Below, in pieces: positions 1 through 64,000 of a stretch of 64,000 nt of DNA. Within the stretch, counting starts at the first letter, position 1. Every line of letters begins with the position of its first letter. A program made the translations under genes and the position numbers. The stretch is from assembly GCF_016937515.1 (NCBI RefSeq), contig NZ_JAFHKM010000002.1, positions 3,405,001 to 3,469,000 of the forward strand, read 5' to 3'. The stretch is from Cohnella algarum. GTDB lineage: Bacteria > Bacillota > Bacilli > Paenibacillales > Paenibacillaceae. The notes below the pieces were generated by a model. That model searched no databases. It saw only the letters and a list, made by a program, of their open reading frames with translations, and had not been told where the DNA came from.

Positions 1-264
1 CGGAGGGTGCTCGCGCGGGTCGACGAGCTGGCGCGGGTGCTCGAATCTTATTCGGGACGCGTCGTGTTGGTGACGAACGAGGTCGGCGACGGCATCGTGC
101 CGGAATACCGGCTCGGGAGGTCGTTCCGGGATTTGGCCGGCGTCATGAACCAGCGCATCGCGGCGGCGAGCGACAGCGTGTTTCTGGTGACGGCGGGCAT
201 TCCGGTCGAGCTGAAAAGCCTTGCGTTCCGCTGGCGTGACGAGGGGACGGAAAGCGGAGCATGA
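1..264 (+). CDS. cobU: Adenosylcobinamide kinase / guanylyltransferase, C-terminal part
   Basis: Only the last ~87 residues are present; the gene starts before the window. The segment VTNEVGDGIVPEYRLGR followed by FRDLAGVMNQ and a closing GIPVELK is the conserved C-terminus of the CobU/CobP family. The enzyme phosphorylates adenosylcobinamide and then transfers GMP to give adenosylcobinamide-GDP, the substrate of CobS encoded just downstream. The stop overlaps the start of cbiB by 4 bases (ATGA arrangement), so the two are probably translationally coupled. Family assignment is firm although the nucleotide-binding N-terminus cannot be seen. Confidence 0.9.
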   Translation, partial: RRVLARVDELARVLESYSGRVVLVTNEVGDGIVPEYRLGRSFRDLAGVMNQRIAAASDSVFLVTAGIPVELKSLAFRWRDEGTESGA

Positions 265-1235
265 TGTTTTATTCGCTGCCGGAAACGCTCGGGATGCTTG
301 TCGCGGCTATCGCGGCCGATTGGCTGATCGGCGACCCGCGCCGTCTGCCGCACCCCGTCGTCGGCATCGGCCGCTTGATCGGCCTGCTGGAGCGGCGGCT
401 GCTTCGCGGGCCGTCCGGAAACGTTTTGCGGCTGAAAGGCTGCGTCCTGACGGTTGCTGTCGTTGCGGCCTCTTTTTTGCTCATGTGGGGCGTTTGGCTG
501 GTTGCAGACCGGATTCACCCCTGGCTCGGCTATGCGGTCAATGTCTGGTTTATTTCGACGACGCTGGCGGTCAAAGGGCTGAAGGACGCGGCTATGCTCG
601 TCTACCGGCCGCTGCGGCGGGGCGATCTGGCCGAGGCCCGGATCAAAGCTGGCTGGATCGTCGGGCGGGACACGGACGGCCTGGCGGAAAAGGATGTCGC
701 GCGGGCGGCGGTGGAAACGGTGGCGGAAAATACGGTGGATGCCTTCGTTTCGCCGCTTTTTTTCGCTTTTATCGGGGGCGCGCCGCTTGCGATGCTGTAC
801 CGGGCGGCCAATACGCTCGATTCGATGGTCGGCTATAAAAACGAAAAATACCGGGATTTCGGCTGGGCGTCCGCGCGGCTGGACGACGTGCTGAACTGGC
901 TTCCGGCGCGGGCGGCGGGAGCGCTGCTGGCGCTGACGGCAGCCTGCTCCCGCTTGGCCTCCGGGAGGAGGGCCTGGCGCTCGATCCGGGCGTTCGCGCA
1001 TCTGCATCCGAGCCCGAACAGCGGCATCCCCGAAGCGGCGGTGGCCGGGGCGCTCGGGTTCGAGCTCGGCGGCACGAACCGGTACGGGGGCGTCGCGAGC
1101 GAGCGGGCCCGTCTCGGCTGGCCGCTGCGGCCGTTGGAGGCCGAAGACATCGTCCGGACGATCCGGCTTCTGTACGGAGTCAGTTTCTGGTTGGCGGGAG
1201 GGTTGTTGTGCGCATGGCTAAGTCTCGTTTGGTAA
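261..1235 (+). CDS. cbiB: Adenosylcobinamide-phosphate synthase (CbiB/CobD)
   Basis: A 324-residue polytopic membrane protein of normal length for CbiB. The N-terminus has the family signature DWLIGDPRRLPHPVVGIG. Further conserved pieces are KDVARAAVETVAENTVDAFVSP (about residues 136-157), ANTLDSMVGYKNEKY, and HPSPNSGIPEAAVAGALG. It joins the aminopropanol (phosphate) arm to adenosylcobyric acid at the membrane. It lies between cobU and cobS, overlapping both, in a late B12 operon. Confidence 0.95.
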   Translation: MMFYSLPETLGMLVAAIAADWLIGDPRRLPHPVVGIGRLIGLLERRLLRGPSGNVLRLKGCVLTVAVVAASFLLMWGVWLVADRIHPWLGYAVNVWFISTTLAVKGLKDAAMLVYRPLRRGDLAEARIKAGWIVGRDTDGLAEKDVARAAVETVAENTVDAFVSPLFFAFIGGAPLAMLYRAANTLDSMVGYKNEKYRDFGWASARLDDVLNWLPARAAGALLALTAACSRLASGRRAWRSIRAFAHLHPSPNSGIPEAAVAGALGFELGGTNRYGGVASERARLGWPLRPLEAEDIVRTIRLLYGVSFWLAGGLLCAWLSLVW

Positions 1236-2038
1236 GCGCGGTCGAGCCGTTCGTCGTCGCGATGCAGTTTTTGACGCGGGTGCCGGTGCCGGTCGAGGCG
1301 GAATTCACGGAGCGAAGCTGCCGGCGCAGCGTCGCGTTTTACCCGGCCGCGGGCCTGGTCATCGGTCTGCTGCTCGCCGGAGCCGCGTGGGGGCTGGCTC
1401 GCATACTTCCGCCTCTCCCGGGGGCCGTGCTGCTGACGGCGCTCTGGATCGGTTTGTCCGGCGCGCTGCATCTCGACGGCTTGATGGACACGGCCGACGG
1501 CTTGCTCAGCCATCGCTCCCGCGAGCGAATGCTGGAGATCATGAAGGACAGCCGCGTCGGCGCGATGGGCGTCGCCGTGGGCACGCTTTCGCTGCTGCTG
1601 CGGGTTTCGCTGCTGTCCGTGCTGCTCGGGGAGGGCGAAGGGGCGTCGGCCTTTGCCTTGGCCGCGCTTGCTTTGATCCCCGTCTGGAGCCGGGCCTTCA
1701 TGTCGACGGCGATCGCCGGCTGGCCGTATGCGCGATTGCCCGGCGAAGGGCTCGGCGGGCTGTTCCGCACCGTTCGGCCGCGGCATGCGGTTTATGCGTT
1801 CGCGGCCGCCTGCGCGATCGGCGCCGTCGTCCTGGCCGCGGCCGGCCGGTGGAACTGGCGGGAAGGGGCGGTCATGCTTGCGGTCATGGCGATTTTTACT
1901 TACGTTCCCGGCGCGCTGCTGGCCGCTTCCGCTTCGCGCAAGCTGGGCGGGCTGACCGGCGACGTGTACGGGGCGCTGAACGAATGCGCGGAAATCGGAC
2001 TGCTGCTGTTGGCGGCGGTTTTTATCTATAACGCTTAA
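1208..2038 (+). CDS. cobS: Adenosylcobinamide-GDP ribazoletransferase (cobalamin synthase)
   Basis: A 276-residue membrane protein. FLTRVPVP near the N-terminus and the GALHLDGLMDTADGL block with SRERMLEIMKDSRVGAMG are diagnostic of CobS, which joins adenosylcobinamide-GDP and alpha-ribazole(-P) to finish the lower ligand. Several hydrophobic segments follow. The GTG at 1208 lies 5 nt after GGGAGGG (1196-1202); the ATG at 1214 is an alternative start. It overlaps the end of cbiB by 28 bases, indicating an operon. Confidence 0.95.
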   Translation: MRMAKSRLVSAVEPFVVAMQFLTRVPVPVEAEFTERSCRRSVAFYPAAGLVIGLLLAGAAWGLARILPPLPGAVLLTALWIGLSGALHLDGLMDTADGLLSHRSRERMLEIMKDSRVGAMGVAVGTLSLLLRVSLLSVLLGEGEGASAFALAALALIPVWSRAFMSTAIAGWPYARLPGEGLGGLFRTVRPRHAVYAFAAACAIGAVVLAAAGRWNWREGAVMLAVMAIFTYVPGALLAASASRKLGGLTGDVYGALNECAEIGLLLLAAVFIYNA

Positions 2039-2057
2039 AAAGAAGGGAGACGGCGTC

Positions 2058-3161
2058 ATGCTGGAACGATTCGGACACGGCGGCGACTGGGCGACGGCGG
2101 AGGAGAGCTTCGGCAAGCCGGAAGCGGGGTGGCTCGACTACAGCGCCAATATGAACCCGGCCGGGCCCCCGGCGTGCGTCGAGGCGATTTTTCGGGAGCG
2201 GTGGCGGGACATCGCGCGCTACCCCGATCCGGCGGTTCGCGGCCTGCGGCGCAAATTGGCCGAGACGCACGGGATTTCGGAGGAGAGCATCCTCGTCGGC
2301 AACGGAGCCGCGGAGCTGATCGATTTGGCCGTTCGGGGCGTTTCGCCGCGGGAAGCGGCGCTGGCCCAGCCTTCGTTCGCCGAGTACGGCGACGCCTTGC
2401 GGAAGGCGGGCGTTCGGACGAAGGAGCTGCCGCTCGCCGCCGGGAACGGCTTCGAGCTGACGGCGGAAATGCTGGCCGGTCTGAAGCTTTCGGAAGGCAG
2501 CTGCGTTTTTATCGGGCATCCCAACAATCCGACGGGCAGGCTCGTTCCGGCCGATGCGCTTGCAGCGCTTCGGACGTCCCGAGCGACGCTGCTGATCGAC
2601 GAGGCGTTTATCGACTTCGTTCCGGGAGGGGAGGAGGCGTCGCTGCTGCGCGAGGCCGCAAGCTCGGAGCGGATCGTTGTTTTTCGCTCGATGACGAAAT
2701 TTTACGCGATTCCGGGCATCCGGCTCGGTTTTGTCGTCGCGCATCCGAAGCTGATCGCCCGTCTCCGGGAGCTTCAGCCGCCTTGGAGCGTTAATTTTCT
2801 CGCCCAGCATATCGGCGAGGCGCTGCTCGGGGAAACGGATTATGCGGCGAAAACGATGGCCTGGCTGGCCGAAGAGCGGCCGCGGCTCGTCGCCGGGCTC
2901 GAATCGCTCGGCCTTGCCGTCGTGCCAAGCGAGGTCAACTATTTGCTCGTTTCGCTGCCGGAAGACAGCCCCTGGAACGCGAAGAAGCTTCAGCGCCGCA
3001 TGGCGGGGCGCGGAATTCTGATTCGGGACGCGTCGTTGTTTGCGGGGCTCGACGGGCGTTATTTTCGCCTTGCGGTTCGGCTGCGGCACGAGAACGAGCG
3101 GCTGCTTGCCGAGCTGGCTGCGGCGCTGAAGGAAGGGGCGGGTTGCGATGGCGAGGCATGA
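2058..3161 (+). CDS. cobD: L-threonine-O-3-phosphate decarboxylase, PLP-dependent
   Basis: A class I/II aminotransferase-fold protein of 367 residues, resembling HisC. YSANMNPAGPP at the N-terminus and GHPNNPTGRLVP mid-protein are typical of the CobD/HisC group. The lysine in SMTKFYAIPGIRLG (about residue 220) is the expected PLP-linked residue. It makes (R)-1-amino-2-propanol O-2-phosphate, the nucleotide-loop linker used by CbiB. The ATG follows AGAAGGGA. HisC is the main alternative, but the cob context decides for CobD. Confidence 0.88.
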   Translation: MLERFGHGGDWATAEESFGKPEAGWLDYSANMNPAGPPACVEAIFRERWRDIARYPDPAVRGLRRKLAETHGISEESILVGNGAAELIDLAVRGVSPREAALAQPSFAEYGDALRKAGVRTKELPLAAGNGFELTAEMLAGLKLSEGSCVFIGHPNNPTGRLVPADALAALRTSRATLLIDEAFIDFVPGGEEASLLREAASSERIVVFRSMTKFYAIPGIRLGFVVAHPKLIARLRELQPPWSVNFLAQHIGEALLGETDYAAKTMAWLAEERPRLVAGLESLGLAVVPSEVNYLLVSLPEDSPWNAKKLQRRMAGRGILIRDASLFAGLDGRYFRLAVRLRHENERLLAELAAALKEGAGCDGEA

Positions 3162-4859
3162 CGGCGGGAATGAGGTTGCGGGCGCGATGAGGAGCGTTCA
3201 TGGGGAGGATGAGGCAGCGGGCGCGGTGCGGAACGCGGAAGGCGGGCATCGGCCGATGCCGGATTCGGCTGGCGAGATTAACGCCGCCGCGCAAACGTCG
3301 TCGGATACGGACCGCGAATTGAAATCCGCAAAAACGATCATGCTGCAGGGCACCGCTTCCGACGTCGGCAAAAGTCTGCTGACGGCCGCCCTCTGCCGGA
3401 TTTTCAAGCAGGACGGCTATCGCGTCGCCCCTTTCAAATCGCAGAACATGTCCAACAATTCCTACGTGACGCCGGACGGCAAGGAGATCGGGCGGGCTCA
3501 AGGGATGCAAGCCGACGCGTGCGGGATCGCCGCCACGACGGACATGAACCCGATTTTGCTGAAGCCGAGCCGGGAAATGTCGGCGCAGGTGGTCGTTCAC
3601 GGCAAGCCTTTCCGGGACCTCGGAGCAAGGGAGTATCGGGAAAGCTATTTGCCGCATGCGGAAGGGATCGTCAAGGAAGCGCTCGGACGGCTCCGGGCGG
3701 CCTATGACATCGTCGTGATCGAAGGGGCGGGCAGCCCTGCGGAAGTGAATCTGAAGGACCGGGATATCGTCAATATGCGCCTTGCCGGCTGGGCCGATGC
3801 GCCGGTGCTGCTGGTCGCGGACATCGACCGGGGGGGCGTGTTCGCCTCCGTCGTCGGCACGCTGGAGCTGCTGGAGCCGCATGAGCGGGAGCGGGTTCGG
3901 GGCGTGATCATCAACAAGTTCCGGGGCGATGCGTCCCTGCTCCGGCCGGGAATCGACTGGCTGGAGCGGCGCATCGGCAAGCCGGTCGTCGGCGTCGTCC
4001 CGTATTTGCCGGACCTGGCGCTTGAAGACGAGGATTCGGCTTCGCTCGACGGCAAGCGGCGTCTCGCCGGGGGAGCCCCTTCCGCGGATCGTAGGCTCGA
4101 TATCGCGGTGCTCCGTCTGCCGCGGATTTCGAATTTTACCGATGTCGATCCTCTTTTATCGGAGCCGGATACGGTCGTGCGTTACGTGGCCTCGGTTGCC
4201 GATTGGGGCGAGCCGGACGCCGTCATTCTTCCGGGCAGCAAAAATACGGCGGAGGATTTGCGGTTTTTGCGCGCGGCCGGGCTGGAAGCGAAGCTGCTGG
4301 CGTTCGCGGAGCGCGGCGGCCGGGTCGTCGGCATTTGCGGCGGCTACCAGATGATGGGGCGGCGGCTGCTCGATCCGGAAGGCGTGGAATCCGCCGCGGC
4401 GGAAACGGCCGGTATCGGCTTGCTGCCGTTGGAAACGGTGTTCGCGGCGGACAAGCGGACCGAACGAGTGACGGGAAAGGCGGCCATGAAGTTCGGCGCG
4501 GGCGGGAAGTGAATGTCGAAGGCTACGAGATTCATATGGGCCGGACGGTCGCGCTCGAGCCGGCGGACGCGCCGTTTCGGCTGCGACCGCTTCGGCTGCC
4601 GGAAGAGCCCGGGTCCTGGCATCGGGATGGGGCGATGTCCGCGGACGGCAAGGTTTGGGGAACCTACTTGCACGACGTTTTTCATAACGATGCGCTGCGC
4701 CGGGAATGGCTGAACGAGCTGCGCGCGGACAAGGGGCTTGCGCCGCTTTTGGAAGCAACCCGGTTCGGAGAGCTGCGGAAGCAAGCGTTCGACCGGCTGG
4801 CGGAGCATGTCCGCAAGCACCTGGATGTGGGGAACATTTATCGGATGATGGAGGGATGA
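3148..4859 (+). pseudogene. cobQ: Cobyric acid synthase CobQ, interrupted by a frameshift
   Basis: The first frame (3148-4512) carries the N-terminal synthetase domain (MLQGTASDVGKSLL P-loop, FKSQNMSNNS, IEGAGSPAEVNL) and the glutamine amidotransferase domain with the catalytic Cys in GICGGYQMMG. It stops at 4512 after FGAGGK. The rest of the domain continues in another frame, with VEGYEIHMGR and YLHDVFHND (the GATase His region), to a stop at 4859. One base is missing near 4498-4510, in a GGGCGGG context. No canonical slippery heptamer is seen, so this is a mutation or a sequencing error rather than an evident programmed shift. Residues 1-60 form an unusual low-complexity extension before the P-loop. 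The enzyme amidates adenosylcobyrinate a,c-diamide. Confidence 0.88.
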
Positions 4860-4863
4860 GAAG

Positions 4864-5739
4864 GTGAGCGGGACGAAACGAACGGATGGACCGGATGCGA
4901 TAGAGGGAACGAGCGAGGCTGTGGGTTCGGATGTGTCGGACCGAATGGATGGAACGGGTGCGGGTGCGATAGCAGGAAAGATCGAGGCTGAAGGACCGGA
5001 CGTGTTGAACCGAGCGGGTGGAACCAGTGGGATAACGGGAAAGAGCGAGACAGAGGGATCGGACGTGTTGAATCGAGCGGGTGGAACCAGTGGGATAACG
5101 GGAAAGAGAGAAATTGAGGGTACTGCCGGATTGGTCGTCGGGAACGAGGAAGAAGCGCCCGGTATGGCTGGCTCCGATGGATTGTCCGCTAAGGAAAAGC
5201 CGAGCAAGGAACGGGGACTGGTGCTTGTATATACCGGGGACGGCAAGGGGAAGACAACCGCGGCGATGGGGTTGGCCGCGAGAGCGACGGGACGCGGTCA
5301 CCGCGTGCTGGCGATTCAATTCATCAAGTCCCCCCAGCGCAGCTATGGGGAACAGCTTGCCCTTCAGAAACTCGGCGTCGAAATCGTCCAGACGGGCATC
5401 GGGTTCACCTGGACCAAGACGCCGGAGGAGCATCGGGAAGCTCTGCGAAGCGGCTGGGAGTTGGCCAAGCGGCGGATTTTGCACGGCGAGGAGCGCCTGA
5501 TCATTTTGGACGAGATCAACAACGCGCTGGCGATCGACCGTTTTCCGGTCGACGACGTGCTGTCGCTGCAGGAAGTGTTGGACGTCATTCGCCGCCGCCC
5601 GCAGGGCATGCATCTGGTGCTCACCGGCCGCGACGCGCATCCGGACATCATCGCCGCCGCCGATCTCGTCACCGAGATGAAGGCGATCAAGCATTATTAC
5701 GACGAGGGCGTACCGGCCGTCTTGGGGATCGAGATGTGA
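4864..5739 (+). CDS. cobO: Cob(I)yrinic acid a,c-diamide adenosyltransferase with repeat-rich N-terminal extension
   Basis: Residues ~118-291 form a complete CobA/CobO/BtuR-type adenosyltransferase: P-loop YTGDGKGKTTAAMG, the IQFIKS strand, IILDEINNAL and LTGRDAHPDI. The enzyme transfers adenosyl from ATP to Co(I) corrinoids. The first ~117 residues are not part of the family. They are Gly/Glu/Thr-rich and include a tandem repeat (DVLNRAGGTSGITGK twice, DNA period 63 bp, about 4998-5110). An internal ATG at 5164 would give a near-standard N-terminus, but its ribosome-binding site is weaker than that of the GTG at 4864, which follows GGAGGGATGAGAAG. This is the last gene of the cob run. Confidence 0.9.
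   Translation: MSGTKRTDGPDAIEGTSEAVGSDVSDRMDGTGAGAIAGKIEAEGPDVLNRAGGTSGITGKSETEGSDVLNRAGGTSGITGKREIEGTAGLVVGNEEEAPGMAGSDGLSAKEKPSKERGLVLVYTGDGKGKTTAAMGLAARATGRGHRVLAIQFIKSPQRSYGEQLALQKLGVEIVQTGIGFTWTKTPEEHREALRSGWELAKRRILHGEERLIILDEINNALAIDRFPVDDVLSLQEVLDVIRRRPQGMHLVLTGRDAHPDIIAAADLVTEMKAIKHYYDEGVPAVLGIEM
4998..5110 (+). repeat. 63-bp tandem duplication inside the cobO N-terminal extension
   Basis: The sequence beginning GGACGTGTTGAA at 4998 recurs at 5061, giving a period of 63 bp (21 codons) with few mismatches. It keeps the reading frame and so lengthens the N-terminal extension of the adenosyltransferase. A third, more diverged unit precedes it. Confidence 0.8.
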
Positions 5740-5814
5740 CGAAAGCGGACGATTCGTGAAAACCAACCGGATAAATGAAAGTAACCGGCCCTATAAAAAT
5801 ATTTTATTTTTGTG

Positions 5815-5844
5815 TTGACAAATGGTTATTTTCGCCATTATGAT
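5815..5844 (+). promoter_or_regulatory. Sigma-A type promoter
   Basis: TTGACA at 5815-5820 (perfect -35), an 18-bp spacer, and TATGAT at 5839-5844. It drives the small ORF at 5880 and possibly rtcB if the terminator at 6027-6056 is read through. Confidence 0.75.
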
Positions 5845-5879
5845 AAGCAATAACTTGAAGCGAAAGGAGGTCGACGGAC

Positions 5880-5981
5880 GTGACCCGCATTCAACTTACG
5901 CTGTCGTTGAAGCCGCAACTGAATAATCGGGACAAAGTCCATCGGCCTCGGCGGGCGCAATTTGGCGTTACGGCAGGATAA
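5880..5981 (+). CDS. Small ORF, 33 residues, unknown
   Basis: A GTG start lies 9 nt after AAAGGAGG (5863-5870), which itself follows a strong promoter (5815-5844). The product starts MTRIQLTLSLKPQLNN, has 33 residues, is basic (seven Arg/Lys) and has no membrane segment. A perfect intrinsic terminator follows at 6027-6056, so promoter, ribosome-binding site, ORF and terminator form a complete small transcription unit. I do not recognise the peptide. It could be a leader peptide controlling readthrough into the downstream rtcB region, or a free small protein. Nothing in its sequence indicates a function. Confidence 0.5.
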   Translation: MTRIQLTLSLKPQLNNRDKVHRPRRAQFGVTAG

Positions 5982-6026
5982 CCGGCATCGGGATTCTGCG
6001 TGCGTTTTTATCGGCATACGCAACAG

Positions 6027-6056
6027 CCGCGAGCGATTGGGCTCGCGGTTTTTTTT
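6027..6056 (+). terminator. Intrinsic terminator
   Basis: An 8-bp perfect stem CCGCGAGC / GCTCGCGG (6027-6034 and 6041-6048) with a 6-nt loop is followed by eight T. It ends the small transcription unit at 5815-5981. Confidence 0.9.
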
Positions 6057-6090
6057 GTCGTTCGCGAAAGCGGAATGGGCGATAGAGGAG

Positions 6091-6652
6091 CACCCGGTGC
6101 GCTACATCGCGGCCGCGGGCCGGGAATGGGCCCGAAGAAGTGCACCCGGTGCGCTACATCGCGGCCGCGGGCCGGGAATGGGCCCGAAGAAGTGCACCCG
6201 GTGCGCTACATCGCGGCCGCGGGCCGGGAATGGGCCCGAAGAAGTGCACCCGGTGCGCTACATCGCGTCCGCGGGCCGGGGATGGGCCCGAAGAGGAGCA
6301 CCCGGTGCATTACATCGCGTTCGCGGGCCGGGGATGGGCCCGAAGAGGAGCACCCGGTGCGCTACATCGCGGCCGCGGGCCGGGATGGGCCCGAAGAGGA
6401 GCACCCGGTGCGCTACATCGCGGCCGCGGGCCGGGATGGGCCCGAAGAGGAGCACCCGGTGCGCTACATCGCGGCCGCGGGCCGGGAATGGGCCCGAAGA
6501 AGTGCACCCGGTGCGCTACATCGCGGCCGCGGGCCGGGAATGGGCCCGAAGAAGTGCACCCGGTGCGCTACATCGCGGCCGCGGGTCGGGGATGGGCCCG
6601 AAGAGGAGCACCCGGTGCGCTACATCGCGGCCGCGGGCCGGGAATGGGCCGC
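6091..6652. repeat. Eleven tandem 51/52-bp GC-rich repeats upstream of rtcB
   Basis: The box CACCCGGTGC recurs at 6091, 6143, 6195, 6247, 6299, 6351, 6402, 6453, 6505, 6557 and 6609, so the spacing is 52 bp except two of 51. Each unit holds the inverted repeat GCACC-C-GGTGC, the palindrome CGCGGCCGCG and GGGCCC. Two unit versions occur, GAAGAAGTGC and GAAGAGGAGC, in blocks. All reading frames are open through the array only because the unit is GC-rich. The period is not a multiple of three, so I do not call it coding. The array fills the gap between the small-ORF terminator and rtcB. Confidence 0.92.
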
Positions 6653-6706
6653 CAATCGCTGCAAAATCACAATCCAAATAAGAACAAAAGGAGTTAAAAT
6701 TTTTAT

Positions 6707-8138
6707 ATGTTCAGAGCACCAAAATTATCTTCCTACTATCGGCCCGTCCGTCTCCCGGCGGGGGACGTGCACGTATATGCCGGCGAGGAGCTGTACGGCG
6801 CCATGGGAGCCAAAGTGTTCGAAATGGCGAACAACAATTTGCAAATTCCGGCGATCCGCTATATGAGCTACACGCCGGACGTCCACGTGGGCGTCGGAAC
6901 CTGCATCGGGACGACGGCGATTTGGGAGGCGGGCGAGGCGTACGTTTCCCCGTCCATCGTGGGCAGCGACATCGGCTGCGGCATGCGGGTTCACTTGACG
7001 AACCTGCACGCGGCGGAGATCAAGGAGGTCAAGCTTCGGCGGAAGCTCGTGAAAGAGATCGAGAAGCGGATGCCGGTCGAGCAGCATGCGCGCGGACATT
7101 TTTCCGATCTTCGCGTCGAGGACGTTCTGCGAAACGGTTTGCACGGACTCCCGAAAAAATACGTCCCCGACGCCTACGCGCCGCGAAAGGCGACTTCGCT
7201 CACGCATGTGGAAAACAGCCGGTTCCGTTTCGACGAAAACGCGCTGAACCGCCTCCCGGAGCCGGTCTGGCACCGTGCGCACCGTCAGCTCGGGACGCTG
7301 GGCAACGGCAATCATTTCGTGGAGCTTCAGGCGGTCGAAATCGACGAGGCGAATCGGGGAACGGCCGAAAAATGGGGACTGTTCGACGGCCAGGTCGTCG
7401 TCATGATCCATTCCGGTTCCCGCGCCTGGGGCGGTGCGGTCAACCAGTATTGCGGCACGGAAGTCGCGAAGACGATGCGCAGGCTCGGGCTTGGCACCGC
7501 CGATCCGAAGCTCGTTTTCGCGCCGACGGACAGCGAGGCGGGCCGGACGTACGTCGATCTGATGTATTCGGCTCTCAACTTCGCGACGGCGAACCGCCAT
7601 CTGATCGCGTACGCCGTGCGGGAAGCGTGCCGGGACACGCTCGGCTCCGTTCGAAATGCGGACGCTGTACGATTTGATGCACAACTACGCTTGCGAAGAG
7701 GAACGCGACGGACGCGCGTGGTTCGTGCACCGCAAAGGCGCGACGCTGGCGCTGCCTCCGGGCCATCCGGCCAACCCGGAGCCGTACGCCGAAACGGGAC
7801 ACCCGGCGCTCATTCCGGGTTCGATGGGGACGGCTTCGTATTTGATGGTCGGCAGGCCGGAGGGGGCGCGCAACGCTTACTCCATCTGTCACGGAGCCGG
7901 GCGCATCCGGTCGCGCAGCGCCACCAAAAAGCTGGTTACCGTCGACGAATTCGCCTCCTCGCTTCTCGTCGGCCAAGAGGACGAGATCGTCGTCATTCAC
8001 CGGGCCCTGGAAGCGATCGTGGACGAATCGCCGCAAGCCTACAAAAACGTAGACCAAATTATCGAAAGCGTCGTTGGCGCGGAGCTTGCCTCCGTCGCGG
8101 CCAAATGCCGCCCGCTCGCGACCGTAAAAGGAGTATAA
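6707..8138 (+). pseudogene. rtcB: RNA-splicing ligase RtcB, interrupted by a frameshift
   Basis: The first frame (6707 to about 7650) shows RtcB signatures: MANNNLQIPAIRYMSYTPDVHVG, SIVGSDIGCGMR with the metal-binding Cys, LGNGNHFVE, and IHSGSRAWGG. The frame then drifts, and the rest (TLYDLMHNYA, RKGATLALPPGHP, PGSMGTASYLMVG with the region around the GMP-linked His at SICHGAGR) continues in the +1 frame to 8138. One extra base is present near 7640-7655. RtcB joins 2',3'-cyclic-phosphate or 3'-phosphate RNA ends to 5'-OH ends using GTP and Mn2+. The ATG is preceded by AAAAGGAG. Only 6 bp separate its stop from the next gene. Confidence 0.9.
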
Positions 8139-8144
8139 AAGCTT

Positions 8145-9455
8145 ATGACAAGTAACATCCAGAACCTCAAACGCGAGGGGGCCGTTTCGGATCGTTTCGT
8201 GGCCAGATGGAATCCGGAAGACTCCCCTCGCACGAAGGCCTATTTTGACTATGTTTCCGTGTTGAACCGCATCTCCGGGCTGCTGAAGGAACGGTACGGG
8301 TGCGAGCTGCAGCTCTATTACGAAAGCGACGCAAACGATGCCTGGGACGGCCTGGAGGAGGACGTTCGCGGAGGCTTCCCGGGCATGGAGCACGTCGCGA
8401 GCATTTACGACCTCGTCGAGACGAGGGAATTCAAATTCGACCAGGAACCGTACGAAAAGAAAATCGGCATCCGGCCGGCGATTCGAAACAACGTTTTCGG
8501 CTATCCCGGCCACTCCGTCGCGTTCGCCCGCATTCCGAAGCTGAACGAGTACGGTCTCGGCTACGAGGATATCCTTTTCGCCAAAGATGACGATTCCCTG
8601 CGCGCTTTTCTGGAAGATATGAAGGCAAGGCAGCTGCGGGAGCGGAAAATCGCGCTGTTCGTCGATACGCGGGACGGACTCGAGCGCAAGCACGAGCCGC
8701 TTAGCCGAGCGGTCTCCCGGGAAGATGTCGTGATGGAGGAAGCGTTGAAACGGCAAATTTTCCGTTATATCGATGAGTTTTTTTCCGAGGACAAAACGTT
8801 TTTCCAGACGTACGACATTCCGTACAAACGCGGCATTCTGCTGTACGGCAAGCCGGGCAACGGCAAGACGACGCTCGTCAAGTCGATCGCGGGCAGCGTG
8901 GAGGCCCCCGTCGCCTATTGGCAAATTACCGAGTATACGACGAGCGAATCGATACAAGAGGTGTTCGCCTCCGCGATCAAGCTGTCGCCGATGGTGCTCG
9001 TCATTGAGGATATCGATTCGATGCCGGAAGCTTGCCGCTCTTTTTTCCTGAATACGCTCGACGGCGTCGCGTCCAAAGAAGGCATTTTCCTGATCGGCAC
9101 GACGAACTACCCGGAAAAAATCGACCCCGCCCTGATGAACCGGGCCGGACGCTTCGACCGGGCTCACGAGGTGAAGCTGCCGGATGAGGCGCTGCGGCTG
9201 CTTTATTTGAAAAAGCGCGGCTTCGCGCGGCTTGCGGGGGCGGATGCGGCCGTCGAGGCGGCCCGTCGCACCGAAGGCTTCTCGCTCGCCCAGCTCGGGG
9301 AGCTGTACGTGTCGGCGGCGCTGCAGAAGCATTACGACGGCGACGTCAAGCTGGACAAGCTGATCGGCGAGCTCAAAAGCGATCTGCACAAAGACCGGAA
9401 GGGCGAATGGATGAGCCGCGGCGGGGCGGATCGTCCGGCCGGTTTTTTGGGATAA
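8145..9455 (+). CDS. AAA+ ATPase encoded with rtcB
   Basis: A 436-residue protein. The C-terminal half is an AAA+ module: Walker A GKPGNGKTTLVKS (about residue 242), Walker B VLVIEDIDSMPE, sensor-1 LIGTTNYPEKID, and NRAGRFDRAHEV with the arginine-finger region, like the BCS1/CDC48 branch. The first ~200 residues are not a domain I recognise. The gene starts 6 bp after rtcB, so they are almost certainly co-transcribed. A role in remodelling RNA-repair substrates or stress-damaged complexes is inference only. It lacks the CARF and sigma-54 domains of RtcR, the known AAA+ regulator of other rtcB operons. Confidence 0.85.
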   Translation: MTSNIQNLKREGAVSDRFVARWNPEDSPRTKAYFDYVSVLNRISGLLKERYGCELQLYYESDANDAWDGLEEDVRGGFPGMEHVASIYDLVETREFKFDQEPYEKKIGIRPAIRNNVFGYPGHSVAFARIPKLNEYGLGYEDILFAKDDDSLRAFLEDMKARQLRERKIALFVDTRDGLERKHEPLSRAVSREDVVMEEALKRQIFRYIDEFFSEDKTFFQTYDIPYKRGILLYGKPGNGKTTLVKSIAGSVEAPVAYWQITEYTTSESIQEVFASAIKLSPMVLVIEDIDSMPEACRSFFLNTLDGVASKEGIFLIGTTNYPEKIDPALMNRAGRFDRAHEVKLPDEALRLLYLKKRGFARLAGADAAVEAARRTEGFSLAQLGELYVSAALQKHYDGDVKLDKLIGELKSDLHKDRKGEWMSRGGADRPAGFLG

Positions 9456-9535
9456 GGGAGATGCGGATGGAATAAAAAGGCTGCCATCGTCCCATATTAA
9501 CCGAAGCTCGATTCATTTTAGGGGAGGTTTGTGCC

Positions 9536-9967
9536 GTGGCGCTTACGCCTTACGAACCGTTTCAAAGCCTGGAGCATTGGAAAAGGGATCTGGACCGGTT
9601 TTTTAACGATTTTCCGGCGAGCTTGAGGCCCGGGAGCAGTTTTCCGCGAATGGACGTGTTCGAGACGGACAGGGAAGTCGTCGTGCATTGCGAAATCCCC
9701 GGCGTGGAGAAAAAAGAAGACATCCACATCGACGCGGAGGGGGACCGGCTGACCGTCGGAGGAGTCTATCATTCCGCAAACGAGTGGAAGGAAGCCCAGG
9801 CGCATCGCCGCGAGCGGTTCGAGGGGCGGTTTCAGCGTTCGGTGACGCTGCCCGCGAAAGTTAGGGAAGAGGGCATTTCCGCAAGCTATAAAAACGGCGT
9901 TCTCGAAATCCGTTTGCCGAAGCAGGAGCCCCGTTCCGGCCGAAAGATCGATATCGAGTTTCAATAA
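9536..9967 (+). CDS. Hsp20 / alpha-crystallin family small heat-shock protein
   Basis: A 143-residue protein with an alpha-crystallin domain at about residues 38-140: MDVFETDREVVVHCEIPGV, the RRERFEGRFQRSVTLP strand, and GVLEIRLPK, which fits the conserved G-x-L motif. It holds unfolding proteins without ATP. The GTG start follows GGGGAGGTTTGTGCC. It is the third gene after rtcB and the AAA+ ATPase, 80 bp downstream, and is closed by a terminator at 9988-10019. The neighbourhood suggests a stress-repair locus. Confidence 0.93.
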   Translation: MALTPYEPFQSLEHWKRDLDRFFNDFPASLRPGSSFPRMDVFETDREVVVHCEIPGVEKKEDIHIDAEGDRLTVGGVYHSANEWKEAQAHRRERFEGRFQRSVTLPAKVREEGISASYKNGVLEIRLPKQEPRSGRKIDIEFQ

Positions 9968-9982
9968 ATCGAAGCGAATCGA

Positions 9983-10019
9983 AAAAAAAGGATCCGGCTT
10001 TTCGGCCGGATCCTTTTTT
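9983..10019. terminator. Bidirectional intrinsic terminator between hsp20 and the adhesin gene
   Basis: A perfect 9-bp stem GGATCCGGC / GCCGGATCC (9990-9998 and 10005-10013) is flanked by an A-run on the left and a T-run on the right. It can stop transcription from both converging genes. Confidence 0.9.
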
Positions 10020-10028
10020 GAATTCGAT

Positions 10029-13000
10029 TTACCCGCGAACGCGTCTAGCCCGCCAAGCAAGTCCAAGCAGGATCAAGGCGATCCCGGCGACTTGGTAAGG
10101 CAAAGGACTATTTTCTCCCGTCTTGGGCAATTCCTTCACGTCTGGGGAAGCGTTATGGTCATCGTTGCCGTCGACGCCGCCTTGCGACAGCGCTTCGACA
10201 TTGATTTCAAACCAAACTTCCTCAACCGTTCCGTTTGCGCTCAGGATGGCGATGGAGAACACGTCTTTGCCGACATAGCCCGGGTTCGGCGTGTACGTCC
10301 ATTTTCCGTTTGCGCTTAGCGTAACCGTTCCATGCTCCGGCTGTTGGCCGATGCTCGGAACGCTTCCTTCGGCGAGCTCGACGCTTCCGGTGATCGGAGT
10401 GTCTTGTCTGGTTGTCTCTTTCTCCGTCACAGGCTGTTGTACAGGCCCGGAAGGCGTTTCCGGAGTCGTTGGCGTCTCCGGAGCCGTCGGCGTCTCTGGG
10501 TCCGTAGGCGTTCCCGGCGTTTCCGGCGTTCCCGGCGTTTCCGGAGTCGTCGGCGTTTCAGGCGTCTCCGGTGTTCCCGGAGTTCCTGGAGTTCCCGGCG
10601 TCGGAATCGGCGGAATCACGAACTTTTTGTTGAACACGATCGTCTCCAACGGTTCGCTTCCGGTTTCCGAAATCGTAATCGAACGCTCGGTCATATCCAG
10701 TACATAGCCGTTCGGAGCGGCCAGCTCCGTCAAAACGTAATTGCCGGCAAGCAGATTGTCGAACAGCAGAACGCCGTTCGCGTCGGTCGTGCCGGTGGCA
10801 ATTTGTGCACGGGTGCCGTCGGCTTCAAGGCGCTCAAGTTTAAACGTCGCTCCCGCCAGCGGGGCGTTGGAATCCTGGTCGACCTTAGAAACCTTCAAGG
10901 ATTTCAAAACAGGTTCAACCCGTTCCTTGACGTTTTCCACCGTGACAACGATCGTTTCCGTCGAGTTTACCGTGAAACGACGTTCCTGTGCATCCAAAAC
11001 GTATCCTGTCGGCGCTTCGATCTCCGTCAAAATGTACTCGCCGAACGGCAAACCGTCGAACGCAATCGTTCCTTCGGTATCCGTGGTGCGCGTTCCGAAC
11101 GGAACGACGACACCGTCGGCGCTGACAAAATCAAGTTTGAACGTAGCTCCGGGGAGCGGCGTTTTGGAGTTTTGATCGACTTTCAGAATCTTGAGAGCGC
11201 CTGTCGTCGGGGTTCCCGGATCGACCGGCCCCGGGTTGTTTTTGGCATTCTCTACGATGATTTCGGTAATTCCGTAGGTTGCCAGAGTGACGGAACGTGC
11301 TTGCGAATCGAGCAGATAACCGCTCGGAGCGCTGGTCTCCGTCAGTTGGTACGTGCCGAACTCCAGGTCTGCAAACAAAAGTTCCCCGTTGGCGCCAGTC
11401 GTGCCCGTCCAGTAAGTGGTGCCGGCGACGCTCTCGACTCGTTCAAGTTTGAACGTAGCTCCGGGGAGCTTCGTGCCGATTCCTTGCTCGACCTTCACGA
11501 TTTTGAGGCTGCTGCTTTGCGGCTCGGGAGCCGGCTCATCCGGTTTCTTGACGTTTTCAACCGCAACGGTCTTGTCCTTGTCGCTGTCGGAAAGAACGAC
11601 CGTTATCGGAGAAGCGTCGAGCTTATAACCGTCCGGAGCCTGTGTCTCCGTCAGGGTGTAGGTGCCGAGCGGCAGGTCTGTAAACAAAAATTCCCCGTTG
11701 TCGCCAGTCGTGCCCGTCCAGTAAGTGGTGCCGGCGACGCTCTCGACTCGTTCAAGTAAGAACGTAGCACCGGGGAGCTTCGTGCCGGTTCCTTGCTCGA
11801 CTTTCGTGACCTTGATGCTGCCGAGCGTCGGAACAACCGGCTCTTTCTCGTTTTCAACCGTAACGGTCTTGTCCTTTTCGCTGTCGGAAAGGGCAACCGT
11901 TATCGGAGAATCGTCGAGCCTATAACCGTCCGGAGCCTGTGTCTCCGTCAGGGTGTAGGTGCCGAGCGGCAGGTCTGTAAACAAAAATTCCCCGTTGTCG
12001 CCAGTCGTGCCCGTCCAGTAAGTGGTGCCGGCGACGCTCTCGACTCGTTCAAGTAAGAACGTAGCTCCGGGGAGCTTCGTGCCGGTTCCTTGCTCGACTT
12101 TCGTGACCTTGATGCTGCCGAGCGTCGGAACAACCGGCTCTTTCTCGTTTTCAACCGCAACGGTCTTGTCCTTGTCGCTGTCGGAAAGGGCAACCGTTAT
12201 CGGAGAATCGTCGAGCGTATAACCGTCCGGAGCCTGTGTCTCCGTCAGGGTATAGGAGCCGAGCGGCAGGTCTTCGAACAGCAGCTCGCCGTTTGCGTCG
12301 GTCGTGCCCTCATCGGAGAACGAAGGGTCACCCGATTTGAGCTCGAACGAAGCGCCGGCCAAAGGAGTAATGCCGTCTTCATCGACTTTGACGACCTTGA
12401 TGCTGCCGAGCGTCGGAACAACCGGCTCTCTCTCGTTCGAAACCGTGATCTCCTCCGGAGCCGAAGCGCCGGGTACAATCGTAATCGTATGTTCGGAAGC
12501 GTCCAGCACGAATCCGTCCGGAGCGCTTGTCTCCTTCAGGAAGTAAGTGCCGACCGGCAGGTCATCGAACAGCAGGACGCCGTTTTCATCGGTGGTGCCG
12601 GTTTTGACTACCGTACGCGTACCGCCAACGTCCGATTCGAGCTCGAACGTTGCACCTTCAAGCGGATTGTTGGAACCCTGCTCGACTTTCAGTACTTTCA
12701 GGTCGCCAATAAAGTAATCCGGATCGATGGAGTTCTCAACCGTGATCTCCTCCGGAGCCGAAGCGCCGGGTTCAATCGTAACCGTACGTTCGGTAGCGTC
12801 CAGCATATATCCGGCCGGAGCGGTTGTCTCCGTCAGGAAGTAAGTGCCGACCGGCAGGTCATCGAACAGCAGGACGCCGTTTTCATCGGTGGTGCCGGTT
12901 TTGACTACCGTACGCGTACCGCCAACGTCCGATTCGAGCTCGAACGTTGCACCTTCAAGCGGATTGTTGGAACCCTGCTCGACTTTCAGTATCCTAAGGG

Positions 13001-16000
13001 CACGAACTTCCTTGGCGTTCTCCACTACTTCTTCAACAGCGGCGTTGTTTGAGAACTTGGGAACGACGACCGTTCGTTGAGTAGCGTCAAGGATATAGCC
13101 GTTCGGAGCGTTTGTCTCGGTAAGGATATACGTTCCCGGAACCAGACCTCCGAACAACAATATGCCGTTCTCGCCAGTCGTGCCGACTTTGGAGACCCCG
13201 CCAGCCGAACTGAGCTCAAATGTCGCTCCTGCAAGAGTTTGACCCGAGTCTTTGTCGACTTTCACCACCCGAATGGAGCCGAGGTCCTTTCTGTTTTCGA
13301 CGACTTCGGTGACGGTTACGGGATCGGGACTGCCATTCTTCGGAACAACCGTGACGGTACGCTCCGTCGTATTCGGCCAATATCCGTCCGGTGCCTTCGT
13401 TTCCGTTAAAATATAGTCGCCGAAGAACAGGTTGTCGAACCGGATCTCGCCCGAATCGTCCGTAACGCCGGTACCGACGACTACGCGTCCGCCGCCGTAA
13501 GCAATGCGTTCGAGCTTGAATTCGGCGCCCTGAAGACGAATGCCGGGATCCGTGTCGTCCACTTTTCGAATGAGCAGGTCTCCGAAGTAATCGGGATCTC
13601 TGTCATTCTCAAGCTCGACAACGAAAGGTTCCGTTCTGTTGGAGACCATCGTGATCGGATGTTCGGTCGCATCCCGCAAATAGCCTTCCGGAGCGCTTAT
13701 CTCCGTCAGGACGTACTCGCCGTCGGGGAGATTGTCGAACTGCAGCACGCCGTCGGCATTAGTGGTGCCGGTAGCGACTACAATGCGGGAATCGTCGGCT
13801 GCAACGGATTCGAGTTTGAACTCTGCGTCCGCCAGCGGTTCATCCGTGACAGCATCGACCTTCAAGACTTTGATGGCCCTAACTTCCTTGATATTCTCCA
13901 CCGTTACTACAACATCGGCTGTGGAGAACTTGGGTACAATTACTTCCCGTTCGGTCGGGTTATCAATGTAACCTTCTGGCGAGACAGTTTCGGTAATGTA
14001 ATACGTACCCGGAACCAGCCCTTCGAACGTAAGTTCCCCGGAGTCGATTGTAGTACCCGGTGTCCCAATTGGGGTGCGAGTACCGCCAACATCCAATTCG
14101 AGCTTGAACGTCGCGCCTTCAAGGCGAGCATTCGTATCCCGATCGACTTTCACCACCCGAATGGAGCCGAGGTCTTTTTTGTTTTCGACGATTTCGGTGA
14201 CGGTTATGGGATCGGGACTGCCATTCTTCGGAACGATCGTAACCGTCCGTTCCGCAGTATTCGGCCAATACCCATCCGGTGCTTCCGTCTCCGTCAAAAT
14301 ATAGTCGCCGAAGAACAGGTTGTCGAACCGGATCTCGCCCGAAACGTCCGTAACCTGTTCGCCAATCAAGACGCGCGTGCCATCGGAGATTCTGCGTTCC
14401 AACTTGAACTTTGCGCCCTCAAGAGGATCGCTCGATGCTTCGTCGACCTTCCGAACGAGCAAGTTTCCGAGATAATCCGGATCCTTGACGTTTTCAAACG
14501 TTTCGACGACAGGTTCCGTCACTCCGGCGGTAATCGTGATCGGACGCTCGACGGGATCCAAAAGGTAGCCTTCCGGCGCTTCCGTCTCCGTCAAAACGTA
14601 GTTGCCGAACAGCAAATCCTCATACAGCAGCTCGCCGTTTCCGTCCGTGGCGGACGTATCGTGCGAAATCAAAATCCGCGCGCCGTTGCTTGCGACGCGT
14701 TCGAGTTTGAATTTCGCGCCGGCCAGCTTGTGCGTTTGCCACTCCTGGTCGATCTTGACGACCTTCAGGCTGCCGGTCAAGCCGGTTCCGGTACCCGAAC
14801 CCGACGATTTGCGAATCTGGATCGTCTTGGACGTTTGGACTTCTTCCGTCGAGATCTCGTCGCCTTGGAAAAGCACGGAGTTGCCGACGTTCGCACGGTC
14901 CGGAGCGTTGATGAACGTTTGATATTCCAGAATATACGGAACATCGATCGTATGGACAAAGCTCAGCGTGAACGATTGCGATCCATCCGCTTCGGTGTTG
15001 ACTTCAAGCTCGTATACCGTGCCGTTATCGGGGATCAACTCGTTTTTCGTGACCGTACCGTTAGCGTCGACATTCGTGGTGTAAAGCTTGAAGGAATCCT
15101 CCATCAAAATCTGGTTCGGCGTCGGCGTATCGATGACCTTGGCGCCGGATACGTGAGACTGGCCGCGGTTAATGTAAACCGTCCAGTCGATCAGGCTGCC
15201 GTTTTGCGCGGCATCCTTGGCCACGTACTCGCCGCCTTGCGGCACCGTGACGGAAGCCGGAAGACTTGCGATCGTTTCCGTTCCGTCCATTAACACGGCA
15301 GTGTTAGGGATGGTTCGGACGACAAGCTGGCCTTCGAGCGTCGTCTTGAACGTAACGTAATAAGGCGTGTCGATCGAACCGATAAAGTCGACGGTCAGCA
15401 TCTTTCCATCAGGGCTGTCCGTCCAATTCGCGGTATAAAGCGCGTCGTCAACTTCATCGCCGACCGTTACGCCGTTGTTCCCTCCGGTCAACGTGAGATG
15501 GCGGACTTCAAGAGAACCATCCACGTAAGCCTGATTGGACTGCAGAACGTCGGTGATCACGGCGTTATCCATGTGCTGCAGGTTATAGTTGACGCCGATA
15601 TTCCACGTGATTTCCTTCGTCCGCGGGTCGTACGTGCCGTTCTTGAAGCCGTTCGCCTTCGTGTACCCGTCCGGGTTGAACTCGGAGGTCACCGTTTTGG
15701 AATGGGGAGTTTCCTCCTCATCGTAAAACTCGACCCACTCGACCTTGCCCGTATTGTTGAACCGGTCTCCGGAGGTCAAGTACGAATACGTGAACTTAGT
15801 CGTATACGTAATCGTATACTCTTCGTTCACCGTCCCCAGGAAGCGGACGACGAATCCCTGTTTGTAATCGGGAGCCGTGTTGTCCGGCAGGTAATCGACT
15901 TCATAGTCGGTTCCCGCCGCAAGCTCGCTTCCGTCTTCCCGGGTAACCTTGAGCGTCGCCGGATCAAGCTCCAGCCCCCCGGAGGAGAAGGTATCCGTGT

Positions 16001-17489
16001 ACTTGACGTTCTTGAAGGCGTAGCCGTTCTGGTTCAGGACGACTCGCCAGTCGACCGTTTTCGCGTCATACTTCGGATTGGAGGACGCCTTGTACAGCAC
16101 GACCTGGTAAATCCCGCGCTGGGCCGTCTTGGTCACGCCGTCCGCCGTTACCGAGTTATGGATCGTATCGCTTTCGTACACGTAACCGGTCGCTTGCGTC
16201 TCATATACGACTTTATACGCTTTGTCGATATTGTTGTCAAACGTGAGGTCGAAACCGTTTTTCTCGACTCCGCCTACTTCGACGCCTTCAAACTCAGTTA
16301 CCGTATACAGATCCTCGTCGATCGGCTCGGCGGATACGTTCTCGCTGCCATCCGCGTTCAACGTGACTTCGTAAACCTTCAACGATTCGGTCACCAGCTC
16401 GTGAGTCGCATCGAAGCGGTCCGAAATCAGCGTGTCGCTTGCGTCAACCGCCTTCTCGCCGTAGTTGTACTTGATTTCCCACGTGATTCTTTGCAGGTCG
16501 TCATTGTAACCGACGGCGGCCTTGTCCAGCCATTCGCCTCGCGGAGCGCTGACGGAAGCGGTGGCCGGCGAATCCGGGATGTTGTCTCCGGATAGCGTGG
16601 CGGTGTTCGGGAACGTCGTGACGGCGCTGTCCGCGATTTCGGTCGAAAAGACGATCCGGAAAGCGCGGTCGATGTCGTCGAACGAGATTTCGAAGTCGTC
16701 CGTTCCGCCGATCTTGCCGACGGTGTAGTTGCTTTCCGGAACGAGATCGCCGACGGAAACGTCGCCGTTAACGCTGACATTCAGTTCATATACTTGAATA
16801 GAGCCGGCCGTCAGCGTAAGCCCGTCCGGAATCGGATCGGAAACGACGGCGTTTTCGATGCGTTCCAGCTTTTTGTTGAAGTCGACGGTCCAGTCGATGC
16901 TCCGGGCATTCGTCACCCTGTCGGGAACGCCTGCTTTGGAGATCGTTTGGGTCACCTGAGGATTGAAAACGACCGTAATGATCTGATCTCCCGTTTTGAC
17001 CGGGAACCGGATCTCCTGCACGGCGTTTTCGGTGATCGTCTCTTCGCTGAATTCCGTTTCGAACGTCAGCGTGCCGTGAACGTTGGAAAGCGACGCGATG
17101 TTATCGTTGAACGTCATCACGACTTCATTCGTTTGCCAGTAGGCAATGAAGTCGCCGACATCGGTCCCGTTGATCATCAAATCTCCCGGCACATCGTTGT
17201 AAAGCTTGAATTGTTCGGGAAGCACGAACCGGAACGTGTCGCCATCCCCGTAGGAGTGGCCGTTTTCCAGTTCCCATTCGTAGCTGATATTGACGATCGA
17301 TCCGATTTCGACCCGGTCGTCCGGGTTGACGTTGGCATCGATGACGTTGCCGTTTTCATCCGTCAAAGTGACATGGGTCAGGATGTTCTCCGTAATTTCA
17401 GCGGCGCTGGCCGTCTGGGCCCAGCCTGCAAAATTCGCATTGGAAAAAATCAGCAAAAAGATGAGAGCGATCAATCCTCTTTTTTTCAT
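10029..17489 (-). CDS. Giant LPXTG-anchored surface adhesin with 14 SpaA-type repeats
   Basis: The start chosen is the ATG at 17489, which follows GAAAGGAGGA at 12 nt and opens a clear signal peptide (MKKRGLIALIFLLIFSNANF). That gives 2486 residues; the longer open frame upstream is not supported. After the signal peptide come N-terminal adhesin domains of the SdrG/collagen-binding type (to about residue 900). Fourteen ~97-residue prealbumin-like SpaA/CnaB repeats follow (about 905-2290), each with VxKVDQ near the start, an LTETxAPxGYxLD motif and a closing VEN, the usual Lys-Glu-Asn set for intramolecular isopeptide bonds. Then come a Pro/Gly/Thr/Glu spacer, a cadherin-like domain (GYVGKDVFSIAI), and the sortase signal LPKTG with a hydrophobic segment and RRVRG tail. 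The role is wall-linked adhesion or cell-surface scaffold. Confidence 0.93.
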   Translation of the reverse strand: MKKRGLIALIFLLIFSNANFAGWAQTASAAEITENILTHVTLTDENGNVIDANVNPDDRVEIGSIVNISYEWELENGHSYGDGDTFRFVLPEQFKLYNDVPGDLMINGTDVGDFIAYWQTNEVVMTFNDNIASLSNVHGTLTFETEFSEETITENAVQEIRFPVKTGDQIITVVFNPQVTQTISKAGVPDRVTNARSIDWTVDFNKKLERIENAVVSDPIPDGLTLTAGSIQVYELNVSVNGDVSVGDLVPESNYTVGKIGGTDDFEISFDDIDRAFRIVFSTEIADSAVTTFPNTATLSGDNIPDSPATASVSAPRGEWLDKAAVGYNDDLQRITWEIKYNYGEKAVDASDTLISDRFDATHELVTESLKVYEVTLNADGSENVSAEPIDEDLYTVTEFEGVEVGGVEKNGFDLTFDNNIDKAYKVVYETQATGYVYESDTIHNSVTADGVTKTAQRGIYQVVLYKASSNPKYDAKTVDWRVVLNQNGYAFKNVKYTDTFSSGGLELDPATLKVTREDGSELAAGTDYEVDYLPDNTAPDYKQGFVVRFLGTVNEEYTITYTTKFTYSYLTSGDRFNNTGKVEWVEFYDEEETPHSKTVTSEFNPDGYTKANGFKNGTYDPRTKEITWNIGVNYNLQHMDNAVITDVLQSNQAYVDGSLEVRHLTLTGGNNGVTVGDEVDDALYTANWTDSPDGKMLTVDFIGSIDTPYYVTFKTTLEGQLVVRTIPNTAVLMDGTETIASLPASVTVPQGGEYVAKDAAQNGSLIDWTVYINRGQSHVSGAKVIDTPTPNQILMEDSFKLYTTNVDANGTVTKNELIPDNGTVYELEVNTEADGSQSFTLSFVHTIDVPYILEYQTFINAPDRANVGNSVLFQGDEISTEEVQTSKTIQIRKSSGSGTGTGLTGSLKVVKIDQEWQTHKLAGAKFKLERVASNGARILISHDTSATDGNGELLYEDLLFGNYVLTETEAPEGYLLDPVERPITITAGVTEPVVETFENVKDPDYLGNLLVRKVDEASSDPLEGAKFKLERRISDGTRVLIGEQVTDVSGEIRFDNLFFGDYILTETEAPDGYWPNTAERTVTIVPKNGSPDPITVTEIVENKKDLGSIRVVKVDRDTNARLEGATFKLELDVGGTRTPIGTPGTTIDSGELTFEGLVPGTYYITETVSPEGYIDNPTEREVIVPKFSTADVVVTVENIKEVRAIKVLKVDAVTDEPLADAEFKLESVAADDSRIVVATGTTNADGVLQFDNLPDGEYVLTEISAPEGYLRDATEHPITMVSNRTEPFVVELENDRDPDYFGDLLIRKVDDTDPGIRLQGAEFKLERIAYGGGRVVVGTGVTDDSGEIRFDNLFFGDYILTETKAPDGYWPNTTERTVTVVPKNGSPDPVTVTEVVENRKDLGSIRVVKVDKDSGQTLAGATFELSSAGGVSKVGTTGENGILLFGGLVPGTYILTETNAPNGYILDATQRTVVVPKFSNNAAVEEVVENAKEVRALRILKVEQGSNNPLEGATFELESDVGGTRTVVKTGTTDENGVLLFDDLPVGTYFLTETTAPAGYMLDATERTVTIEPGASAPEEITVENSIDPDYFIGDLKVLKVEQGSNNPLEGATFELESDVGGTRTVVKTGTTDENGVLLFDDLPVGTYFLKETSAPDGFVLDASEHTITIVPGASAPEEITVSNEREPVVPTLGSIKVVKVDEDGITPLAGASFELKSGDPSFSDEGTTDANGELLFEDLPLGSYTLTETQAPDGYTLDDSPITVALSDSDKDKTVAVENEKEPVVPTLGSIKVTKVEQGTGTKLPGATFLLERVESVAGTTYWTGTTGDNGEFLFTDLPLGTYTLTETQAPDGYRLDDSPITVALSDSEKDKTVTVENEKEPVVPTLGSIKVTKVEQGTGTKLPGATFLLERVESVAGTTYWTGTTGDNGEFLFTDLPLGTYTLTETQAPDGYKLDASPITVVLSDSDKDKTVAVENVKKPDEPAPEPQSSSLKIVKVEQGIGTKLPGATFKLERVESVAGTTYWTGTTGANGELLFADLEFGTYQLTETSAPSGYLLDSQARSVTLATYGITEIIVENAKNNPGPVDPGTPTTGALKILKVDQNSKTPLPGATFKLDFVSADGVVVPFGTRTTDTEGTIAFDGLPFGEYILTEIEAPTGYVLDAQERRFTVNSTETIVVTVENVKERVEPVLKSLKVSKVDQDSNAPLAGATFKLERLEADGTRAQIATGTTDANGVLLFDNLLAGNYVLTELAAPNGYVLDMTERSITISETGSEPLETIVFNKKFVIPPIPTPGTPGTPGTPETPETPTTPETPGTPETPGTPTDPETPTAPETPTTPETPSGPVQQPVTEKETTRQDTPITGSVELAEGSVPSIGQQPEHGTVTLSANGKWTYTPNPGYVGKDVFSIAILSANGTVEEVWFEINVEALSQGGVDGNDDHNASPDVKELPKTGENSPLPYQVAGIALILLGLAWRARRVRG
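11651..12222 (-). repeat. Near-identical 297-bp repeats within the adhesin gene
   Basis: The segments starting near 11651 and 11948 are almost identical at DNA level, offset 297 bp (99 codons, one SpaA domain). A second near-identical pair with the same offset lies near 12541 and 12838. These are recent domain duplications and the most likely places for copy-number change or misassembly. Confidence 0.85.
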
Positions 17490-17816
17490 GCTGTGTAGGG
17501 TCCTCCTTTCTTCTGAAGTTTTAGGCGCGTTACTGCTTCGAATAGAGTTCAACTCCTTCCTTGAAAAAATATGCGCTCCCGCAATACAATAAGCGACAAA
17601 ACTATACAAAAAATGTACAAGCATAAAAAAGCGCTTTCGACAAAATGCGAGCATCATCGAATAGCGCCTGACGACGGGATAGAATGTATGAAGGAGACGT
17701 TCTGATCGCGCCTTGCTGCGCCGGAAAGCGTCCCGTCCGTTCGAGCGGACGGGGCGTTTGCTTTTGCGGCCGATTGCAAGGATAATAGATTCGAACGAGA
17801 ATCGGAGGAATGCAAG
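17490..17816. other. Divergent intergenic region between adhesin and DUF1904 gene
   Basis: On the minus strand there is an AT-rich stretch with a possible -10 TATAGT (17601-17606 on the plus strand reads ACTATA) and a long leader of about 110 nt before the adhesin start. I compared this leader with c-di-GMP riboswitch consensus and saw no match. On the plus strand a perfect 8-bp hairpin CCCGTCCG / CGGACGGG lies at 17732-17753, just before the promoter at 17758-17786. Confidence 0.5.
17758..17786 (+). promoter_or_regulatory. Putative sigma-A promoter of the DUF1904 gene
   Basis: TTGCTT (17758-17763), a 17-bp spacer, and GATAAT (17781-17786), about 30 bp before the ATG at 17817. Confidence 0.5.
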
Positions 17817-18329
17817 ATGCCGCAATTGCTGATACGAGGGATCGGGCCCGAACGGGTGCGCGCCGCAAGCCGGTCCCTGATCGCGGAACTCGCCGCCGTG
17901 TGCGAGTGTCCGCCGGACCATATCATGCTGGAATGCCTGCCTACGGCGGCTTTTTTTGACGGGGAAGAGGTTCCCGTGTTTCCGTTCGTCGAAGTGGCCT
18001 GGTTCGATCGGGGAGAAGACGTTCGCGACCGCTTCGCGGAGGCGGTGGACCGCCACTTTCGGGCTGCGGGGATTCCCGAGCTGGAAATCGCCTTTCGGAC
18101 GTATCGGCCGGAAGAATACTATATAAATGGAAAGCGCGCGGGCGGCAGCCGGGAGAACCCGGCGGAGCGGGCGGGCCGGGAGAGCGAGGAGGAGCGGGAG
18201 AGCGCCCTCCGGGCGGCCGAAGCCGAAAACCGCAGGCTGAAAGAGGAGCTGGCCAAGGCGCGCAAGTCGCTGCAATCGGCGGCGGGCGAGCGCATGTCCA
18301 GCCGGCTGCGGGACGCGCTGAGGGAATAG
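17817..18329 (+). CDS. DUF1904 family protein
   Basis: The first ~105 residues match the DUF1904 pattern as I know it: MPQLLIRGIGPERVRAAS, then a CPPDHIMLEC segment and FVEVAWFDRG, giving a small alpha/beta fold reminiscent of tautomerase-like proteins. The last ~60 residues are a charged, probably coiled-coil tail rich in Glu, Arg and Ala (EAENRRLKEELAKAR). Function unknown. The ATG follows TCGGAGG. The next gene starts 10 bp downstream, so the two form an operon. Confidence 0.78.
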   Translation: MPQLLIRGIGPERVRAASRSLIAELAAVCECPPDHIMLECLPTAAFFDGEEVPVFPFVEVAWFDRGEDVRDRFAEAVDRHFRAAGIPELEIAFRTYRPEEYYINGKRAGGSRENPAERAGRESEEERESALRAAEAENRRLKEELAKARKSLQSAAGERMSSRLRDALRE

Positions 18330-18339
18330 GAGGAAACGA

Positions 18340-18630
18340 ATGGACCGGGATTTGCTGTTTTTGCTGTCCGTTTATTTCATCGCGATCAATATCTATGCGT
18401 TCAGTCTGATGGGATCCGACAAGAAGCGGGCGATCCGCAAGCGGAGAAGGGTGCCGGAAGCCCGCCTGTTCCTCGTCGCGGCCGCCCTTGGGGCTCTCGG
18501 CGTCTGGCTCGGCATGCGGACGTGGCGGCACAAGACGAAGCATGCGTCGTTCGCCGCCGGCATTCCGGCCCTTCTTGTCGTCAACGCCGCCGTCATCGCG
18601 ATGCTGCTCTGGCCGTGGGCCGGGTCCTAG
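18340..18630 (+). CDS. DUF1294 family small membrane protein
   Basis: A 96-residue protein with an N-terminal membrane segment (LLFLLSVYFIAINIYAF), the family motif MGSDKKRAIRKRRRVPE, a second hydrophobic stretch with GALGVWLGMRTWRHKTKH, and a C-terminal membrane segment. These are hallmarks of DUF1294 (YdfR-like) proteins. No function is established. It ends 6 bp from the stop of the convergent yesN-like gene, with no terminator between them. Confidence 0.88.
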   Translation: MDRDLLFLLSVYFIAINIYAFSLMGSDKKRAIRKRRRVPEARLFLVAAALGALGVWLGMRTWRHKTKHASFAAGIPALLVVNAAVIAMLLWPWAGS

Positions 18631-18636
18631 ACGGAT

Positions 18637-20259
18637 CTAGCCCGGCTTCGCCTGCGATTCCAGCCGCTGCATGTACTCCCTCGGCGACATGCCCTCCACT
18701 TTTTTGAACACCTTGCTGAAATAAAAAGCGCTGTCGTAGCCCAGCTTTTGCGATATTTCGTAGATCCGTCCCTCGCCGCGCTTCATCATGTCCTTGGCCG
18801 CCGCCATTTTCGTCTCCGTGATATATTCCACGTAGTTGATTTTCGCCACCTTCGAGAACAGATGGCTCAAATAATTGGGGCTGAAGTTAAACACGTCGGC
18901 CACCTGCTGCAGCGACAGCTTGCGGTCGAGATTGCGCTTGATATAGTCCTGGACGTTCCGGACGAGCTGTTCCTTGTAGCTCTGCTTGCGGGAGGACAGA
19001 AGGTTCGCGCAGCCGTCCCGGAAACGCGCGAGCCAATCGACGACCCCGTCCATGTCCTGCATTTGGTAAATGGACCGGTAGCCCTCCGGCTCGTGCTCGA
19101 AAATGTGCTCCACGAGGTTTTCGCCGTCCGAAAGCAGCGACGTGGCCATGTACAAAATGTTGCAGGCGGCGTCGATAGCGGGAACGAGCAGATCGGAGCG
19201 CCCTTCGAACGAGCCGATCATGCCGGTGATGATCTCGCGCAGGGCGAGCGTATCCATCTCTTCGAACGCGCGCCGGAGTTCCGAACGCAATTTCGAAAAA
19301 TCGAACAGCGCAGGGCCCGGGTCTTCCTTTTCCCCTTGCGCATAAAAAACGAACGCCTTATCCCGCGCCGCGGCCGGCAGCGCCTTGCGGGCGGCCAGGT
19401 AGCTTTCCCGCAGCACGTACGGATCCTCGACCGCAAAGCCGACGGCCCCGAACACCGCGACGTTGAAATAATTGCGCAGCACGGCGGCCATATGCCGCAA
19501 TTGTTCCCCGATTTCGGGAACCCAGGCGCGCGGGTCGGCGTCGGGCAACGGCAGCGTGACGGCGAAATTGCGCAGGTCCAGGCTAGTCACATGGCAGGGC
19601 CGGAAGGACGAAAGCGTATCCTTCGCCATCTGCACCGTGCTGGAGCACAAGGCCACCAGCTTGTCGCCCCGCGGCGGCACGGTGTCGGGGCCCGAAATCC
19701 GGCAAACGCAGACCGCGAAGGCGGCCCCGGACAACTCGACGCCCAGGTCCTCTTGCTGCAGCTCGAACTGGGTCCGGTTTTCGAACAGGTGATGGAACAG
19801 GCGGATGAACAATTTGTCCCGCTGCGCCTGCAGATTTCCCCGATGGAGGAGATTGGGGTAGCTTTCGATCGTTTTGTAGTCTTCGAGAAGCGCAATGGCC
19901 TTGACGACGGAATCGGCGAGCGCTTGCGGCGTCAGCTCCAGCTTTACCAGATAGTCGACCGCCTGCACCTCGATCGCTCCGCGGGCATATTCGAAATCTT
20001 CGTAACTGGTCAAAAGGATGAACAGCGGAATTCGCCCGTACTTTTTACGGGCCGATTCGGCTGCCGCGAGGCCGCTCTTGACCGGCATCTTGATATCGGT
20101 AATGACGAGGTCCGGGCGAAGCGCCTCGATTTTCTCCTCCAATTGGGCGCCGTTATGGGCCGTGCCGACGATTTCCACGTTGTACTGCTCCCACTTGAGC
20201 ATGGACTGCAAGCCGATGCAGACGAGGGTTTCGTCGTCGGCGATCAGCAGTTTGATCAC
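18637..20259 (-). CDS. YesN-type response regulator, REC plus AraC DNA-binding domain
   Basis: A 540-residue protein. Residues 1-120 form a receiver domain (LLIADDET, phospho-acceptor Asp in VITDIKMP, conserved Lys in LVKLEL). A long middle region links to a C-terminal AraC double helix-turn-helix (LSLQQVADVFNFSPNYLSHLF, then LGYDSAFYFSKVFKKVEGMSP). The GTG start follows GGGAGGGG. It pairs with the histidine kinase encoded just upstream. Together they probably control the sugar ABC transporter genes that diverge from them, a common arrangement in Paenibacillus. Confidence 0.93.
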   Translation of the reverse strand: MIKLLIADDETLVCIGLQSMLKWEQYNVEIVGTAHNGAQLEEKIEALRPDLVITDIKMPVKSGLAAAESARKKYGRIPLFILLTSYEDFEYARGAIEVQAVDYLVKLELTPQALADSVVKAIALLEDYKTIESYPNLLHRGNLQAQRDKLFIRLFHHLFENRTQFELQQEDLGVELSGAAFAVCVCRISGPDTVPPRGDKLVALCSSTVQMAKDTLSSFRPCHVTSLDLRNFAVTLPLPDADPRAWVPEIGEQLRHMAAVLRNYFNVAVFGAVGFAVEDPYVLRESYLAARKALPAAARDKAFVFYAQGEKEDPGPALFDFSKLRSELRRAFEEMDTLALREIITGMIGSFEGRSDLLVPAIDAACNILYMATSLLSDGENLVEHIFEHEPEGYRSIYQMQDMDGVVDWLARFRDGCANLLSSRKQSYKEQLVRNVQDYIKRNLDRKLSLQQVADVFNFSPNYLSHLFSKVAKINYVEYITETKMAAAKDMMKRGEGRIYEISQKLGYDSAFYFSKVFKKVEGMSPREYMQRLESQAKPG

Positions 20260-20286
20260 GTTTTCCCCTCCCAGCCTTTCGCCCGG

Positions 20287-22014
20287 CTACTCCCTGTGCC
20301 GGACGGGGATCAAAATCCGCATTCTCGTGTACGCGCCCGCCTCGCTTTCGACGGACAGGCCGTATTTGTCGCCGAAAGCGAGGCGCAGACGGTCGTTCAC
20401 GCTGCGCAAGCCGACATGTTCGAACAATCCCTTCGTCCCCGGGTCTCCGCCGGCAAAAATCGCGCCGATCTGCTCCCCCGTCATGCCGACGCCGTCGTCC
20501 TCGACGGTAATCCGGACGTCGAAGTCCCCGCTTCGCTCCACCGTGACGGCGATGCGCCCTCTGCCTTTCGGCTCGATGCCGTGGAAGATCGCGTTTTCGA
20601 CGAGCGGCTGCAGCGTAAAGCGGGGGATCAGACTCGCGAGCAGCCCTTCGTCCCGGACGTTCCGCTCCATCGATACCTTCGCGCCGTACCGGTACTGCTG
20701 GATGACGAAATAGTCGTCAAGCAGGCTCAATTCGTCCCGCAGCGGCACTATCCGGCGATTGTCCTTCGCGACGCAACGCAGAAGCCGGGACAGGGACGTC
20801 GTCATTTCCGCGATGCCGGTCGCATTCTGGATCGTCGCCATCCATTTGATCGAGTTCAGCGTGTTGTACAGGAAATGCGGGTTGATCTGGCTTTGCAGCA
20901 TCCGGTATTCCAGCTCCTGCTTCTGCTTCGCGTCGGCGACCCGGGAGTCCATCAGCGTCAGAATGTCCTGGGACAGGCGGTTGATGCCCCGGCCCACGTC
21001 GCCGAGCTCGCTGTTCCATTCGATATTTTTGTCGATAAAAAAATGGCCCTGCGCGATTTTGTCGATCCGCTTCCTCAATTTCTCCACCGGAAGGCTGATC
21101 GTTCGGGTCAGGTAGAGGGTGATGATGCCGCTTGAGGCGATCACGAGCAGGCTGACGCCGATCAGAATCGACGTCCAGATGCTCGCCTTGGGAACGAACT
21201 GCTCGTTGGACAGCGTCTGCGTCAACACGACGCCGTCCTGCGCCGGGTACGAAACGGCGATCCGGCGCTCGCCGTCCGCCGTCCGGACGACCGACAGCTC
21301 GGTGAGCGGATCGACGGGCTCCTCCGCGGTGTAGGCGGCCGATTCGGCGGGCATCGCGGCCGGAACGATCTTGTCGCCGTCGATTCGATAGCGATGCCGG
21401 CCAAGCGCGAGCAGGAGCAGGGAGTCGTCCGGGAGCGCGTAGCCTTTCAGCTTGTCGGTAATGACGGAGGTGGCGGCCAGCAGATGGACGGTTCCGATGA
21501 CCGTGCCCCTTTCGCCGTAAATCGGCATCGCCAGCGGGATGACGCTCGCGGAGGAGAAGGGGTCCGTCGCGACCCGGCTCCATTGCTCCGGTTCGTCGCC
21601 CGCAAGGCCGTTCAGCCGGCCGATATTGTGTATGGTGAGCGGCGTCGACCCGCTGACGGCATTGTCCAGCTGCAGGAACTTTCCGCCAAAGTCGGTCACG
21701 ATCATCCGCCGGACATAATTGTTCGACCGGTTGACCCGGAAGTCGTCCTGCATGGAGTGGTAAGCGTCGACCGCGCCTTTGGCGTTGGCGCCCTCCGATT
21801 CGAAATAATCCGCGATCAAGGCGTTGGTCGTCGAGTTCGTGCTCCAGGTTCTCGCCAGGGAAGACAGGTTGAGCAGATCTTGCTCGATGATGCGGGAGAC
21901 GAGCCGGAGATTGAACTCGGCCGCCTGAATCGTCGTTTTGCGCTGATAGTACAGGATCAGCTCGTAACTGACAAAAGAAAGCAGCGCCGCGATCAGAAGA
22001 GCGAACGCGGTCAT
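20287..22014 (-). CDS. YesM-type sensor histidine kinase
   Basis: A membrane kinase of at least 575 residues: N-terminal membrane helix, extracellular sensor of the dCache type, second helix near residue 290, HAMP linker, His-kinase motif with the phospho-His in QSQINPHFLYNTLNSIKW, and a HATPase domain (VENAIFHGIEP, DDGVGM). The ATG at 22014 lacks a ribosome-binding site. A strong AAGGAGG lies at 22064-22070, and 7 nt after it is an in-frame ACG (22054-22056). Starting there gives the basic N-terminus NRRATVKSRIILIM that membrane insertion would need. The true start may therefore be ACG, or a mutated or misread ATG. It senses an unknown extracytoplasmic signal, probably a glycan. Confidence 0.92.
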   Translation of the reverse strand: MTAFALLIAALLSFVSYELILYYQRKTTIQAAEFNLRLVSRIIEQDLLNLSSLARTWSTNSTTNALIADYFESEGANAKGAVDAYHSMQDDFRVNRSNNYVRRMIVTDFGGKFLQLDNAVSGSTPLTIHNIGRLNGLAGDEPEQWSRVATDPFSSASVIPLAMPIYGERGTVIGTVHLLAATSVITDKLKGYALPDDSLLLLALGRHRYRIDGDKIVPAAMPAESAAYTAEEPVDPLTELSVVRTADGERRIAVSYPAQDGVVLTQTLSNEQFVPKASIWTSILIGVSLLVIASSGIITLYLTRTISLPVEKLRKRIDKIAQGHFFIDKNIEWNSELGDVGRGINRLSQDILTLMDSRVADAKQKQELEYRMLQSQINPHFLYNTLNSIKWMATIQNATGIAEMTTSLSRLLRCVAKDNRRIVPLRDELSLLDDYFVIQQYRYGAKVSMERNVRDEGLLASLIPRFTLQPLVENAIFHGIEPKGRGRIAVTVERSGDFDVRITVEDDGVGMTGEQIGAIFAGGDPGTKGLFEHVGLRSVNDRLRLAFGDKYGLSVESEAGAYTRMRILIPVRHRE

Positions 22015-22336
22015 GATCAGAATGATGCGGCTTTTGACGGTGGCCCTTCTATTCGTCGCGAACCCTCCTTCGAATGAAGCGCTTTCAACGAATGGCTATT
22101 CTTACAATAGCATATTCCCTCGGCTGTTAAAAACAGGGACAAAAGCGCAGCCAATATTTTTACAGGTTTTGCATAGAAAATTACCGGTTTCGGACCGGAT
22201 TTCGGGAAAACGCGAAAGAAAGTGAAGGAACTGCGGTTGAAATTGCATGCCGCGGCCGACCGGAATCCGATACAATCGAGATGAGGTTCGGCCTACCCGA
22301 ATCGCAGGTCAAATCGGACGAAAAGGGGCCATGACG
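22015..22336. other. Divergent intergenic region, yesM and solute-binding protein
   Basis: This region separates the kinase gene from the ABC transporter operon and must hold the operators for both. A TACAAT hexamer at 22271-22276 could be a -10 for the transporter, but no good -35 lies at the right distance. The kinase's ribosome-binding site is at 22064-22070. I see no clear inverted repeat. Confidence 0.4.
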
Positions 22337-23695
22337 ATGAAATGGAAAAAAGCTTTCGGATTCACCTTGGCAACCGTGCTTTCGTTGGGACTGCTCGCCG
22401 GCTGTTCCGGCAATTCGAACAACGGCGCGAACGGCGCCGCGACGGCATCGCCCTCGGCTTCTCCTTCCGCGGAATCGTCTGCAAGCGCTTCCGCAGAAGC
22501 GGGCGACGAGCCCGTCACGTTAAAGTGGGCGCTGTGGGATTGGGAAGCGACGGCCTATTACCAGCCGCTGATCGACGCCTATAAGAAGGAGCATCCGAAC
22601 GTCACGATCGAGTACGTGGACCTCGGATCGACCGACTTTATGACGATGCTGAGCACGCAGCTTTCGGGCGGCGCGGATTTGGACGTCCTGACCATCAAAG
22701 ACATTCCCGGCTACGCGAACCTCGTCAAGCAAAACCACCTGGAGCCGCTGAACGGCTTCGTTCGCGAGCAGGGCATCGATACGTCGGCGTACGGCGGCAC
22801 GGTCGAGCAGATTCAAATGAACGACGAAGTGTATGCGCTTCCGTTCCGCAGCGACTTCTGGATCTTGTACTACAACAAGGATCTGTTCGACGCGGCGGGC
22901 GTCGACTATCCGACGAACGACATGACGCTCGAGCAGTATGACGAGCTGGCGAGAAAGCTGACCTCCGGAAGCGGGGCGAACAAGGTATACGGCGCCCATT
23001 ACCATACGTGGCGAAGCGCGGTTCAATTGTTCGGCATCCTGGACGGACAGCATACGATCATTGACGGCGAATACGATTTCCTGAAGCCGACCTATGAGCG
23101 GATTTTGAACCAGCAAAAGGACGGCATCGTCATGGACTACGCCACGCTGAAAACGTCCAGCACCCACTATTCCGGCGTGTTCTACAACAATTCCGTCGCG
23201 ATGATGAACATGGGCAGCTGGTTTATTTCGACGCAGATCGACAAAGTGAAAAGCGGCGAGTCGCTCGCGAAAAACTGGGGCATCGCGAAGTATCCGCACC
23301 CGGAAGGCGTCGAACCGGGAACGACGCTGGGCACGATCACCTCGCTTGCCGTCAACCGGAAATCGGCCAACAAGGAAGCCGCCCTCGATTTCCTGAAATT
23401 CGTCACCGGCGAAGAGGGAGCCGCGGTCATCGCTCGGACCGGCGCCATTCCGGCGATCAAAAACGACGAGGTCGTCGCCTCCATCGCGTCCATCGAAGGG
23501 TTCCCGAACGACGAAAACAGCAAGGAAGCGCTGAAGACGGCGAAGACGTATCTCGAAATGCCGCTGCATGAAAAAAGCGCGGATATCGAGCTCATCCTGA
23601 ACGAGGCTCACGACAACATCATGACCAGCAACGTGACGATCGACGAAGGCTTGCAGGACATGACGACCCGGGTAAAGCAAGTTCTCGGCAGCTAG
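22337..23695 (+). CDS. Extracellular sugar-binding lipoprotein of an ABC transporter
   Basis: A family 1 solute-binding protein, 452 residues. It has a lipoprotein signal (MKWKKAFGFTLATVLSLGLL then lipobox LAGC), an Ala/Ser/Pro linker, and mature features such as VTLKWALWDWEATAYYQPL and YALPFRSDFWILYYNKDLF, with FLKFVTGEEGAAV near the end. The ATG at 22337 sits 8 nt after AAAAGGGG; an in-frame ATG 6 nt earlier is too close. It delivers an oligosaccharide to the permeases encoded next. A strong hairpin after the gene (23719-23744) probably sets the binding-protein to permease ratio. Confidence 0.93.
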   Translation: MKWKKAFGFTLATVLSLGLLAGCSGNSNNGANGAATASPSASPSAESSASASAEAGDEPVTLKWALWDWEATAYYQPLIDAYKKEHPNVTIEYVDLGSTDFMTMLSTQLSGGADLDVLTIKDIPGYANLVKQNHLEPLNGFVREQGIDTSAYGGTVEQIQMNDEVYALPFRSDFWILYYNKDLFDAAGVDYPTNDMTLEQYDELARKLTSGSGANKVYGAHYHTWRSAVQLFGILDGQHTIIDGEYDFLKPTYERILNQQKDGIVMDYATLKTSSTHYSGVFYNNSVAMMNMGSWFISTQIDKVKSGESLAKNWGIAKYPHPEGVEPGTTLGTITSLAVNRKSANKEAALDFLKFVTGEEGAAVIARTGAIPAIKNDEVVASIASIEGFPNDENSKEALKTAKTYLEMPLHEKSADIELILNEAHDNIMTSNVTIDEGLQDMTTRVKQVLGS

Positions 23696-23718
23696 GCGAA
23701 ACGATCGGGAAGTCTTTC

Positions 23719-23744
23719 GAAGGGCGGGCGGCGGCCCGCCCTTC
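23719..23744 (+). terminator. Intercistronic hairpin between binding protein and permeases
   Basis: A perfect 11-bp stem GAAGGGCGGGC / GCCCGCCCTTC with a 4-nt loop and no T-run. In this position such hairpins usually stabilise the upstream message or attenuate the downstream genes. Confidence 0.75.
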
Positions 23745-23812
23745 TCCGCGGATCGAAGAGCCGCAAAGGATCGCATTCTTTCGTTCGGATTCGGGCGATT
23801 GGAGGAGAAATC

Positions 23813-24727
23813 ATGCCCAAGGATCATAAGCCGCGGTTATCGAAAAGCGTGCGCCATCATCTGGTCGCCTACAGCTTCATTGCGCCGAACTTCATCGGAT
23901 TCGCCGTGTTTACCCTCGTCCCGATGGCGTTCGCGTTCGTGCTCGCCTTCGTCGAATGGGACGGAGCCAATCCGATGGCGTTCGTCGGGCTGCGCAACTT
24001 CGACCGGCTGCTCCATGACGCCGCGTTTCATAAAGCGCTGTGGAACACCGTCGTGTACACGATCGGCGTCGTCCCGCTGACGATGGCGTGCGCGCTGGCG
24101 CTGGCCGTGCTCCTGAACCGGAAAATCGCGGCGCGGAATTTTCTCCGAACCGTGTTCTTCTTTCCGTACGTCGCTTCGCTGGTCGCGGTGGCGGCGGTCT
24201 GGAATTTTATTTTCAGTCCGACGCTGGGGCCGGTGAACAATCTGTTGAACGCGCTGACCGGCATTCCGTTCGAGGAGCTCCCCCGCTGGGCTGCGGACAA
24301 AGACTGGGCCATGTTTACCGTCGTCCTGTTCACCGTATGGAAAAACATGGGCTACTACATGGTCATCTACCTGGCCGGCCTGCAGGGGGTCAACCCCGAA
24401 TTGCACGAAGCCGCCCACCTGGACGGAGCGAACGCGTGGCAGCGGTTTTGGAACGTGACGATTCCGCAGCTCGCGCCCGCGACTTTTTTCGTGCTGATGA
24501 TTCTGATCATCAACTCGTTCAAGGTATACGACATTTTCATCAATCTTTTCGCCGGCGCCGACAACCAGCTCAACGACACGACCCGCATCCTGGTGTACCA
24601 GATTTACAACACGGCGTTCCGCTCCCTGGACTTCGGCTATTCCAGCGCCATGGCGATCGTCCTGTTCCTGATCGTTCTCGGCATCACGCTCGTTCAATTC
24701 CATGGCGAGAAGAAGTACGGACAATAG
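23813..24727 (+). CDS. Sugar ABC transporter permease (MalF/UgpA type)
   Basis: A 304-residue permease with about six membrane helices (YSFIAPNFIGFAVFTLVPM first). The EAA loop is visible as EAAHLDGANAWQRFWNVTIPQL (about residues 200-221), which contacts the ATPase. No ATPase gene is in this operon; such systems share MsmX-like ATPases encoded elsewhere. It lies 117 bp after the binding-protein gene and 12 bp before the second permease. Confidence 0.95.
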   Translation: MPKDHKPRLSKSVRHHLVAYSFIAPNFIGFAVFTLVPMAFAFVLAFVEWDGANPMAFVGLRNFDRLLHDAAFHKALWNTVVYTIGVVPLTMACALALAVLLNRKIAARNFLRTVFFFPYVASLVAVAAVWNFIFSPTLGPVNNLLNALTGIPFEELPRWAADKDWAMFTVVLFTVWKNMGYYMVIYLAGLQGVNPELHEAAHLDGANAWQRFWNVTIPQLAPATFFVLMILIINSFKVYDIFINLFAGADNQLNDTTRILVYQIYNTAFRSLDFGYSSAMAIVLFLIVLGITLVQFHGEKKYGQ

Positions 24728-24739
24728 GAGGCTTCGGGC

Positions 24740-25579
24740 ATGGCGGATTCGAAAAAAGGATGGAACGCGGCCTTTATGGCGCTTGTCTATATTTCGCTGG
24801 CTTTGACCGTGTTGTGCATGCTGGTGCCGTTCGCGTGGATGCTGTCCGCTTCGCTGAAGCTGAGCAAGGACGTCTTTTCCTTCCCGATTCAGTGGATTCC
24901 CGATAGCCCGCGCTGGGAAAATTTCAAGGACATCTGGACCCGGATTCCGCTCGGGACGTTCATTTACAACACGGCCAAGCTGTCCGTGATCGTCACCGTC
25001 CTCCAGCTGCTTACTTCCAGCTTCGCGGCGTACGCGTTCTCGAAATTGAAATTCCGGGGCAAGCATGCGCTGTTTCTCGGCTACATCGCCACCATCGCGA
25101 TCCCTTGGCAGGCCTACATGGTGCCGCAATTCATCCTGATGCGGTCGATGGGGCTGAACAACACGCATCTGTCCATCATCCTGCTGCAGGCTTTCTCGGC
25201 GTTCGGCGTGTTTCTGATGCGGCAATTTTATCAGGGAATTCCGGACGAACTGTGCGAGGCCGCGCGCATCGACGGGATGAACGAATACGGCATTTGGGCG
25301 AAAATCATGCTGCCGCTGTCGAAGCCGGCGCTGTCGACGCTGACGATTTTTACGTTCGTGTCCACCTGGAACGATTTCCTCGGGCCGATGATCTATTTGA
25401 CCAAAACCGAATTAAAAACGATCCAGATCGGCCTCCGCATGTTCATTTCGCAATATTCGGCCGAATACGGCCTGATCATGGCCGCGAGCGTCGTTTCTAT
25501 CATCCCGGTGCTGATTGTTTTTCTCGCGGTGCAAAAATATTTCGTCCAGGGGATCGCGACGTCCGGCATCAAAGGCTGA
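24740..25579 (+). CDS. Sugar ABC transporter permease (MalG/UgpE type)
   Basis: A 279-residue partner permease. It has the N-terminal helix LALTVLCMLVPFAWMLSASL, the MalG-type segment WENFKDIW, and an EAA loop EAARIDGMNEYGIWAKIMLP near residue 175. The C-terminal KYFVQGIATSGIKG is the usual ending of this family. The ATG follows AGGAGG. It forms a heterodimer with the preceding permease for import of an oligosaccharide. Confidence 0.95.
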   Translation: MADSKKGWNAAFMALVYISLALTVLCMLVPFAWMLSASLKLSKDVFSFPIQWIPDSPRWENFKDIWTRIPLGTFIYNTAKLSVIVTVLQLLTSSFAAYAFSKLKFRGKHALFLGYIATIAIPWQAYMVPQFILMRSMGLNNTHLSIILLQAFSAFGVFLMRQFYQGIPDELCEAARIDGMNEYGIWAKIMLPLSKPALSTLTIFTFVSTWNDFLGPMIYLTKTELKTIQIGLRMFISQYSAEYGLIMAASVVSIIPVLIVFLAVQKYFVQGIATSGIKG

Positions 25580-25658
25580 TCGGACGATTCGACTCGGGCC
25601 GGGCGAGTCCGGTTGCGGCGTTTGGCGATTTCGTAGGCGGAAACAAGGAGGGATCGAC

Positions 25659-27760
25659 GTGGCGTTCTCGAACGGGCCGGCCCGCAATCCGCTGCGGACG
25701 CGGGAGGATATGCGCCTTGCGCTGCGCGAATTGCTGGCGCCGCTGAGGCCGCATTACAGCGAGGGGGGCGCCCGCGTCCATCTCGGCGAAGGCGCGCACG
25801 GGGCCGGTTATCCCGCCGGCGTGGCGGAACTGGAGGGGTTTTCCCGCGCGCTGTGGGGGCTCGTGCCGCTGCTGGCGGGAGGCGGGGAGGATCCGCTCCT
25901 CCCGGTCGTGCTGCGGGGGATGGCGAACGGATCCGATCCCGGCCATCCGGAGTATTGGGGGAAAGCGGGCGACTACGACCAGCGGCTCGTCGAAATGGCC
26001 GCGTTCGGCTACGCGCTGGCGCTGGCGCCGGAGAAGCTGTGGACGCCGCTCGCGGCGGAAGAGAAGCGAAGGCTCGCCGAATGGCTTGGGCAGATCGGCG
26101 AACGCTCGCTGCACGATTGCAATTGGCTGTTTTTCCGCGTTCTCGCGGGTTGGGCTTTCGCAGGGTCGGCCTGCCTTACGACGCGGACGGGATGCAGCGG
26201 GACCTTGACCGCATCGAAGCGTTCGCGCTGGGCGGCGGCTGGTACGCCGACGGCCCGGGCGGGCACAGCGACTATTACGCGCCGTTCGCGATGCATTTTT
26301 TCGGGCTGCTGTACGCGAAGCTGATGGCGGAAGACGATCCGGCGCGGTGCGGCCGGTTCAAGGAACGGGCGGCGGCGTTCGCCCGCGATTTCGTTTGCTG
26401 GTTCGCGGAAGACGGGTCCGCGCTGCCCTACGGGCGGAGCCTGACGTACCGGTTCGCGCAGTCGGCGTTTTGGGGCGCGCTCGCTTACGCGGACGTCGGC
26501 GTTTATGCCCCGGGCGTCGTCAAGGGCATCGTCCTGCGCAACCTCAGGCGGTGGCTTTGCCAGCCGGCGTTCAATGCCGACGGAACGCTGGCCGTCGGCT
26601 ACGCGTACCCGAACCTGGTCATGGCGGAAAACTACAACTCGCCGTGCTCGCCGTATTGGGCGCTCAAGGCGTTCCTGCCGCTGGCGCTGGCGGACGACCA
26701 CCCGTTCTGGCTTGCCGACGAGGAGCCGCTTCCCGATTTGCCGAGCCGTTCGGTTCAGCGGGCTCCGCATCTCGTCGTATGCCGCCGGCGGGAGACGGAC
26801 CACGTCGTCGCCTTCAACTGCGGCCACGGCGGCACGAACGAGCATACGCACGCCGCGGCCAAATATGAAAAGTTCGCGTACTCGACCGCGTTCGGGTTCA
26901 GCGTCCCGCGAGGCGAATGGGGGCTTGCCCAGGGCGCGTTCGACTCGACGCTGGCGCTGAGCGAGCGGGACAACCTGTTCCGGGTTCGCCGTCTCAGCGA
27001 AGAGACCCGGCTGTCAGGCAACGTGCCGTACAGCCGGTGGAAGCCGTGGAGCGACGTCGAGGTGCGCACGTGGCTCTTTCCCGGGCTGCCTTGGCATGTC
27101 CGGGTTCACCGCGTGCGGACGGCGCGGCCGTTGACCGCGGCCGAAGGGGGCTTCGCGCTGCCAGCCGCGGCGGATTTGCGCACGGAGAGAAGCGAGGGGG
27201 CGCCGTGCGCGGCGGATCTGCGGGCGGCGAAAATCGAGGGCGGGCCGTTCGCGGCGGATTTGCAGGCGGCGAAAAGCCGCGAAGCGCCGTGCGCGCCCGC
27301 CTCGTCAGCTTCGGCGACCTCGACTGCTTCCGGCCCGATAGCTCCGCCGGTTGCCATAGCTTTGCCGCTATCGATTGCCTTGCCCGCCTCGCCGGTTTCA
27401 GCGGCTTCGCTAGCCTCGATTGTCTCATCCGCCTCGTCCGTTGCGGCGAATTCGACCGTCTCAGCGGCAGTGAGGGGGGCGGCCGCTTCGTCGGCCGCAG
27501 CGGCGGCAACGCCGGAGCTGTCGGCGTTTGCCCGCTGCTCCTTCGGCGCGAGCGGCATACGCGGGCTGCGCGGCTACGGGCGGGCGGAGCTCGTGTTCCC
27601 GCAAGCGAACACGAACGTGCTGCATCCGCGCACGGTCATTCCGACGCTTCTGGCAGACCTCGATCCGGGCGTGCACTGGCTCGTTTGCGCCGTGATGGGC
27701 GAGCCGAACGGGTCGGGCGAGGGTCGCGCGAACGGTTCGCCCGCGGGCGCGGACGGCTAG
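25659..27760 (+). pseudogene. DUF2264 family protein, interrupted by a frameshift
   Basis: A GTG start follows AAGGAGGG. The first frame to about 26150 contains GMANGSDPGHPEYWG and HDCNWLFFRVL. After one missing base near 26147-26153 the protein continues as LGFRRVGLPYDADGMQRDL and then GGWYADGPGGHSDYYAPFAMHFF. DUF2264 proteins have an (alpha/alpha)6-barrel-like fold similar to glycan-degrading enzymes and often sit beside YesMN-linked transporters, as here. Between about 27160 and 27500 the protein holds an insertion absent from the family: three 42-bp repeats (CAADLRAAK-like) and an Ala/Ser/Pro stretch. The conserved C-terminus resumes after it. A role in processing the imported glycan is inferred. 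Confidence 0.82.
27170..27295 (+). repeat. Three 42-bp repeats inside the DUF2264 gene
   Basis: GCGGAT boxes at 27170, 27212 and 27254 begin three in-frame 14-codon units. They form part of a low-complexity insertion and resemble in style the repeat expansion at the start of cobO. Confidence 0.7.
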
Positions 27761-27815
27761 CCGTTCGACAATCGGCTTGCGCCGTCGTCGTCGATTGCCG
27801 CCCGCGCTTAACGCT

Positions 27816-27857
27816 AAAAACGCCGGAAAGACCGAGGCCGTCCTTCCGGCGTTTTTT
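27816..27857 (+). terminator. Intrinsic terminator after the DUF2264 gene
   Basis: CGCCGGAAAGAC (27821-27832) pairs with GTCCTTCCGGCG (27840-27851), with one mismatch, and is followed by six T. Confidence 0.88.
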
Positions 27858-27928
27858 CAGAGGAAATGTTGGCTCTGCCCTCCGTTCACCGCTTCTCGCC
27901 CCGCCAAGCGCCTTCAGCCGCACGCACT

Positions 27929-28143
27929 TGAGTAAAATTCACTCATCTCGCCGTCTCCGCACGCACGTTAACGCTCCAGTTGAGTCGTAATTACTCATCT
28001 CGCCCCGCCAAGCGCCTTCAGCCGCACGCACTTGAGTAAAATTCACTCATCTCGCCGTCTCCGCACGCACGTTAACGCTCCAGTTGAGTCGTAATTACTC
28101 ATCTCGCCCCGCCAAGCGCCAGCAGCCGCACGCACCTGAGTAA
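27929..28143. repeat. Palindromic 52-bp repeat array, left part (interrupted by IS110)
   Basis: Two unit types alternate every 52 bp. Type A carries TGAGTAAAATTCACTCA (27929, 28033, and the half unit at 28137). Type B carries TGAGTCGTAATTACTCA (27981, 28085). Each core has TGAGT/ACTCA arms and is followed by TCTCGCC. The array stops at 28143, inside a type A core, and resumes at about 29701 on the other side of the insertion element. Confidence 0.93.
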
Positions 28144-28147
28144 TCCC

Positions 28148-28350
28148 CTATGACGTTACCGTCACCGCCATAGATGAAAATGTGGTCGTACGCATCCTTT
28201 TATCCTTCTTACATTCTGGACAAACAGATAATGAACAGATCAAAAGACGGAAATTTATTGGTCCCCCGTTGAGTAATCCGTCTTATTGCAGTTTGCGAGA
28301 GCCGCCCATTGTCCCTAAAGACGCGTATAAACTCTCTCCTTTAGGACTGC
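28148..28350 (+). ncRNA. Putative bridge RNA in the left end of the IS110 element
   Basis: The non-coding left end holds three stems. The first is TGACG-TTAC-CGTCA at 28151-28164. The second is AGACGG / CCGTCT at 28245-28250 and 28278-28283; its loop contains TTGAGTAA (28269-28276), identical to the left half of the target repeat as seen at 27928-27935. The third is GTCCCTAAAG / CTTTAGGAC at 28311-28320 and 28339-28347, with one bulge; its 18-nt loop contains CGTATAAA (28324-28331), identical to the right terminus of the element (29693-29700). In IS110 elements such as IS621, a left-end RNA with a target-binding and a donor-binding loop guides the recombinase. Ends of the RNA are not determined. 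Confidence 0.65.
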
Positions 28351-28385
28351 ATGGTCTGTTTAATCTGAAACAAGAGGGTGTTGGT

Positions 28386-29620
28386 ATGGATGCTGTACGT
28401 CAAATTTGTGCTGGTCTGGATGTCCATCAGGAAACCGTAGTTGCATGCGTCTTGTCGGGTTCGTTGGAACACAAACCCAAGTCCGAAATCCGCACGTTCG
28501 GTACCACTACCCGCGAATTGCTGGAGTTGCAGGATTGGCTCGAGGAGCGCGAGTGCCGAGAGGTAGCGATGGAGAGCACCGGTGTGCTGTGGAAGCCAAT
28601 ATGGAACGTCCTGGAGTCCACCTGTGAATTGACTCTCGCCAATGCACGGCAGATTCAAAAGATGCCGGGACGTAAAACCGACGTTCAAGACGCACAGTGG
28701 ATCGCCCAGTTGCACCGCTGCGGGTTGGTACAACCCAGCATGGTCGCACCACAAGAAATCCGTGAGCTTCGGGACTTGACGCGGTATCGTCGCAAACTGG
28801 TGCAGCAAACGACCTCCGAGAAGAACCGTGTTCACAAAATCTTGCAGGATGCCAACATCAAGCTCACCACCTTTATGTCCGATTTGTTTGGCGTCTCCGG
28901 CCGGGCTTTATTAGACCGACTTGTCGACGGCGAGGTATTGGAGGAGGCGGAAGTTCGCCAGCTCGTCAAATCCCAGTTGAAGAAGAAAGTCAAACCACTC
29001 ATGGACGCACTGAATGGTAAACTGCTGAAACATCATCGCGAAATGATCAAGTACCACCTGGAGCACCTGAAGTTTCTCGAGGATCAAATTGGGCGGTTAG
29101 AAGAGAAAGTTCAAGCGCTGATCCAACCATACGAAGAAGAGGTGAAATTGCTAGATACGATTCCCGGCATGGATCGCACAGCGGCAATCACGCTGCTGGC
29201 TGAAATTACGCCTAATGCGGCTAAGCATTTCTCGTCAGATGCCAAGCTGGCCTCTTGGGTCGGTGTAGCCCCTGGGAACAACGAAAGTGCAGGCGTAAAA
29301 AAAAAGTTAAAGCCCGTAAAGGGAACAAACATGCAAAAGGGATCTTATGCCAAGCGGCATGGGCAAACGCTAGAAGCAGCAACCGAATTGGCGACTATTT
29401 CAGGAGGGTAAGAAAGCGCCGAGGTGACCAAAAAGCAGCTGTCGCCACAGCCCATCTGATTTTGCGAATCGCCTATGCGATGCTTCGAGACCGGGTAAAT
29501 TACCAGGAAATTGAATCCACCGTATTTCAGGAGTCGACCTCCAAGATGGTGGAACGTTTAACGAAACAGTTGCACCAGCTTGGATATAATGTCGATTTGA
29601 AACCTACTGGAACAACCTAA
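28386..29620 (+). pseudogene. IS110-family transposase, two frames joined by a -1 shift at A9
   Basis: The ATG at 28386 (AAGAGGGTGTTGGT before it) opens MDAVRQICAGLDVHQETVVAC, the RuvC-like DEDD domain with Asp in GLDVH, Glu in AMESTG, and the DVQDAQ pair. The C-terminal Transposase_20 domain begins DTIPGMDRTAAITLL and includes GNNESAG, probably with the catalytic Ser. At 29299-29308 a run of nine A followed by G (A AAA AAG) breaks the frame: frame one stops at 29411, while the -1 frame carries the conserved KGNKHAKGILCQAAWANAR and ends at 29620. The shift could be programmed (-1 slip or transcript slippage), decay, or a lost A in sequencing. Confidence 0.88.
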
Positions 29621-29700
29621 ATTTTAAAAAAATTAGGGTTGAGATTTCGGGGTAGTGGGTCTTTTTTTTGCCTTCTTACGGCACTTCATTTTCGTATAAA

Positions 29701-29990
29701 AATTTACTCATCTCGCCGTCTCCGCACGCACGTTAACGCTCCAGTTGAGTCGTGACTACTCATCTCGACCCGCCAAGCGCCAGCAGCCGCACGCACCTGA
29801 GTAAAATTTACTCATCTCGCCGTCTCCGCACGCACGTTAACGCTCCAGTTGAGTCGTGACTACTCATCTCGACCCGCCAAGCGCCAACAGCCGCACGCAC
29901 TTGAGTAAAATTTACTCATCTCGCCGTCTCCGCACGCACGTTAACGCTCCAGTTGAGTCGTAATTACTCATCTCGCCCCGCATACGCATG
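29701..29990. repeat. Palindromic 52-bp repeat array, right part
   Basis: After the insertion element the array continues with B (29745), A (29797), B, A and B cores, keeping the 52-bp step. Here the type B core is mostly TGAGTCGTGACTACTCA. The array ends with CCCCGCATACGCATGCTTGC at about 29976-29995, an end that recurs with small changes at the right edge of the array near 46262. No gene is seen from 29701 to 30061. Confidence 0.92.
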
Positions 29991-30061
29991 CTTGCTGCTG
30001 TCGATGGAGCTGGCGGTCGCTTTTGCCGGGGATGGTGGGCGGGAGGGCCGATTGGTTCGAG

Positions 30062-31120
30062 TCACTGCACGGAGTCCGAGGATGGATCGACGCTGACGAC
30101 GTCGGCCAGCTTCAAATCGATCGCGGGCGGGAGTCCGGCTTCCGACCGGAGCGAGGTTATCGCTTCGTTCAAATCGTCTTCGTCCACGAGAATATACGGA
30201 CTTTCCCAGCGCGTTTCGAGCGGAATCGATTGGATGACGTCCGGCTTCATGCTGCCGAAATTCAAAATCCAGTCGCGAAGCTCGGACTTCGGAATGTCGC
30301 TGCGCACGTTGTCGCCGACAATGTCGATAACGTCGTCCCACTGCGCCACGCCTTTGAAGGAGGCAAGCTTGCCGACGATCTGGGAAATGACCTGCTGCTG
30401 GCGGCCGTTGCGCTCAATATCGGAGGACTGCCCGGTGCCGCCGTTCGATTTGCGGTAGCGCACGAAGTCGAGCACTTCCTTGCCGCTTAGCTCCTGCACG
30501 CCCTTTTTCAGATCGATATTCGTTCCGTCCGCGTTATCCCGGTATTTCATGTCCATATCGACATCGATCGTGAGCCCGCCGAGCGCATCGACTAGTTGGC
30601 TCAGTCCTTCGAAGTTGATGACGGCCATGTAATCGATCGGCAGCTGGAACAGCTCGCTGTAAAAGTTTTTCGTATTGGCGATCGCCGTCTCTTTGTCTTT
30701 ATTGTAAAAATAAGCGTAATAGTAGTTCGCCTTGTGGTCCTCCAGCGTCTTCGGTTTCAGATGCATATCGCGGGGCAGGGAAACGATTTTGGCGGTATGG
30801 GTTTGCGGGTTCAGACTTGCGAGCATCAGCACGTCCGTGTTGAGCGTCCCGCCGCTGCCCGACCGGGAATCGACTCCCGCGAGCAGAAACGTAATCGCCC
30901 GGGGCGACTCCTCCGCTTCCGGCTCGGGTTCTTCCGATGCCGCCGGAGCGGAAGCCGAAGGCGACGGATCGTTCGGCGCGGCGATTTGATTCAGGGCCGA
31001 ATCCGTTTTGTACACCAGGTATCCCGCATAAGCGGCGACACCGATCACGACGATGCATAAAAAGACGCCGACGCCGAGCATCGTTCGGCGAAGTTTGGTT
31101 TTCGGAAATTTGAGTTTCAT
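30062..31120 (-). CDS. LytR-CpsA-Psr (LCP) family protein
   Basis: A 352-residue protein with a basic N-terminus, one membrane helix (about 13-34), a Pro/Glu/Ser linker, and an LCP domain from about residue 80: TFLLAGVDSRSG, TDVLMLASLNP, VSLPRDM, and VLDFVRYRKSNGGTGQSSDIERNGRQQ with the conserved Arg/Asp set. LCP enzymes transfer undecaprenyl-linked polymers (teichoic acids, other glycans) to peptidoglycan on the outer face of the membrane. The ATG follows GGAGGATTACG. It is downstream of the bactofilin terminator and so probably has its own promoter. Confidence 0.93.
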   Translation of the reverse strand: MKLKFPKTKLRRTMLGVGVFLCIVVIGVAAYAGYLVYKTDSALNQIAAPNDPSPSASAPAASEEPEPEAEESPRAITFLLAGVDSRSGSGGTLNTDVLMLASLNPQTHTAKIVSLPRDMHLKPKTLEDHKANYYYAYFYNKDKETAIANTKNFYSELFQLPIDYMAVINFEGLSQLVDALGGLTIDVDMDMKYRDNADGTNIDLKKGVQELSGKEVLDFVRYRKSNGGTGQSSDIERNGRQQQVISQIVGKLASFKGVAQWDDVIDIVGDNVRSDIPKSELRDWILNFGSMKPDVIQSIPLETRWESPYILVDEDDLNEAITSLRSEAGLPPAIDLKLADVVSVDPSSDSVQ

Positions 31121-31193
31121 CGTAATCCTCCGGAAATAAAAATTTCATTTGATTAGACGATTCGAATCGAATATGGTTGCACTTTCAAAATTC

Positions 31194-31234
31194 AAAAAAA
31201 ACCCGGAATCGGCCGCGAACGAACCGATGCCGGG
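31194..31234 (-). terminator. Intrinsic terminator of the bactofilin operon
   Basis: Reading the minus strand, CCCGGCATCGG and CCGATTCCGGG pair around an 11-nt loop (31202-31234), followed by a run of eight T (A-run at 31194-31201 on the plus strand). Confidence 0.85.
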
Positions 31235-31268
31235 CTCTGATTCGGTTAAGATCCGGGCAAAGCGCGAA

Positions 31269-31712
31269 CTACCAGGCTTTAAGCACGTTTTCGCCGGTTT
31301 CCCTGGGTACGGTTTCCGGCTCCTGGATGGACTTTGCAGGCTCGGGCGGCATCGCGTCGGCGTCCTTGCTTTCCATTTTGCTCTCGCCATGAAACACGCC
31401 GCCGGGCTCGATGGCCAGTTCGACGGCCGTCAGGTTGCCGTACAGCCGGCCGCTCGCCTTGATCGTCAAATTTCCTTTGGCGTTCACGTTTCCGTGCACT
31501 TTGCCGGCGAGCACGATGTTGCGGGCGGAAACGTTGGATTTCGCGATGCCGTTCTCGCCGACGATCACGTCGCCCTCGCATTCGATATCGCCGGTGATCT
31601 CGCCCTCGAGCCGGACGCTGGCCTGAGATTTGATCTTGCCTTCGAAGGTGCTCCCTTCGCCGATCAGCGTGTCGGTCGTTCCGGGATCGATTTTAGCCTT
31701 TTTGCCGAACAT
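31269..31712 (-). CDS. Bactofilin (polymer-forming cytoskeletal protein)
   Basis: A 147-residue protein whose central ~100 residues form the bactofilin beta-helix: TLIGEGSTFEGKIKSQASVRLEG, GDVIVGENG and HGNVNAKGNLTIKASGRLYG show the short repeating strands. N- and C-terminal tails are disordered, as usual. Bactofilins polymerise without nucleotide at the membrane and localise wall enzymes. The start overlaps nothing but lies 3 bp from the end of the M23 peptidase gene, giving a classic peptidase-bactofilin pair. Confidence 0.95.
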   Translation of the reverse strand: MFGKKAKIDPGTTDTLIGEGSTFEGKIKSQASVRLEGEITGDIECEGDVIVGENGIAKSNVSARNIVLAGKVHGNVNAKGNLTIKASGRLYGNLTAVELAIEPGGVFHGESKMESKDADAMPPEPAKSIQEPETVPRETGENVLKAW

Positions 31713-31715
31713 TCG

Positions 31716-32696
31716 TCACTTTCCTTTCAAGGTGGTTTTCAAATAAGACAGCGGATCGGCATGTTCGCCGTTCGCGATCACTTCGAAATGCAAATGGGGA
31801 CCGGTGCTGCGGCCGGTGTTGCCTAGCAATCCGATGACCTCGCCCTTTTCGACTTTATCTCCCTTTCGGGCGATGAGCTCGCTCAAATGCATGTACCGGG
31901 TTTGAATGCCGTTCGTATGGTCAATCGCGATGTTGAGACCTTCGGCCGAGCTTTCTTCCGAGAGCGTGACCGTGCCGTCCGCGGCCGCGTAAATCGGATC
32001 GCCGACTTGGCCGCCGATATCGATGCCGGCATGGAATCTCGCTTTTTTGGAAAACGGGTCGGTTCGCACGCCGAACAAGGACGTAAGGCGCCGGCTGTCC
32101 GTCGGCCACAGCGTCGGAACGGCGCGCAGCGCCTCCTGCTCTTCGAGAACCGCTTGCTTGGTCGATTGGAGCTGCGTTTTGAGCTCTTCGATTTGCTTTC
32201 CGATCATGCCGTAGTCCGCCCACGTATCGGATACGAGCTCGTTCATGTTTTGATCCGTGAGCTCGATTTCTTCGCCGCCGACGCCTCCGTCGGCCGGCAT
32301 GCCGTCGATCGCTTCCACCGCGTTATCGCCGGACGAGATGCCGACCATCTGCTTGACCTGGGATTCCAGCTGCTTGACTTCGTTCAGGCCCTTCCGGATC
32401 GAATCGGCTTGCTCGGACAGTCCGGCTACCTGGGTTTGCAGGCTTTCGATGCTGTTGTCTTTATTCGAAATGATCGCTTCGTACTGCTGGCTGGCCGCGG
32501 AAAGGGATTGTTTCAGGTCGTCGACCTGGCGCGCGTTTTTCAAAAATAAATAGGAGGATAAAGCGGCTACGGCCACGGCCAGGACGAACAGCAGCGACAG
32601 CGAAAAAAGGATGGCTGCGGACACGTTAAAACGGCGAACCGCCCGGTTCGCATCCGGAATAAGGACCACGGTATAGGACTTCCTGCTCCACTTCAT
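31716..32696 (-). CDS. M23 family peptidoglycan endopeptidase
   Basis: A 326-residue protein with an N-terminal membrane helix (about 27-50), a coiled coil (about 55-125), and a C-terminal LytM/M23 domain. Zn ligands are visible: His and Asp in RFHAGIDIGG and the GPHLHFEV motif, with YMHLSEL between. It cleaves stem-peptide crosslinks outside the membrane. The bactofilin gene follows 3 bp later, so the cytoskeletal polymer probably positions this enzyme. Confidence 0.95.
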   Translation of the reverse strand: MKWSRKSYTVVLIPDANRAVRRFNVSAAILFSLSLLFVLAVAVAALSSYLFLKNARQVDDLKQSLSAASQQYEAIISNKDNSIESLQTQVAGLSEQADSIRKGLNEVKQLESQVKQMVGISSGDNAVEAIDGMPADGGVGGEEIELTDQNMNELVSDTWADYGMIGKQIEELKTQLQSTKQAVLEEQEALRAVPTLWPTDSRRLTSLFGVRTDPFSKKARFHAGIDIGGQVGDPIYAAADGTVTLSEESSAEGLNIAIDHTNGIQTRYMHLSELIARKGDKVEKGEVIGLLGNTGRSTGPHLHFEVIANGEHADPLSYLKTTLKGK

Positions 32697-32902
32697 ATCC
32701 TTCTTCTTTCCTCCCGATTTCCGATCAATCCGAATTTTCCTTTTCTCTTTCCTTCGACAATTTGGGACAAAAATCCTTTTTGGTTGCCAAATTATTCTTA
32801 AAAACGAGTATTTCGTAGGATACTAGGTGTCATTAATTGTTATATAATTAGAAAAAATACCGAAAAATTAGGCCTTGTGGATTAGGTTTAGGAGGAATGC
32901 GC

Positions 32903-34003
32903 ATGATCAGAATGGCGGGGATCGATATCGGCAACGACAGCGTGAAATTGGTTGTGAACGGATTGAGCGAACCGGTCATCATCCCCAACGTCGTTTCGCC
33001 CGGATATGAGCGTCATGTGCTTCAGGAAGAAGACGCTCCGCTTAAAGCGATGGATGTGATGGTTTACAGCCCGAAGCTGAAAAGAAAGAGCGCCCGCTAC
33101 TTCGTCGGCCTGCTCGCTTCGGAGGATCAGGACAACAACGAACTGGAAGAAACGGACAACAAGGCGACGAGCGACCAGGCGCTGATCGTGGCGCTTACCG
33201 CGTTGGCCTATTCCAGCGCGATTTCCGGCGCGATAACGCCGACGCCCGGCCAGACGACGGAAGAAGCGGAGTATATCATCGGCACCGGGCTTCCGGTGCG
33301 TACGTACGCCAAATTCCATAAGGCATTCGAAGAAAGGCTTGTCGGGGAGCATGAAGTCGCGTTTCTGTCCACGCCCAAGCTGAAAGGACGGACGATTCGC
33401 TTGAACATCCGGCGCGCGATTATATCGGTCGAAGGAGCGGCGGCCTTGTTCAACATGGCGACGAACGACAATTTGCAGGTCAAGGACGAAGAGCTGTACT
33501 ACGGCTGCATCGGCATTTGCGAAATGGGGGCGCTGACGACCGATTTTCCGGTCGTGAAGCGGATGAGCATCGACAATCAGTTCAGCACAGGGGAGCAATT
33601 GGGACTGGCGTCGTACCTCGACGCGATCATCCGCGATGTTGAAGACGAGTACGGGTACCGGTTCCCGAGCCGCACGAAGCTGGTCCAGCGAATCCGCAAT
33701 CATCAGTATGCGATTCAACGGGTCGGGGAAGGGCAAGCGGACATTCGGCCGATCGTCGACACGTATTTCCGGCGCGCCGCCCAGAAGATCGTCGATCTCA
33801 TTCGCAAGCGGTGGAAGAAATACCCCGATATCCAGTGCTTTTACGTGCTCGGCGGCGGGGCGGCGGCATTGAAGCCATACATAGTGGAAGCGGCGGAATC
33901 GATCCGGCTCCGCTTCGTCGAAAACAGCGAGCTTCAGAACGTGTACGGCTATTTGAAGCTCGCCCGCAACAAAATGAACCAGTCCGAAGCCGGTTCGTTC
34001 TGA
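32903..34003 (+). CDS. ParM/StbA-like actin-family ATPase
   Basis: About 366 residues. Actin-fold signatures are the phosphate-1 loop GIDIGNDSVKLVV, a second nucleotide loop near CEMGALTTDFPVV, and the adenosine motif FYVLGGGAAALKPYI. It resembles chromosomal ParM/Alp-type filaments rather than MreB. No parR or centromere-like repeats are adjacent, so plasmid segregation is unlikely. The ATG at 32903 is at the right distance from AGGAGG (32890-32895); the ATG at 32897 is too close. It diverges from the M23-bactofilin operon, putting two cytoskeletal genes back to back. Confidence 0.88.
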   Translation: MIRMAGIDIGNDSVKLVVNGLSEPVIIPNVVSPGYERHVLQEEDAPLKAMDVMVYSPKLKRKSARYFVGLLASEDQDNNELEETDNKATSDQALIVALTALAYSSAISGAITPTPGQTTEEAEYIIGTGLPVRTYAKFHKAFEERLVGEHEVAFLSTPKLKGRTIRLNIRRAIISVEGAAALFNMATNDNLQVKDEELYYGCIGICEMGALTTDFPVVKRMSIDNQFSTGEQLGLASYLDAIIRDVEDEYGYRFPSRTKLVQRIRNHQYAIQRVGEGQADIRPIVDTYFRRAAQKIVDLIRKRWKKYPDIQCFYVLGGGAAALKPYIVEAAESIRLRFVENSELQNVYGYLKLARNKMNQSEAGSF

Positions 34004-34163
34004 TCGGACGATCGGAGGCTGTCCGGAAACGGCCATGGCGGCCGCTCGGGGACGGCCTTCATTGCTTTTTCCGAAAGGGATCTGTTCCTCTCGGGCAAAC
34101 GGGAAAGCGGAGCGGCCGTTTGCTATAATGTAAGCGTATGCCAATCAAGGAGGGATCCGCAAA

Positions 34164-35060
34164 ATGGAAAAGCGAGCGTACGGAAAAACGGATATGCAGG
34201 TCAGCGTGCTCGGCTTCGGCGGGGCGGAAATCGGATTCGAAGGCGCAACGCCGGCTCAGGTTGAAAAGCTGCTGAACGATGCTCTCGATTCGGGGCTCAA
34301 CGTGATCGATACCGCGGAATGCTATGCCAATAGCGAGGAGCTGATCGGCCAAACGGTCGCGAGTCGCCGAGACGACTATTTTCTGTTCACCAAATGCGGA
34401 CATGCCAGCGGATTCGATCTGCCGAACTGGGATCCGAAGCTGCTCGAACTTAGCATCGATCGCAGTCTTCGGCGTTTGCGGACGGATTACGTCGACGTCA
34501 TCCACCTTCACACTTGCAGCGAGGAAACGCTTCGGCGCGGAGAGGCGATCGAGGTACTGCAGCGGGCCAAGGAAAAAGGAAAAACGAGGTATATCGGGTA
34601 CAGCGGCGATCATACGGATGCGCTGTACGCCGTGCGGACGGGCGCGTTCGATTCGCTGATGACGTCCGTGAACGTCGCCGATCAGGAAGCGATCGAGCTG
34701 ACGCTTCCCGAAGCCGCAGCGCGGGGGATGGGCGTCATCGTCAAGCGTCCGATCGCCAATTTCGCTTGGCGCTACGATGCAAAGCCGGACAATGCCTATC
34801 ATCAGGATTATTGGCAGCGGCTGCAAAAGCTGGATTACGAAGCGCTCAGGTCCAAGGACGAGCGGTCGGTCGGTACGGCGTTAAGGTTCGCGCTGGCCGT
34901 TCCGGGCGTGCATACGGCGATCGTCGGCACGAAAAACCCCAAGCGCTGGCGGACGAATTCGGCGTTGCTGGACGAAGGCCCGCTGCCGGAAGAGACGTAC
35001 CGTTCCATTCGGGAGCGGTGGAAGGAAGCGGCCGAGCCGGATTGGATCGGATTGGAATAA
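34164..35060 (+). CDS. Aldo/keto reductase
   Basis: A 298-residue TIM-barrel oxidoreductase. The catalytic set is visible: Asp and Tyr in NVIDTAECYANSEEL, Lys in LFTKCG, and His in VIHLHTC. The C-terminal NADPH site appears as VHTAIVGTKNPKR. The physiological carbonyl substrate cannot be told. The ATG follows AAGGAGGGATCC. A terminator follows at 35079-35110, so it appears monocistronic. Confidence 0.93.
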   Translation: MEKRAYGKTDMQVSVLGFGGAEIGFEGATPAQVEKLLNDALDSGLNVIDTAECYANSEELIGQTVASRRDDYFLFTKCGHASGFDLPNWDPKLLELSIDRSLRRLRTDYVDVIHLHTCSEETLRRGEAIEVLQRAKEKGKTRYIGYSGDHTDALYAVRTGAFDSLMTSVNVADQEAIELTLPEAAARGMGVIVKRPIANFAWRYDAKPDNAYHQDYWQRLQKLDYEALRSKDERSVGTALRFALAVPGVHTAIVGTKNPKRWRTNSALLDEGPLPEETYRSIRERWKEAAEPDWIGLE

Positions 35061-35078
35061 TGCTCCTATAGAGGAATT

Positions 35079-35110
35079 TAGCGGCGCGTATAGCAGCCGC
35101 TATTTTTTTT
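35079..35110 (+). terminator. Intrinsic terminator after the aldo/keto reductase
   Basis: TAGCGGC (35079-35085) pairs with GCCGCTA (35096-35102), followed by eight T. Confidence 0.88.
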
Positions 35111-35224
35111 GCATTTTGTAATTTCGATTACAGAAAAAGCGATGCCTGTTTTGCTAAGATACATTTCGTATCATATGTTCATTTTGAGTCGGATTGTATC
35201 GAGGAGGAGGAATTGGTTTTGGTT

Positions 35225-38200
35225 ATGGGATTATCCCGCAGCAGTCGAAAAATCATGCTGGTCGTTGTCGCGTTACTCTTGGCTGCAGGCGCGCTTCCGC
35301 CGATGTTCGCCGAGGCCGAAACGGCCGCCAAGGGGGTCGTGGCCGGGACCGTCTATGAGAAGAACGGCCTTCCGGCGCAAAACGCCACCGTTTATGTTTA
35401 CAAGGAAGGCAGCAACAATCCATCTACGACAAGCACGAACGCAAGGGGCAATTTTTGGCTGAACAACGTCGAGCCGGGCAATTATCGCGTACAGGCCAAA
35501 CGCAACTATGAAACATATACGTACGACAGCGGTTATTCGGCATACGCCCAGGTGGCCGCCGGGGAAACGACGGTTTACGATTTGACGATCGATGCCGTGG
35601 ACGGCGCCCTTTCGGGCAGCGTCAAGGACGGGAACGGGAATCCGTTGCCCGGCGCCAAAATGTATCTGTACAAGGGCTCTTCGACAAGTTCGAGCGTCAC
35701 GGTCGAAGCGGACAGCAGGGGAATGTTTCTCTTTCCCAAAGTGGCCGCAGGGGAGTACCGGACGAAGGTTTCTATCGGCATAGGCCCGTACACTTTCGAA
35801 TCCGAGTTCAGCAGCCCCGTTGCGGTATCCGCCGGAACAACGGCGCAAGCGGGCGAATTGACGGCGGTACCGACCAAGGGAGCGGTCGCCGCGGCCGTCG
35901 CCGGGCCGAACGGCGAACCGATCAATAGCGCGACCGTCAATCTTTACAGGGACGGATCGTCCGTCAGCGCCGCAAACGTGCGAACGGACAACGCCGGGGA
36001 TGCCATGCTGAAAAACGTCGCCCCCGGCACTTATCAAGCAAAAGCGACCTATTCGACGTTTTTTTACAATTATGAGTCGGAGCTTTCGGAGTCCTTCGAA
36101 GTGACGCCGGGAAATTTGGCGGCGTCCGGGAGCTTGAACCTGAAAACCGGGCAGGGGCCGCCAGCGCCAACGTAACGGACGCCGACGGCAATCCCGTGGC
36201 GAACGCGCTCGTCTATTTGTACAAAGGCAGCACCAGCGTCAGCGCCGCCTCCGGGTACACCAACGTCAACGGCAACGTGTTTTTCACCAAGCTGGCGCCC
36301 GGCCCCTACCGGATGGTCGTGAATTTCCGTCCGGCAACCGTTACTTATACGGCGGAATCGCCCGTATTCGATGTCCGCGCGGGCGAAGTAGCGGCGAACT
36401 CGCTTCGACTTGCGGACTACGCAAGCGCAACGAAATTAACCGGGTTTAAAGGAACCGTAACGGACGCCGACGGAAATTTGATCTACAATGCCACGGTTTA
36501 TTTATACCGGGCTTCCGGTACCGGCCACATCAATTCCACGTCGACGGATTACAGCGGAAACTACAGCTTCCGGACGCTGGAGCCCGGGGAGTACAGGGTT
36601 CAAGCAAGGTACAACAACGGGAATTACACGATGCTATCGGAGTTTTCGGACATCGTCGCCGTCAGCTCGGGACTGGAAGTCGTCGATCTGAAAATGGCTC
36701 CCACAAACGGCCAGATCGCGGGCAAAGTGACGGACGATACGGGAGCGCCGGTCGAAGCCGCCACCGTTTACCTGTACCAGGGAGACCGGACCGGCGATTC
36801 GGGGAATACGGCAACGGGGGCGGCGGGCAACTATTTGTTTTGGAATCGGGAGCCTGGCGACTATCGGGTCCAGGCGGCGTACAACACCGCGCTGTATACC
36901 TTTAAATCGGAGTTCAGTCCGAAACGGGCGGTTGTCCCCGGGGAGACGACGACGATCCATCTTACCGCTTCGCCGGTCAAGGGCGCGGCCGTCGGCACTG
37001 TTCGCGACCGGGACGGAAACCCCGTCGAGGGCGCGACGGTTTACTTGTACAAGGACGGAGCTACGAGCCACACCGCGTACAGTACGACCAACAGTCTCGG
37101 CAATTTTGCGATTTCTCGCGTGGACGCCGGTACGTATCGGGTCAAAGCCAGATACTACGATTCCAATTACACTTACGAATCGGAGCTCTCGTCGGAGCTG
37201 TACACGATCGCGAACGGCCAGGCGACTCTCGTGAAGGACTTGAGCCTGTCGCCGACGAACGGGGCTATTATCGGCGAGGTCGTAGACGAAGAAGGGAAGC
37301 CTGTCAAAGATGCGAAGATCTATCTTTACGCCGGAGATAACGGTTATCGCATCAACAGCACCGATTCGGACGGGTTGGGTCAATACCAGTTCCGGCAAAT
37401 CGACGTCGGCGAATATCGGGTGAAAGCCGTTTATTCCGACGGAACCTATTCTTACGAATCGAGCGACAGCGCGCACTTTGTCGTCAACCGCGGCGACAGC
37501 GCGCCGGCAGAGCGTCTGACGCTGCGCGTCATCCGCGGAGCCGTAACCGGAACGGTCAAGAACGCTTCCGGACAACCGGTTAAGGACGCGTCGGTCTCCT
37601 TGTATAAAACGGGAAGCACCTACTCCAGCAGTTCGGCATTGACCGACGCATCCGGGAAATTCAACCTGAATGCGGTCGAGCCGGGGCAATATCAGCTCAA
37701 GGCGATCTATTCCGACGCAACGTATTCGTATGCGTCGGATCTCTCCGGGCCGTTCCGGATCGAAACCGGCCAGACCGTTCAGGCGGGGGATATCGTCATT
37801 CGCGTCATCGACGGCGCGGCGGCGGGAACGGTCGTCAAACTGGACGGCGCGCCGGTTTCGAATGTAGAGGTTACGCTGTATAAAGGAGCCGACGCGATAG
37901 CGCGGGCGTTTACGGACCAGGACGGAAAGTTCCTTCACGCCAAAAGGACGCCCGGCGATTACCGGATCAAAGCCGCATACGAGGATTCCCTTTACAAATA
38001 CGCATCGGATTTCGCCTCGCTGCAAATTTCGGCGGGACAAACGACGACTCTTCCTCCGTTAACCGTCATCCCGATCGCGGGAGCGGTCGAGGGAACGATC
38101 ACGGATAAAGACGGCCAGCCTCTCGGGGCGTCCGAGGTCCGGCTATTCAAGGAGGGCGGCACGTCTCCTTCGGCCAGGACGGAGACGGGAGCGGACGGAT

Positions 38201-38598
38201 CTTACCGGTTCGCGAAGCTGGAGCCGGGGCGTTACCGGATCGAAGCGGCCGAAGTCGTCTCCGAGCCGTTCGCCGTTACCGCAGGACAGACCCGGGAGGT
38301 TGATCTGTCGGCATCCCGCGACGTGATTCCACCGGTAACCTCCTATGAATTGAAGGAGATTCGCTCCAATGACGGCCGCTATATCACAGCGTTGAACGTA
38401 ACTCTTTCCGTCAATGAGGCCGGGGCAAAAACGGAATACCGGATTAACGGAGGCGCCTGGAAGGCGTACGGCGGTTCCTTCACCGTTTACCCGGAGACGA
38501 CGGAGACGCTCGAGTGGAGAAGCATCGACAAGGCGGGGAACGTCGAACGCATTTGGTTTGCCGACTTCAACGCCGGCACGATCAACCAGCTGCCTTAA
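35225..38598 (+). pseudogene. Secreted protein of 11 carboxypeptidase-regulatory-like repeats, frameshifted
   Basis: The signal peptide is MGLSRSSRKIMLVVVALLLA, ending near FAEAE. Eleven ~85-residue beta-sandwich repeats follow, each starting like GxVxGTVxDxxGNPVxxATVYLYKG and containing an EPGxYRVQA motif. A C-terminal OmpL47-like domain (KTEYRINGGAWKAYGG, then EWRSIDKAGN) ends the protein. The frame breaks at 36153-36156 in CAGGGGCCGCC: one missing G would restore repeat 4 (ASANVTDADGNPVANALVYL). Rejoined length is about 1124 residues. No LPXTG or membrane anchor is present. A TTG at 35219 is an alternative start, 8 nt after GAGGAGGAGG. Probably an extracellular scaffold; partner unknown. 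A small peptide gene starts 32 bp downstream. Confidence 0.85.
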
Positions 38599-38630
38599 CA
38601 TAAGGACGCGGAAGAAAGGAGGTGGAGAAA

Positions 38631-38792
38631 ATGACAACGATGCCGTCGGCAGCCGAGGGAACGATCCGGAAAAAGGAGTGGGTGGAGCCCGCCCTCGAAG
38701 TGCTGTCCGTCAAGTTCACCGAAGCGGACCATTTCTGGGAGTTCGTATGGGACGGGGATTTCTACAAGCGACAGCTGGTCATGTCCAGTTGA
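38631..38792 (+). CDS. Small RiPP-like precursor with lasso-type leader (53 residues)
   Basis: The ATG follows AAAGGAGGTGGAGAAA, a very strong ribosome-binding site. The product has the segment KKEWVEPALEVLSVKFTEA (residues 14-32), which fits the leader pattern W-x-x-P-x-L-x-x-L-x-V-x-x-T of paeninodin-type lasso peptides. The tail after T30 is ADHFWEFVWDGDFYKR plus QLVMSS. If cleavage follows the family rule (T at -2), the core begins with A32 (counting Ala as residue 32) and has no Asp or Glu at core positions 7-9, only at 6 and 10, so a classic lasso ring is not predicted. No cyclase, protease or PqqD-like gene is in the window. The terminator at 38858-38896 ends the unit. Confidence 0.6.
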   Translation: MTTMPSAAEGTIRKKEWVEPALEVLSVKFTEADHFWEFVWDGDFYKRQLVMSS

Positions 38793-38857
38793 TCGCCGAA
38801 GCGAACTAAACCGCAATCCGGTTCGACCGACAGTTCGTCCAAACGACGTTCGGCAAG

Positions 38858-38896
38858 AGCCTCTTCGCTTCCTTCAGAGGAAGCGGGAGGCTTTTT
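38858..38896 (+). terminator. Intrinsic terminator after the small peptide gene
   Basis: AGCCTCTTCGCTTCC pairs with GGAAGCGGGAGGCT around a short loop and is followed by five T. Confidence 0.85.
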
Positions 38897-39038
38897 ATCG
38901 TATCCTTGCCGGGCGGTCTGAATAAAGGAAAGCCAATGTGCAAAAGCTGAGGCGTGCACAACGGGAAATGCCGGAAGGCCCGTTTCATCGGGACGGGACC
39001 GGCCGAACCTCGAATAATCAAAGAGAAGGTGCTGCGTG

Positions 39039-39332
39039 ATGGAGCAAATGCAAGAGCTGAAAAACACATTGTCCTACCTTCATTCCGAACTGAACCGAAT
39101 CGAAACGATGGCGGGCACGCTGTCCACGATCGAGCACGATCATTTCACCAAATTGAACGGGTTCGATCATCGGGGACTGGCGGATATCGCGGTGGAAGAG
39201 CAGCAAGCGTCGCGGCAGCTCGGAACGATCAAGCATATGTGCTTGTCGATGGCGCAAAAAATCGACGGGCTTCGGCAATCCCTCGATGGCGGCGACCCGA
39301 AGGAGAGCAAGCGGCATGCGGAGACTCATTGA
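39039..39332 (+). CDS. Hypothetical protein, helical, 97 residues
   Basis: Starts MEQMQELKNTLSYLHSELN; an in-frame GTG 3 nt earlier is equally possible. The composition and spacing of hydrophobic residues suggest two or three amphipathic helices, with no membrane segment or known motif. The AGAGAAGGTG before the start is a fair ribosome-binding site. Its 3' end overlaps the start of the next gene by 17 bases, so the two are probably co-translated. I do not recognise the family; partnership with the FMN-binding protein downstream is inferred from the overlap only. Confidence 0.7.
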   Translation: MEQMQELKNTLSYLHSELNRIETMAGTLSTIEHDHFTKLNGFDHRGLADIAVEEQQASRQLGTIKHMCLSMAQKIDGLRQSLDGGDPKESKRHAETH

Positions 39333-40737
39333 AGGCTGGATCCGCTCCGCGCTTAACGAAACGGTAGACAAGGCGATCCTGCGCATCGTCCGGGACCAGT
39401 ATACCGAAAATTTATTCGAAATGGTGCCGGCCACGAGGAAGGTAGGGCTGACCAACCTGGCGGAAATCGCCATGCGGGCGAATCAGGGGACGCCGATTTC
39501 CCGCCCGCTCGGCTCTCCGCTGCATTTTTCCCCATGGGAGAAGCTTCTGTTCAACCCCGTGCATCTTTTCCGCTTTCCGACGCCGGAGAACGTTCGCATC
39601 CAAACGGCCGTCACGATCGGCCGCCGCGCGAGGAAGCCGCTGACGCTTTCGATGCCGGTGATGATCGCGGCCATGTCGTTCGGCGGGGCATTGAGCAAAA
39701 GCGCGAAAATCGCCCTGGCCAAGGCGGCAACCGCTGCGGGAACGGCAACCAACACCGGGGAAGCGGGCTTGATGGAGGAGGAAAGAAACGCGGCCCGGCT
39801 GCTGATCGGTCAATACAACCGCGGCGGCTGGATGAATTCGCCCGAAGCCTATATGCGGCTGAACGCGATCGAAATCCAGTTGGGCCAGGGCGCGCAGGGG
39901 TCGACTTCGCAGCGGACGTCGGCCAAAAATATCGGGAACGATTTTCGGGAAGTGTTCGGCCTTGCCGAAGGCGAAGACGCCGTCATCCATTCCCGGCTTC
40001 CCGGAGTCGATACGCAGGACGATTTTATCCGATTGGTTCGAAGGCTCCGGGACGAAACCGGCGTGCCGGTCGGATTGAAAATCGCCGCCACGCATCATTT
40101 GGAAAAAGAACTGCAAGTAGCCGTCGAGGCAGGGGTAGACTTCGTGACGGTCGACGGCGCGGAAGGCGGAACGCACGGCGGCGCGCCGTCGCTGCAGGAC
40201 GACGTCGGGCTTCCGACGTTGTTTGCGGTGGCGCGGGCGGCGGCGTTTCTGGCCGAAAAGGGAGCCGCCTCGGACGTCCAACTGATCGCGACGGGGGGCC
40301 TGATTACCCCGGGGCAAATGCTGAAAGCGATCGCGCTGGGCGCCGACGCCGTCTACATCGGAACCGCGGCGCTCATGGCGCTGGCGAGCGAGCAAATGGT
40401 CGAAACCGTTCCGTTCGAGCCGCCGACAAGCCTGGTCGTCTATTCCGGGAAATTGACGAGCGAGCTGAATATCGACCAAGCGGCGGCCAATCTGGCCCGC
40501 TATTTGAACGCGTGCGCGATGGAAATGGAGCAGGTCGCCGTTTCCCTCGGCAAAACGTCGCTCGCGGATATTTCCAAGTCCGACTTGTGCGCGATCGATC
40601 CTTTCGTGGCGAAAGCGACCGGGATTGAGCTCGGCTACGTCGCTCCGACGCGGCAAAACCGCTTTTTCGAAGAGACGGCGCCGTTTTTCGCTCCCTCCGA
40701 AGACACGGCCGAACGATCGCAAGCCCCGCTGCATTAA
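39316..40737 (+). CDS. FMN-binding glutamate synthase-like protein
   Basis: A 473-residue protein matching the central FMN-binding domain of glutamate synthase (GltB domain 2): MPVMIAAMSFGGALSKSAKIALAKAA, TNTGEAGL, QLGQGAQGS, DGAEGGTHGGAPS and LITPGQMLKAIALGADAVYIG, which binds flavin phosphate. It lacks the glutamine amidotransferase domain and shows no obvious complete Fe-S cysteine cluster, so it is a stand-alone member of uncertain substrate. ATG 39316 follows AAGGAGAGC and overlaps the upstream small gene. Confidence 0.9.
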   Translation: MRRLIEGWIRSALNETVDKAILRIVRDQYTENLFEMVPATRKVGLTNLAEIAMRANQGTPISRPLGSPLHFSPWEKLLFNPVHLFRFPTPENVRIQTAVTIGRRARKPLTLSMPVMIAAMSFGGALSKSAKIALAKAATAAGTATNTGEAGLMEEERNAARLLIGQYNRGGWMNSPEAYMRLNAIEIQLGQGAQGSTSQRTSAKNIGNDFREVFGLAEGEDAVIHSRLPGVDTQDDFIRLVRRLRDETGVPVGLKIAATHHLEKELQVAVEAGVDFVTVDGAEGGTHGGAPSLQDDVGLPTLFAVARAAAFLAEKGAASDVQLIATGGLITPGQMLKAIALGADAVYIGTAALMALASEQMVETVPFEPPTSLVVYSGKLTSELNIDQAAANLARYLNACAMEMEQVAVSLGKTSLADISKSDLCAIDPFVAKATGIELGYVAPTRQNRFFEETAPFFAPSEDTAERSQAPLH

Positions 40738-40762
40738 AAAGCATGTCGAACCCTTGCACGCG

Positions 40763-40788
40763 AATAACGGCCTCGAGAGGCCGTTATT
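40763..40788. terminator. Bidirectional terminator between gltB-like gene and nagA
   Basis: AATAACGGCCTC and GAGGCCGTTATT form a perfect long palindrome followed by T residues, serving two convergent genes. Confidence 0.85.
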
Positions 40789-40833
40789 TTGGCTGAGCGG
40801 TTGCTATTTGCGGGTACGGCCCGAATCGGCCGA

Positions 40834-42039
40834 TTATTCCGTTTCCGCCAAACGGGTCCCGCCGATCCAGACCCCTTTCAGGCGAAGGGCGTCGTCGAGC
40901 AGCAGCACGTCCGCGCGCTTGCCGGGCGCAAGCGACCCATGGGTTTTGTCCAGCCCCAGCTGCCGGGCCGGATTGCGGCTGGCCATGCGGCTCGCTTCCT
41001 CGACGGTTACGCCAACCTCGCGAACCATCAGGCGGAACGCATCGATCATCGTGAGCGTGCTTCCGGCCAAATTTCCCTCGGCCAATCGCGCGACGCCGTC
41101 CTTCATCGTGACGGGCAATTCGCCGAGCGTGTATTGCCCGTCCGGCATGCCGGCGGCTTCCATCGCGTCGGTGATGAGCACGACGTTGTCGACGCCTTTG
41201 GCCTTGACCAGCACGCGGATGCCGGCCGGGTGAACGTGATGTCCGTCGGCGATCACTTCGGCGGCGATCCGGTCGTCCGCCATGATCGCGCCGGCGGTGC
41301 CCGGCTCCCGGTGATGAAACGGGCGCATGCCGTTAAAGGTGTGAACCGCATGGCGCAGTCCCCGTTCCGCCGCGGCCGTCATCTGCGCGTAGGTCGCATC
41401 GGTATGGCCCGCGGACGGGACGATGCCGTTTGCCACAAGAAGATCGATATATTCGAGCGCGCCTTTGGCTTCCGGCGCGAGCGTCTGCATTTTGATGATG
41501 CCCGGATAGGCGCGCGTCCAATCTTCGAGCCATTCTTTTTGAGGCGGCAAAATGTAGTCTGCGTTCTGGGCGCCTTTCCATTTCACGCTGACGAACGGAC
41601 CTTCGAAATGAACGCCGAGCACTTGCGCGTACGGCATCGGTCCGGCCATATAGCGGCTCGCCCGGTCGAGAACGGCGGTCAACTGATCGCGGGGCGACGT
41701 GAGCGAAGTGGCGAGCAGCCCCGTCGTGCCGTGCCGGGCGTGGAATTTCGCGATCGCATCGAGACCTTCCCGTTCGGCGAACATGAAGTCGTAGCCCGCT
41801 CCGCCGTGCACATGCACGTCGACGAAGCCCGGCAACACCCAGCCGCCGCGTCCGTCGATTCTCTCGGCGGAGCCGGCTTCGGACGGCACGGGGTCCGAAG
41901 ACCCGCCGATGCCGGCAATGACGCCGTCGCGCAGCCAGATCCAGCCGCATTCGAGAGTCCCTTCCGGCGTGACGACGCGTCCTCCTTCCATGAGCGTATC
42001 CGTCTTGATCTTCTCCATTTCAGATTCAGCTCCCGTCAT
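40834..42039 (-). CDS. nagA: N-acetylglucosamine-6-phosphate deacetylase
   Basis: A 401-residue amidohydrolase. Metal and substrate motifs are visible: GFVDVHVHGGAGYDFM, HFEGPFVS with the metal-binding Glu, GHTDATY, HTFNGMRPFHHREPG and ITDAMEAAG with the catalytic Asp. It removes acetate from GlcNAc-6-P. The ATG at 42039 overlaps the nagB stop (ATGA), so translation is coupled. It is the last gene of the rpiR-nagB-nagA operon. Confidence 0.95.
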   Translation of the reverse strand: MTGAESEMEKIKTDTLMEGGRVVTPEGTLECGWIWLRDGVIAGIGGSSDPVPSEAGSAERIDGRGGWVLPGFVDVHVHGGAGYDFMFAEREGLDAIAKFHARHGTTGLLATSLTSPRDQLTAVLDRASRYMAGPMPYAQVLGVHFEGPFVSVKWKGAQNADYILPPQKEWLEDWTRAYPGIIKMQTLAPEAKGALEYIDLLVANGIVPSAGHTDATYAQMTAAAERGLRHAVHTFNGMRPFHHREPGTAGAIMADDRIAAEVIADGHHVHPAGIRVLVKAKGVDNVVLITDAMEAAGMPDGQYTLGELPVTMKDGVARLAEGNLAGSTLTMIDAFRLMVREVGVTVEEASRMASRNPARQLGLDKTHGSLAPGKRADVLLLDDALRLKGVWIGGTRLAETE

Positions 42040-42764
42040 GAAAGTTTCCCCGCGGCTTCTTTGTCCAGCAGGACGACAAGGTGAGGGTGCGTTTGCAGCA
42101 GGGATGCCGGGCAATCCGTCGTTATCGGACCCGTAAGGGCGCGGTGGACGATGTCGGCCTTATCCGCTCCGCGCACGACAAGCAAAATCGTTTTCGCTTT
42201 GAGAATCGTGCCGACGCCCATCGTGATCGCCTGCTTCGGCACTTCGTCGACGCTGTCGAAAAACCTCGCGTTCGCTTTCAACGTTTCCTCGGCCAAATCC
42301 ACGACGTGCGTGCCGCGAATCAACGCGTGCGCGGGCTCGTTGAACCCGATATGGCCGTTGTGCCCGATGCCGAGCAGCTGCAGGTCGATTTGTCCCGCGT
42401 CGGCGATCAGCCGGTCGTAGCGCTCGCATTCGGCTTGAGGGTCCGGCGCGTTGCCGTTCGGAATGTGGGCCCGTTCGGCGGGCAAATCGATATGATGGAA
42501 TAAGTGCTCATGCATATAGGCGTAGTAGCTTTGCGGGTGTTTCTTGTCGAGGCCGACGTATTCGTCAAGATTGAACGAAGTCGCCTGGCTGAAGCTGAAC
42601 AGCCCGCGCTTGAAATCGCTGACGAGCCGTTCGTAAATGCCGACCGGCGTGCCGCCGGTCGCCAGTCCCAGAACCGCCTTCGGCTGCGTTTGAACGAGTC
42701 CGGCGATAATGTTCGCGCCCGCTTCGTTCAGTTTTTCGTTGGAATCGAACGTCAAAATGTTCAT
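42036..42764 (-). CDS. nagB: Glucosamine-6-phosphate deaminase
   Basis: A 242-residue protein of normal length. GLATGGTPVGIYE near residue 35, the catalytic-Asp region FNLDEYVGL, and LLGIGHNGHIGFNEP with the ring-opening Asp/His set are diagnostic. It converts GlcN-6-P to fructose-6-P and ammonia. AAAAGGAG precedes the ATG, inside the 3' end of the regulator gene. Paired with nagA, it completes entry of amino sugars into glycolysis. Confidence 0.96.
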   Translation of the reverse strand: MNILTFDSNEKLNEAGANIIAGLVQTQPKAVLGLATGGTPVGIYERLVSDFKRGLFSFSQATSFNLDEYVGLDKKHPQSYYAYMHEHLFHHIDLPAERAHIPNGNAPDPQAECERYDRLIADAGQIDLQLLGIGHNGHIGFNEPAHALIRGTHVVDLAEETLKANARFFDSVDEVPKQAITMGVGTILKAKTILLVVRGADKADIVHRALTGPITTDCPASLLQTHPHLVVLLDKEAAGKLS

Positions 42765-42770
42765 GGAAGG

Positions 42771-43625
42771 TTAAATCTCCTTTTGGCTCGTGTATTGTTG
42801 GACCGTCCGGTACGAGCTTTCCAGGCGGGGAACGTAATCGCCGAAATGCTCGCTGACGAGTCCCGTAAACACAATGTCGATGACGTGCAGCTGCGCCATG
42901 CGCGAAGCCATGTCGCCCCGCCGCATTCCGGCTTCCGACGAGGAAGTGAACAGCTTGACCGATGCGGCGGAAGCGAGCGTGTTCGTGCCGAACTGCGTGA
43001 TCGCGATGCCGATTGCGCCCCGTTCGGTCGCGCAGCGCAGGGCCCGGATCGTTTCCGGCGTTTCGCCCGAATACGAAATGGCGACCGCAACGTCCCGCTC
43101 GGTCAATGAATCGGCGGAAGTCAGCATCATATGCGGATCGGAAAACACGGAGGCGACCTTGCCGATTTGAATGAGCTTATGGTGAAAATCGTGCGCGACG
43201 ATGCCGGATGTCGCGACGCCGTAAAGGTCGATGCGGGAGGCAGCATGAAGCGCCTCGATCGCCGTTTGCAGCTGGCCGCGATCGAGCAGCCGCGTCGTGT
43301 CGGTCAGCGACCGCAAGTGATTGTCCGTGATCGCCTTCACGATCTGCTCCAGCGGATTGCCGGCAACGATGTCTTGGTATTGCGACGCTGCCGTCTGTTG
43401 GGCCAATTCCGCTCCGAGCTTTAGCTTGAAGTCGGAAAAGCTGCTGAAATGTAGCGACCGGCAAAAGCGGGAAACCGTCGCGGTGCTGCTTCCGGATTCG
43501 CGCGCGAGCTCCGAAATCGTCATGCGGACGGCTTCCTGCGCATGGTCCAGCAGATAGGAGGCCAATTCGCGTTCCTTCGGATGCAGCGCATCCATCCGGT
43601 CCCGGATCGCATGGCGGATGCTCAA
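42771..43625 (-). CDS. MurR/RpiR family regulator of the nag operon
   Basis: A 284-residue protein with an N-terminal HTH_6 domain (MTISELARESGSSTATVSRFCRSL, about residues 37-60) and a C-terminal SIS sugar-phosphate-binding domain (LYGVATSGIVAHDF, AISYSGETPETI). The start chosen is TTG 43625, 7 nt after GAGGTG; the longer open frame has no ribosome-binding site. First gene of the operon and likely autoregulated. A 13-bp palindrome at 43678-43690 just upstream is a good operator candidate. The ligand is probably an amino-sugar phosphate. Confidence 0.9.
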   Translation of the reverse strand: MSIRHAIRDRMDALHPKERELASYLLDHAQEAVRMTISELARESGSSTATVSRFCRSLHFSSFSDFKLKLGAELAQQTAASQYQDIVAGNPLEQIVKAITDNHLRSLTDTTRLLDRGQLQTAIEALHAASRIDLYGVATSGIVAHDFHHKLIQIGKVASVFSDPHMMLTSADSLTERDVAVAISYSGETPETIRALRCATERGAIGIAITQFGTNTLASAASVKLFTSSSEAGMRRGDMASRMAQLHVIDIVFTGLVSEHFGDYVPRLESSYRTVQQYTSQKEI

Positions 43626-43677
43626 GGCGATACACCTCGTTCGGGAAAAATTTTTACACAATAAACGAAAATAAAAA

Positions 43678-43690
43678 GAAAATAATTTTC
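43678..43690. promoter_or_regulatory. Candidate RpiR operator
   Basis: GAAAATAATTTTC is a perfect 13-bp palindrome in the AT-rich divergent region between the regulator gene and the gene at 43873. It resembles known RpiR-type operators of the TGAAA...TTTCA kind. Confidence 0.5.
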
Positions 43691-43783
43691 ATGACACCTT
43701 AAAGATAGCCGATTTTGACAAAAAAAACAACGGCTAAATTCCTCGAAAAGCGAGAAAATGAGGGTAATCTACAACAGTTCCCT

Positions 43784-43812
43784 TTGCGCTCGCCCTCCAT
43801 GTGAATTATGAT
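43784..43812 (+). promoter_or_regulatory. Putative sigma-A promoter
   Basis: TTGCGC (43784-43789), a 17-bp spacer, and TATGAT (43807-43812). It places transcription start near 43820 and supports a CDS start at 43873 rather than the earlier GTG at 43801. Confidence 0.6.
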
Positions 43813-43872
43813 GGTAAAAGGAAAACGGGAATAACCGAAATCGAACACTTTGGAAAGCGACGGCGATGGCAG

Positions 43873-45516
43873 ATGAGCTCTTATCAGACACGGCAAAAAA
43901 AGCTGATTTACACCATTGCATGCAAAGCGCAGAAGCATCCGACCTTGGGTGGCGGGCTGTGGTTCCATCACGATATTAGAGACAACTTCTACTATGCTTC
44001 GTATTTGTTCGCTGCGGCTGTCGATCCGGCGATGCAGCTTCCGTTCGACAAGGAAATGGCGGCCGCGAAGGCGTCCCAGGTGCTGCTCGCGGTCATCCGG
44101 CTGCAAAATCAGGACCCGAACAGCGACATGTACGGCCATTGGCCCCTGCGGCTCGATCCCGTTCCGCAGAAGGCTCCTTTGGACCCGCTCCCGATCGAGC
44201 TGATGGGCAGTCTGATGGCGGTGTTCTGCCGGCATTACAAGCATTTGCTGAGCAAGCCGCTGCAGACGGCGTTCGAGGAAGCGCTGAAGCACGTTTACCG
44301 CAGCCGGTTTTACGCGAAGGAAAACCGCTTCAGCCACCACGACGCGAAATATACGGCGGCCAAGCTCATTTTCGGCGACATGTTCAAGGATGAGGAACTG
44401 CTTGCGGACGGCCATCGCAGCCTGCTGGATACGCTTGACCATCTGCGGGAAAACGGCATGAGCGAGTACGGCGGACTTCCGTGGTTCTGGCACTGGGTGC
44501 AGGCGTTTACCGCAGCGTGGGAGCTTGTGGAAGATGCCGACATCAACTGGGACCTGTCCGAAATGCTCGATTACTTGTGGGAGGAGCGGGCCCGCTATTA
44601 TTTGAAGGGGACGTGGGTCGGACCGCATTCCCGGGCCCGTGCGCACGATGTGCCCCGCGATGCGAACGTTTTGTTCGATTACGTCCAGTTCGGCGATTTT
44701 CCCCTCCCGGAAAAATTGCCGCGCACCGAGTATGCGGGTTTCCTCTTTTATGAAGCTGCGCCCGAAGTGCGGGAAACGGCGGTCGGTCGCCGCGAGCCCG
44801 TTGTCGAAAAGCGGATTTCGGTGCTGAACGCGGGAAGCCCCGACCGGCAAACGGTACACCGTTATGTTTACATAACGGAGCGTTTCGCCGCCGGAGGCAT
44901 TTGGGAGCGGGTCGAGGAATTCGCCAATGAGCAGCACCGCTGGGACGTCACCTTTCCGCTCACGGGAAGCGACAGCGTCAACCAGGCCTACTTCTTCCAC
45001 CTCGATCCGTCTGCCGCGGCCGGCAGCGGACGCGGGCAAAGCGGAATCGGCGAAGTGCTGTTTCATCGCAACACGATTATTTCGCTTTACCCGATTCCGG
45101 AAGGCGCCGACGACCGGGTCATCGGCATCTTGCCGAAAGGCGAATGGCTGCAGCGTCCGCAGGCTTTGTTCGGGCGGGTCGAAGGCGTCTACCTGGCGGT
45201 TTTTCTCCATCGGGGCTACAAGCTGGAGGAGCAGGAGGACCGCTGCGTGGTCGTAAGCGAAGGCTTGCGCAACGGCGTCGTCGTCGAAGCGGTGAGCGAA
45301 TCGGAAGCCGGCGAAGACGGTGTGGAGGGGCTGGAAGCTTTCGCGGAGAAGATGTCCGGACAGCCTCCGGTTTTCGAAGCAACGGCCGACGGCATGAAGG
45401 CGAGCTACCGCGGCGACCGGGGACGGGACCTTCTGGAGCTGACGGTCGGCGCCGGAGGTCTATCGCAGGCGGCCGTTAACGGCGAGACGATTGCGTTTGA
45501 CGATTATACGGTGTAA
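43873..45516 (+). CDS. Uncharacterised ~547-residue protein, possibly carbohydrate-active
   Basis: I do not recognise a named family. The start MSSYQTRQKKLIYTIACK is chosen because the promoter lies just upstream of the earlier GTG. The N-terminal half looks like an all-helical barrel (SHHDAKYTAAKLIFGDMF, LPWFWHWVQAFTAAWEL), and the C-terminal half is strand-rich, an arrangement seen in heparinase-like or other (alpha/alpha) enzymes with a beta-sandwich. No signal peptide or membrane helix is seen, so it is cytoplasmic. It is transcribed divergently from the nag regulator, which suggests a role in amino-sugar or cell-wall glycan use. Confidence 0.75.
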   Translation: MSSYQTRQKKLIYTIACKAQKHPTLGGGLWFHHDIRDNFYYASYLFAAAVDPAMQLPFDKEMAAAKASQVLLAVIRLQNQDPNSDMYGHWPLRLDPVPQKAPLDPLPIELMGSLMAVFCRHYKHLLSKPLQTAFEEALKHVYRSRFYAKENRFSHHDAKYTAAKLIFGDMFKDEELLADGHRSLLDTLDHLRENGMSEYGGLPWFWHWVQAFTAAWELVEDADINWDLSEMLDYLWEERARYYLKGTWVGPHSRARAHDVPRDANVLFDYVQFGDFPLPEKLPRTEYAGFLFYEAAPEVRETAVGRREPVVEKRISVLNAGSPDRQTVHRYVYITERFAAGGIWERVEEFANEQHRWDVTFPLTGSDSVNQAYFFHLDPSAAAGSGRGQSGIGEVLFHRNTIISLYPIPEGADDRVIGILPKGEWLQRPQALFGRVEGVYLAVFLHRGYKLEEQEDRCVVVSEGLRNGVVVEAVSESEAGEDGVEGLEAFAEKMSGQPPVFEATADGMKASYRGDRGRDLLELTVGAGGLSQAAVNGETIAFDDYTV

Positions 45517-45530
45517 ATGGAATGAACGAA

Positions 45531-45559
45531 TACCGCCGAAATGCCGGCGGTATTTTTTT
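45531..45559 (+). terminator. Intrinsic terminator
   Basis: TACCGCCG (45531-45538) pairs with CGGCGGTA (45545-45552), followed by seven T. Confidence 0.9.
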
Positions 45560-45741
45560 ATCGATCCTGGTTTTAACGAGTAAGATAAGGTTCGCATGAA
45601 GCTCGCGGAGCGCAGGCTCTGGCCGGGCAGCGGGAACGTTTCTCGGACGAAGTCTCCCCATCCGCTCCGGAAGTCGGCTTTTCACGCAGCTCCCAGTGCG
45701 CGGTGTTTCGCTCATGACGGCGGCCCTCCGGTGGATCCGGT

Positions 45742-46282
45742 TGAGTCGTGGCCGCCCATCTCATCCCGCCTCGAGTAAAAATGACTCATCTCGCCGCCTT
45801 CGCGCCACCGCTGCCGATCCAGTTGAGTCGTGATGACTCATTTTACCCCGCCATGCGAATAAAGCCGGACGTATTTGAGTAAAAATGACTCATCTCGCCG
45901 CTTTCGCATGCACACTGCCGATCCAGTTGAGTCGTGATGACTCATCTCAACCTGCCATGCGCATAAAGCCGGACGCAATTGAGTAAAATTGACTCATCTC
46001 GCCGCTTTCGCGCCACCGCTGCCGATCCAGTTGAGTCGTGATGACTCATCTCAACCTGCCATGCGCATAAAGCCGGACGCAATTGAGTAAAAATGACTCA
46101 TCTTGCCGCTTTCGCATGCACACTGCCGATCCAGTTGAGTCGTGATGACTCATCTCAACCTGCCATGCGCATAAAGCCGGACGCAATTGAGTAAAAATGA
46201 CTCATCTCGCCGCTTTCGCGCCACCGCTGCCGATCCAGTTGAGTCGTGATGACTCCTCTCATCCCGCGATACGCATGCTTGC
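45742..46282. repeat. Second palindromic 52-bp repeat array
   Basis: TGAGT boxes occur at 45772 (with a C change), 45824, 45876, 45928, 45980, 46032, 46084, 46136, 46188 and 46240, exactly 52 bp apart. A degenerate copy lies at 45742. Type B (TGAGTCGTGATGACTCA) and type A (TGAGTAAAAATGACTCA) alternate as in the array around the IS110 element. Spacer halves also match that array (GCCATGCGC / GCCAAGCGC; AGCCGGACGCA / AGCCGCACGCA). The array ends CCCGCGATACGCATGCTTGC, like the first. No gene is seen from 45560 to 46344. Confidence 0.95.
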
Positions 46283-46344
46283 GGCGCATATGCCGAACCG
46301 CCGATCCGGCAATCGCGGTTCAGCCAAACCAAGCGGAAGCTCGC

Positions 46345-47298
46345 TTAGTACATCAGCCCGTAGTCGACGATGTTGCGGGCGGGACGCCCCGAAGCCGCAT
46401 AGGCCAGCAAGTTGTCGGCGAACAGCTCCGCCAGCCGGTCCTTGTACCGTTCCGACAAACCGCCCATGTGCGGAGTTATGATGACGTTGTCCATGCTCCA
46501 CAGCGGATGGTCGTCAGGCAGCGGTTCCTTTTCGAACACGTCCAGGCCGGCGCCGGCGATCCGGCCCTCGGCGAGCGCCTCCGTCAAGGCGGCGGTGTCG
46601 ACGGCCGACCCCCGGCCGACGTTGATGAAACAGGCGGTCGGCTTCATGCGGGCGAAACGCCCGGCGTCGAACAGGCGGACGGTCCGCTCCGTATGCGGGA
46701 GGATGTTGACGACATAATCGCTTTCGGCGAGCAGGTCATCCAGCCCTTCCGGTCCGGACATGCGATCGAAATAAGGGGCCGGCCGGCCCGAGCGCCGGAG
46801 CCCGAGCACGCGCATGCCGAACGCCTGCGCGATTCGCGCCGTCTCTTCGCCGATCGCGCCCGCGCCGACGATGCCGAGCGTTTTGCCGCGCAGCTCGCCG
46901 TAAGCGCCCAGCGGCTCCCATTTCCGCTCGGCCTGCTTCCGAACGGCCAGATGCAGCTTGCGCCCGAACGCCAGCATCATCGCGAACGCCGTTTCCGCCA
47001 TCGGGACGGGATGAACGCCGCTGGCGTCCGTCACGACGGCGCCTTTTTGCTCAAGCGCCTTCAACGGCAAATAATCGACCCCGGCCGATCCCGCCTGCAC
47101 CCAGCGCAGCTTGGCATCCGGCCGAAGCAGGTCCGCTTCCGCCTCTTTCGCCCAGCCGCAAATCACTTCCGCTTCCCGAAAGATTCCGGGATCGAGCTCT
47201 TTCGCTTTGCCGAAAACGACGTTCCAGCCCGGGACGGCGCTTCGGATTCGTTCCTCCTGCTCCGGCGTAAAGCCGGACAAGCCGACGAGCGTACGCAT
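46345..47298 (-). CDS. D-isomer specific 2-hydroxyacid dehydrogenase
   Basis: A 317-residue NAD-dependent dehydrogenase. The Rossmann motif is GKTLGIVGAGAIGEETARIA (GxGxxG). Catalytic Arg, Glu and His appear in INVGRGSAVD, GLDVFEKEPLP and ITPHMGG. The ATG at 47298 is preceded by a weak AGGGAAG. Likely substrates are 2-ketoacids or glyoxylate/hydroxypyruvate; the sequence does not choose between them. Confidence 0.93.
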   Translation of the reverse strand: MRTLVGLSGFTPEQEERIRSAVPGWNVVFGKAKELDPGIFREAEVICGWAKEAEADLLRPDAKLRWVQAGSAGVDYLPLKALEQKGAVVTDASGVHPVPMAETAFAMMLAFGRKLHLAVRKQAERKWEPLGAYGELRGKTLGIVGAGAIGEETARIAQAFGMRVLGLRRSGRPAPYFDRMSGPEGLDDLLAESDYVVNILPHTERTVRLFDAGRFARMKPTACFINVGRGSAVDTAALTEALAEGRIAGAGLDVFEKEPLPDDHPLWSMDNVIITPHMGGLSERYKDRLAELFADNLLAYAASGRPARNIVDYGLMY

Positions 47299-47347
47299 AC
47301 GCGATCTTCCCTTCTGTACTAGATGAAAGAGCAAGGGGCGCTCCCGT

Positions 47348-47512
47348 TTATTTCCTGCTTTTTACATGCGAAAAAATGAGCAGCCACATGATGCAGCCCA
47401 GCAAAATAGGGGTTCCGCTTTCCTGCAAATCCATGCCGTCAGGGCTCAATCCGATTCCCGTGAAAAAACCGAGCGCCAGGCAAATGAGCACTTCCAGAAG
47501 CTTGGCAAGCAT
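47348..47512 (-). CDS. Small membrane protein, 54 residues
   Basis: AAAAGGAG lies 8 nt before the ATG at 47512. Two hydrophobic segments (LAKLLEVLICLALGFFTGIGL and TPILLGCIMWLLIFSHV) and a short basic tail KSRK predict a two-helix membrane protein. No known family is recognised. Confidence 0.6.
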   Translation of the reverse strand: MLAKLLEVLICLALGFFTGIGLSPDGMDLQESGTPILLGCIMWLLIFSHVKSRK

Positions 47513-47648
47513 AACGTTCTCCTTTTCGGGCAAAAGTCATGCTTGCATCATAGACAAGTTCGCGGCCGATTGCAACCGGCTTGAAAGGCGGGGGGAAGCA
47601 GCGCGGGGCGGGAAGTATCGGAACGGACGGTCAGCAAAGGAAGGACAA

Positions 47649-47720
47649 CAGAGAAGCCGACAGAGAAGCCAGCAGAGAAGCCGACAGAGAAGCCAGTAGA
47701 GAAGCCGACAGAGAGGCGAG
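47649..47720 (+). repeat. Six 12-bp tandem repeats
   Basis: Units CAGAGAAGCCGA and CAGAGAAGCCAG alternate from 47649 to 47720, six copies, the last ones degenerate. They lie in the gap between the small membrane protein and the GGDEF gene, where I see no supported gene. Confidence 0.85.
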
Positions 47721-47775
47721 CGGGCGCTTTGCAAAACAGCGGCGCACAAAAGCGACGGCAGCGGACGAATGAAAA

Positions 47776-48570
47776 TCAGACTTTGCCCGTCTTCCGCTCG
47801 GTGGACATCAGGCTGGCCCGCAGGACGAGTTCCCGAAACGTCAGCTTGCCGAGATCCGGTTCCGCGCCGGCGTCCAGCCATCCGACCGAAGCCGATACGT
47901 GCGCCGGACCGACGGAGAAGCCGTCCGCCAGCGTCCCGACGGCATCTCGAATGAAGGAAGGAGGACGTTTGCTAAGCACCGCGAATTCGTCTCCCGCATA
48001 CCGGCATAGACAATCTTCTTCGCCGAAGACGGATTTCAGTTTCCCCGCGAAGCCGCAAATAAGGTCATCCCCGACCGGATGCCCGAACCGCTTGTTGACG
48101 ACGCCGAAATCGTTCAAATCGATGAACAAAAAATGAAACGGCTGGCCGCGCGCGATCAGATCCAACGCAATCGCCTCGAGATAATCGGATCTGAACAGTC
48201 CGGTCATCGGATCGGTCAGCTCCGCAATCCGGGAAGCAAGCGTCTCCCGGGTGACGATCCCGGACGGGGATCCGTCCTTCGAACGGACGAGCAGCCGCTC
48301 AATGCCGTTCTCCGCCATCAAGTTCAGAGCGTCCCAAACGAAGGCGTCCTCGACGGTTCCGATCGGATCGGCAGTCATCGCGTCGGCAACGATCCGGTTC
48401 GGATGCGTCGTTCGCACGTCGCGCGACGTCAGGATGCCCGTGACCGTTCCCGCATCGACGACGAGGAGGGAGCCGATGCGAAACCTCTCCATCAGTTCGG
48501 AGGCATGGAGCACGCTTCGACCGGACGACACGCTATGAATCGTGCGAGTCATCACTTCGCCGACCTTCAT
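47776..48570 (-). CDS. CBS-domain diguanylate cyclase (GGDEF)
   Basis: A 264-residue protein. Residues 1-115 hold two CBS motifs (VGEVMTRTIHSV, GSLLVVDAGTVTGILTSRDV, ADAMTADPIGTV), which usually bind adenosine nucleotides. Residues ~118-255 are a GGDEF domain with DPMTGLFRSDYLE, FIDLNDFG and the active-site loop YAGDEFAVL (AGDEF variant, still compatible with activity). It would make c-di-GMP in response to nucleotide binding. Its ATG overlaps the stop of the rejoined upstream gene. It is the third gene of the operon led by the EAL protein. Confidence 0.9.
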   Translation of the reverse strand: MKVGEVMTRTIHSVSSGRSVLHASELMERFRIGSLLVVDAGTVTGILTSRDVRTTHPNRIVADAMTADPIGTVEDAFVWDALNLMAENGIERLLVRSKDGSPSGIVTRETLASRIAELTDPMTGLFRSDYLEAIALDLIARGQPFHFLFIDLNDFGVVNKRFGHPVGDDLICGFAGKLKSVFGEEDCLCRYAGDEFAVLSKRPPSFIRDAVGTLADGFSVGPAHVSASVGWLDAGAEPDLGKLTFRELVLRASLMSTERKTGKV

Positions 48571-48919
48571 CGGATGTCGACCTCCCGTTGCACGGATACC
48601 TCCACCTTCAGCTCCGAGCGAAGCACCATCGTTTCGTTGATGAGCCCTCGGCTTCCTGAACGATGACGTCCATCAGTACGCTCTCGTCCAGCATTTGCAG
48701 AAGGGAGGTGCGGATGAGGACAGCCTCGATCTTCGGATGGTCGGTCCGGACCACGGAGAACTGGTCGGGGCTAAGCGCCTCGGCCATTCTGCGCACGGCT
48801 TCCGGACCGATCGGGGCGCGCCTGCCGATAATAAGCAAATCCTGCATGGGCGGCATTTCAAACTCGGAAATTTTTAATGACAGCATCGCTTTTCTCGAAT
48901 AGTTCTTTCGGTCTTCCAA
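48567..48919 (-). pseudogene. Hypothetical protein in the c-di-GMP operon, frameshifted
   Basis: The open frame starts at 48919 (MEDRKNYSRKAMLSLKISEF) and stops early at 48608. Adding one base near 48644-48648 (plus-strand CCC run) restores LINETMVLRSELKVEVSVQ and a stop at 48567-48569 that overlaps the ATG of the GGDEF gene. That coupling is good evidence that the intact gene continues to 48567. The rejoined product has about 117 residues, no membrane segment and no family I recognise. Its position between phosphodiesterase and cyclase genes suggests a role in c-di-GMP signalling. Confidence 0.7.
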
Positions 48920-48945
48920 TATCTACGACTCCCTTTTCCGAAGAT

Positions 48946-49689
48946 TTAAGGGACGCCCGTTGAGTAGAGGTCCGCCAGCCGCTTCGGCTTGGACAACAGA
49001 AATCCCTGTCCCAACGCGACGCCCAACTGCTGCGCCTGCATCAGGTCTTCCGTTTCTTCAATCCCCTCCAAGATAAGCAGCGTGTTGTCCTTGCAATATT
49101 CCGCAAACAACTTCAACATTTTGCGTTTTTCCGCGTCGACCTGCAGATCCCTGCCGAAAAACCGGTCCAGCTTGATCATGTCGGGGGCGATTTCGATAAT
49201 TTTCCTGAGCGTCGTCGCTCCTTCCCCCACATCGTCGAATGCGACAAGAAATCCGGATTCGCGGAGCCAACGCAAGTTGCCGATAAAGTTCGCGTCATCC
49301 CAGCTCTCCGCTTCCGTCACCGTCTCGTTGATTTCGAATACGATCCGGTCTGCCAGAACCAGATAATCCCGCAAAGCCTTTTCGATAAAATGCGGGAACG
49401 TCTCGTCCGCGAGCGAGGACGGAAAGACGTTAAGAAACAGGTACTCGCCGGACTCCTTCCGCTTCTTGTCGGCAAAGAAAGCGGCGATAGCGCTGTATAC
49501 GGACAGCGTATCCAGCTCGAACAGCTTGTTTTGCTCCGCGGCCGCTTTGAAAAGCAGGTCCGGCGAGCGAACGGCGTCGCAACGGATGAGCGCCTCATAA
49601 CCGAGCACGGACCGGTCGGCAAGATGCAGCACCGGCTGAAAAAGGTGATAAAAATCTTGCTGCGTAATGAGATTTTCCATCGTAGTCAT
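48946..49689 (-). CDS. EAL-domain c-di-GMP phosphodiesterase
   Basis: A 247-residue stand-alone EAL domain. Visible motifs are LGYEALIR (the EAL site), NVFPSSL, VFEINETV, AFDDVGEG (usually DDFG), IKLDR with the conserved Lys, and EGIEETED, then GQGFLLSKP. The metal and catalytic residues are mostly present, so hydrolysis of c-di-GMP to pGpG is likely, though the DDVG change may weaken it. GAAAGGAAAACTC precedes the ATG. The message carries a c-di-GMP-I aptamer just upstream, so the product's own substrate controls its expression. Confidence 0.92.
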   Translation of the reverse strand: MTTMENLITQQDFYHLFQPVLHLADRSVLGYEALIRCDAVRSPDLLFKAAAEQNKLFELDTLSVYSAIAAFFADKKRKESGEYLFLNVFPSSLADETFPHFIEKALRDYLVLADRIVFEINETVTEAESWDDANFIGNLRWLRESGFLVAFDDVGEGATTLRKIIEIAPDMIKLDRFFGRDLQVDAEKRKMLKLFAEYCKDNTLLILEGIEETEDLMQAQQLGVALGQGFLLSKPKRLADLYSTGVP

Positions 49690-49710
49690 GAGTTTTCCTT
49701 TCTGATGATC

Positions 49711-49806
49711 GACAATTTCGGTAACCCGGCTGCCTTAGATTCTGGATCCTTAGGCCCATGGGCTTTGCGCCCCTTTTTTTCAAAAGGTTTGCGATTTTCG
49801 GTTTGA
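49711..49806 (-). promoter_or_regulatory. Cyclic di-GMP-I (GEMM) riboswitch
   Basis: Reading the minus strand, the conserved GEMM-I elements appear in order: GCAAACC, a GAAA tetraloop-like segment, GGGGCGCAAAGCC, GGGCCTAAGG, and AAGGCAGCCGGGTTACCGA. These match the core of the Vibrio Vc2 aptamer, including the GNRA-type loop and its receptor. The aptamer ends about 25 nt before the start of the EAL gene, so control is more likely at translation than by a terminator, for which I see no T-run hairpin. Confidence 0.88.
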
Positions 49807-49829
49807 ACGCACCAGTCGAAAGGACCAAG

Positions 49830-49858
49830 TTGTCACCCTTTTTACCTATAAAGATAAT
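49830..49858 (+). promoter_or_regulatory. Putative sigma-A promoter of the tautomerase gene
   Basis: TTGTCA (49830-49835), a 17-bp spacer, and GATAAT (49853-49858). A second weaker candidate, TTGTTT-16-TACGAT, lies nearer the gene at about 49919-49946. Confidence 0.45.
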
Positions 49859-49997
49859 GTTTCGCCATAAATCGACTAAATTCCTACGGAACATGCGTTC
49901 GATTTTCGGGGCGGCTTCTTTTGTTTGCCGGGGAAATCATGATACGATAGAGGCGGATACGGAGTTTCAGAAGGAGACAGAGAGAGGTGAGCAGCCA

Positions 49998-50384
49998 ATG
50001 GCTCAGGTAAAAGTATACGGTATTCGCGAACGGCTTGGAGCGGTAAGGGAAACGCTGTCGGACATTATCCATATGTGTCTGACGGAAGCGTGGGGAATTC
50101 CCGAACAAAAAAGATTTCAACGCTTCATCGGGTTGGACAAGGCGGATTTCATTTTTCCCGCCGACCGTTCCGAGCATTACACGATTGTAGAGATTATGAT
50201 GTTCGAAGGTCGTTCGGAGGAAGCGAAAAAAAACCTGATCCGGCTGCTGTACGAAGGAGCGGGAGCGTGCGGGCTTACCGAGAACGATCTGGAAATCGTC
50301 CTCATCGAGATGCCCAGAGGCAATTGGGGCATTCGCGGAAAATCCGGAGACGAGCTCGCGCTTTCGTACGCGGTCGATATTTGA
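49998..50384 (+). CDS. Tautomerase family protein
   Basis: A 128-residue protein starting MAQVKVYGIRERLGAVRETLSD, with RFIGLDKADFIFP and IEIMMFEGRSEEAKKNLIRLL, as in the Tautomerase_2 (YusQ-like) family. Proteins of the tautomerase superfamily use an N-terminal Pro as catalytic base. Here residue 2 is Ala, so classical 4-oxalocrotonate tautomerase chemistry is doubtful. The ATG follows GAGAGGTGAGC. Downstream is a HAD phosphatase gene 54 bp away. Confidence 0.85.
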   Translation: MAQVKVYGIRERLGAVRETLSDIIHMCLTEAWGIPEQKRFQRFIGLDKADFIFPADRSEHYTIVEIMMFEGRSEEAKKNLIRLLYEGAGACGLTENDLEIVLIEMPRGNWGIRGKSGDELALSYAVDI

Positions 50385-50438
50385 ACCGGCCGCCATCGCC
50401 GCCGCAAGCCATGCTGGAGAAGAAAGGAAGAGAAGCGA

Positions 50439-51092
50439 TTGATCAAGGCAGTCGTGTTCGATTTTGACGGAACGATATTGGATACCGAGTCGGTGGCGTA
50501 CGACGCGTTTTGCGACATCTTCTCGGACCACGGCCAGAAGCTGGAGCTCGAACGCTGGGCGCTGGGAATCGGCACGTGGGGCGCCTACGACCCTTACGAG
50601 GATTTGGAGCGGCTTTGCGGCCGACCGATCGACCGCCCGGCCGTTGAACGTCTGTTCAACGAACGGTTCGCCGCCAAGTCCAAAGAAGTCGAGCTTCGGC
50701 CGGGCGTCATCGCGACGCTGGAAGAAGCGAAGCGGCGGGATTTGCGCATCGGTCTTGCGACGAGCTCTTACCGCCGCTCGGTCGAACCGCATCTGAGGGA
50801 GCACGGGCTGCTCGCTTATTTCGATGCGATCCATACGGCGGACGAGGTGGAAAAAGTCAAGCCCGACCCGGCGCTGTACAAGCTTGCGCTCGCATCGCTA
50901 GGCGTCCGCGGAAACGAAGCGGTCGCGATCGAAGATTCCGTCAACGGGCTGAGGGCGGCGAAGGCCGCCGGCATGTACGGCATCGCCGTGCCGAACCCGC
51001 TGACGGAAGGAATGGACTTTTCCGAAGCCGATCTGAAAATCGCTTCGCTTGCCGAGCAGCCGCTGTCCGATTGGATCGGCCGGTTCGGCTGA
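50439..51092 (+). CDS. HAD-superfamily phosphatase, beta-phosphoglucomutase-like
   Basis: A 217-residue protein with HAD motif I DFDGTILDTES (nucleophile and acid Asp), motif II LATSSYRRSVEPHL, motif III Lys in EKVKPDPALY, and motif IV AIEDSVNGLRAAKAAGM. The order and the alpha-helical cap match the beta-PGM/YhcW group; the substrate is a small phosphometabolite. The TTG start follows AAAGGAAGAG. It may be co-transcribed with the tautomerase. Confidence 0.92.
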   Translation: MIKAVVFDFDGTILDTESVAYDAFCDIFSDHGQKLELERWALGIGTWGAYDPYEDLERLCGRPIDRPAVERLFNERFAAKSKEVELRPGVIATLEEAKRRDLRIGLATSSYRRSVEPHLREHGLLAYFDAIHTADEVEKVKPDPALYKLALASLGVRGNEAVAIEDSVNGLRAAKAAGMYGIAVPNPLTEGMDFSEADLKIASLAEQPLSDWIGRFG

Positions 51093-51171
51093 AGCCGCGC
51101 GGCCAAGGCCGGCAGGCGCGCGCGGACGGGCGGGCGGACGCGGGCGGGGCGGGAACCGCGCCCGCCCGCCG

Positions 51172-51845
51172 TCAACCTTTGCGGTATTGGCCGGGCGAGA
51201 TTCCTTCCAGCTTTTTGAACACTTTGCTGAAATATTTCTCGTCGGCATAGCCGACCATGTTCGCGACCTCGGCAATCCGCAAGCGGGGATTGAGCAGCAG
51301 CCGCTTCGCTTTGCCGATCCGGACCCGCCCGAGAAAATCGGACAGATTCTCCCCGAACTCCTGTTTGAATTTCCGCGAAATGTATTCCCGGCTCATGTAA
51401 AAATGGCCGGCGATCTCCTGCAGCGTCAACTCCCGGTTATAATTCGACTCGATGTATTTGGCGATTTCGCGCATCGCGTTTTTCTCTTTCGGCCGCTCGA
51501 CGCCGCAAGTCGAAGAAAGAGAAAGCAGCCAATCGCCGAGCTGGCGCTCCCATGCCGGCAAGGACAGGCAGCCGGCGGCGTCGAACGGGGCGGGAAACGG
51601 AGCCGCGGCTTCCTCCTCGGCCGGCATCGTCCCGGGAACGCCCGGTTCGCTCGCCGGTCCGGCTCCCGGCAACTCGAGACAGGTTTCGCTGCCGAAGCGC
51701 CGCGCGAGCGGAACAGTAGGAAGCCCCGGCTCCTTCCGGCAAAACGGCCGTTTGCCCGATGCCGAAGTCGAACCGGCTCCCTAGCACGAGCTGCAGTCCC
51801 TCGTTCATGTTTACGAGCGTCTCGCGCAGCTTGTCCGGCCGGCTC
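51172..51845 (-). pseudogene. YesN-type response regulator remnant (C-terminal part, frameshifted)
   Basis: The intact part (51172 to about 51672) ends with an AraC double helix-turn-helix: LTLQEIAGHFYMSREYISRKF and VANMVGYADEKYFSKVFKKLEGISP. Upstream the frame shifts near 51735; the other frame carries NEGLQLVLGSRFDFGIGQ, typical of the linker region of YesN proteins. At about 51845 the homology ends abruptly and the sequence becomes the 3' part of a gene on the other strand. The receiver domain and the whole cognate kinase are missing. Confidence 0.8.
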
Positions 51846-52443
51846 GGTTTCGTTCAAAGGAAACGAAGTGTTCGAAAAATGGATCCGCTACGTCGATCTC
51901 GTGTTCAAGTACAGCCAGAAGGACAAGCTGACGACGGATTACGCGACGCAGGTCGCCAATTTCGCGTCCGGCAAGGCGGCGATGATTCAGCAGGGCAACT
52001 GGATTCAAGGCGACATCGACAAGGTGGCGCAACTGAACCTAGGCATGATGCCGATTCCGATCGACGACGGCGGCAAGGAGCGCATTTACACCGGTCCGGC
52101 GAATTTCTGGATCGTCAACGGCAAGTCCGAGCATCCGGAAGAAGCGAAAGCGTTCCTGAACTGGCTCGTCTCCTCCGAAACCGGCAAAACATATTTGGTT
52201 CGGGATTTCAAGTTCATCCCCGCGCTCGTCACGATTCCGGCGACGGAGGCCGACATCGGCCAGCTCGGCGCGGCGGTATCGCAGCAGGCCAAGGAAGCGG
52301 GCGGCTGGCATTGGGGGCGCTATCCGGACGGCGTCATCCAGGGCTGGGGAGCCGCGATGCAGGAATACCAGGGAGGCCGGATCGACAAGGATCAGCTGTT
52401 CGACAAGCTCGATCAGGCCGTGAAGGAAATCGTGCGGAAATAG
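51838..52443 (+). pseudogene. Extracellular solute-binding protein, 3' fragment
   Basis: From VSFKGNEVFEKWIRYVDLVF to the stop at 52443, about 200 residues match the C-terminal half of a family 1 sugar-binding protein (GKAAMIQQGNWIQGDI, IYTGPANFWIVNGKSEHPEEAKAFLNWL, DQLFDKLDQAVKEIV). Signal peptide, lipobox and N-terminal lobe are absent. No start or ribosome-binding site is present. It directly abuts the yesN remnant on the opposite strand, so one deletion probably removed the start of both genes. Confidence 0.82.
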
Positions 52444-52517
52444 GCGGCAACCGATCGACCGCCGAAGTCTCAACCGGCGGGGCGCCAAAGGCCGGAACGT
52501 TAATCGACCAAGCATCG

Positions 52518-52541
52518 ACCGCCGGGGCCTCGCCCGGCGGT
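52518..52541 (+). terminator. Hairpin after the solute-binding protein fragment
   Basis: ACCGCCGGG (52518-52526) pairs with CCCGGCGGT (52533-52541), followed by TGTT only. A weak intrinsic terminator at best. Confidence 0.5.
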
Positions 52542-52637
52542 TGTTATCGTTCCTTTCTTGCAATGGCCCCGGGCCGGCTGACGCTGCAGGGCGCCGTCCG
52601 GACGCCCCGGGAGAGAATTCGGTGCGTGCGAGCGCAA

Positions 52638-52671
52638 TCCTGTACGTACAAGTTTCAAGTTATGCTATAAT
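52638..52671 (+). promoter_or_regulatory. araR promoter with AraR-like operator
   Basis: TGTACGTACAAGT (52641-52653) matches the centre of the AraR operator ATTTGTACGTACAAAT. A TATAAT -10 lies at 52666-52671. The operator covers the -35 zone, indicating autorepression of araR. Confidence 0.75.
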
Positions 52672-52701
52672 GGAAGAAAAAGCTTTTCGAGGTGAATCGG
52701 T

Positions 52702-53805
52702 TTGAATTCGCAGTCTCCGAAATATATGCGGCTCAAAGAAGAGATCGTTTCCTGGATTGCCGGCGGGCGCTACCGTCCCGGAGACAAGCTGCCTTCGGAG
52801 AACGAGCTGTCCGAGCAGTTCGGGCTCAGCCGCCAAACGGTTCGCCAATCGATCGGGGAGCTTGTGCAGGAAGGCTGGCTGTCCCGCGAGCAAGGGAAAG
52901 GAACGTTCGTCGCCCGGCTGTCCGGAGAACGGAGAAACGCGGGCGCGAACCGGACGGTCGGCCTGATTACGACTTACATTTCGGATTATATCTTTCCGTC
53001 GATCGTCCGAGGGGTGGAAAGCGCCTTGAAGGATCGGGGCTACCGGCTGCTGCTGTCCAGCACGGACAACCGGAAGGACCGCGAGCGGGAAAGCCTGGAA
53101 ATGATGCTCGGGCAAGGGGTGTGCGGGCTGATCGTCGAGCCGACGCGAAGCGCGGAGGGCAATCCGAATTTCGACGCCTACATGGCGCTCGAATATCACG
53201 GCATTCCTTTGCTGATGATCAACGAAAGCTATCCCGACCTCGATTTCCCTTGCGTCAAGCTCGACGACGAAGCGGGAGGAAGGCTTGCGACCGAGCATTT
53301 GCTGGAGCTCGGGCATCGCCGGGTGGCGGGATTTTTCAAAACGGACGATCTGCAGGGAAGCCGCCGGCTGAAGGGCTTTTTGCAGGCGCACCGCGAGCGC
53401 AGGCTGGCGGTCGAGCCCGGCATGCTCGTCCGTTACGAGACCGAGCGGAAGGAGGAGCGGCCGCAAGCGGCGCTGCGCGAGCTGCTGGCGATGCCGAACC
53501 GGCCGACGGCCATCGTTTGCTACAACGATCAGCTGGCCGTGGCGCTGCTCGACGCGGTGCGGGAAGCCGGCTTGCGCGTCCCCGAAGATTTGTCGATCGT
53601 CGGATTCGACGATTCGTTTTTGGCGACGGCGACGGAAATCAAGCTGACGACGGTGGCGCACCCGAAGGCGGAAATGGGGAAGACGGCGGCAGGCATGCTC
53701 ATCTCGATGCTCGAAGGCGAATCGCCGCCCGGGGGAGCGGCGAACGTTTTTCCGCCCCGTCTCGTCGTCCGGCAGTCGACGGCCGCCGTTCCGGCCGAAA
53801 CGTGA
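52702..53805 (+). CDS. araR: Arabinose-responsive repressor AraR
   Basis: A 367-residue GntR/LacI hybrid. Residues 1-70 form a GntR winged helix (YRPGDKLPSENELSEQFGLSRQTVRQ, GKGTFVARL). The rest is a LacI-type sugar-binding domain (VGLITTYISDYIFPSIVRGVE, CVKLDDEAGGRLATEHLLELGH, SIVGFDDSF). This fusion is characteristic of AraR, which leaves its operators when L-arabinose binds. The TTG start is 7 nt after GAGGTG. araD and araB follow on the same strand behind a second operator. Confidence 0.93.
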   Translation: MNSQSPKYMRLKEEIVSWIAGGRYRPGDKLPSENELSEQFGLSRQTVRQSIGELVQEGWLSREQGKGTFVARLSGERRNAGANRTVGLITTYISDYIFPSIVRGVESALKDRGYRLLLSSTDNRKDRERESLEMMLGQGVCGLIVEPTRSAEGNPNFDAYMALEYHGIPLLMINESYPDLDFPCVKLDDEAGGRLATEHLLELGHRRVAGFFKTDDLQGSRRLKGFLQAHRERRLAVEPGMLVRYETERKEERPQAALRELLAMPNRPTAIVCYNDQLAVALLDAVREAGLRVPEDLSIVGFDDSFLATATEIKLTTVAHPKAEMGKTAAGMLISMLEGESPPGGAANVFPPRLVVRQSTAAVPAET

Positions 53806-53829
53806 CCGAAGCCGTTTTGGCTTTCCCTC

Positions 53830-53859
53830 TCGACACACATGTACGTACAAGTGTATAAT
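53830..53859 (+). promoter_or_regulatory. araDB promoter with AraR-like operator
   Basis: TCGACA (53830-53835), an 18-bp spacer, and TATAAT (53854-53859). The spacer carries ATGTACGTACAAGT, the same core as upstream of araR, so AraR would block RNA polymerase here. Confidence 0.78.
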
Positions 53860-53967
53860 GAAGGCATCAACCATAGGAGCACTTATCGTACAACTTTAAC
53901 AGTCGGACGGAGATGGCCGGAGAAAGGCTCCGGCAAAGGCTCCGTCGGCCGGAAAGGGTGAAACCGC

Positions 53968-54675
53968 TTGCTGGAACCGTTGAAAGAAAGCGTTTGCAAA
54001 GCGAACAAGGCGCTGCCGGGGTACGGGCTTGTCACGTTTACATGGGGCAATGTCAGCGGCTTCGACCGCGACAGCGGCCTGATGGTCATCAAGCCGAGCG
54101 GGGTGGCTTACGAGGATCTGACGCCGGAGCAAATGGTCGTCGTCGATCCGGACGGCAACGTCGTGGAGGGCAATCTCCGCCCGTCCTCGGATACGCCGAC
54201 GCACCTGGTGCTGTATCGAGAGTTTCCGGGGATCGGAGGCATCGTGCACACCCATTCGTCCTGGGCGACGATCTGGTCGCAGGCGGGCCAGGGCATTCCG
54301 GCGCTCGGGACGACGCACGGCGATTATTTTCACGGGACGATTCCCTGCACCCGGCCGATGACGGCGGAAGAAATCAAGGGCGAGTACGAGCGCGAGACGG
54401 GCAACGTCATCGTCGAGACGTTCCGGGGCCTCGATCCGAAAGCGGTTCCCGGCGTGCTCGTGTACAGCCACGCGCCGTTCGCGTGGGGCAAACATCCGAT
54501 GGACGCGCTGCGCAACGCCGTCGTGCTGGAGGAAGTGGCCAAGATGGCCTACCATACCCGGCAGTTGAACGGCGGCATTCCCTCGATGCAGCAGGAGCTG
54601 CTCGACAAGCACTATTTGCGCAAGCACGGGGCGTCCGCTTATTACGGGCAGCCGGGCAAGGAGGACGGACGATGA
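53968..54675 (+). CDS. araD: L-ribulose-5-phosphate 4-epimerase
   Basis: A 235-residue class II aldolase-like protein of normal length. Zn-binding and active-site motifs are [17 protein letters not shown] with the HxH pair, [15 protein letters not shown], and [11 protein letters not shown] with the third His. It converts L-ribulose-5-P to D-xylulose-5-P. The TTG start follows AAAGGGTGAAACCGC. Its stop overlaps the araB start (ATGA). Confidence 0.95.
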
Positions 54676-56354
54676 GCAAAAAATACGCGATAGGCGTCGA
54701 TTACGGGACGCAGTCGGGACGCGCGGTGCTGGTGGATTTGAGCAACGGCCATGAGGTGGCCGACCATGTGACGCCGTATCCGCACGGCGTCATCGACGAA
54801 AAGCTGCCGGGAACGGGCAAGGCGCTCGGGCACGACTGGGCGCTGCAGCATCCGGACGATTATATGGAAGTGCTGCGGCAATCGGTTCCGGCCGTGCTGC
54901 GGCAATCCGGCGTCGCGGCGGACGACGTGATCGGCCTCGGCATCGATTTTACGGCGTGCACGATGCTGCCGATCGACGAGGCGGGCGTGCCGCTGTGTCT
55001 GAAGCCCGAGTGGCAAGACAATCCCCACGGCTGGGTCAAGCTGTGGAAGCACCATGCGGCGCAGGACGAGGCGGACCGGCTGAACGCGATCGCGGCGGAG
55101 CGCGGGGAAAAGTTTCTGCCCCGGTACGGCGGCAAAATTTCGTCCGAGTGGATGATTGCGAAAGTTTGGCAGATTTTGAACGAGGCGCCCGCCGTTTACG
55201 AAGCGGCCGACCGGTTCGCGGAAGCGACCGACTGGGTAATCTCGCAGCTGACCGGGAAGTTCGTTCGCAACAGCTGCACCGCCGGATACAAGTCGATCTG
55301 GCATAAGCGGGACGGCTACCCGAGCCGCGAGTTTTTCAAGGCGCTCGACCCGCGGCTCGAGCTGTTGACGGAAACGAAGCTGCGCGGGGAAATCGTGCCG
55401 CTCGGCACGAAGGCGGGCGAAATTACGCCGGCGATGGCGGAGCTGACGGGACTCAGGGCGGGAACGGCGGTCGCCGTCGGCAACGTCGACGCGCATGCCG
55501 CCGTGCCGGGGGTCGGCGTCACGGACGAAGGCAAGCTGGTGATGGCGATGGGGACGTCGATCTGCCATATGCTGCTCGGCACGAAGGAAGTCGAAGTGGA
55601 AGGCATGTGCGGCGTCGTCGAGGACGGCATCATCCCGGGGTATATGGGCTACGAAGCCGGACAGTCCGCGGTGGGCGATATTTTCGAATGGTTCGTCGAG
55701 GAAGCGGTGCCGGCGTACGTGAAGGAAGCGGCGGACAAGGAAGGCGTCGGCGTGCATCAATGGCTGACGGAACGGGCGGCCGCTTACAAGCCGGGCCAAT
55801 CGGGCCTTGTGGCGCTCGACTGGTGGAACGGCAACCGGTCGGTGCTGGTCGACACAAACCTGACGGGCGTCATGGTCGGCTATACGCTGCTGACGAAGCC
55901 GGAGGAGGTTTACCGCGCGCTGCTGGAGGCGACGGCATACGGAACGCGGGCGATCATCGACGCGTTCCACGGGAGCGGCGTGCCGGTGCGCGAGGTGTAC
56001 GCGTGCGGCGGCCTGCCGCAGAAAAACCGCCTCCTGATGCAAATTTACGCGGACGTGACGAACCGCGAGATCAAGATCGCGGACTCGAAGCAGACGCCGG
56101 CGGTCGGGGCGGCGATGTTCGGCGCGGTGGCGGCCGGCAGCGCGAAGGGCGGCTACGACAGCATCGTGGACGCGGCGAAAGCGATGGCGCGGGTACGGGA
56201 AGAGACGTTCAAGCCGATTCCGGAGAACGTCGCGGTGTACGAGCGGCTGTATCGGGAATACCGCAAGCTGCACGACTATTTCGGCCGCGGGGAAAACGAC
56301 GTGATGAAGCGGCTGAAGGCGCTGAAGGACGAGGTTACGCCGTCGGCGCATTAA
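54672..56354 (+). CDS. araB: Ribulokinase
   Basis: A 560-residue FGGY kinase. [22 protein letters not shown] is the phosphate-binding N-terminus, [13 protein letters not shown] and [18 protein letters not shown] are typical of AraB, and [11 protein letters not shown] with [19 protein letters not shown] is the C-terminal ATP-binding signature. It phosphorylates L-ribulose before AraD. No L-arabinose isomerase gene (araA) is in the window, so the pathway must be completed elsewhere. A terminator follows at 56396. Confidence 0.96.
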
Positions 56355-56395
56355 AAGCCTGCGCCGGGACAACTCGCGGCGCAAGCAATAAGGCG

Positions 56396-56431
56396 GGACG
56401 AAGCGGGCAATCGGCTCGCTTCGTCCTTTTT
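56396..56431. terminator. Terminator between araB and the FAD oxidoreductase gene
   Basis: GGACGAAGCGGGC (56396-56408) pairs with GCTCGCTTCGTCC (56414-56426) and is followed by five T. It overlaps the stop codon of the convergent gene. Confidence 0.88.
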
Positions 56432-57658
56432 ATCGATCCAACCGCACGGCGCGGGCGGCGGCGGAACCGCCCTTCCTTCCGAGCACGGAATCGAGGATGA
56501 TCCGCGAAGCGATGGCGCTGTATACGGTGCCGTTTCCGCCGTATCCGAGCGCGCAGTAGCGGCCCGGGCGCAGCGGATCCTCGCCCAGCCAGGGCAGGCC
56601 GTCCTCGGATTCCCCGAACGTGCCGCACCACTCGTAGGCGACCGCGAGCTCCTTCTCCCAACCGGGAAACAGCCGTTTCAGCTCGGCCAGCAAGCGCCGG
56701 GATCGCTGCCCGAGCTCGCTTTTCGTCATAACCGGCCTGCGAATCGGCTCGTCCAGTCCGCCGGCGATAATCCGATTGTCCGGCGTCGTTCGAATGTACA
56801 AATAAGGCCGCGCCGTCTCCCACAGCAGATAGCGCCCGTGCCAGCCGGCGAGGGAAGGCAGCGGCTCGGTCGCGATGACGTAGGATCGGGTCAGCTTCGC
56901 TTTGACCCACTCGTTGCCGGCTTCTTCGGGAGTATACCCGACCGCGTAGATCAGATGCTCCGTCTCGATCGTGCCCGAGCCCGTTTCGACGACGAACTTT
57001 CCTTTCTCCCCGGCAACGGACAGCATCGGCGTATGCTCGTGAATGACCAGCCCATGGGCGGCGGCGTCTTCGGCCAAGGCGGTGACGAAAAAGTACGGGT
57101 TGATTTCCCCGTCGCCGTGCGTGACGATCGCGGCGGGTTTGCGGAACGGGAATTCGCGTTCGATGCGGTTTCCGTCCCACCATTCGACTCCGAAATCGTG
57201 GCGGTCGAGCAGCTCGTATTCGTCCCGGAGCTTTTGAACGTCGGCTTCGACGCTGGCGAAATACAGGCTCGATCTCCGTTTGAACCCGACATCCCGGGGA
57301 GGGCTTCCGCCGTAAGGCACAGCCGCTCCACCGCCTGTTTGCATTCCCGGTAAAAAGCGACCGCCTCCCTCTCCCCGATTTGCCTCGAAAGCTCCGTCAG
57401 CGGCGTGTCGTTGGCGTATTGGAGCAGCCCGGTATTGGCCGAAGAGCTGCCGGATGCGATTTTTCCCCGGTCGATGACGATGGCGTCGATCCCGTTTCTC
57501 GCGAGCAGATGCCCGCACAAAATGCCGGTCATGCCGCCGCCGACGATAAGCGCCTTGCATGCCGCGGAACCTTCCAATGCCGGATAAGCCGGAGTATTCG
57601 GCCGGGTCGCCGGCCAATACAGCGAGCCGTAATGCAGCGTCAATTGGGTCCCCTCCAT
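56430..57658 (-). pseudogene. FAD-dependent oxidoreductase (DadA/glycine oxidase-like), frameshifted
   Basis: The N-terminal frame, from about 57658, holds the FAD-binding motif KALIVGGGMTGILCGHLLA and SANTGLLQYANDTPL. It breaks near 57292-57305 in a plus-strand CCCGGGGAGGG context. Adding one C restores the continuous sequence LPRDVGFKRRSSLYFAS. The second frame then runs to 56430 with WWDGNRIEREFPF, HGDGEINPYFF and the C-terminal GYGGNGTVYSAIASRII of DAO-type enzymes. The start is uncertain because no good ribosome-binding site is seen; MEGTQLTLHYGSLYW fits family N-termini. Substrate unknown, probably an amine or amino acid. Confidence 0.85.
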
Positions 57659-57764
57659 CGGATTCGCGTAGATTAAAGTATGCTCCAATCCGTTGTCGGG
57701 CTTTCTCTCGTCCCGGCTTTCGTCTACAATAAAGGACAGACTATGGAGAGAGGCGAGAGCAGAC

Positions 57765-59567
57765 ATGGATGGGAGAATGCTTGGCGATTCGTCGCCGTTT
57801 GGCTGGGGCGGCTACGGCGCTTCCCGGGAACGGAACGATCGCCGGTGGAAGCGGCTCGATTTTCTTTTAATTGCCATTTTAACTCTTTTTGCCGCTTTGA
57901 CTTCATTAATCGATCTCGGCAACCGCTCGGCGGCCCAAACGTTTTGGAAGCCCGGCTCGGCCGGCGAAGGCTTTATCGTCGATTTCGGAGACGTTCGGAA
58001 GGTAGACCGCATCAATTTGTACGAAGGACCCGGAGCGACCGGGGAGAGCAAAATCGAATCCTCGGCCGACGGGACGAACTGGGAACCGTACTTAACCGTC
58101 GAGCATAAAACGAACCGCGTGTTCACGTGGAAGCACGAGGACAAATCGGTCGAAGCCCGCTACATGCGATTTACGACGGTGAGGACGGGGTTCCGGCTGT
58201 ACGAAGCCGGCTTTTTCGCGAAAGAGAACGAAACCCCTCTCGCGATCGCCGGAATCACGCCGCTCGAAAGCGCAAACCCGGATGCCGAGGGCAGCGGCGA
58301 TCTCGTGTTCGACGAGCAGTCCGAGGTGCCTTACCGTCCCGACTACCGCAACGGCATGTACTTCGACGAAATTTATCACGGGCGGACGGCTTATGAATTT
58401 ATCGAGCAAATGGAACCCTATGAAAATACGCACCCTCCGCTCGGAAAATGGCTTCTTTCGTGGGGGGTCGAATGGTTCGGCATGACCCCGTACGGCTGGC
58501 GGTTTATGGCCGCGATTTGCGGAACCGCCATGGTGCCGTTGTTTTATGCCGTCGCCAAGGGCATGTTCGGACGGACGCGTTACGCTTTTTTGGCTACGCT
58601 GCTGCTTGTGCTGGAAGGATTTCGCCTCGTCCACTCGCGGATGGCCAACGTCGATATTTTCGGCGTCACGTTCACCATCGCCATGTATTATGCCATGTAC
58701 CGGTTCGGCCAATCGGCCTGGCGGGGCGGACGCATCGCGCCTTCGGTCGGCTGGCTGGCCTTGTCCGGCTTCTTCTTCGGCTGCGCCGCGTCGGTCAAAT
58801 GGAACTATCTGTACGGGGGAGCCGGGCTTGCCATTTTGTTCGCATTCGCGCTTTACCGGCGCTGGCGGGAACACCGTCTGCAACGGGAGCGGGGCTACTT
58901 CAAGCGGCTTATGGCCGTCCTGCTCGCGGCGGTGCTGTTTTTCGTCGTCGTTCCGGTCGGCGTTTACGCGGTCTCTTACATCCCGTTCGTGAAGGCGACG
59001 AAGGCGGACGACGCGGTAAACGCGAAGGATCTGTGGCAATTCCAGAAAAACATGTACCACTACCACGAAGGGGTCAAGGAGGAGCATCCTTACTCGTCGA
59101 AGTGGTACACATGGCCGGAAATGCTGCGGCCCGTCTGGTATTACGGAGGCAAGGATCTGCCGGCCGGACAGGCCCAAAGCATCGCCGCGATCGGCAATCC
59201 GCTGATCTGGTGGATCGGACTGCTCGCCATGCTGGCCTCGTGGGCGATCGGCTTGGCGCGGCGGGACAAGGTCGTGCTGACGATCGCGGTCATGTATTTG
59301 TCTTTTTACGTGCCGTGGATGGTCGCTCCGCGAAGCATCACGTTCCTGTATCATTATTTCCCGATGGTGCCGCTGCTCATCTTGTCCATCGTCTGGATGC
59401 TCCGGTGGCTGGAGGACAATTTCGCGTTCGGGCGGAAAGCGACGGCGCTGACGGTCGGAGGAGCCGCCGTTTTGTTCGTCTGGTTTTACCCGGTGTTCAC
59501 CGGCATGACGATCAGCAGGGAATGGATGAACATCGCGCTTCGCTGGCTGCCGAGCTGGGGATTTTAG
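57765..59567 (+). CDS. Polyprenol-phosphate-mannose: protein O-mannosyltransferase (PMT family) with discoidin-like domain
   Basis: About 600 residues. After a first membrane helix (about 27-50) comes an F5/8C (discoidin)-like extracellular domain (about 55-150: FIVDFGDVRKVDRINLYEGPG, YMRFTTVRTGFRLYEAGFF). The GT39/PMT core follows, with the acidic motif YFDEIYHGRTAYEF, then THPPLGKWLLSWG and multiple helices. PMT enzymes transfer mannose from a lipid carrier to Ser/Thr of exported proteins. The next gene, 16 bp downstream, encodes the GT2 that would load the carrier. A discoidin-like insert in the first outer loop is unusual and may bind the acceptor. Confidence 0.9.
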   Translation: MDGRMLGDSSPFGWGGYGASRERNDRRWKRLDFLLIAILTLFAALTSLIDLGNRSAAQTFWKPGSAGEGFIVDFGDVRKVDRINLYEGPGATGESKIESSADGTNWEPYLTVEHKTNRVFTWKHEDKSVEARYMRFTTVRTGFRLYEAGFFAKENETPLAIAGITPLESANPDAEGSGDLVFDEQSEVPYRPDYRNGMYFDEIYHGRTAYEFIEQMEPYENTHPPLGKWLLSWGVEWFGMTPYGWRFMAAICGTAMVPLFYAVAKGMFGRTRYAFLATLLLVLEGFRLVHSRMANVDIFGVTFTIAMYYAMYRFGQSAWRGGRIAPSVGWLALSGFFFGCAASVKWNYLYGGAGLAILFAFALYRRWREHRLQRERGYFKRLMAVLLAAVLFFVVVPVGVYAVSYIPFVKATKADDAVNAKDLWQFQKNMYHYHEGVKEEHPYSSKWYTWPEMLRPVWYYGGKDLPAGQAQSIAAIGNPLIWWIGLLAMLASWAIGLARRDKVVLTIAVMYLSFYVPWMVAPRSITFLYHYFPMVPLLILSIVWMLRWLEDNFAFGRKATALTVGGAAVLFVWFYPVFTGMTISREWMNIALRWLPSWGF

Positions 59568-59583
59568 GGTTAGGGGTGTAATT

Positions 59584-60597
59584 ATGGGCCGTGCCGTTTT
59601 TCTATCGGTCGTCGTGCCGATGTACAACGAGGAAGAAGTCATTGAAACGACGTATCGGCGGATGACGCAGGCGTTGGAAAATTTGGGCGAAACGTACGAG
59701 CTGGTGTTCGTCAACGACGGGAGCCGGGACCGTACGGCGAACATCGTGCGCGACTTGGGGAAAAGCGACGACCGCGTGAAGCTGGTCGATTTCTCTCGCA
59801 ATTTCGGACACCAGATCGCGGTTACGGCCGGCATGGACTATGCTTCGGGCCGGGTCGTCGTCCTGATCGACGCCGATTTGCAGGACCCGCCGGAGCTGAT
59901 TCCGGACATGGTCGCCCTTTGGCGGCAGGGCTATGACGTCGTCTATGGAAAAAGAACCGTCCGCAAAGGCGAGTCATGGTTCAAAAAAACGACCGCGTCG
60001 CTGTTTTACCGGACGCTGCACGCGATGACTTCGGTCAGCATTCCGCTCGACACGGGAGACTTCCGCCTGATGGACCGGAAAGTGTGCGACGCGATCGGCA
60101 GCATGCGGGAGCGCAGCCGGTTCATTCGCGGAATGGTGAGCTGGGCCGGGTTTCGCCAGACGGCGCTGGAATACGTGCGCGAGGAGCGGTTCGCCGGCGA
60201 GACGAAATATCCGCTGAGGAAAATGATCCGCCTGTCGCTGGACGCGATTACGTCGTTCTCGACGAAGCCGCTGAAATTCGCCGGCATTCTCGGCTTCGTC
60301 ATGTCCGCGGCAGGGTTCGTTTATCTGATCGTCGTGCTTTGCCAGCGCATTTTTACGGATACGACGATTCAGGGCTGGACGTCGACGATCGTCATCAGCC
60401 TGCTGTTTCACGGCATTACGCTTTCGCTCTTGGGCGTGCTGGGCGAGTATATCGGCCGAACGTACGAAGAAGCGAAGCGGCGGCCGCTTTATTTGGTGGC
60501 GGATACGTTCAATCTGGAACGCGGAGAAGAGGAGAGCGACTCCGGCCGCGAACGGCGGCGGGAGGAAGAACCGGTCGGCCGCGGCATGCGGGATTAG
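59584..60597 (+). CDS. GT2 family glycosyltransferase (polyprenol-phosphate hexose synthase)
   Basis: A 337-residue protein. The GT-A domain has SVVVPMYNEEEVIE, FVNDGSRDRT and the metal-binding DADLQDPPELIP; DTGDFRLMDRKV follows. Two C-terminal membrane helices (about 230-285) match the DPM1/GtrB/YkcC group, which makes undecaprenyl-phosphate hexose on the inner face. Its pairing with the PMT gene indicates supply of the lipid-linked sugar. The last ~25 residues are a charged tail rich in Glu and Arg. Confidence 0.93.
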   Translation: MGRAVFLSVVVPMYNEEEVIETTYRRMTQALENLGETYELVFVNDGSRDRTANIVRDLGKSDDRVKLVDFSRNFGHQIAVTAGMDYASGRVVVLIDADLQDPPELIPDMVALWRQGYDVVYGKRTVRKGESWFKKTTASLFYRTLHAMTSVSIPLDTGDFRLMDRKVCDAIGSMRERSRFIRGMVSWAGFRQTALEYVREERFAGETKYPLRKMIRLSLDAITSFSTKPLKFAGILGFVMSAAGFVYLIVVLCQRIFTDTTIQGWTSTIVISLLFHGITLSLLGVLGEYIGRTYEEAKRRPLYLVADTFNLERGEEESDSGRERRREEEPVGRGMRD

Positions 60598-60621
60598 CCT
60601 AAGATCAGGAGGAGAACGGCG

Positions 60622-61656
60622 ATGTGCGAATGGTGCGGGCACGATCATGAAGACGAATTTCCCGCCGACGTCCCCCTTGTCGTAACGACGAGAGGCGGCC
60701 GGCCCGAAAACAGGCACCGGGGCCGAATCAGCGTCGTCCGGACGGACAGCGGCGAAGAGCTGGAGGCGTTCGGGGACACGAAGGCGAGAGCTTTTATCCG
60801 TTCGACGGGCAAGCCGATGCAGGCGATCGAACCGCTGCTGGGCGGCGTCGCGGAAGCTTTCGGCTGGGAGGACCGGCATTTGGCGATGCTGGCCGCCTCG
60901 CACCGGGGCCATCCGGCGCAGATGGCGGCGCTGGATGACATGCTGGCCAAGTCGGGCGTGCCCGAGGAGGCCTACGTATTCGGGGCGGGAGCGCCGATCA
61001 ACGTCCGGTCCCGCGACGAATGGGCGCGCGGCGGCGGCGCTCCGCGCAAAGCGTTTCACACGTGCGCCGGCAAGCATCTCGGCATGCTGGCCTGGTGCAA
61101 GCTGCAGGGCTGGCCGCTTGCCGGCTACGAGCGGCCGGAGCATCCCGCGCAGCGGCGGATCCTTCGCCGCGTGCGCGATTGGCTGGGCGCCGGCGAAGCG
61201 GAGACGGCGACAGGCAAGGACGGCTGCGGCCTGCCCGTCGTCGCCGTGCCGCTGTGGCGGGTGGCGCTCGGGTACGGGCGCCTCGCCTGCCCGGACGCGG
61301 CGCCGGACCGGGAGGCCGCCGAAGCCGTCGCAAAGGTGACGGCGGCGATGAACCGCTGTCCGGAGCTCGTGGAGGGAAGCGGCCGACTGGCCAGCCTGCT
61401 GCTCGCCGATCCGAACGTCGTCGCCAAAAGCGGCGCCCAGGGTTTGTTCGCCTTCGGGCTGCGCAAGGAGCGGATCGGCGTGGCGATCCACCTGTCCGAC
61501 GGCTCGGAAGCGTCTTGGGGGCCGATCGTCATTTCCCTGCTCGAACGGCTGGGCGGCGTTTCGGAAGCGACGATGGAGACGCTCCGCGAGCGGTTCCCCC
61601 GTTCGTTCGAGAACGATGCCGGAGCGGTTGCCGGAACGCGGGACGTCGTTTTTTAG
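60622..61656 (+). CDS. L-asparaginase II family (Rhizobium etli type) asparaginase
   Basis: A 344-residue protein of the PF06089 type, unrelated to the E. coli enzymes. RSTGKPMQA carries the Ser-x-x-Lys nucleophile pair, HTCAGKHLGML the Cys and Lys metal ligands, and GKDGCGLPVVAVP the third ligand Cys. The N-terminus MCEWCGHDHEDE is Cys/His-rich, as in family members. It hydrolyses Asn to Asp and ammonia in the cytoplasm. AGGAGGAGA precedes the ATG, 24 bp after the GT2 gene, so co-transcription is likely though the functional link is unclear. Confidence 0.92.
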   Translation: MCEWCGHDHEDEFPADVPLVVTTRGGRPENRHRGRISVVRTDSGEELEAFGDTKARAFIRSTGKPMQAIEPLLGGVAEAFGWEDRHLAMLAASHRGHPAQMAALDDMLAKSGVPEEAYVFGAGAPINVRSRDEWARGGGAPRKAFHTCAGKHLGMLAWCKLQGWPLAGYERPEHPAQRRILRRVRDWLGAGEAETATGKDGCGLPVVAVPLWRVALGYGRLACPDAAPDREAAEAVAKVTAAMNRCPELVEGSGRLASLLLADPNVVAKSGAQGLFAFGLRKERIGVAIHLSDGSEASWGPIVISLLERLGGVSEATMETLRERFPRSFENDAGAVAGTRDVVF

Positions 61657-61783
61657 ACGCTCTGCCGGGGTCGTCCATCGATTCGGCCGCACGCATAGGG
61701 CATCGTTCGTCCGGTACCGCCAGCACCGCGCGCACCTTTCCGGCGCGCGGTGTTTCGCGTCATGGGCACGGTCGGGCGCCATA

Positions 61784-61862
61784 AAGGCGGAAAATTCGGG
61801 CACATTCGGCATTTCGAGCGGTTTTCGGCGTCATGAAGGCGGAGAATTCGGACACATTCGGC
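61784..61862. repeat. Two-copy direct repeat with 52-bp spacing
   Basis: AAGGCGGAAAATTCGGGCAC with a following ATTCGGC at 61784, and a near copy with two changes at 61836, exactly 52 bp later. They lie between the convergent asparaginase and AraC genes. Confidence 0.85.
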
Positions 61863-61874
61863 GCGCGAGACCGG

Positions 61875-62735
61875 TCACCGGACCTGCGTCCGGTAATCGC
61901 TCGGCGACTGCCCGTATTGCCGCCGGAACTGCTTGGAGAAATAAAGCGCATCGGCGAATCCGACGGAAGAGGCGATTTGCTCGATCGTCAGCTCCGGCCG
62001 CTCCCGGAGCAGCCTGCGGCCGTGATCCACTCTCGTTCGCGTAAGAAACGCGATCGGCGTCAGCCCCGTGCTCCGGCGGAAGATTCGGGAAAGATACGCC
62101 CGGTTGTACCCGAGCGCCTCGGCCATCGCTTCGATCGTCACCGGCTCCGCGTATTGGGTGGACAAATATCCCGCGATCTGGCGCACCAGCTCCTCGGCAT
62201 GGGAATCGGGCCTCAGCCGCGCCGGCCGCAAGCCCTCGGAGGCCGCCTGCAGCCCGGCAAGCATGAGGTGCAGATGACCGGCCGCTTCAAGCGAAGCGGA
62301 AGACCTCCTGGAACGGAAAGCCTCGTATATTTTTTTGCAGCGTTCCCCCGCTTTTTTGTCGCCGCGCGAATCGACGATCGGAACATCCGGGCCGAGCCCG
62401 GCTTCCGCGACGAGATTCGCCGCGTTTTTTCCCGAAAACGCGACCCAGCGATAATGCCAAGGTTCCTGCTCGTCGGATACGTAACTGACCAGCTGCCCGG
62501 GCCGAATGAGAAAGCTGTGTCCGCCCCGCAGCTCCGCGCTCTTATCTTCGGTAACAAATGTCCCGCGCCCCGAGATGACATCATGGAACAAATAGTAATC
62601 GACGATTTTCGGTCCGACCCGATGGCTCGGACGGGTTTGGCTTTCGCCCGCGAACAGGACGGCAAGCTCCGGCTCGTAACCGGGATCTAAGAGCACGGGA
62701 TTCGATGCCACATGGTATGTCGGCGATTTCGGCAT
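61875..62735 (-). CDS. AraC family transcriptional regulator
   Basis: A 286-residue protein with an N-terminal cupin-type sensing domain (GHSFLIRPGQLVSYVSDEQEPWHYRW) and a C-terminal double helix-turn-helix (VTIEAMAEALGYNRAYLSRIFRR, IASSVGFADALYFSKQFRRQYG). The ATG at 62735 follows AAGGAGGCC. It diverges from galK, so galactose or galactoside control of galK is a reasonable inference. The fold matches MsmR/RafR-type sugar regulators. Confidence 0.93.
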   Translation of the reverse strand: MPKSPTYHVASNPVLLDPGYEPELAVLFAGESQTRPSHRVGPKIVDYYLFHDVISGRGTFVTEDKSAELRGGHSFLIRPGQLVSYVSDEQEPWHYRWVAFSGKNAANLVAEAGLGPDVPIVDSRGDKKAGERCKKIYEAFRSRRSSASLEAAGHLHLMLAGLQAASEGLRPARLRPDSHAEELVRQIAGYLSTQYAEPVTIEAMAEALGYNRAYLSRIFRRSTGLTPIAFLTRTRVDHGRRLLRERPELTIEQIASSVGFADALYFSKQFRRQYGQSPSDYRTQVR

Positions 62736-62835
62736 GTCGCGGCCTCCTTGTCTGCGCATTTATTTTACCATGCCAAGGCGCGATTTCGGGAGACCGAAGT
62801 CACATTTCTCCATATGAAGCGCACATCCCGCCATT

Positions 62836-62862
62836 TTGCGCGGGCAGAGGATTCTATATACT
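62836..62862 (+). promoter_or_regulatory. Possible galK promoter
   Basis: TTGCGC (62836-62841) and TATACT (62857-62862) with a short 15-bp spacer. The sub-optimal spacing would fit activation by the divergent AraC protein. Confidence 0.35.
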
Positions 62863-62905
62863 GATAGTAACCAATCTGTTTCAAACAAGGAGAGAGGAAA
62901 GGCAT

Positions 62906-64000
62906 ATGCCGCAAATTTCGGAACTGAAACGGGAGTTTACGCAGCGCTTCGGCGGGAGCGAAGACGAGATTCGCGTTTTTCACGCCCCGGGTCGCGTCAA
63001 TCTGATCGGGGAGCATACGGATTACAACGGCGGCGCGGTGTTCCCGGCCGCGCTCACGTTCGGGACGACGCTGCTCATTCGCAAGCGCGGCGACCGGCAG
63101 CTGGGTCTGGCTTCGACCAACTTTCCGCTTTCGCATGCGATACCGGTCGACGGGATCGTTTTCAAAGAAGAAGACGATTGGATGAACTACCCGAAAGGGA
63201 TCGTATGGGAATTGGCGTTTCGCGGCATCGGGCTGTCGACGGGCTACGATCTGCTTTTTCACGGGGAAATTCCGAACGGCGCCGGATTGTCCTCCTCCGC
63301 GTCGATCGAGGTCGTAACCGCCTACGCGCTTCTGATCATGGAAGGACGCAAGGCCGACACCGTCGAAATCGCCGTCTGGTCGCAGCATGCGGAAAACGAA
63401 TTCGTCGGCGTCAAATGCGGCATTATGGACCAGTTCGCCGTCGCCAACGGGAAAAAGGAGCACGCGATCCATCTGAACTGCGACACGCTCGACTACGAGC
63501 TTGTCCCGTTCCGCTCGGGCGACTGCAAGCTGATTATCGGCAACACGAACAAACGCCGCGGCCTCGTCGATTCCAAATACAACGAGCGCCGCTCCCAGTG
63601 CGAGCAGGCGGTCAAGGACCTTCGCTCCGTTTTCCCGGAGCTGCAACTGCTCGGACAGCTGACGCTCGAAGAATACCGGGCGAACGAATCCCGCATCGAA
63701 GACGAGACCGTCCGCCGGAGAGCGCGGCACGTCGCGGAAGAAATCGACCGCGTGAAGCGGTCGATCGAGGTGCTGACGCGGGGCGACCTGGCCGCCTTCG
63801 GGACGCTGATGAACGCTTCGCACGATTCGCTGCGCGATCTGTACGAAGTCACGGGAGCCGAACTCGACGCGATGGTCGATGCCGCGCGCGAAGTGCCGGG
63901 CGTGCTCGGTTCCCGCATGACGGGCGCCGGATTCGGCGGGTGCACGATTTCGCTCGTGCGCGATTCTTCGGTCAACCGGTTCATTGAAGAGGTAGGCGCC
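62906..64000 (+). CDS. galK: Galactokinase (runs off the window end)
   Basis: The ATG follows GAGAGGAAAGG. The galactokinase signature GRVNLIGEHTDYNGG is at about residues 29-43, the ATP-binding GHMP motif GAGLSSSASIE near 131, the catalytic Asp region VKCGIMDQFA near 175, and TGAGFGGCTISL near the C-terminus. It lacks only the final residues, cut by the window edge. It phosphorylates alpha-D-galactose for the Leloir pathway. galE and galT would be expected beyond the edge. Confidence 0.95.
   Translation, partial: MPQISELKREFTQRFGGSEDEIRVFHAPGRVNLIGEHTDYNGGAVFPAALTFGTTLLIRKRGDRQLGLASTNFPLSHAIPVDGIVFKEEDDWMNYPKGIVWELAFRGIGLSTGYDLLFHGEIPNGAGLSSSASIEVVTAYALLIMEGRKADTVEIAVWSQHAENEFVGVKCGIMDQFAVANGKKEHAIHLNCDTLDYELVPFRSGDCKLIIGNTNKRRGLVDSKYNERRSQCEQAVKDLRSVFPELQLLGQLTLEEYRANESRIEDETVRRRARHVAEEIDRVKRSIEVLTRGDLAAFGTLMNASHDSLRDLYEVTGAELDAMVDAAREVPGVLGSRMTGAGFGGCTISLVRDSSVNRFIEEVGA

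Follow-up and report, generated by a model that had tools for sequence, protein, structure and literature searches.

The window, a 64,000-nt stretch of the Cohnella algarum genome (assembly GCF_016937515.1, contig NZ_JAFHKM010000002.1, positions 3,405,001 to 3,469,000), contains an insertion sequence at positions 28144 to 29698, with a core dinucleotide AA flanking it on each side. All parts of the element and its flanking targets given below lie on the forward (+) strand. The genome holds five copies of the element, and its limits were set from the four copies that retain both ends, together with uninterrupted repeats beside the copies. The left junction reads TGAGT-AA followed by TCCCCTATGACG, and the right junction reads TTCGTATA followed by AA and the right target. 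Across the copies, the left target is (C/T)TGAGT, then core AA; in the window it is CTGAGT (28136-28141) plus AA (28142-28143), the left half of a host repeat, and TGAGTAA occurs in all five copies. The right half of the repeat supplies the right target, AATTTACTC (29701-29709), which is replaced by ATATTACTC, AAAATACAC, and AAATTACCC in the other three copies. No target duplication beyond the short AA was seen when the copies were compared with neighboring uninterrupted repeats. The left terminus, or right donor (RD), is TCCCCTATGACGTT (28144-28157), and the right terminus, or left donor (LD), is CGTATA (29693-29698) plus core AA (29699-29700). In the families compared below, a YATG motif lies 4 to 5 nt past the core in RD in 24 of 25, with CACG in L121.

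A noncoding left end of 242 nt (28144-28385), which carries a putative bridge RNA as judged from copies, alignment, and fold, precedes the transposase gene, while the right end is short, extending 78 nt past the stop at 29620, to 29698. The original prediction had placed the left end of an IS110 element with a shared core AA at this location; the comparison of copies returned the same limits, and that with uninterrupted repeats the same core. An Rfam search over 27600-30200 gave 0 matches. Palindromic repeat arrays, which are the element's targets, lie on both sides (27926-28137 and 29701-29980), with TTGAGT...ACTC units spaced at about 50 and 104 bp. Many more copies of these repeats occur in the genome (84 query matches, mostly repeat pieces). 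Two of the other element copies are irregular. In the fifth copy, L005 (C2:4151373-4152923), the right terminus is replaced by flanking repeat sequence, so that the left donor is lost. L004 (C2:2337312-2339000) has two tandem right ends separated by 70 nt; a TTAGGG stretch adjoins the inner one and is also found just inside the right end.

The domain search identified a first frame with DEDD and Transposase_20 domains at 28386-29411, 341 amino acids to the stop, and an overlapping open reading frame at 29255-29620 contains the C-terminal part of the transposase. The intact copy L002 scored 97.5 bits for PF01548 (cutoff, 29), 69.9 for PF02371 (21.3), and 264.6 for NF033542 of NCBIfam (140); the fragment in the window scored 97.4 and 47.7 bits for the two Pfam models. 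Directly after an ESAG motif, the copy in the window has a run of nine A (29297-29305). The run is one base longer in each of the other four copies, and three of these encode a protein of 411 amino acids; without that base, the first frame stops at 29411. Because the 10 copies inspected in the L104, L108, and L116 families likewise stop in the first frame and continue in the -1 frame after nine A, slippage at the A-run may be part of normal transposase expression. Runs of eight or nine A directly after an ESAG-like motif, with a stop in the first frame soon after and the protein continuing in the -1 frame, were also noted in L104, L108, L112, L116, L120, L122, L137, and L139, hinting at programmed slippage or frameshifting in these rows. 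The run length varies, with eight A in L113 and L114 versus nine in L112.

To compare guides with insertion sites, genomes of the same family were searched with the transposase, which gave a match in 74 of 394 at an E value of 1e-40. Eighty stretches and further loci were oriented, and copies were compared within 20 groups to define limits. Several groups (e.g., G262, G043, G208, G198, and G205) gave no clean right end in this comparison, and for other right ends the left donor guide (LDG) served as the search sequence. Twenty-five families had a readable left end and RNA region, the core being AA in 19 and AG in 6. Left limits of single-copy families were set with the left target guide (LTG) in view; a rule blind to the LTG gave the same limit in 20 of the 25 and differed by a single base in 2, and in the remaining 3 it identified no site. 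Rows dropped were L124 and L112 (near-duplicates of L080 and L104), L031 (the same as L134), L022/L030 (left flank unreadable), and L133 (left end mostly lost), along with the right flank of L118 (two right-end matches) and the left end of L115 (string not found). Outside the counts are L033-L049, L138, L159, L160, and L182-L185, as well as second stretches (L050-L079, apart from L071) from loci that were already in use or from relatives that were taken no further. As the families are related, the permutation numbers below are not strict probabilities, and background column pairs exceeding a z score of 2.8 numbered 118 for the target and 217 for the donor. The close relative L022/L030 (75% identical) has damaged ends and a left flank that does not fit its own LTG.

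The putative RNA is predicted to fold stably. For 28234-28362 the z score was -4.27, and for the full left end, 28144-28385, it was -3.90, each reached by 0 of 200 shuffles. RNAalifold on 16 AA families, among them L022, which is outside the guide counts, returned a single closing stem that encompasses both domains, a stem for the target loop that carries an inner hairpin, and a donor stem adjoining the closing stem. The closing stem P1 pairs AACAGATCA (28234-28242) with TGGTCTGTT (28352-28360), and six of its nine pairs show compensatory changes. Within it, the target-loop stem is formed by AGACG (28245-28249) and CGTCT (28279-28283), and the inner hairpin between the target guides (28259-28268) has three pairs, 100% paired but with no double changes. 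The donor-domain stem joins TGCAGT (28287-28292) to ACTGCA (28346-28351), with compensatory changes in six of seven helix pairs, and a donor hairpin, GTC...GAC (28311-28322), is paired in 87.2% of cells with double changes in two of three pairs. When the donor hairpin was included, 94.9% of 431 cells were paired in the 16 families, and double changes occurred in 16 of 27 pairs. The covariation score of this fold was reached by 0 of 500 shuffles, and when partners were slid by one to three columns, only 29 to 42% of cells paired. The number of further pair types was not above that in shuffles (125/500). The stable stems of the original prediction, their conservation among related left ends, and its order of target loop before donor loop were thus borne out by the fold and, for the order, by the guide positions.

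Guides for both target strands covary with the insertion site in the families compared. In the target loop, the LTG, TTGAGT plus core AA, occupies 28269-28276, where TTGAGTAA had been proposed as a guide for the left target. Segment 28270-28276 matched left target plus core at 7/7 positions in 22 of 25 families and at 6/7 in the other 3; over 82 copies, the match was 7/7 in 62, 6/7 in 19, and 5/7 in 1. Among the 45 strongest column pairs, 28270-28274 equaled left-target positions -5 to -1 at frequencies of 0.88 to 1.00 (about 0.3 expected). The base after the LTG core (28277) equals the first RD base in 23 of 25 families, the exceptions being L152 and L155. The right target guide (RTG), GAAATTT at 28250-28256, is the reverse complement of core A plus the right target AATTT(xC). 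In the same set of 45 pairs, positions 28252, 28253, 28254, and 28255 were complementary to right-target positions 4, 3, 2, and 1 at 0.61, 0.70, 0.63, and 0.83, respectively, and 28256 to the second core base at 0.92. Here the original prediction had read AAATTTAT (28251-28258) as a copy of the right target in the same orientation. That reading is incorrect; it arises because AAATTT is palindromic, and nonpalindromic relatives show the reverse complement.

Because the alignment places the RTG one base off in L100, L144, and L148, the guide order was evaluated with a register-free test in which family labels were permuted. For the reverse complement of core plus right target (21 families), the mean longest match in the 5' strand of the loop was 4.83 versus 3.24 expected (z score, 8.2; 0 of 2,000 permutations), compared with 3.11 versus 3.02 in the 3' strand (z score, 0.7; 488/2,000). 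For left target plus core (25 families), the 3' strand gave 7.10 versus 3.78 (z score, 13.1; 0/2,000), and the 5' strand gave 2.53 versus 2.79 (z score, -1.6; 1,908/2,000). The order in the target loop is therefore right guide, hairpin, left guide, and the matches exceed chance, as had been claimed for the two 8-nt strings. Families with core AA alone gave 0/5,000 for both the RTG (14 families) and the LTG (19), as did multicopy families alone (12 and 13 families); the six AG families were weaker, with 10/5,000 for the RTG and 74/5,000 for the LTG. The fit of right targets to the RTG is imperfect. The element's own four targets match at 6, 5, 4, and 4 of 6 positions, the fit is low in L032 and L121 (3) and in L135 (2), and only one of four targets fits well in L148.

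In the donor domain, the LDG, CGTATA plus core AA (28324-28331), lies 3' of the small donor hairpin. The string CGTATAAA, which had been noted both here and at the element's own right terminus (29693-29700), is present at both positions. The LDG matched LD at 7/7 positions in all 20 families whose right end was located. This count is partly by construction, since the LDG had itself served to find the right ends in the first place; in the element's own family and several others, the limits rest on copy comparison apart from that search. The 20 include the variants GTATTAA, GTACAAA, GTAAAAA, and AGGATAG, and three more families (L122, L136, and L137) have ATAAAAA both as LDG and at the expected right-end distance. 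In L023/L051, no LDG match was found 880 to 1,700 nt from the gene start, and the sequence of L071 reaches only 1,036 nt from that point. L051 has no recognizable right end. Columns 28325, 28326, 28328, and 28329 equaled left-donor positions at 1.00, again among the 45 strongest pairs. The best five-position window for the LDG had a z score of 7.3, reached by 0 of 400 permutations; the z score is the better guide, as windows with a z score of about 4 also gave 0/400.

A search for a right donor guide, as complement or copy of core plus left terminus on both sides of the donor loop, gave nothing clearly above background. The complement of the left terminus scored 25/500 in the 5' strand and 483/500 in the 3' strand, and the copy in the 3' strand scored 29/500, the values of 25/500 and 29/500 being the strongest. 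The association of 28291 with RD position 4 (0.92 versus 0.33) was not taken as a guide, because this column lies within a structural stem. The right-hand guides had originally been described as less clear. This holds for the donor loop, where no right guide covarying with the left terminus was found, but not for the target loop, where the RTG is present on the 5' side.

The two ends also share a subterminal inverted repeat, GAAAATG (28176-28182) pairing with CATTTTC (29687-29693). Matches of 6 to 9 bp were found in 23 families (mean, 7.35 versus 6.57 expected; 3/5,000), with changes on both sides in L122 (GAATATC/GATATTC), L116, and L032. The repeat is unevenly placed, lying 33 nt inside the limit on the left, compared with about 6 nt on the right, and for the copy in the window alone, 13 of 300 left-end shuffles match it.

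We interpret the locus as an IS110-group insertion sequence whose left end probably encodes a bridge RNA with a variant layout (probability of about 0.86). The fold has a single closing stem around two domains, one for the target and one for the donor. Of the two target guides, the one on the 5' side is the complement of core plus right target on the top strand, and the one on the 3' side is identical to left target plus core, so that it would pair with the bottom strand. In the donor domain, the guide 3' of the hairpin equals the element's right end plus core. An RNA made from this region would bind the transposase; its target domain would select TTGAGT-AA repeats, and its donor domain would recognize the joined ends of an excised circle. 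The enzyme would then recombine both at the 2-nt core, yielding LT-AA-RD and LD-AA-RT. The observation behind the original prediction is hence confirmed, and its interpretation is partly supported. An element aimed at a repeat family and a variant bridge RNA layout had both been suggested; same-genome copies do sit at the same left half of the repeat, and the layout is RTG-hairpin-LTG. Guides were also found to covary with flanks across the related families.

Were the RNA of the standard IS621 type, the 5' right guide would be a coincidence of the palindrome AAATTT. The copy in the window is ambiguous on its own, since AAATTT is its own reverse complement. However, nonpalindromic relatives show the reverse complement: GTAGCGT versus AA-CGCTAC in L023 (target taken from neighboring repeats), GCCAAAT versus AA-TTTGGC in L108, GACTTT versus AA-AAGTC in L132, and GAACTTCT versus AG-AAGTTC in one of four copies of L148. 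The IS621 order, with the left guide 5' and the right guide 3', gave no signal in the target loop in the permutation test described above; within the limits of sequence covariation, this argues against it, and we regard this explanation as very improbable. About equally improbable is that the folded left end is a mere transposase leader, i.e., a regulatory RNA, with guide matches that are relics of past insertion junctions. The region does precede the gene, and the RNA is putative, but the guides track targets across families, the stems are kept by compensatory change, and same-genome copies have one RNA in common while sitting at sites that share their left half.

A more serious alternative, which we still consider unlikely, is that the element belongs to the IS1111 family, or bridges IS110 and IS1111, with its RNA region upstream of the gene. 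In published comparisons, the RNA region of IS110-type elements lies upstream of the gene and that of IS1111-type elements downstream, with exceptions, and their target-guide orders are opposite (PMC11187229). In IS1111 seekRNAs, the top-strand match lies 5' of the bottom-strand match, and in ISEc21 the reverse holds (PMC11187229). The Cohnella element has the IS1111 order, with the top-strand match 5' in the target loop, and its subterminal inverted repeat is conserved. Its loop plan is also seen by eye in L161-L163, which likely represent an IS1111-type element in this genome, and rare IS1111 members with an upstream region are named in PMC11187229. The conserved repeat led us to weight this alternative up slightly and to lower the probability of the main reading from about 0.87 to the value given above. 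Against it, the RNA region precedes the gene; the inverted repeat, which is short and uneven in its placement, is matched by shuffles of the window copy's left end at the rate given above, and repeats of 7 to 17 bp are described for IS1111. The protein of 411 amino acids (L002) falls within the 395 to 455 amino acids of the subgroup with IS110 itself and outside the 330 to 350 of IS1111 (PMC11187229). L161/L164 lie outside the clade of the study element in the transposase tree, though deep forks there join long branches. We file the locus as an IS110-group element with a variant layout rather than as an IS1111 member.

In this tree of 41 transposases, which is midpoint rooted and in which long branches meet, the AA families fall on one side of a branch (support, 98/97), the four AG rows fall on one side of another (100/99), and IS621 and three other enterobacterial plasmid elements stand apart (100/98).

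The IS621 bridge RNA (PMC11208160 and PMC11208158) shares with the Cohnella element an RNA upstream of the gene, a target domain before the donor domain, a 2-nt core, a left guide that pairs with the bottom strand and a right guide that pairs with the top strand, and insertion into palindromic repeats (REP for IS621, according to a reference-list title). In IS621, the guides are LTG A50-U58, RTG G77-G80, LDG A123-C130, and RDG A157-G165 (PMC11208158), and the published target order of both IS621 and ISEc21 is left guide 5' and right guide 3' (PMC11208158 and PMC11187229). By eye, the IS621 copy L178 has ATCGGGCCT 5' and CGTAG 3' of the hairpin, which fits the published LTG and RTG; its left flank is not a clean target, and only the right guide could be compared with a flank. 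IS621 differs in that the left guide is 5' of the hairpin in both loops, in its CT core, and in its 5' stem-loop and 326-amino-acid protein, whereas in the Cohnella element the left guides are 3' of the hairpins, the core is AA or AG among its families, one stem encloses both loops, the protein has 411 amino acids (L002), and a right donor guide was not found in the donor loop. The LDG accordingly follows a small hairpin here and precedes the stem-loop in IS621. The ISEc21 seekRNA (PMC11187229) is likewise of IS110 type and upstream, but its top-strand match is 3' of the bottom-strand match rather than 5'. The IS1111 seekRNAs of ISEc11, ISPa11, and ISKpn4 (PMC11187229) share the 5' top-strand match and a subterminal inverted repeat with the Cohnella element, in which the repeat is short and uneven in position; apart from a few exceptions, their RNA regions follow the gene, and that of the Cohnella element precedes it. 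IS110 itself is not among the elements tested in the sections consulted of PMC11187229. ISArsp3 (IS110-like, L184), a single copy outside the counts, has 38% protein identity and, by eye, a left-flank copy, AAGTGAGTTT, 3' of a hairpin upstream; its right guide is not clear by eye.

The study branch joins an upstream RNA with the IS1111 guide order, so guide order and RNA position are separable. This combination was not found in the text of the literature searched, figures aside (among them Extended Data Fig. 10 of PMC11208160, which depicts three layouts of IS110 type), including the consulted parts of PMC11208160, PMC11208158, and PMC12045711. The branch extends over transposase matches in 74 of 394 genomes, with the layout read in 25 families, and the sequence comparisons suggest that the wiring of these programmable DNA-inserting elements differs in one branch. 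Guides designed for it by IS621 rules would be put in the wrong places. A tentative possibility is that the long-transposase IS110 branch is a strand mirror of IS621, with left guides 3' in both loops. The idea stems from the gene-strand core AA or AG, which reads TT or CT on the opposite strand, i.e., (C/T)T, with the second T fixed as in IS621, where it is explained by a main-chain contact in the structure (PMC11208158). The bottom strand might then be cut and exchanged first, and polarity, not the side of the gene on which the RNA lies, would determine guide order. Counter to this, the longer guide is still the left one. The branch offers natural guide and target sets, along with a testable question, namely, which DNA strand is cut first.

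L161-L163, the likely IS1111-type element with a downstream RNA region, has by eye the loop plan ..ATTCC-ATTAGGG-hairpin-CCCCG-TAAAGGAGC. Its left guide, TAAAGGAGC, resembles the left flanks, which contain AAGGAGC in three of three cases, and, also by eye, two of the three right flanks resemble a Shine-Dalgarno sequence followed by ATG. Given these flanks, this element may insert into ribosome-binding sites.

A CRISPR spacer in the same genome (L029:1501-1532; C2:2852289-2852320) is identical to the first 32 nt of the element, including core AA. A host array thus matches the left terminus of an element that is present in five copies. The repeat of this array is one that we take to be of type I-C, and a cas8c-like gene (TIGR01863) is located elsewhere in the genome (C2:745641-747488).
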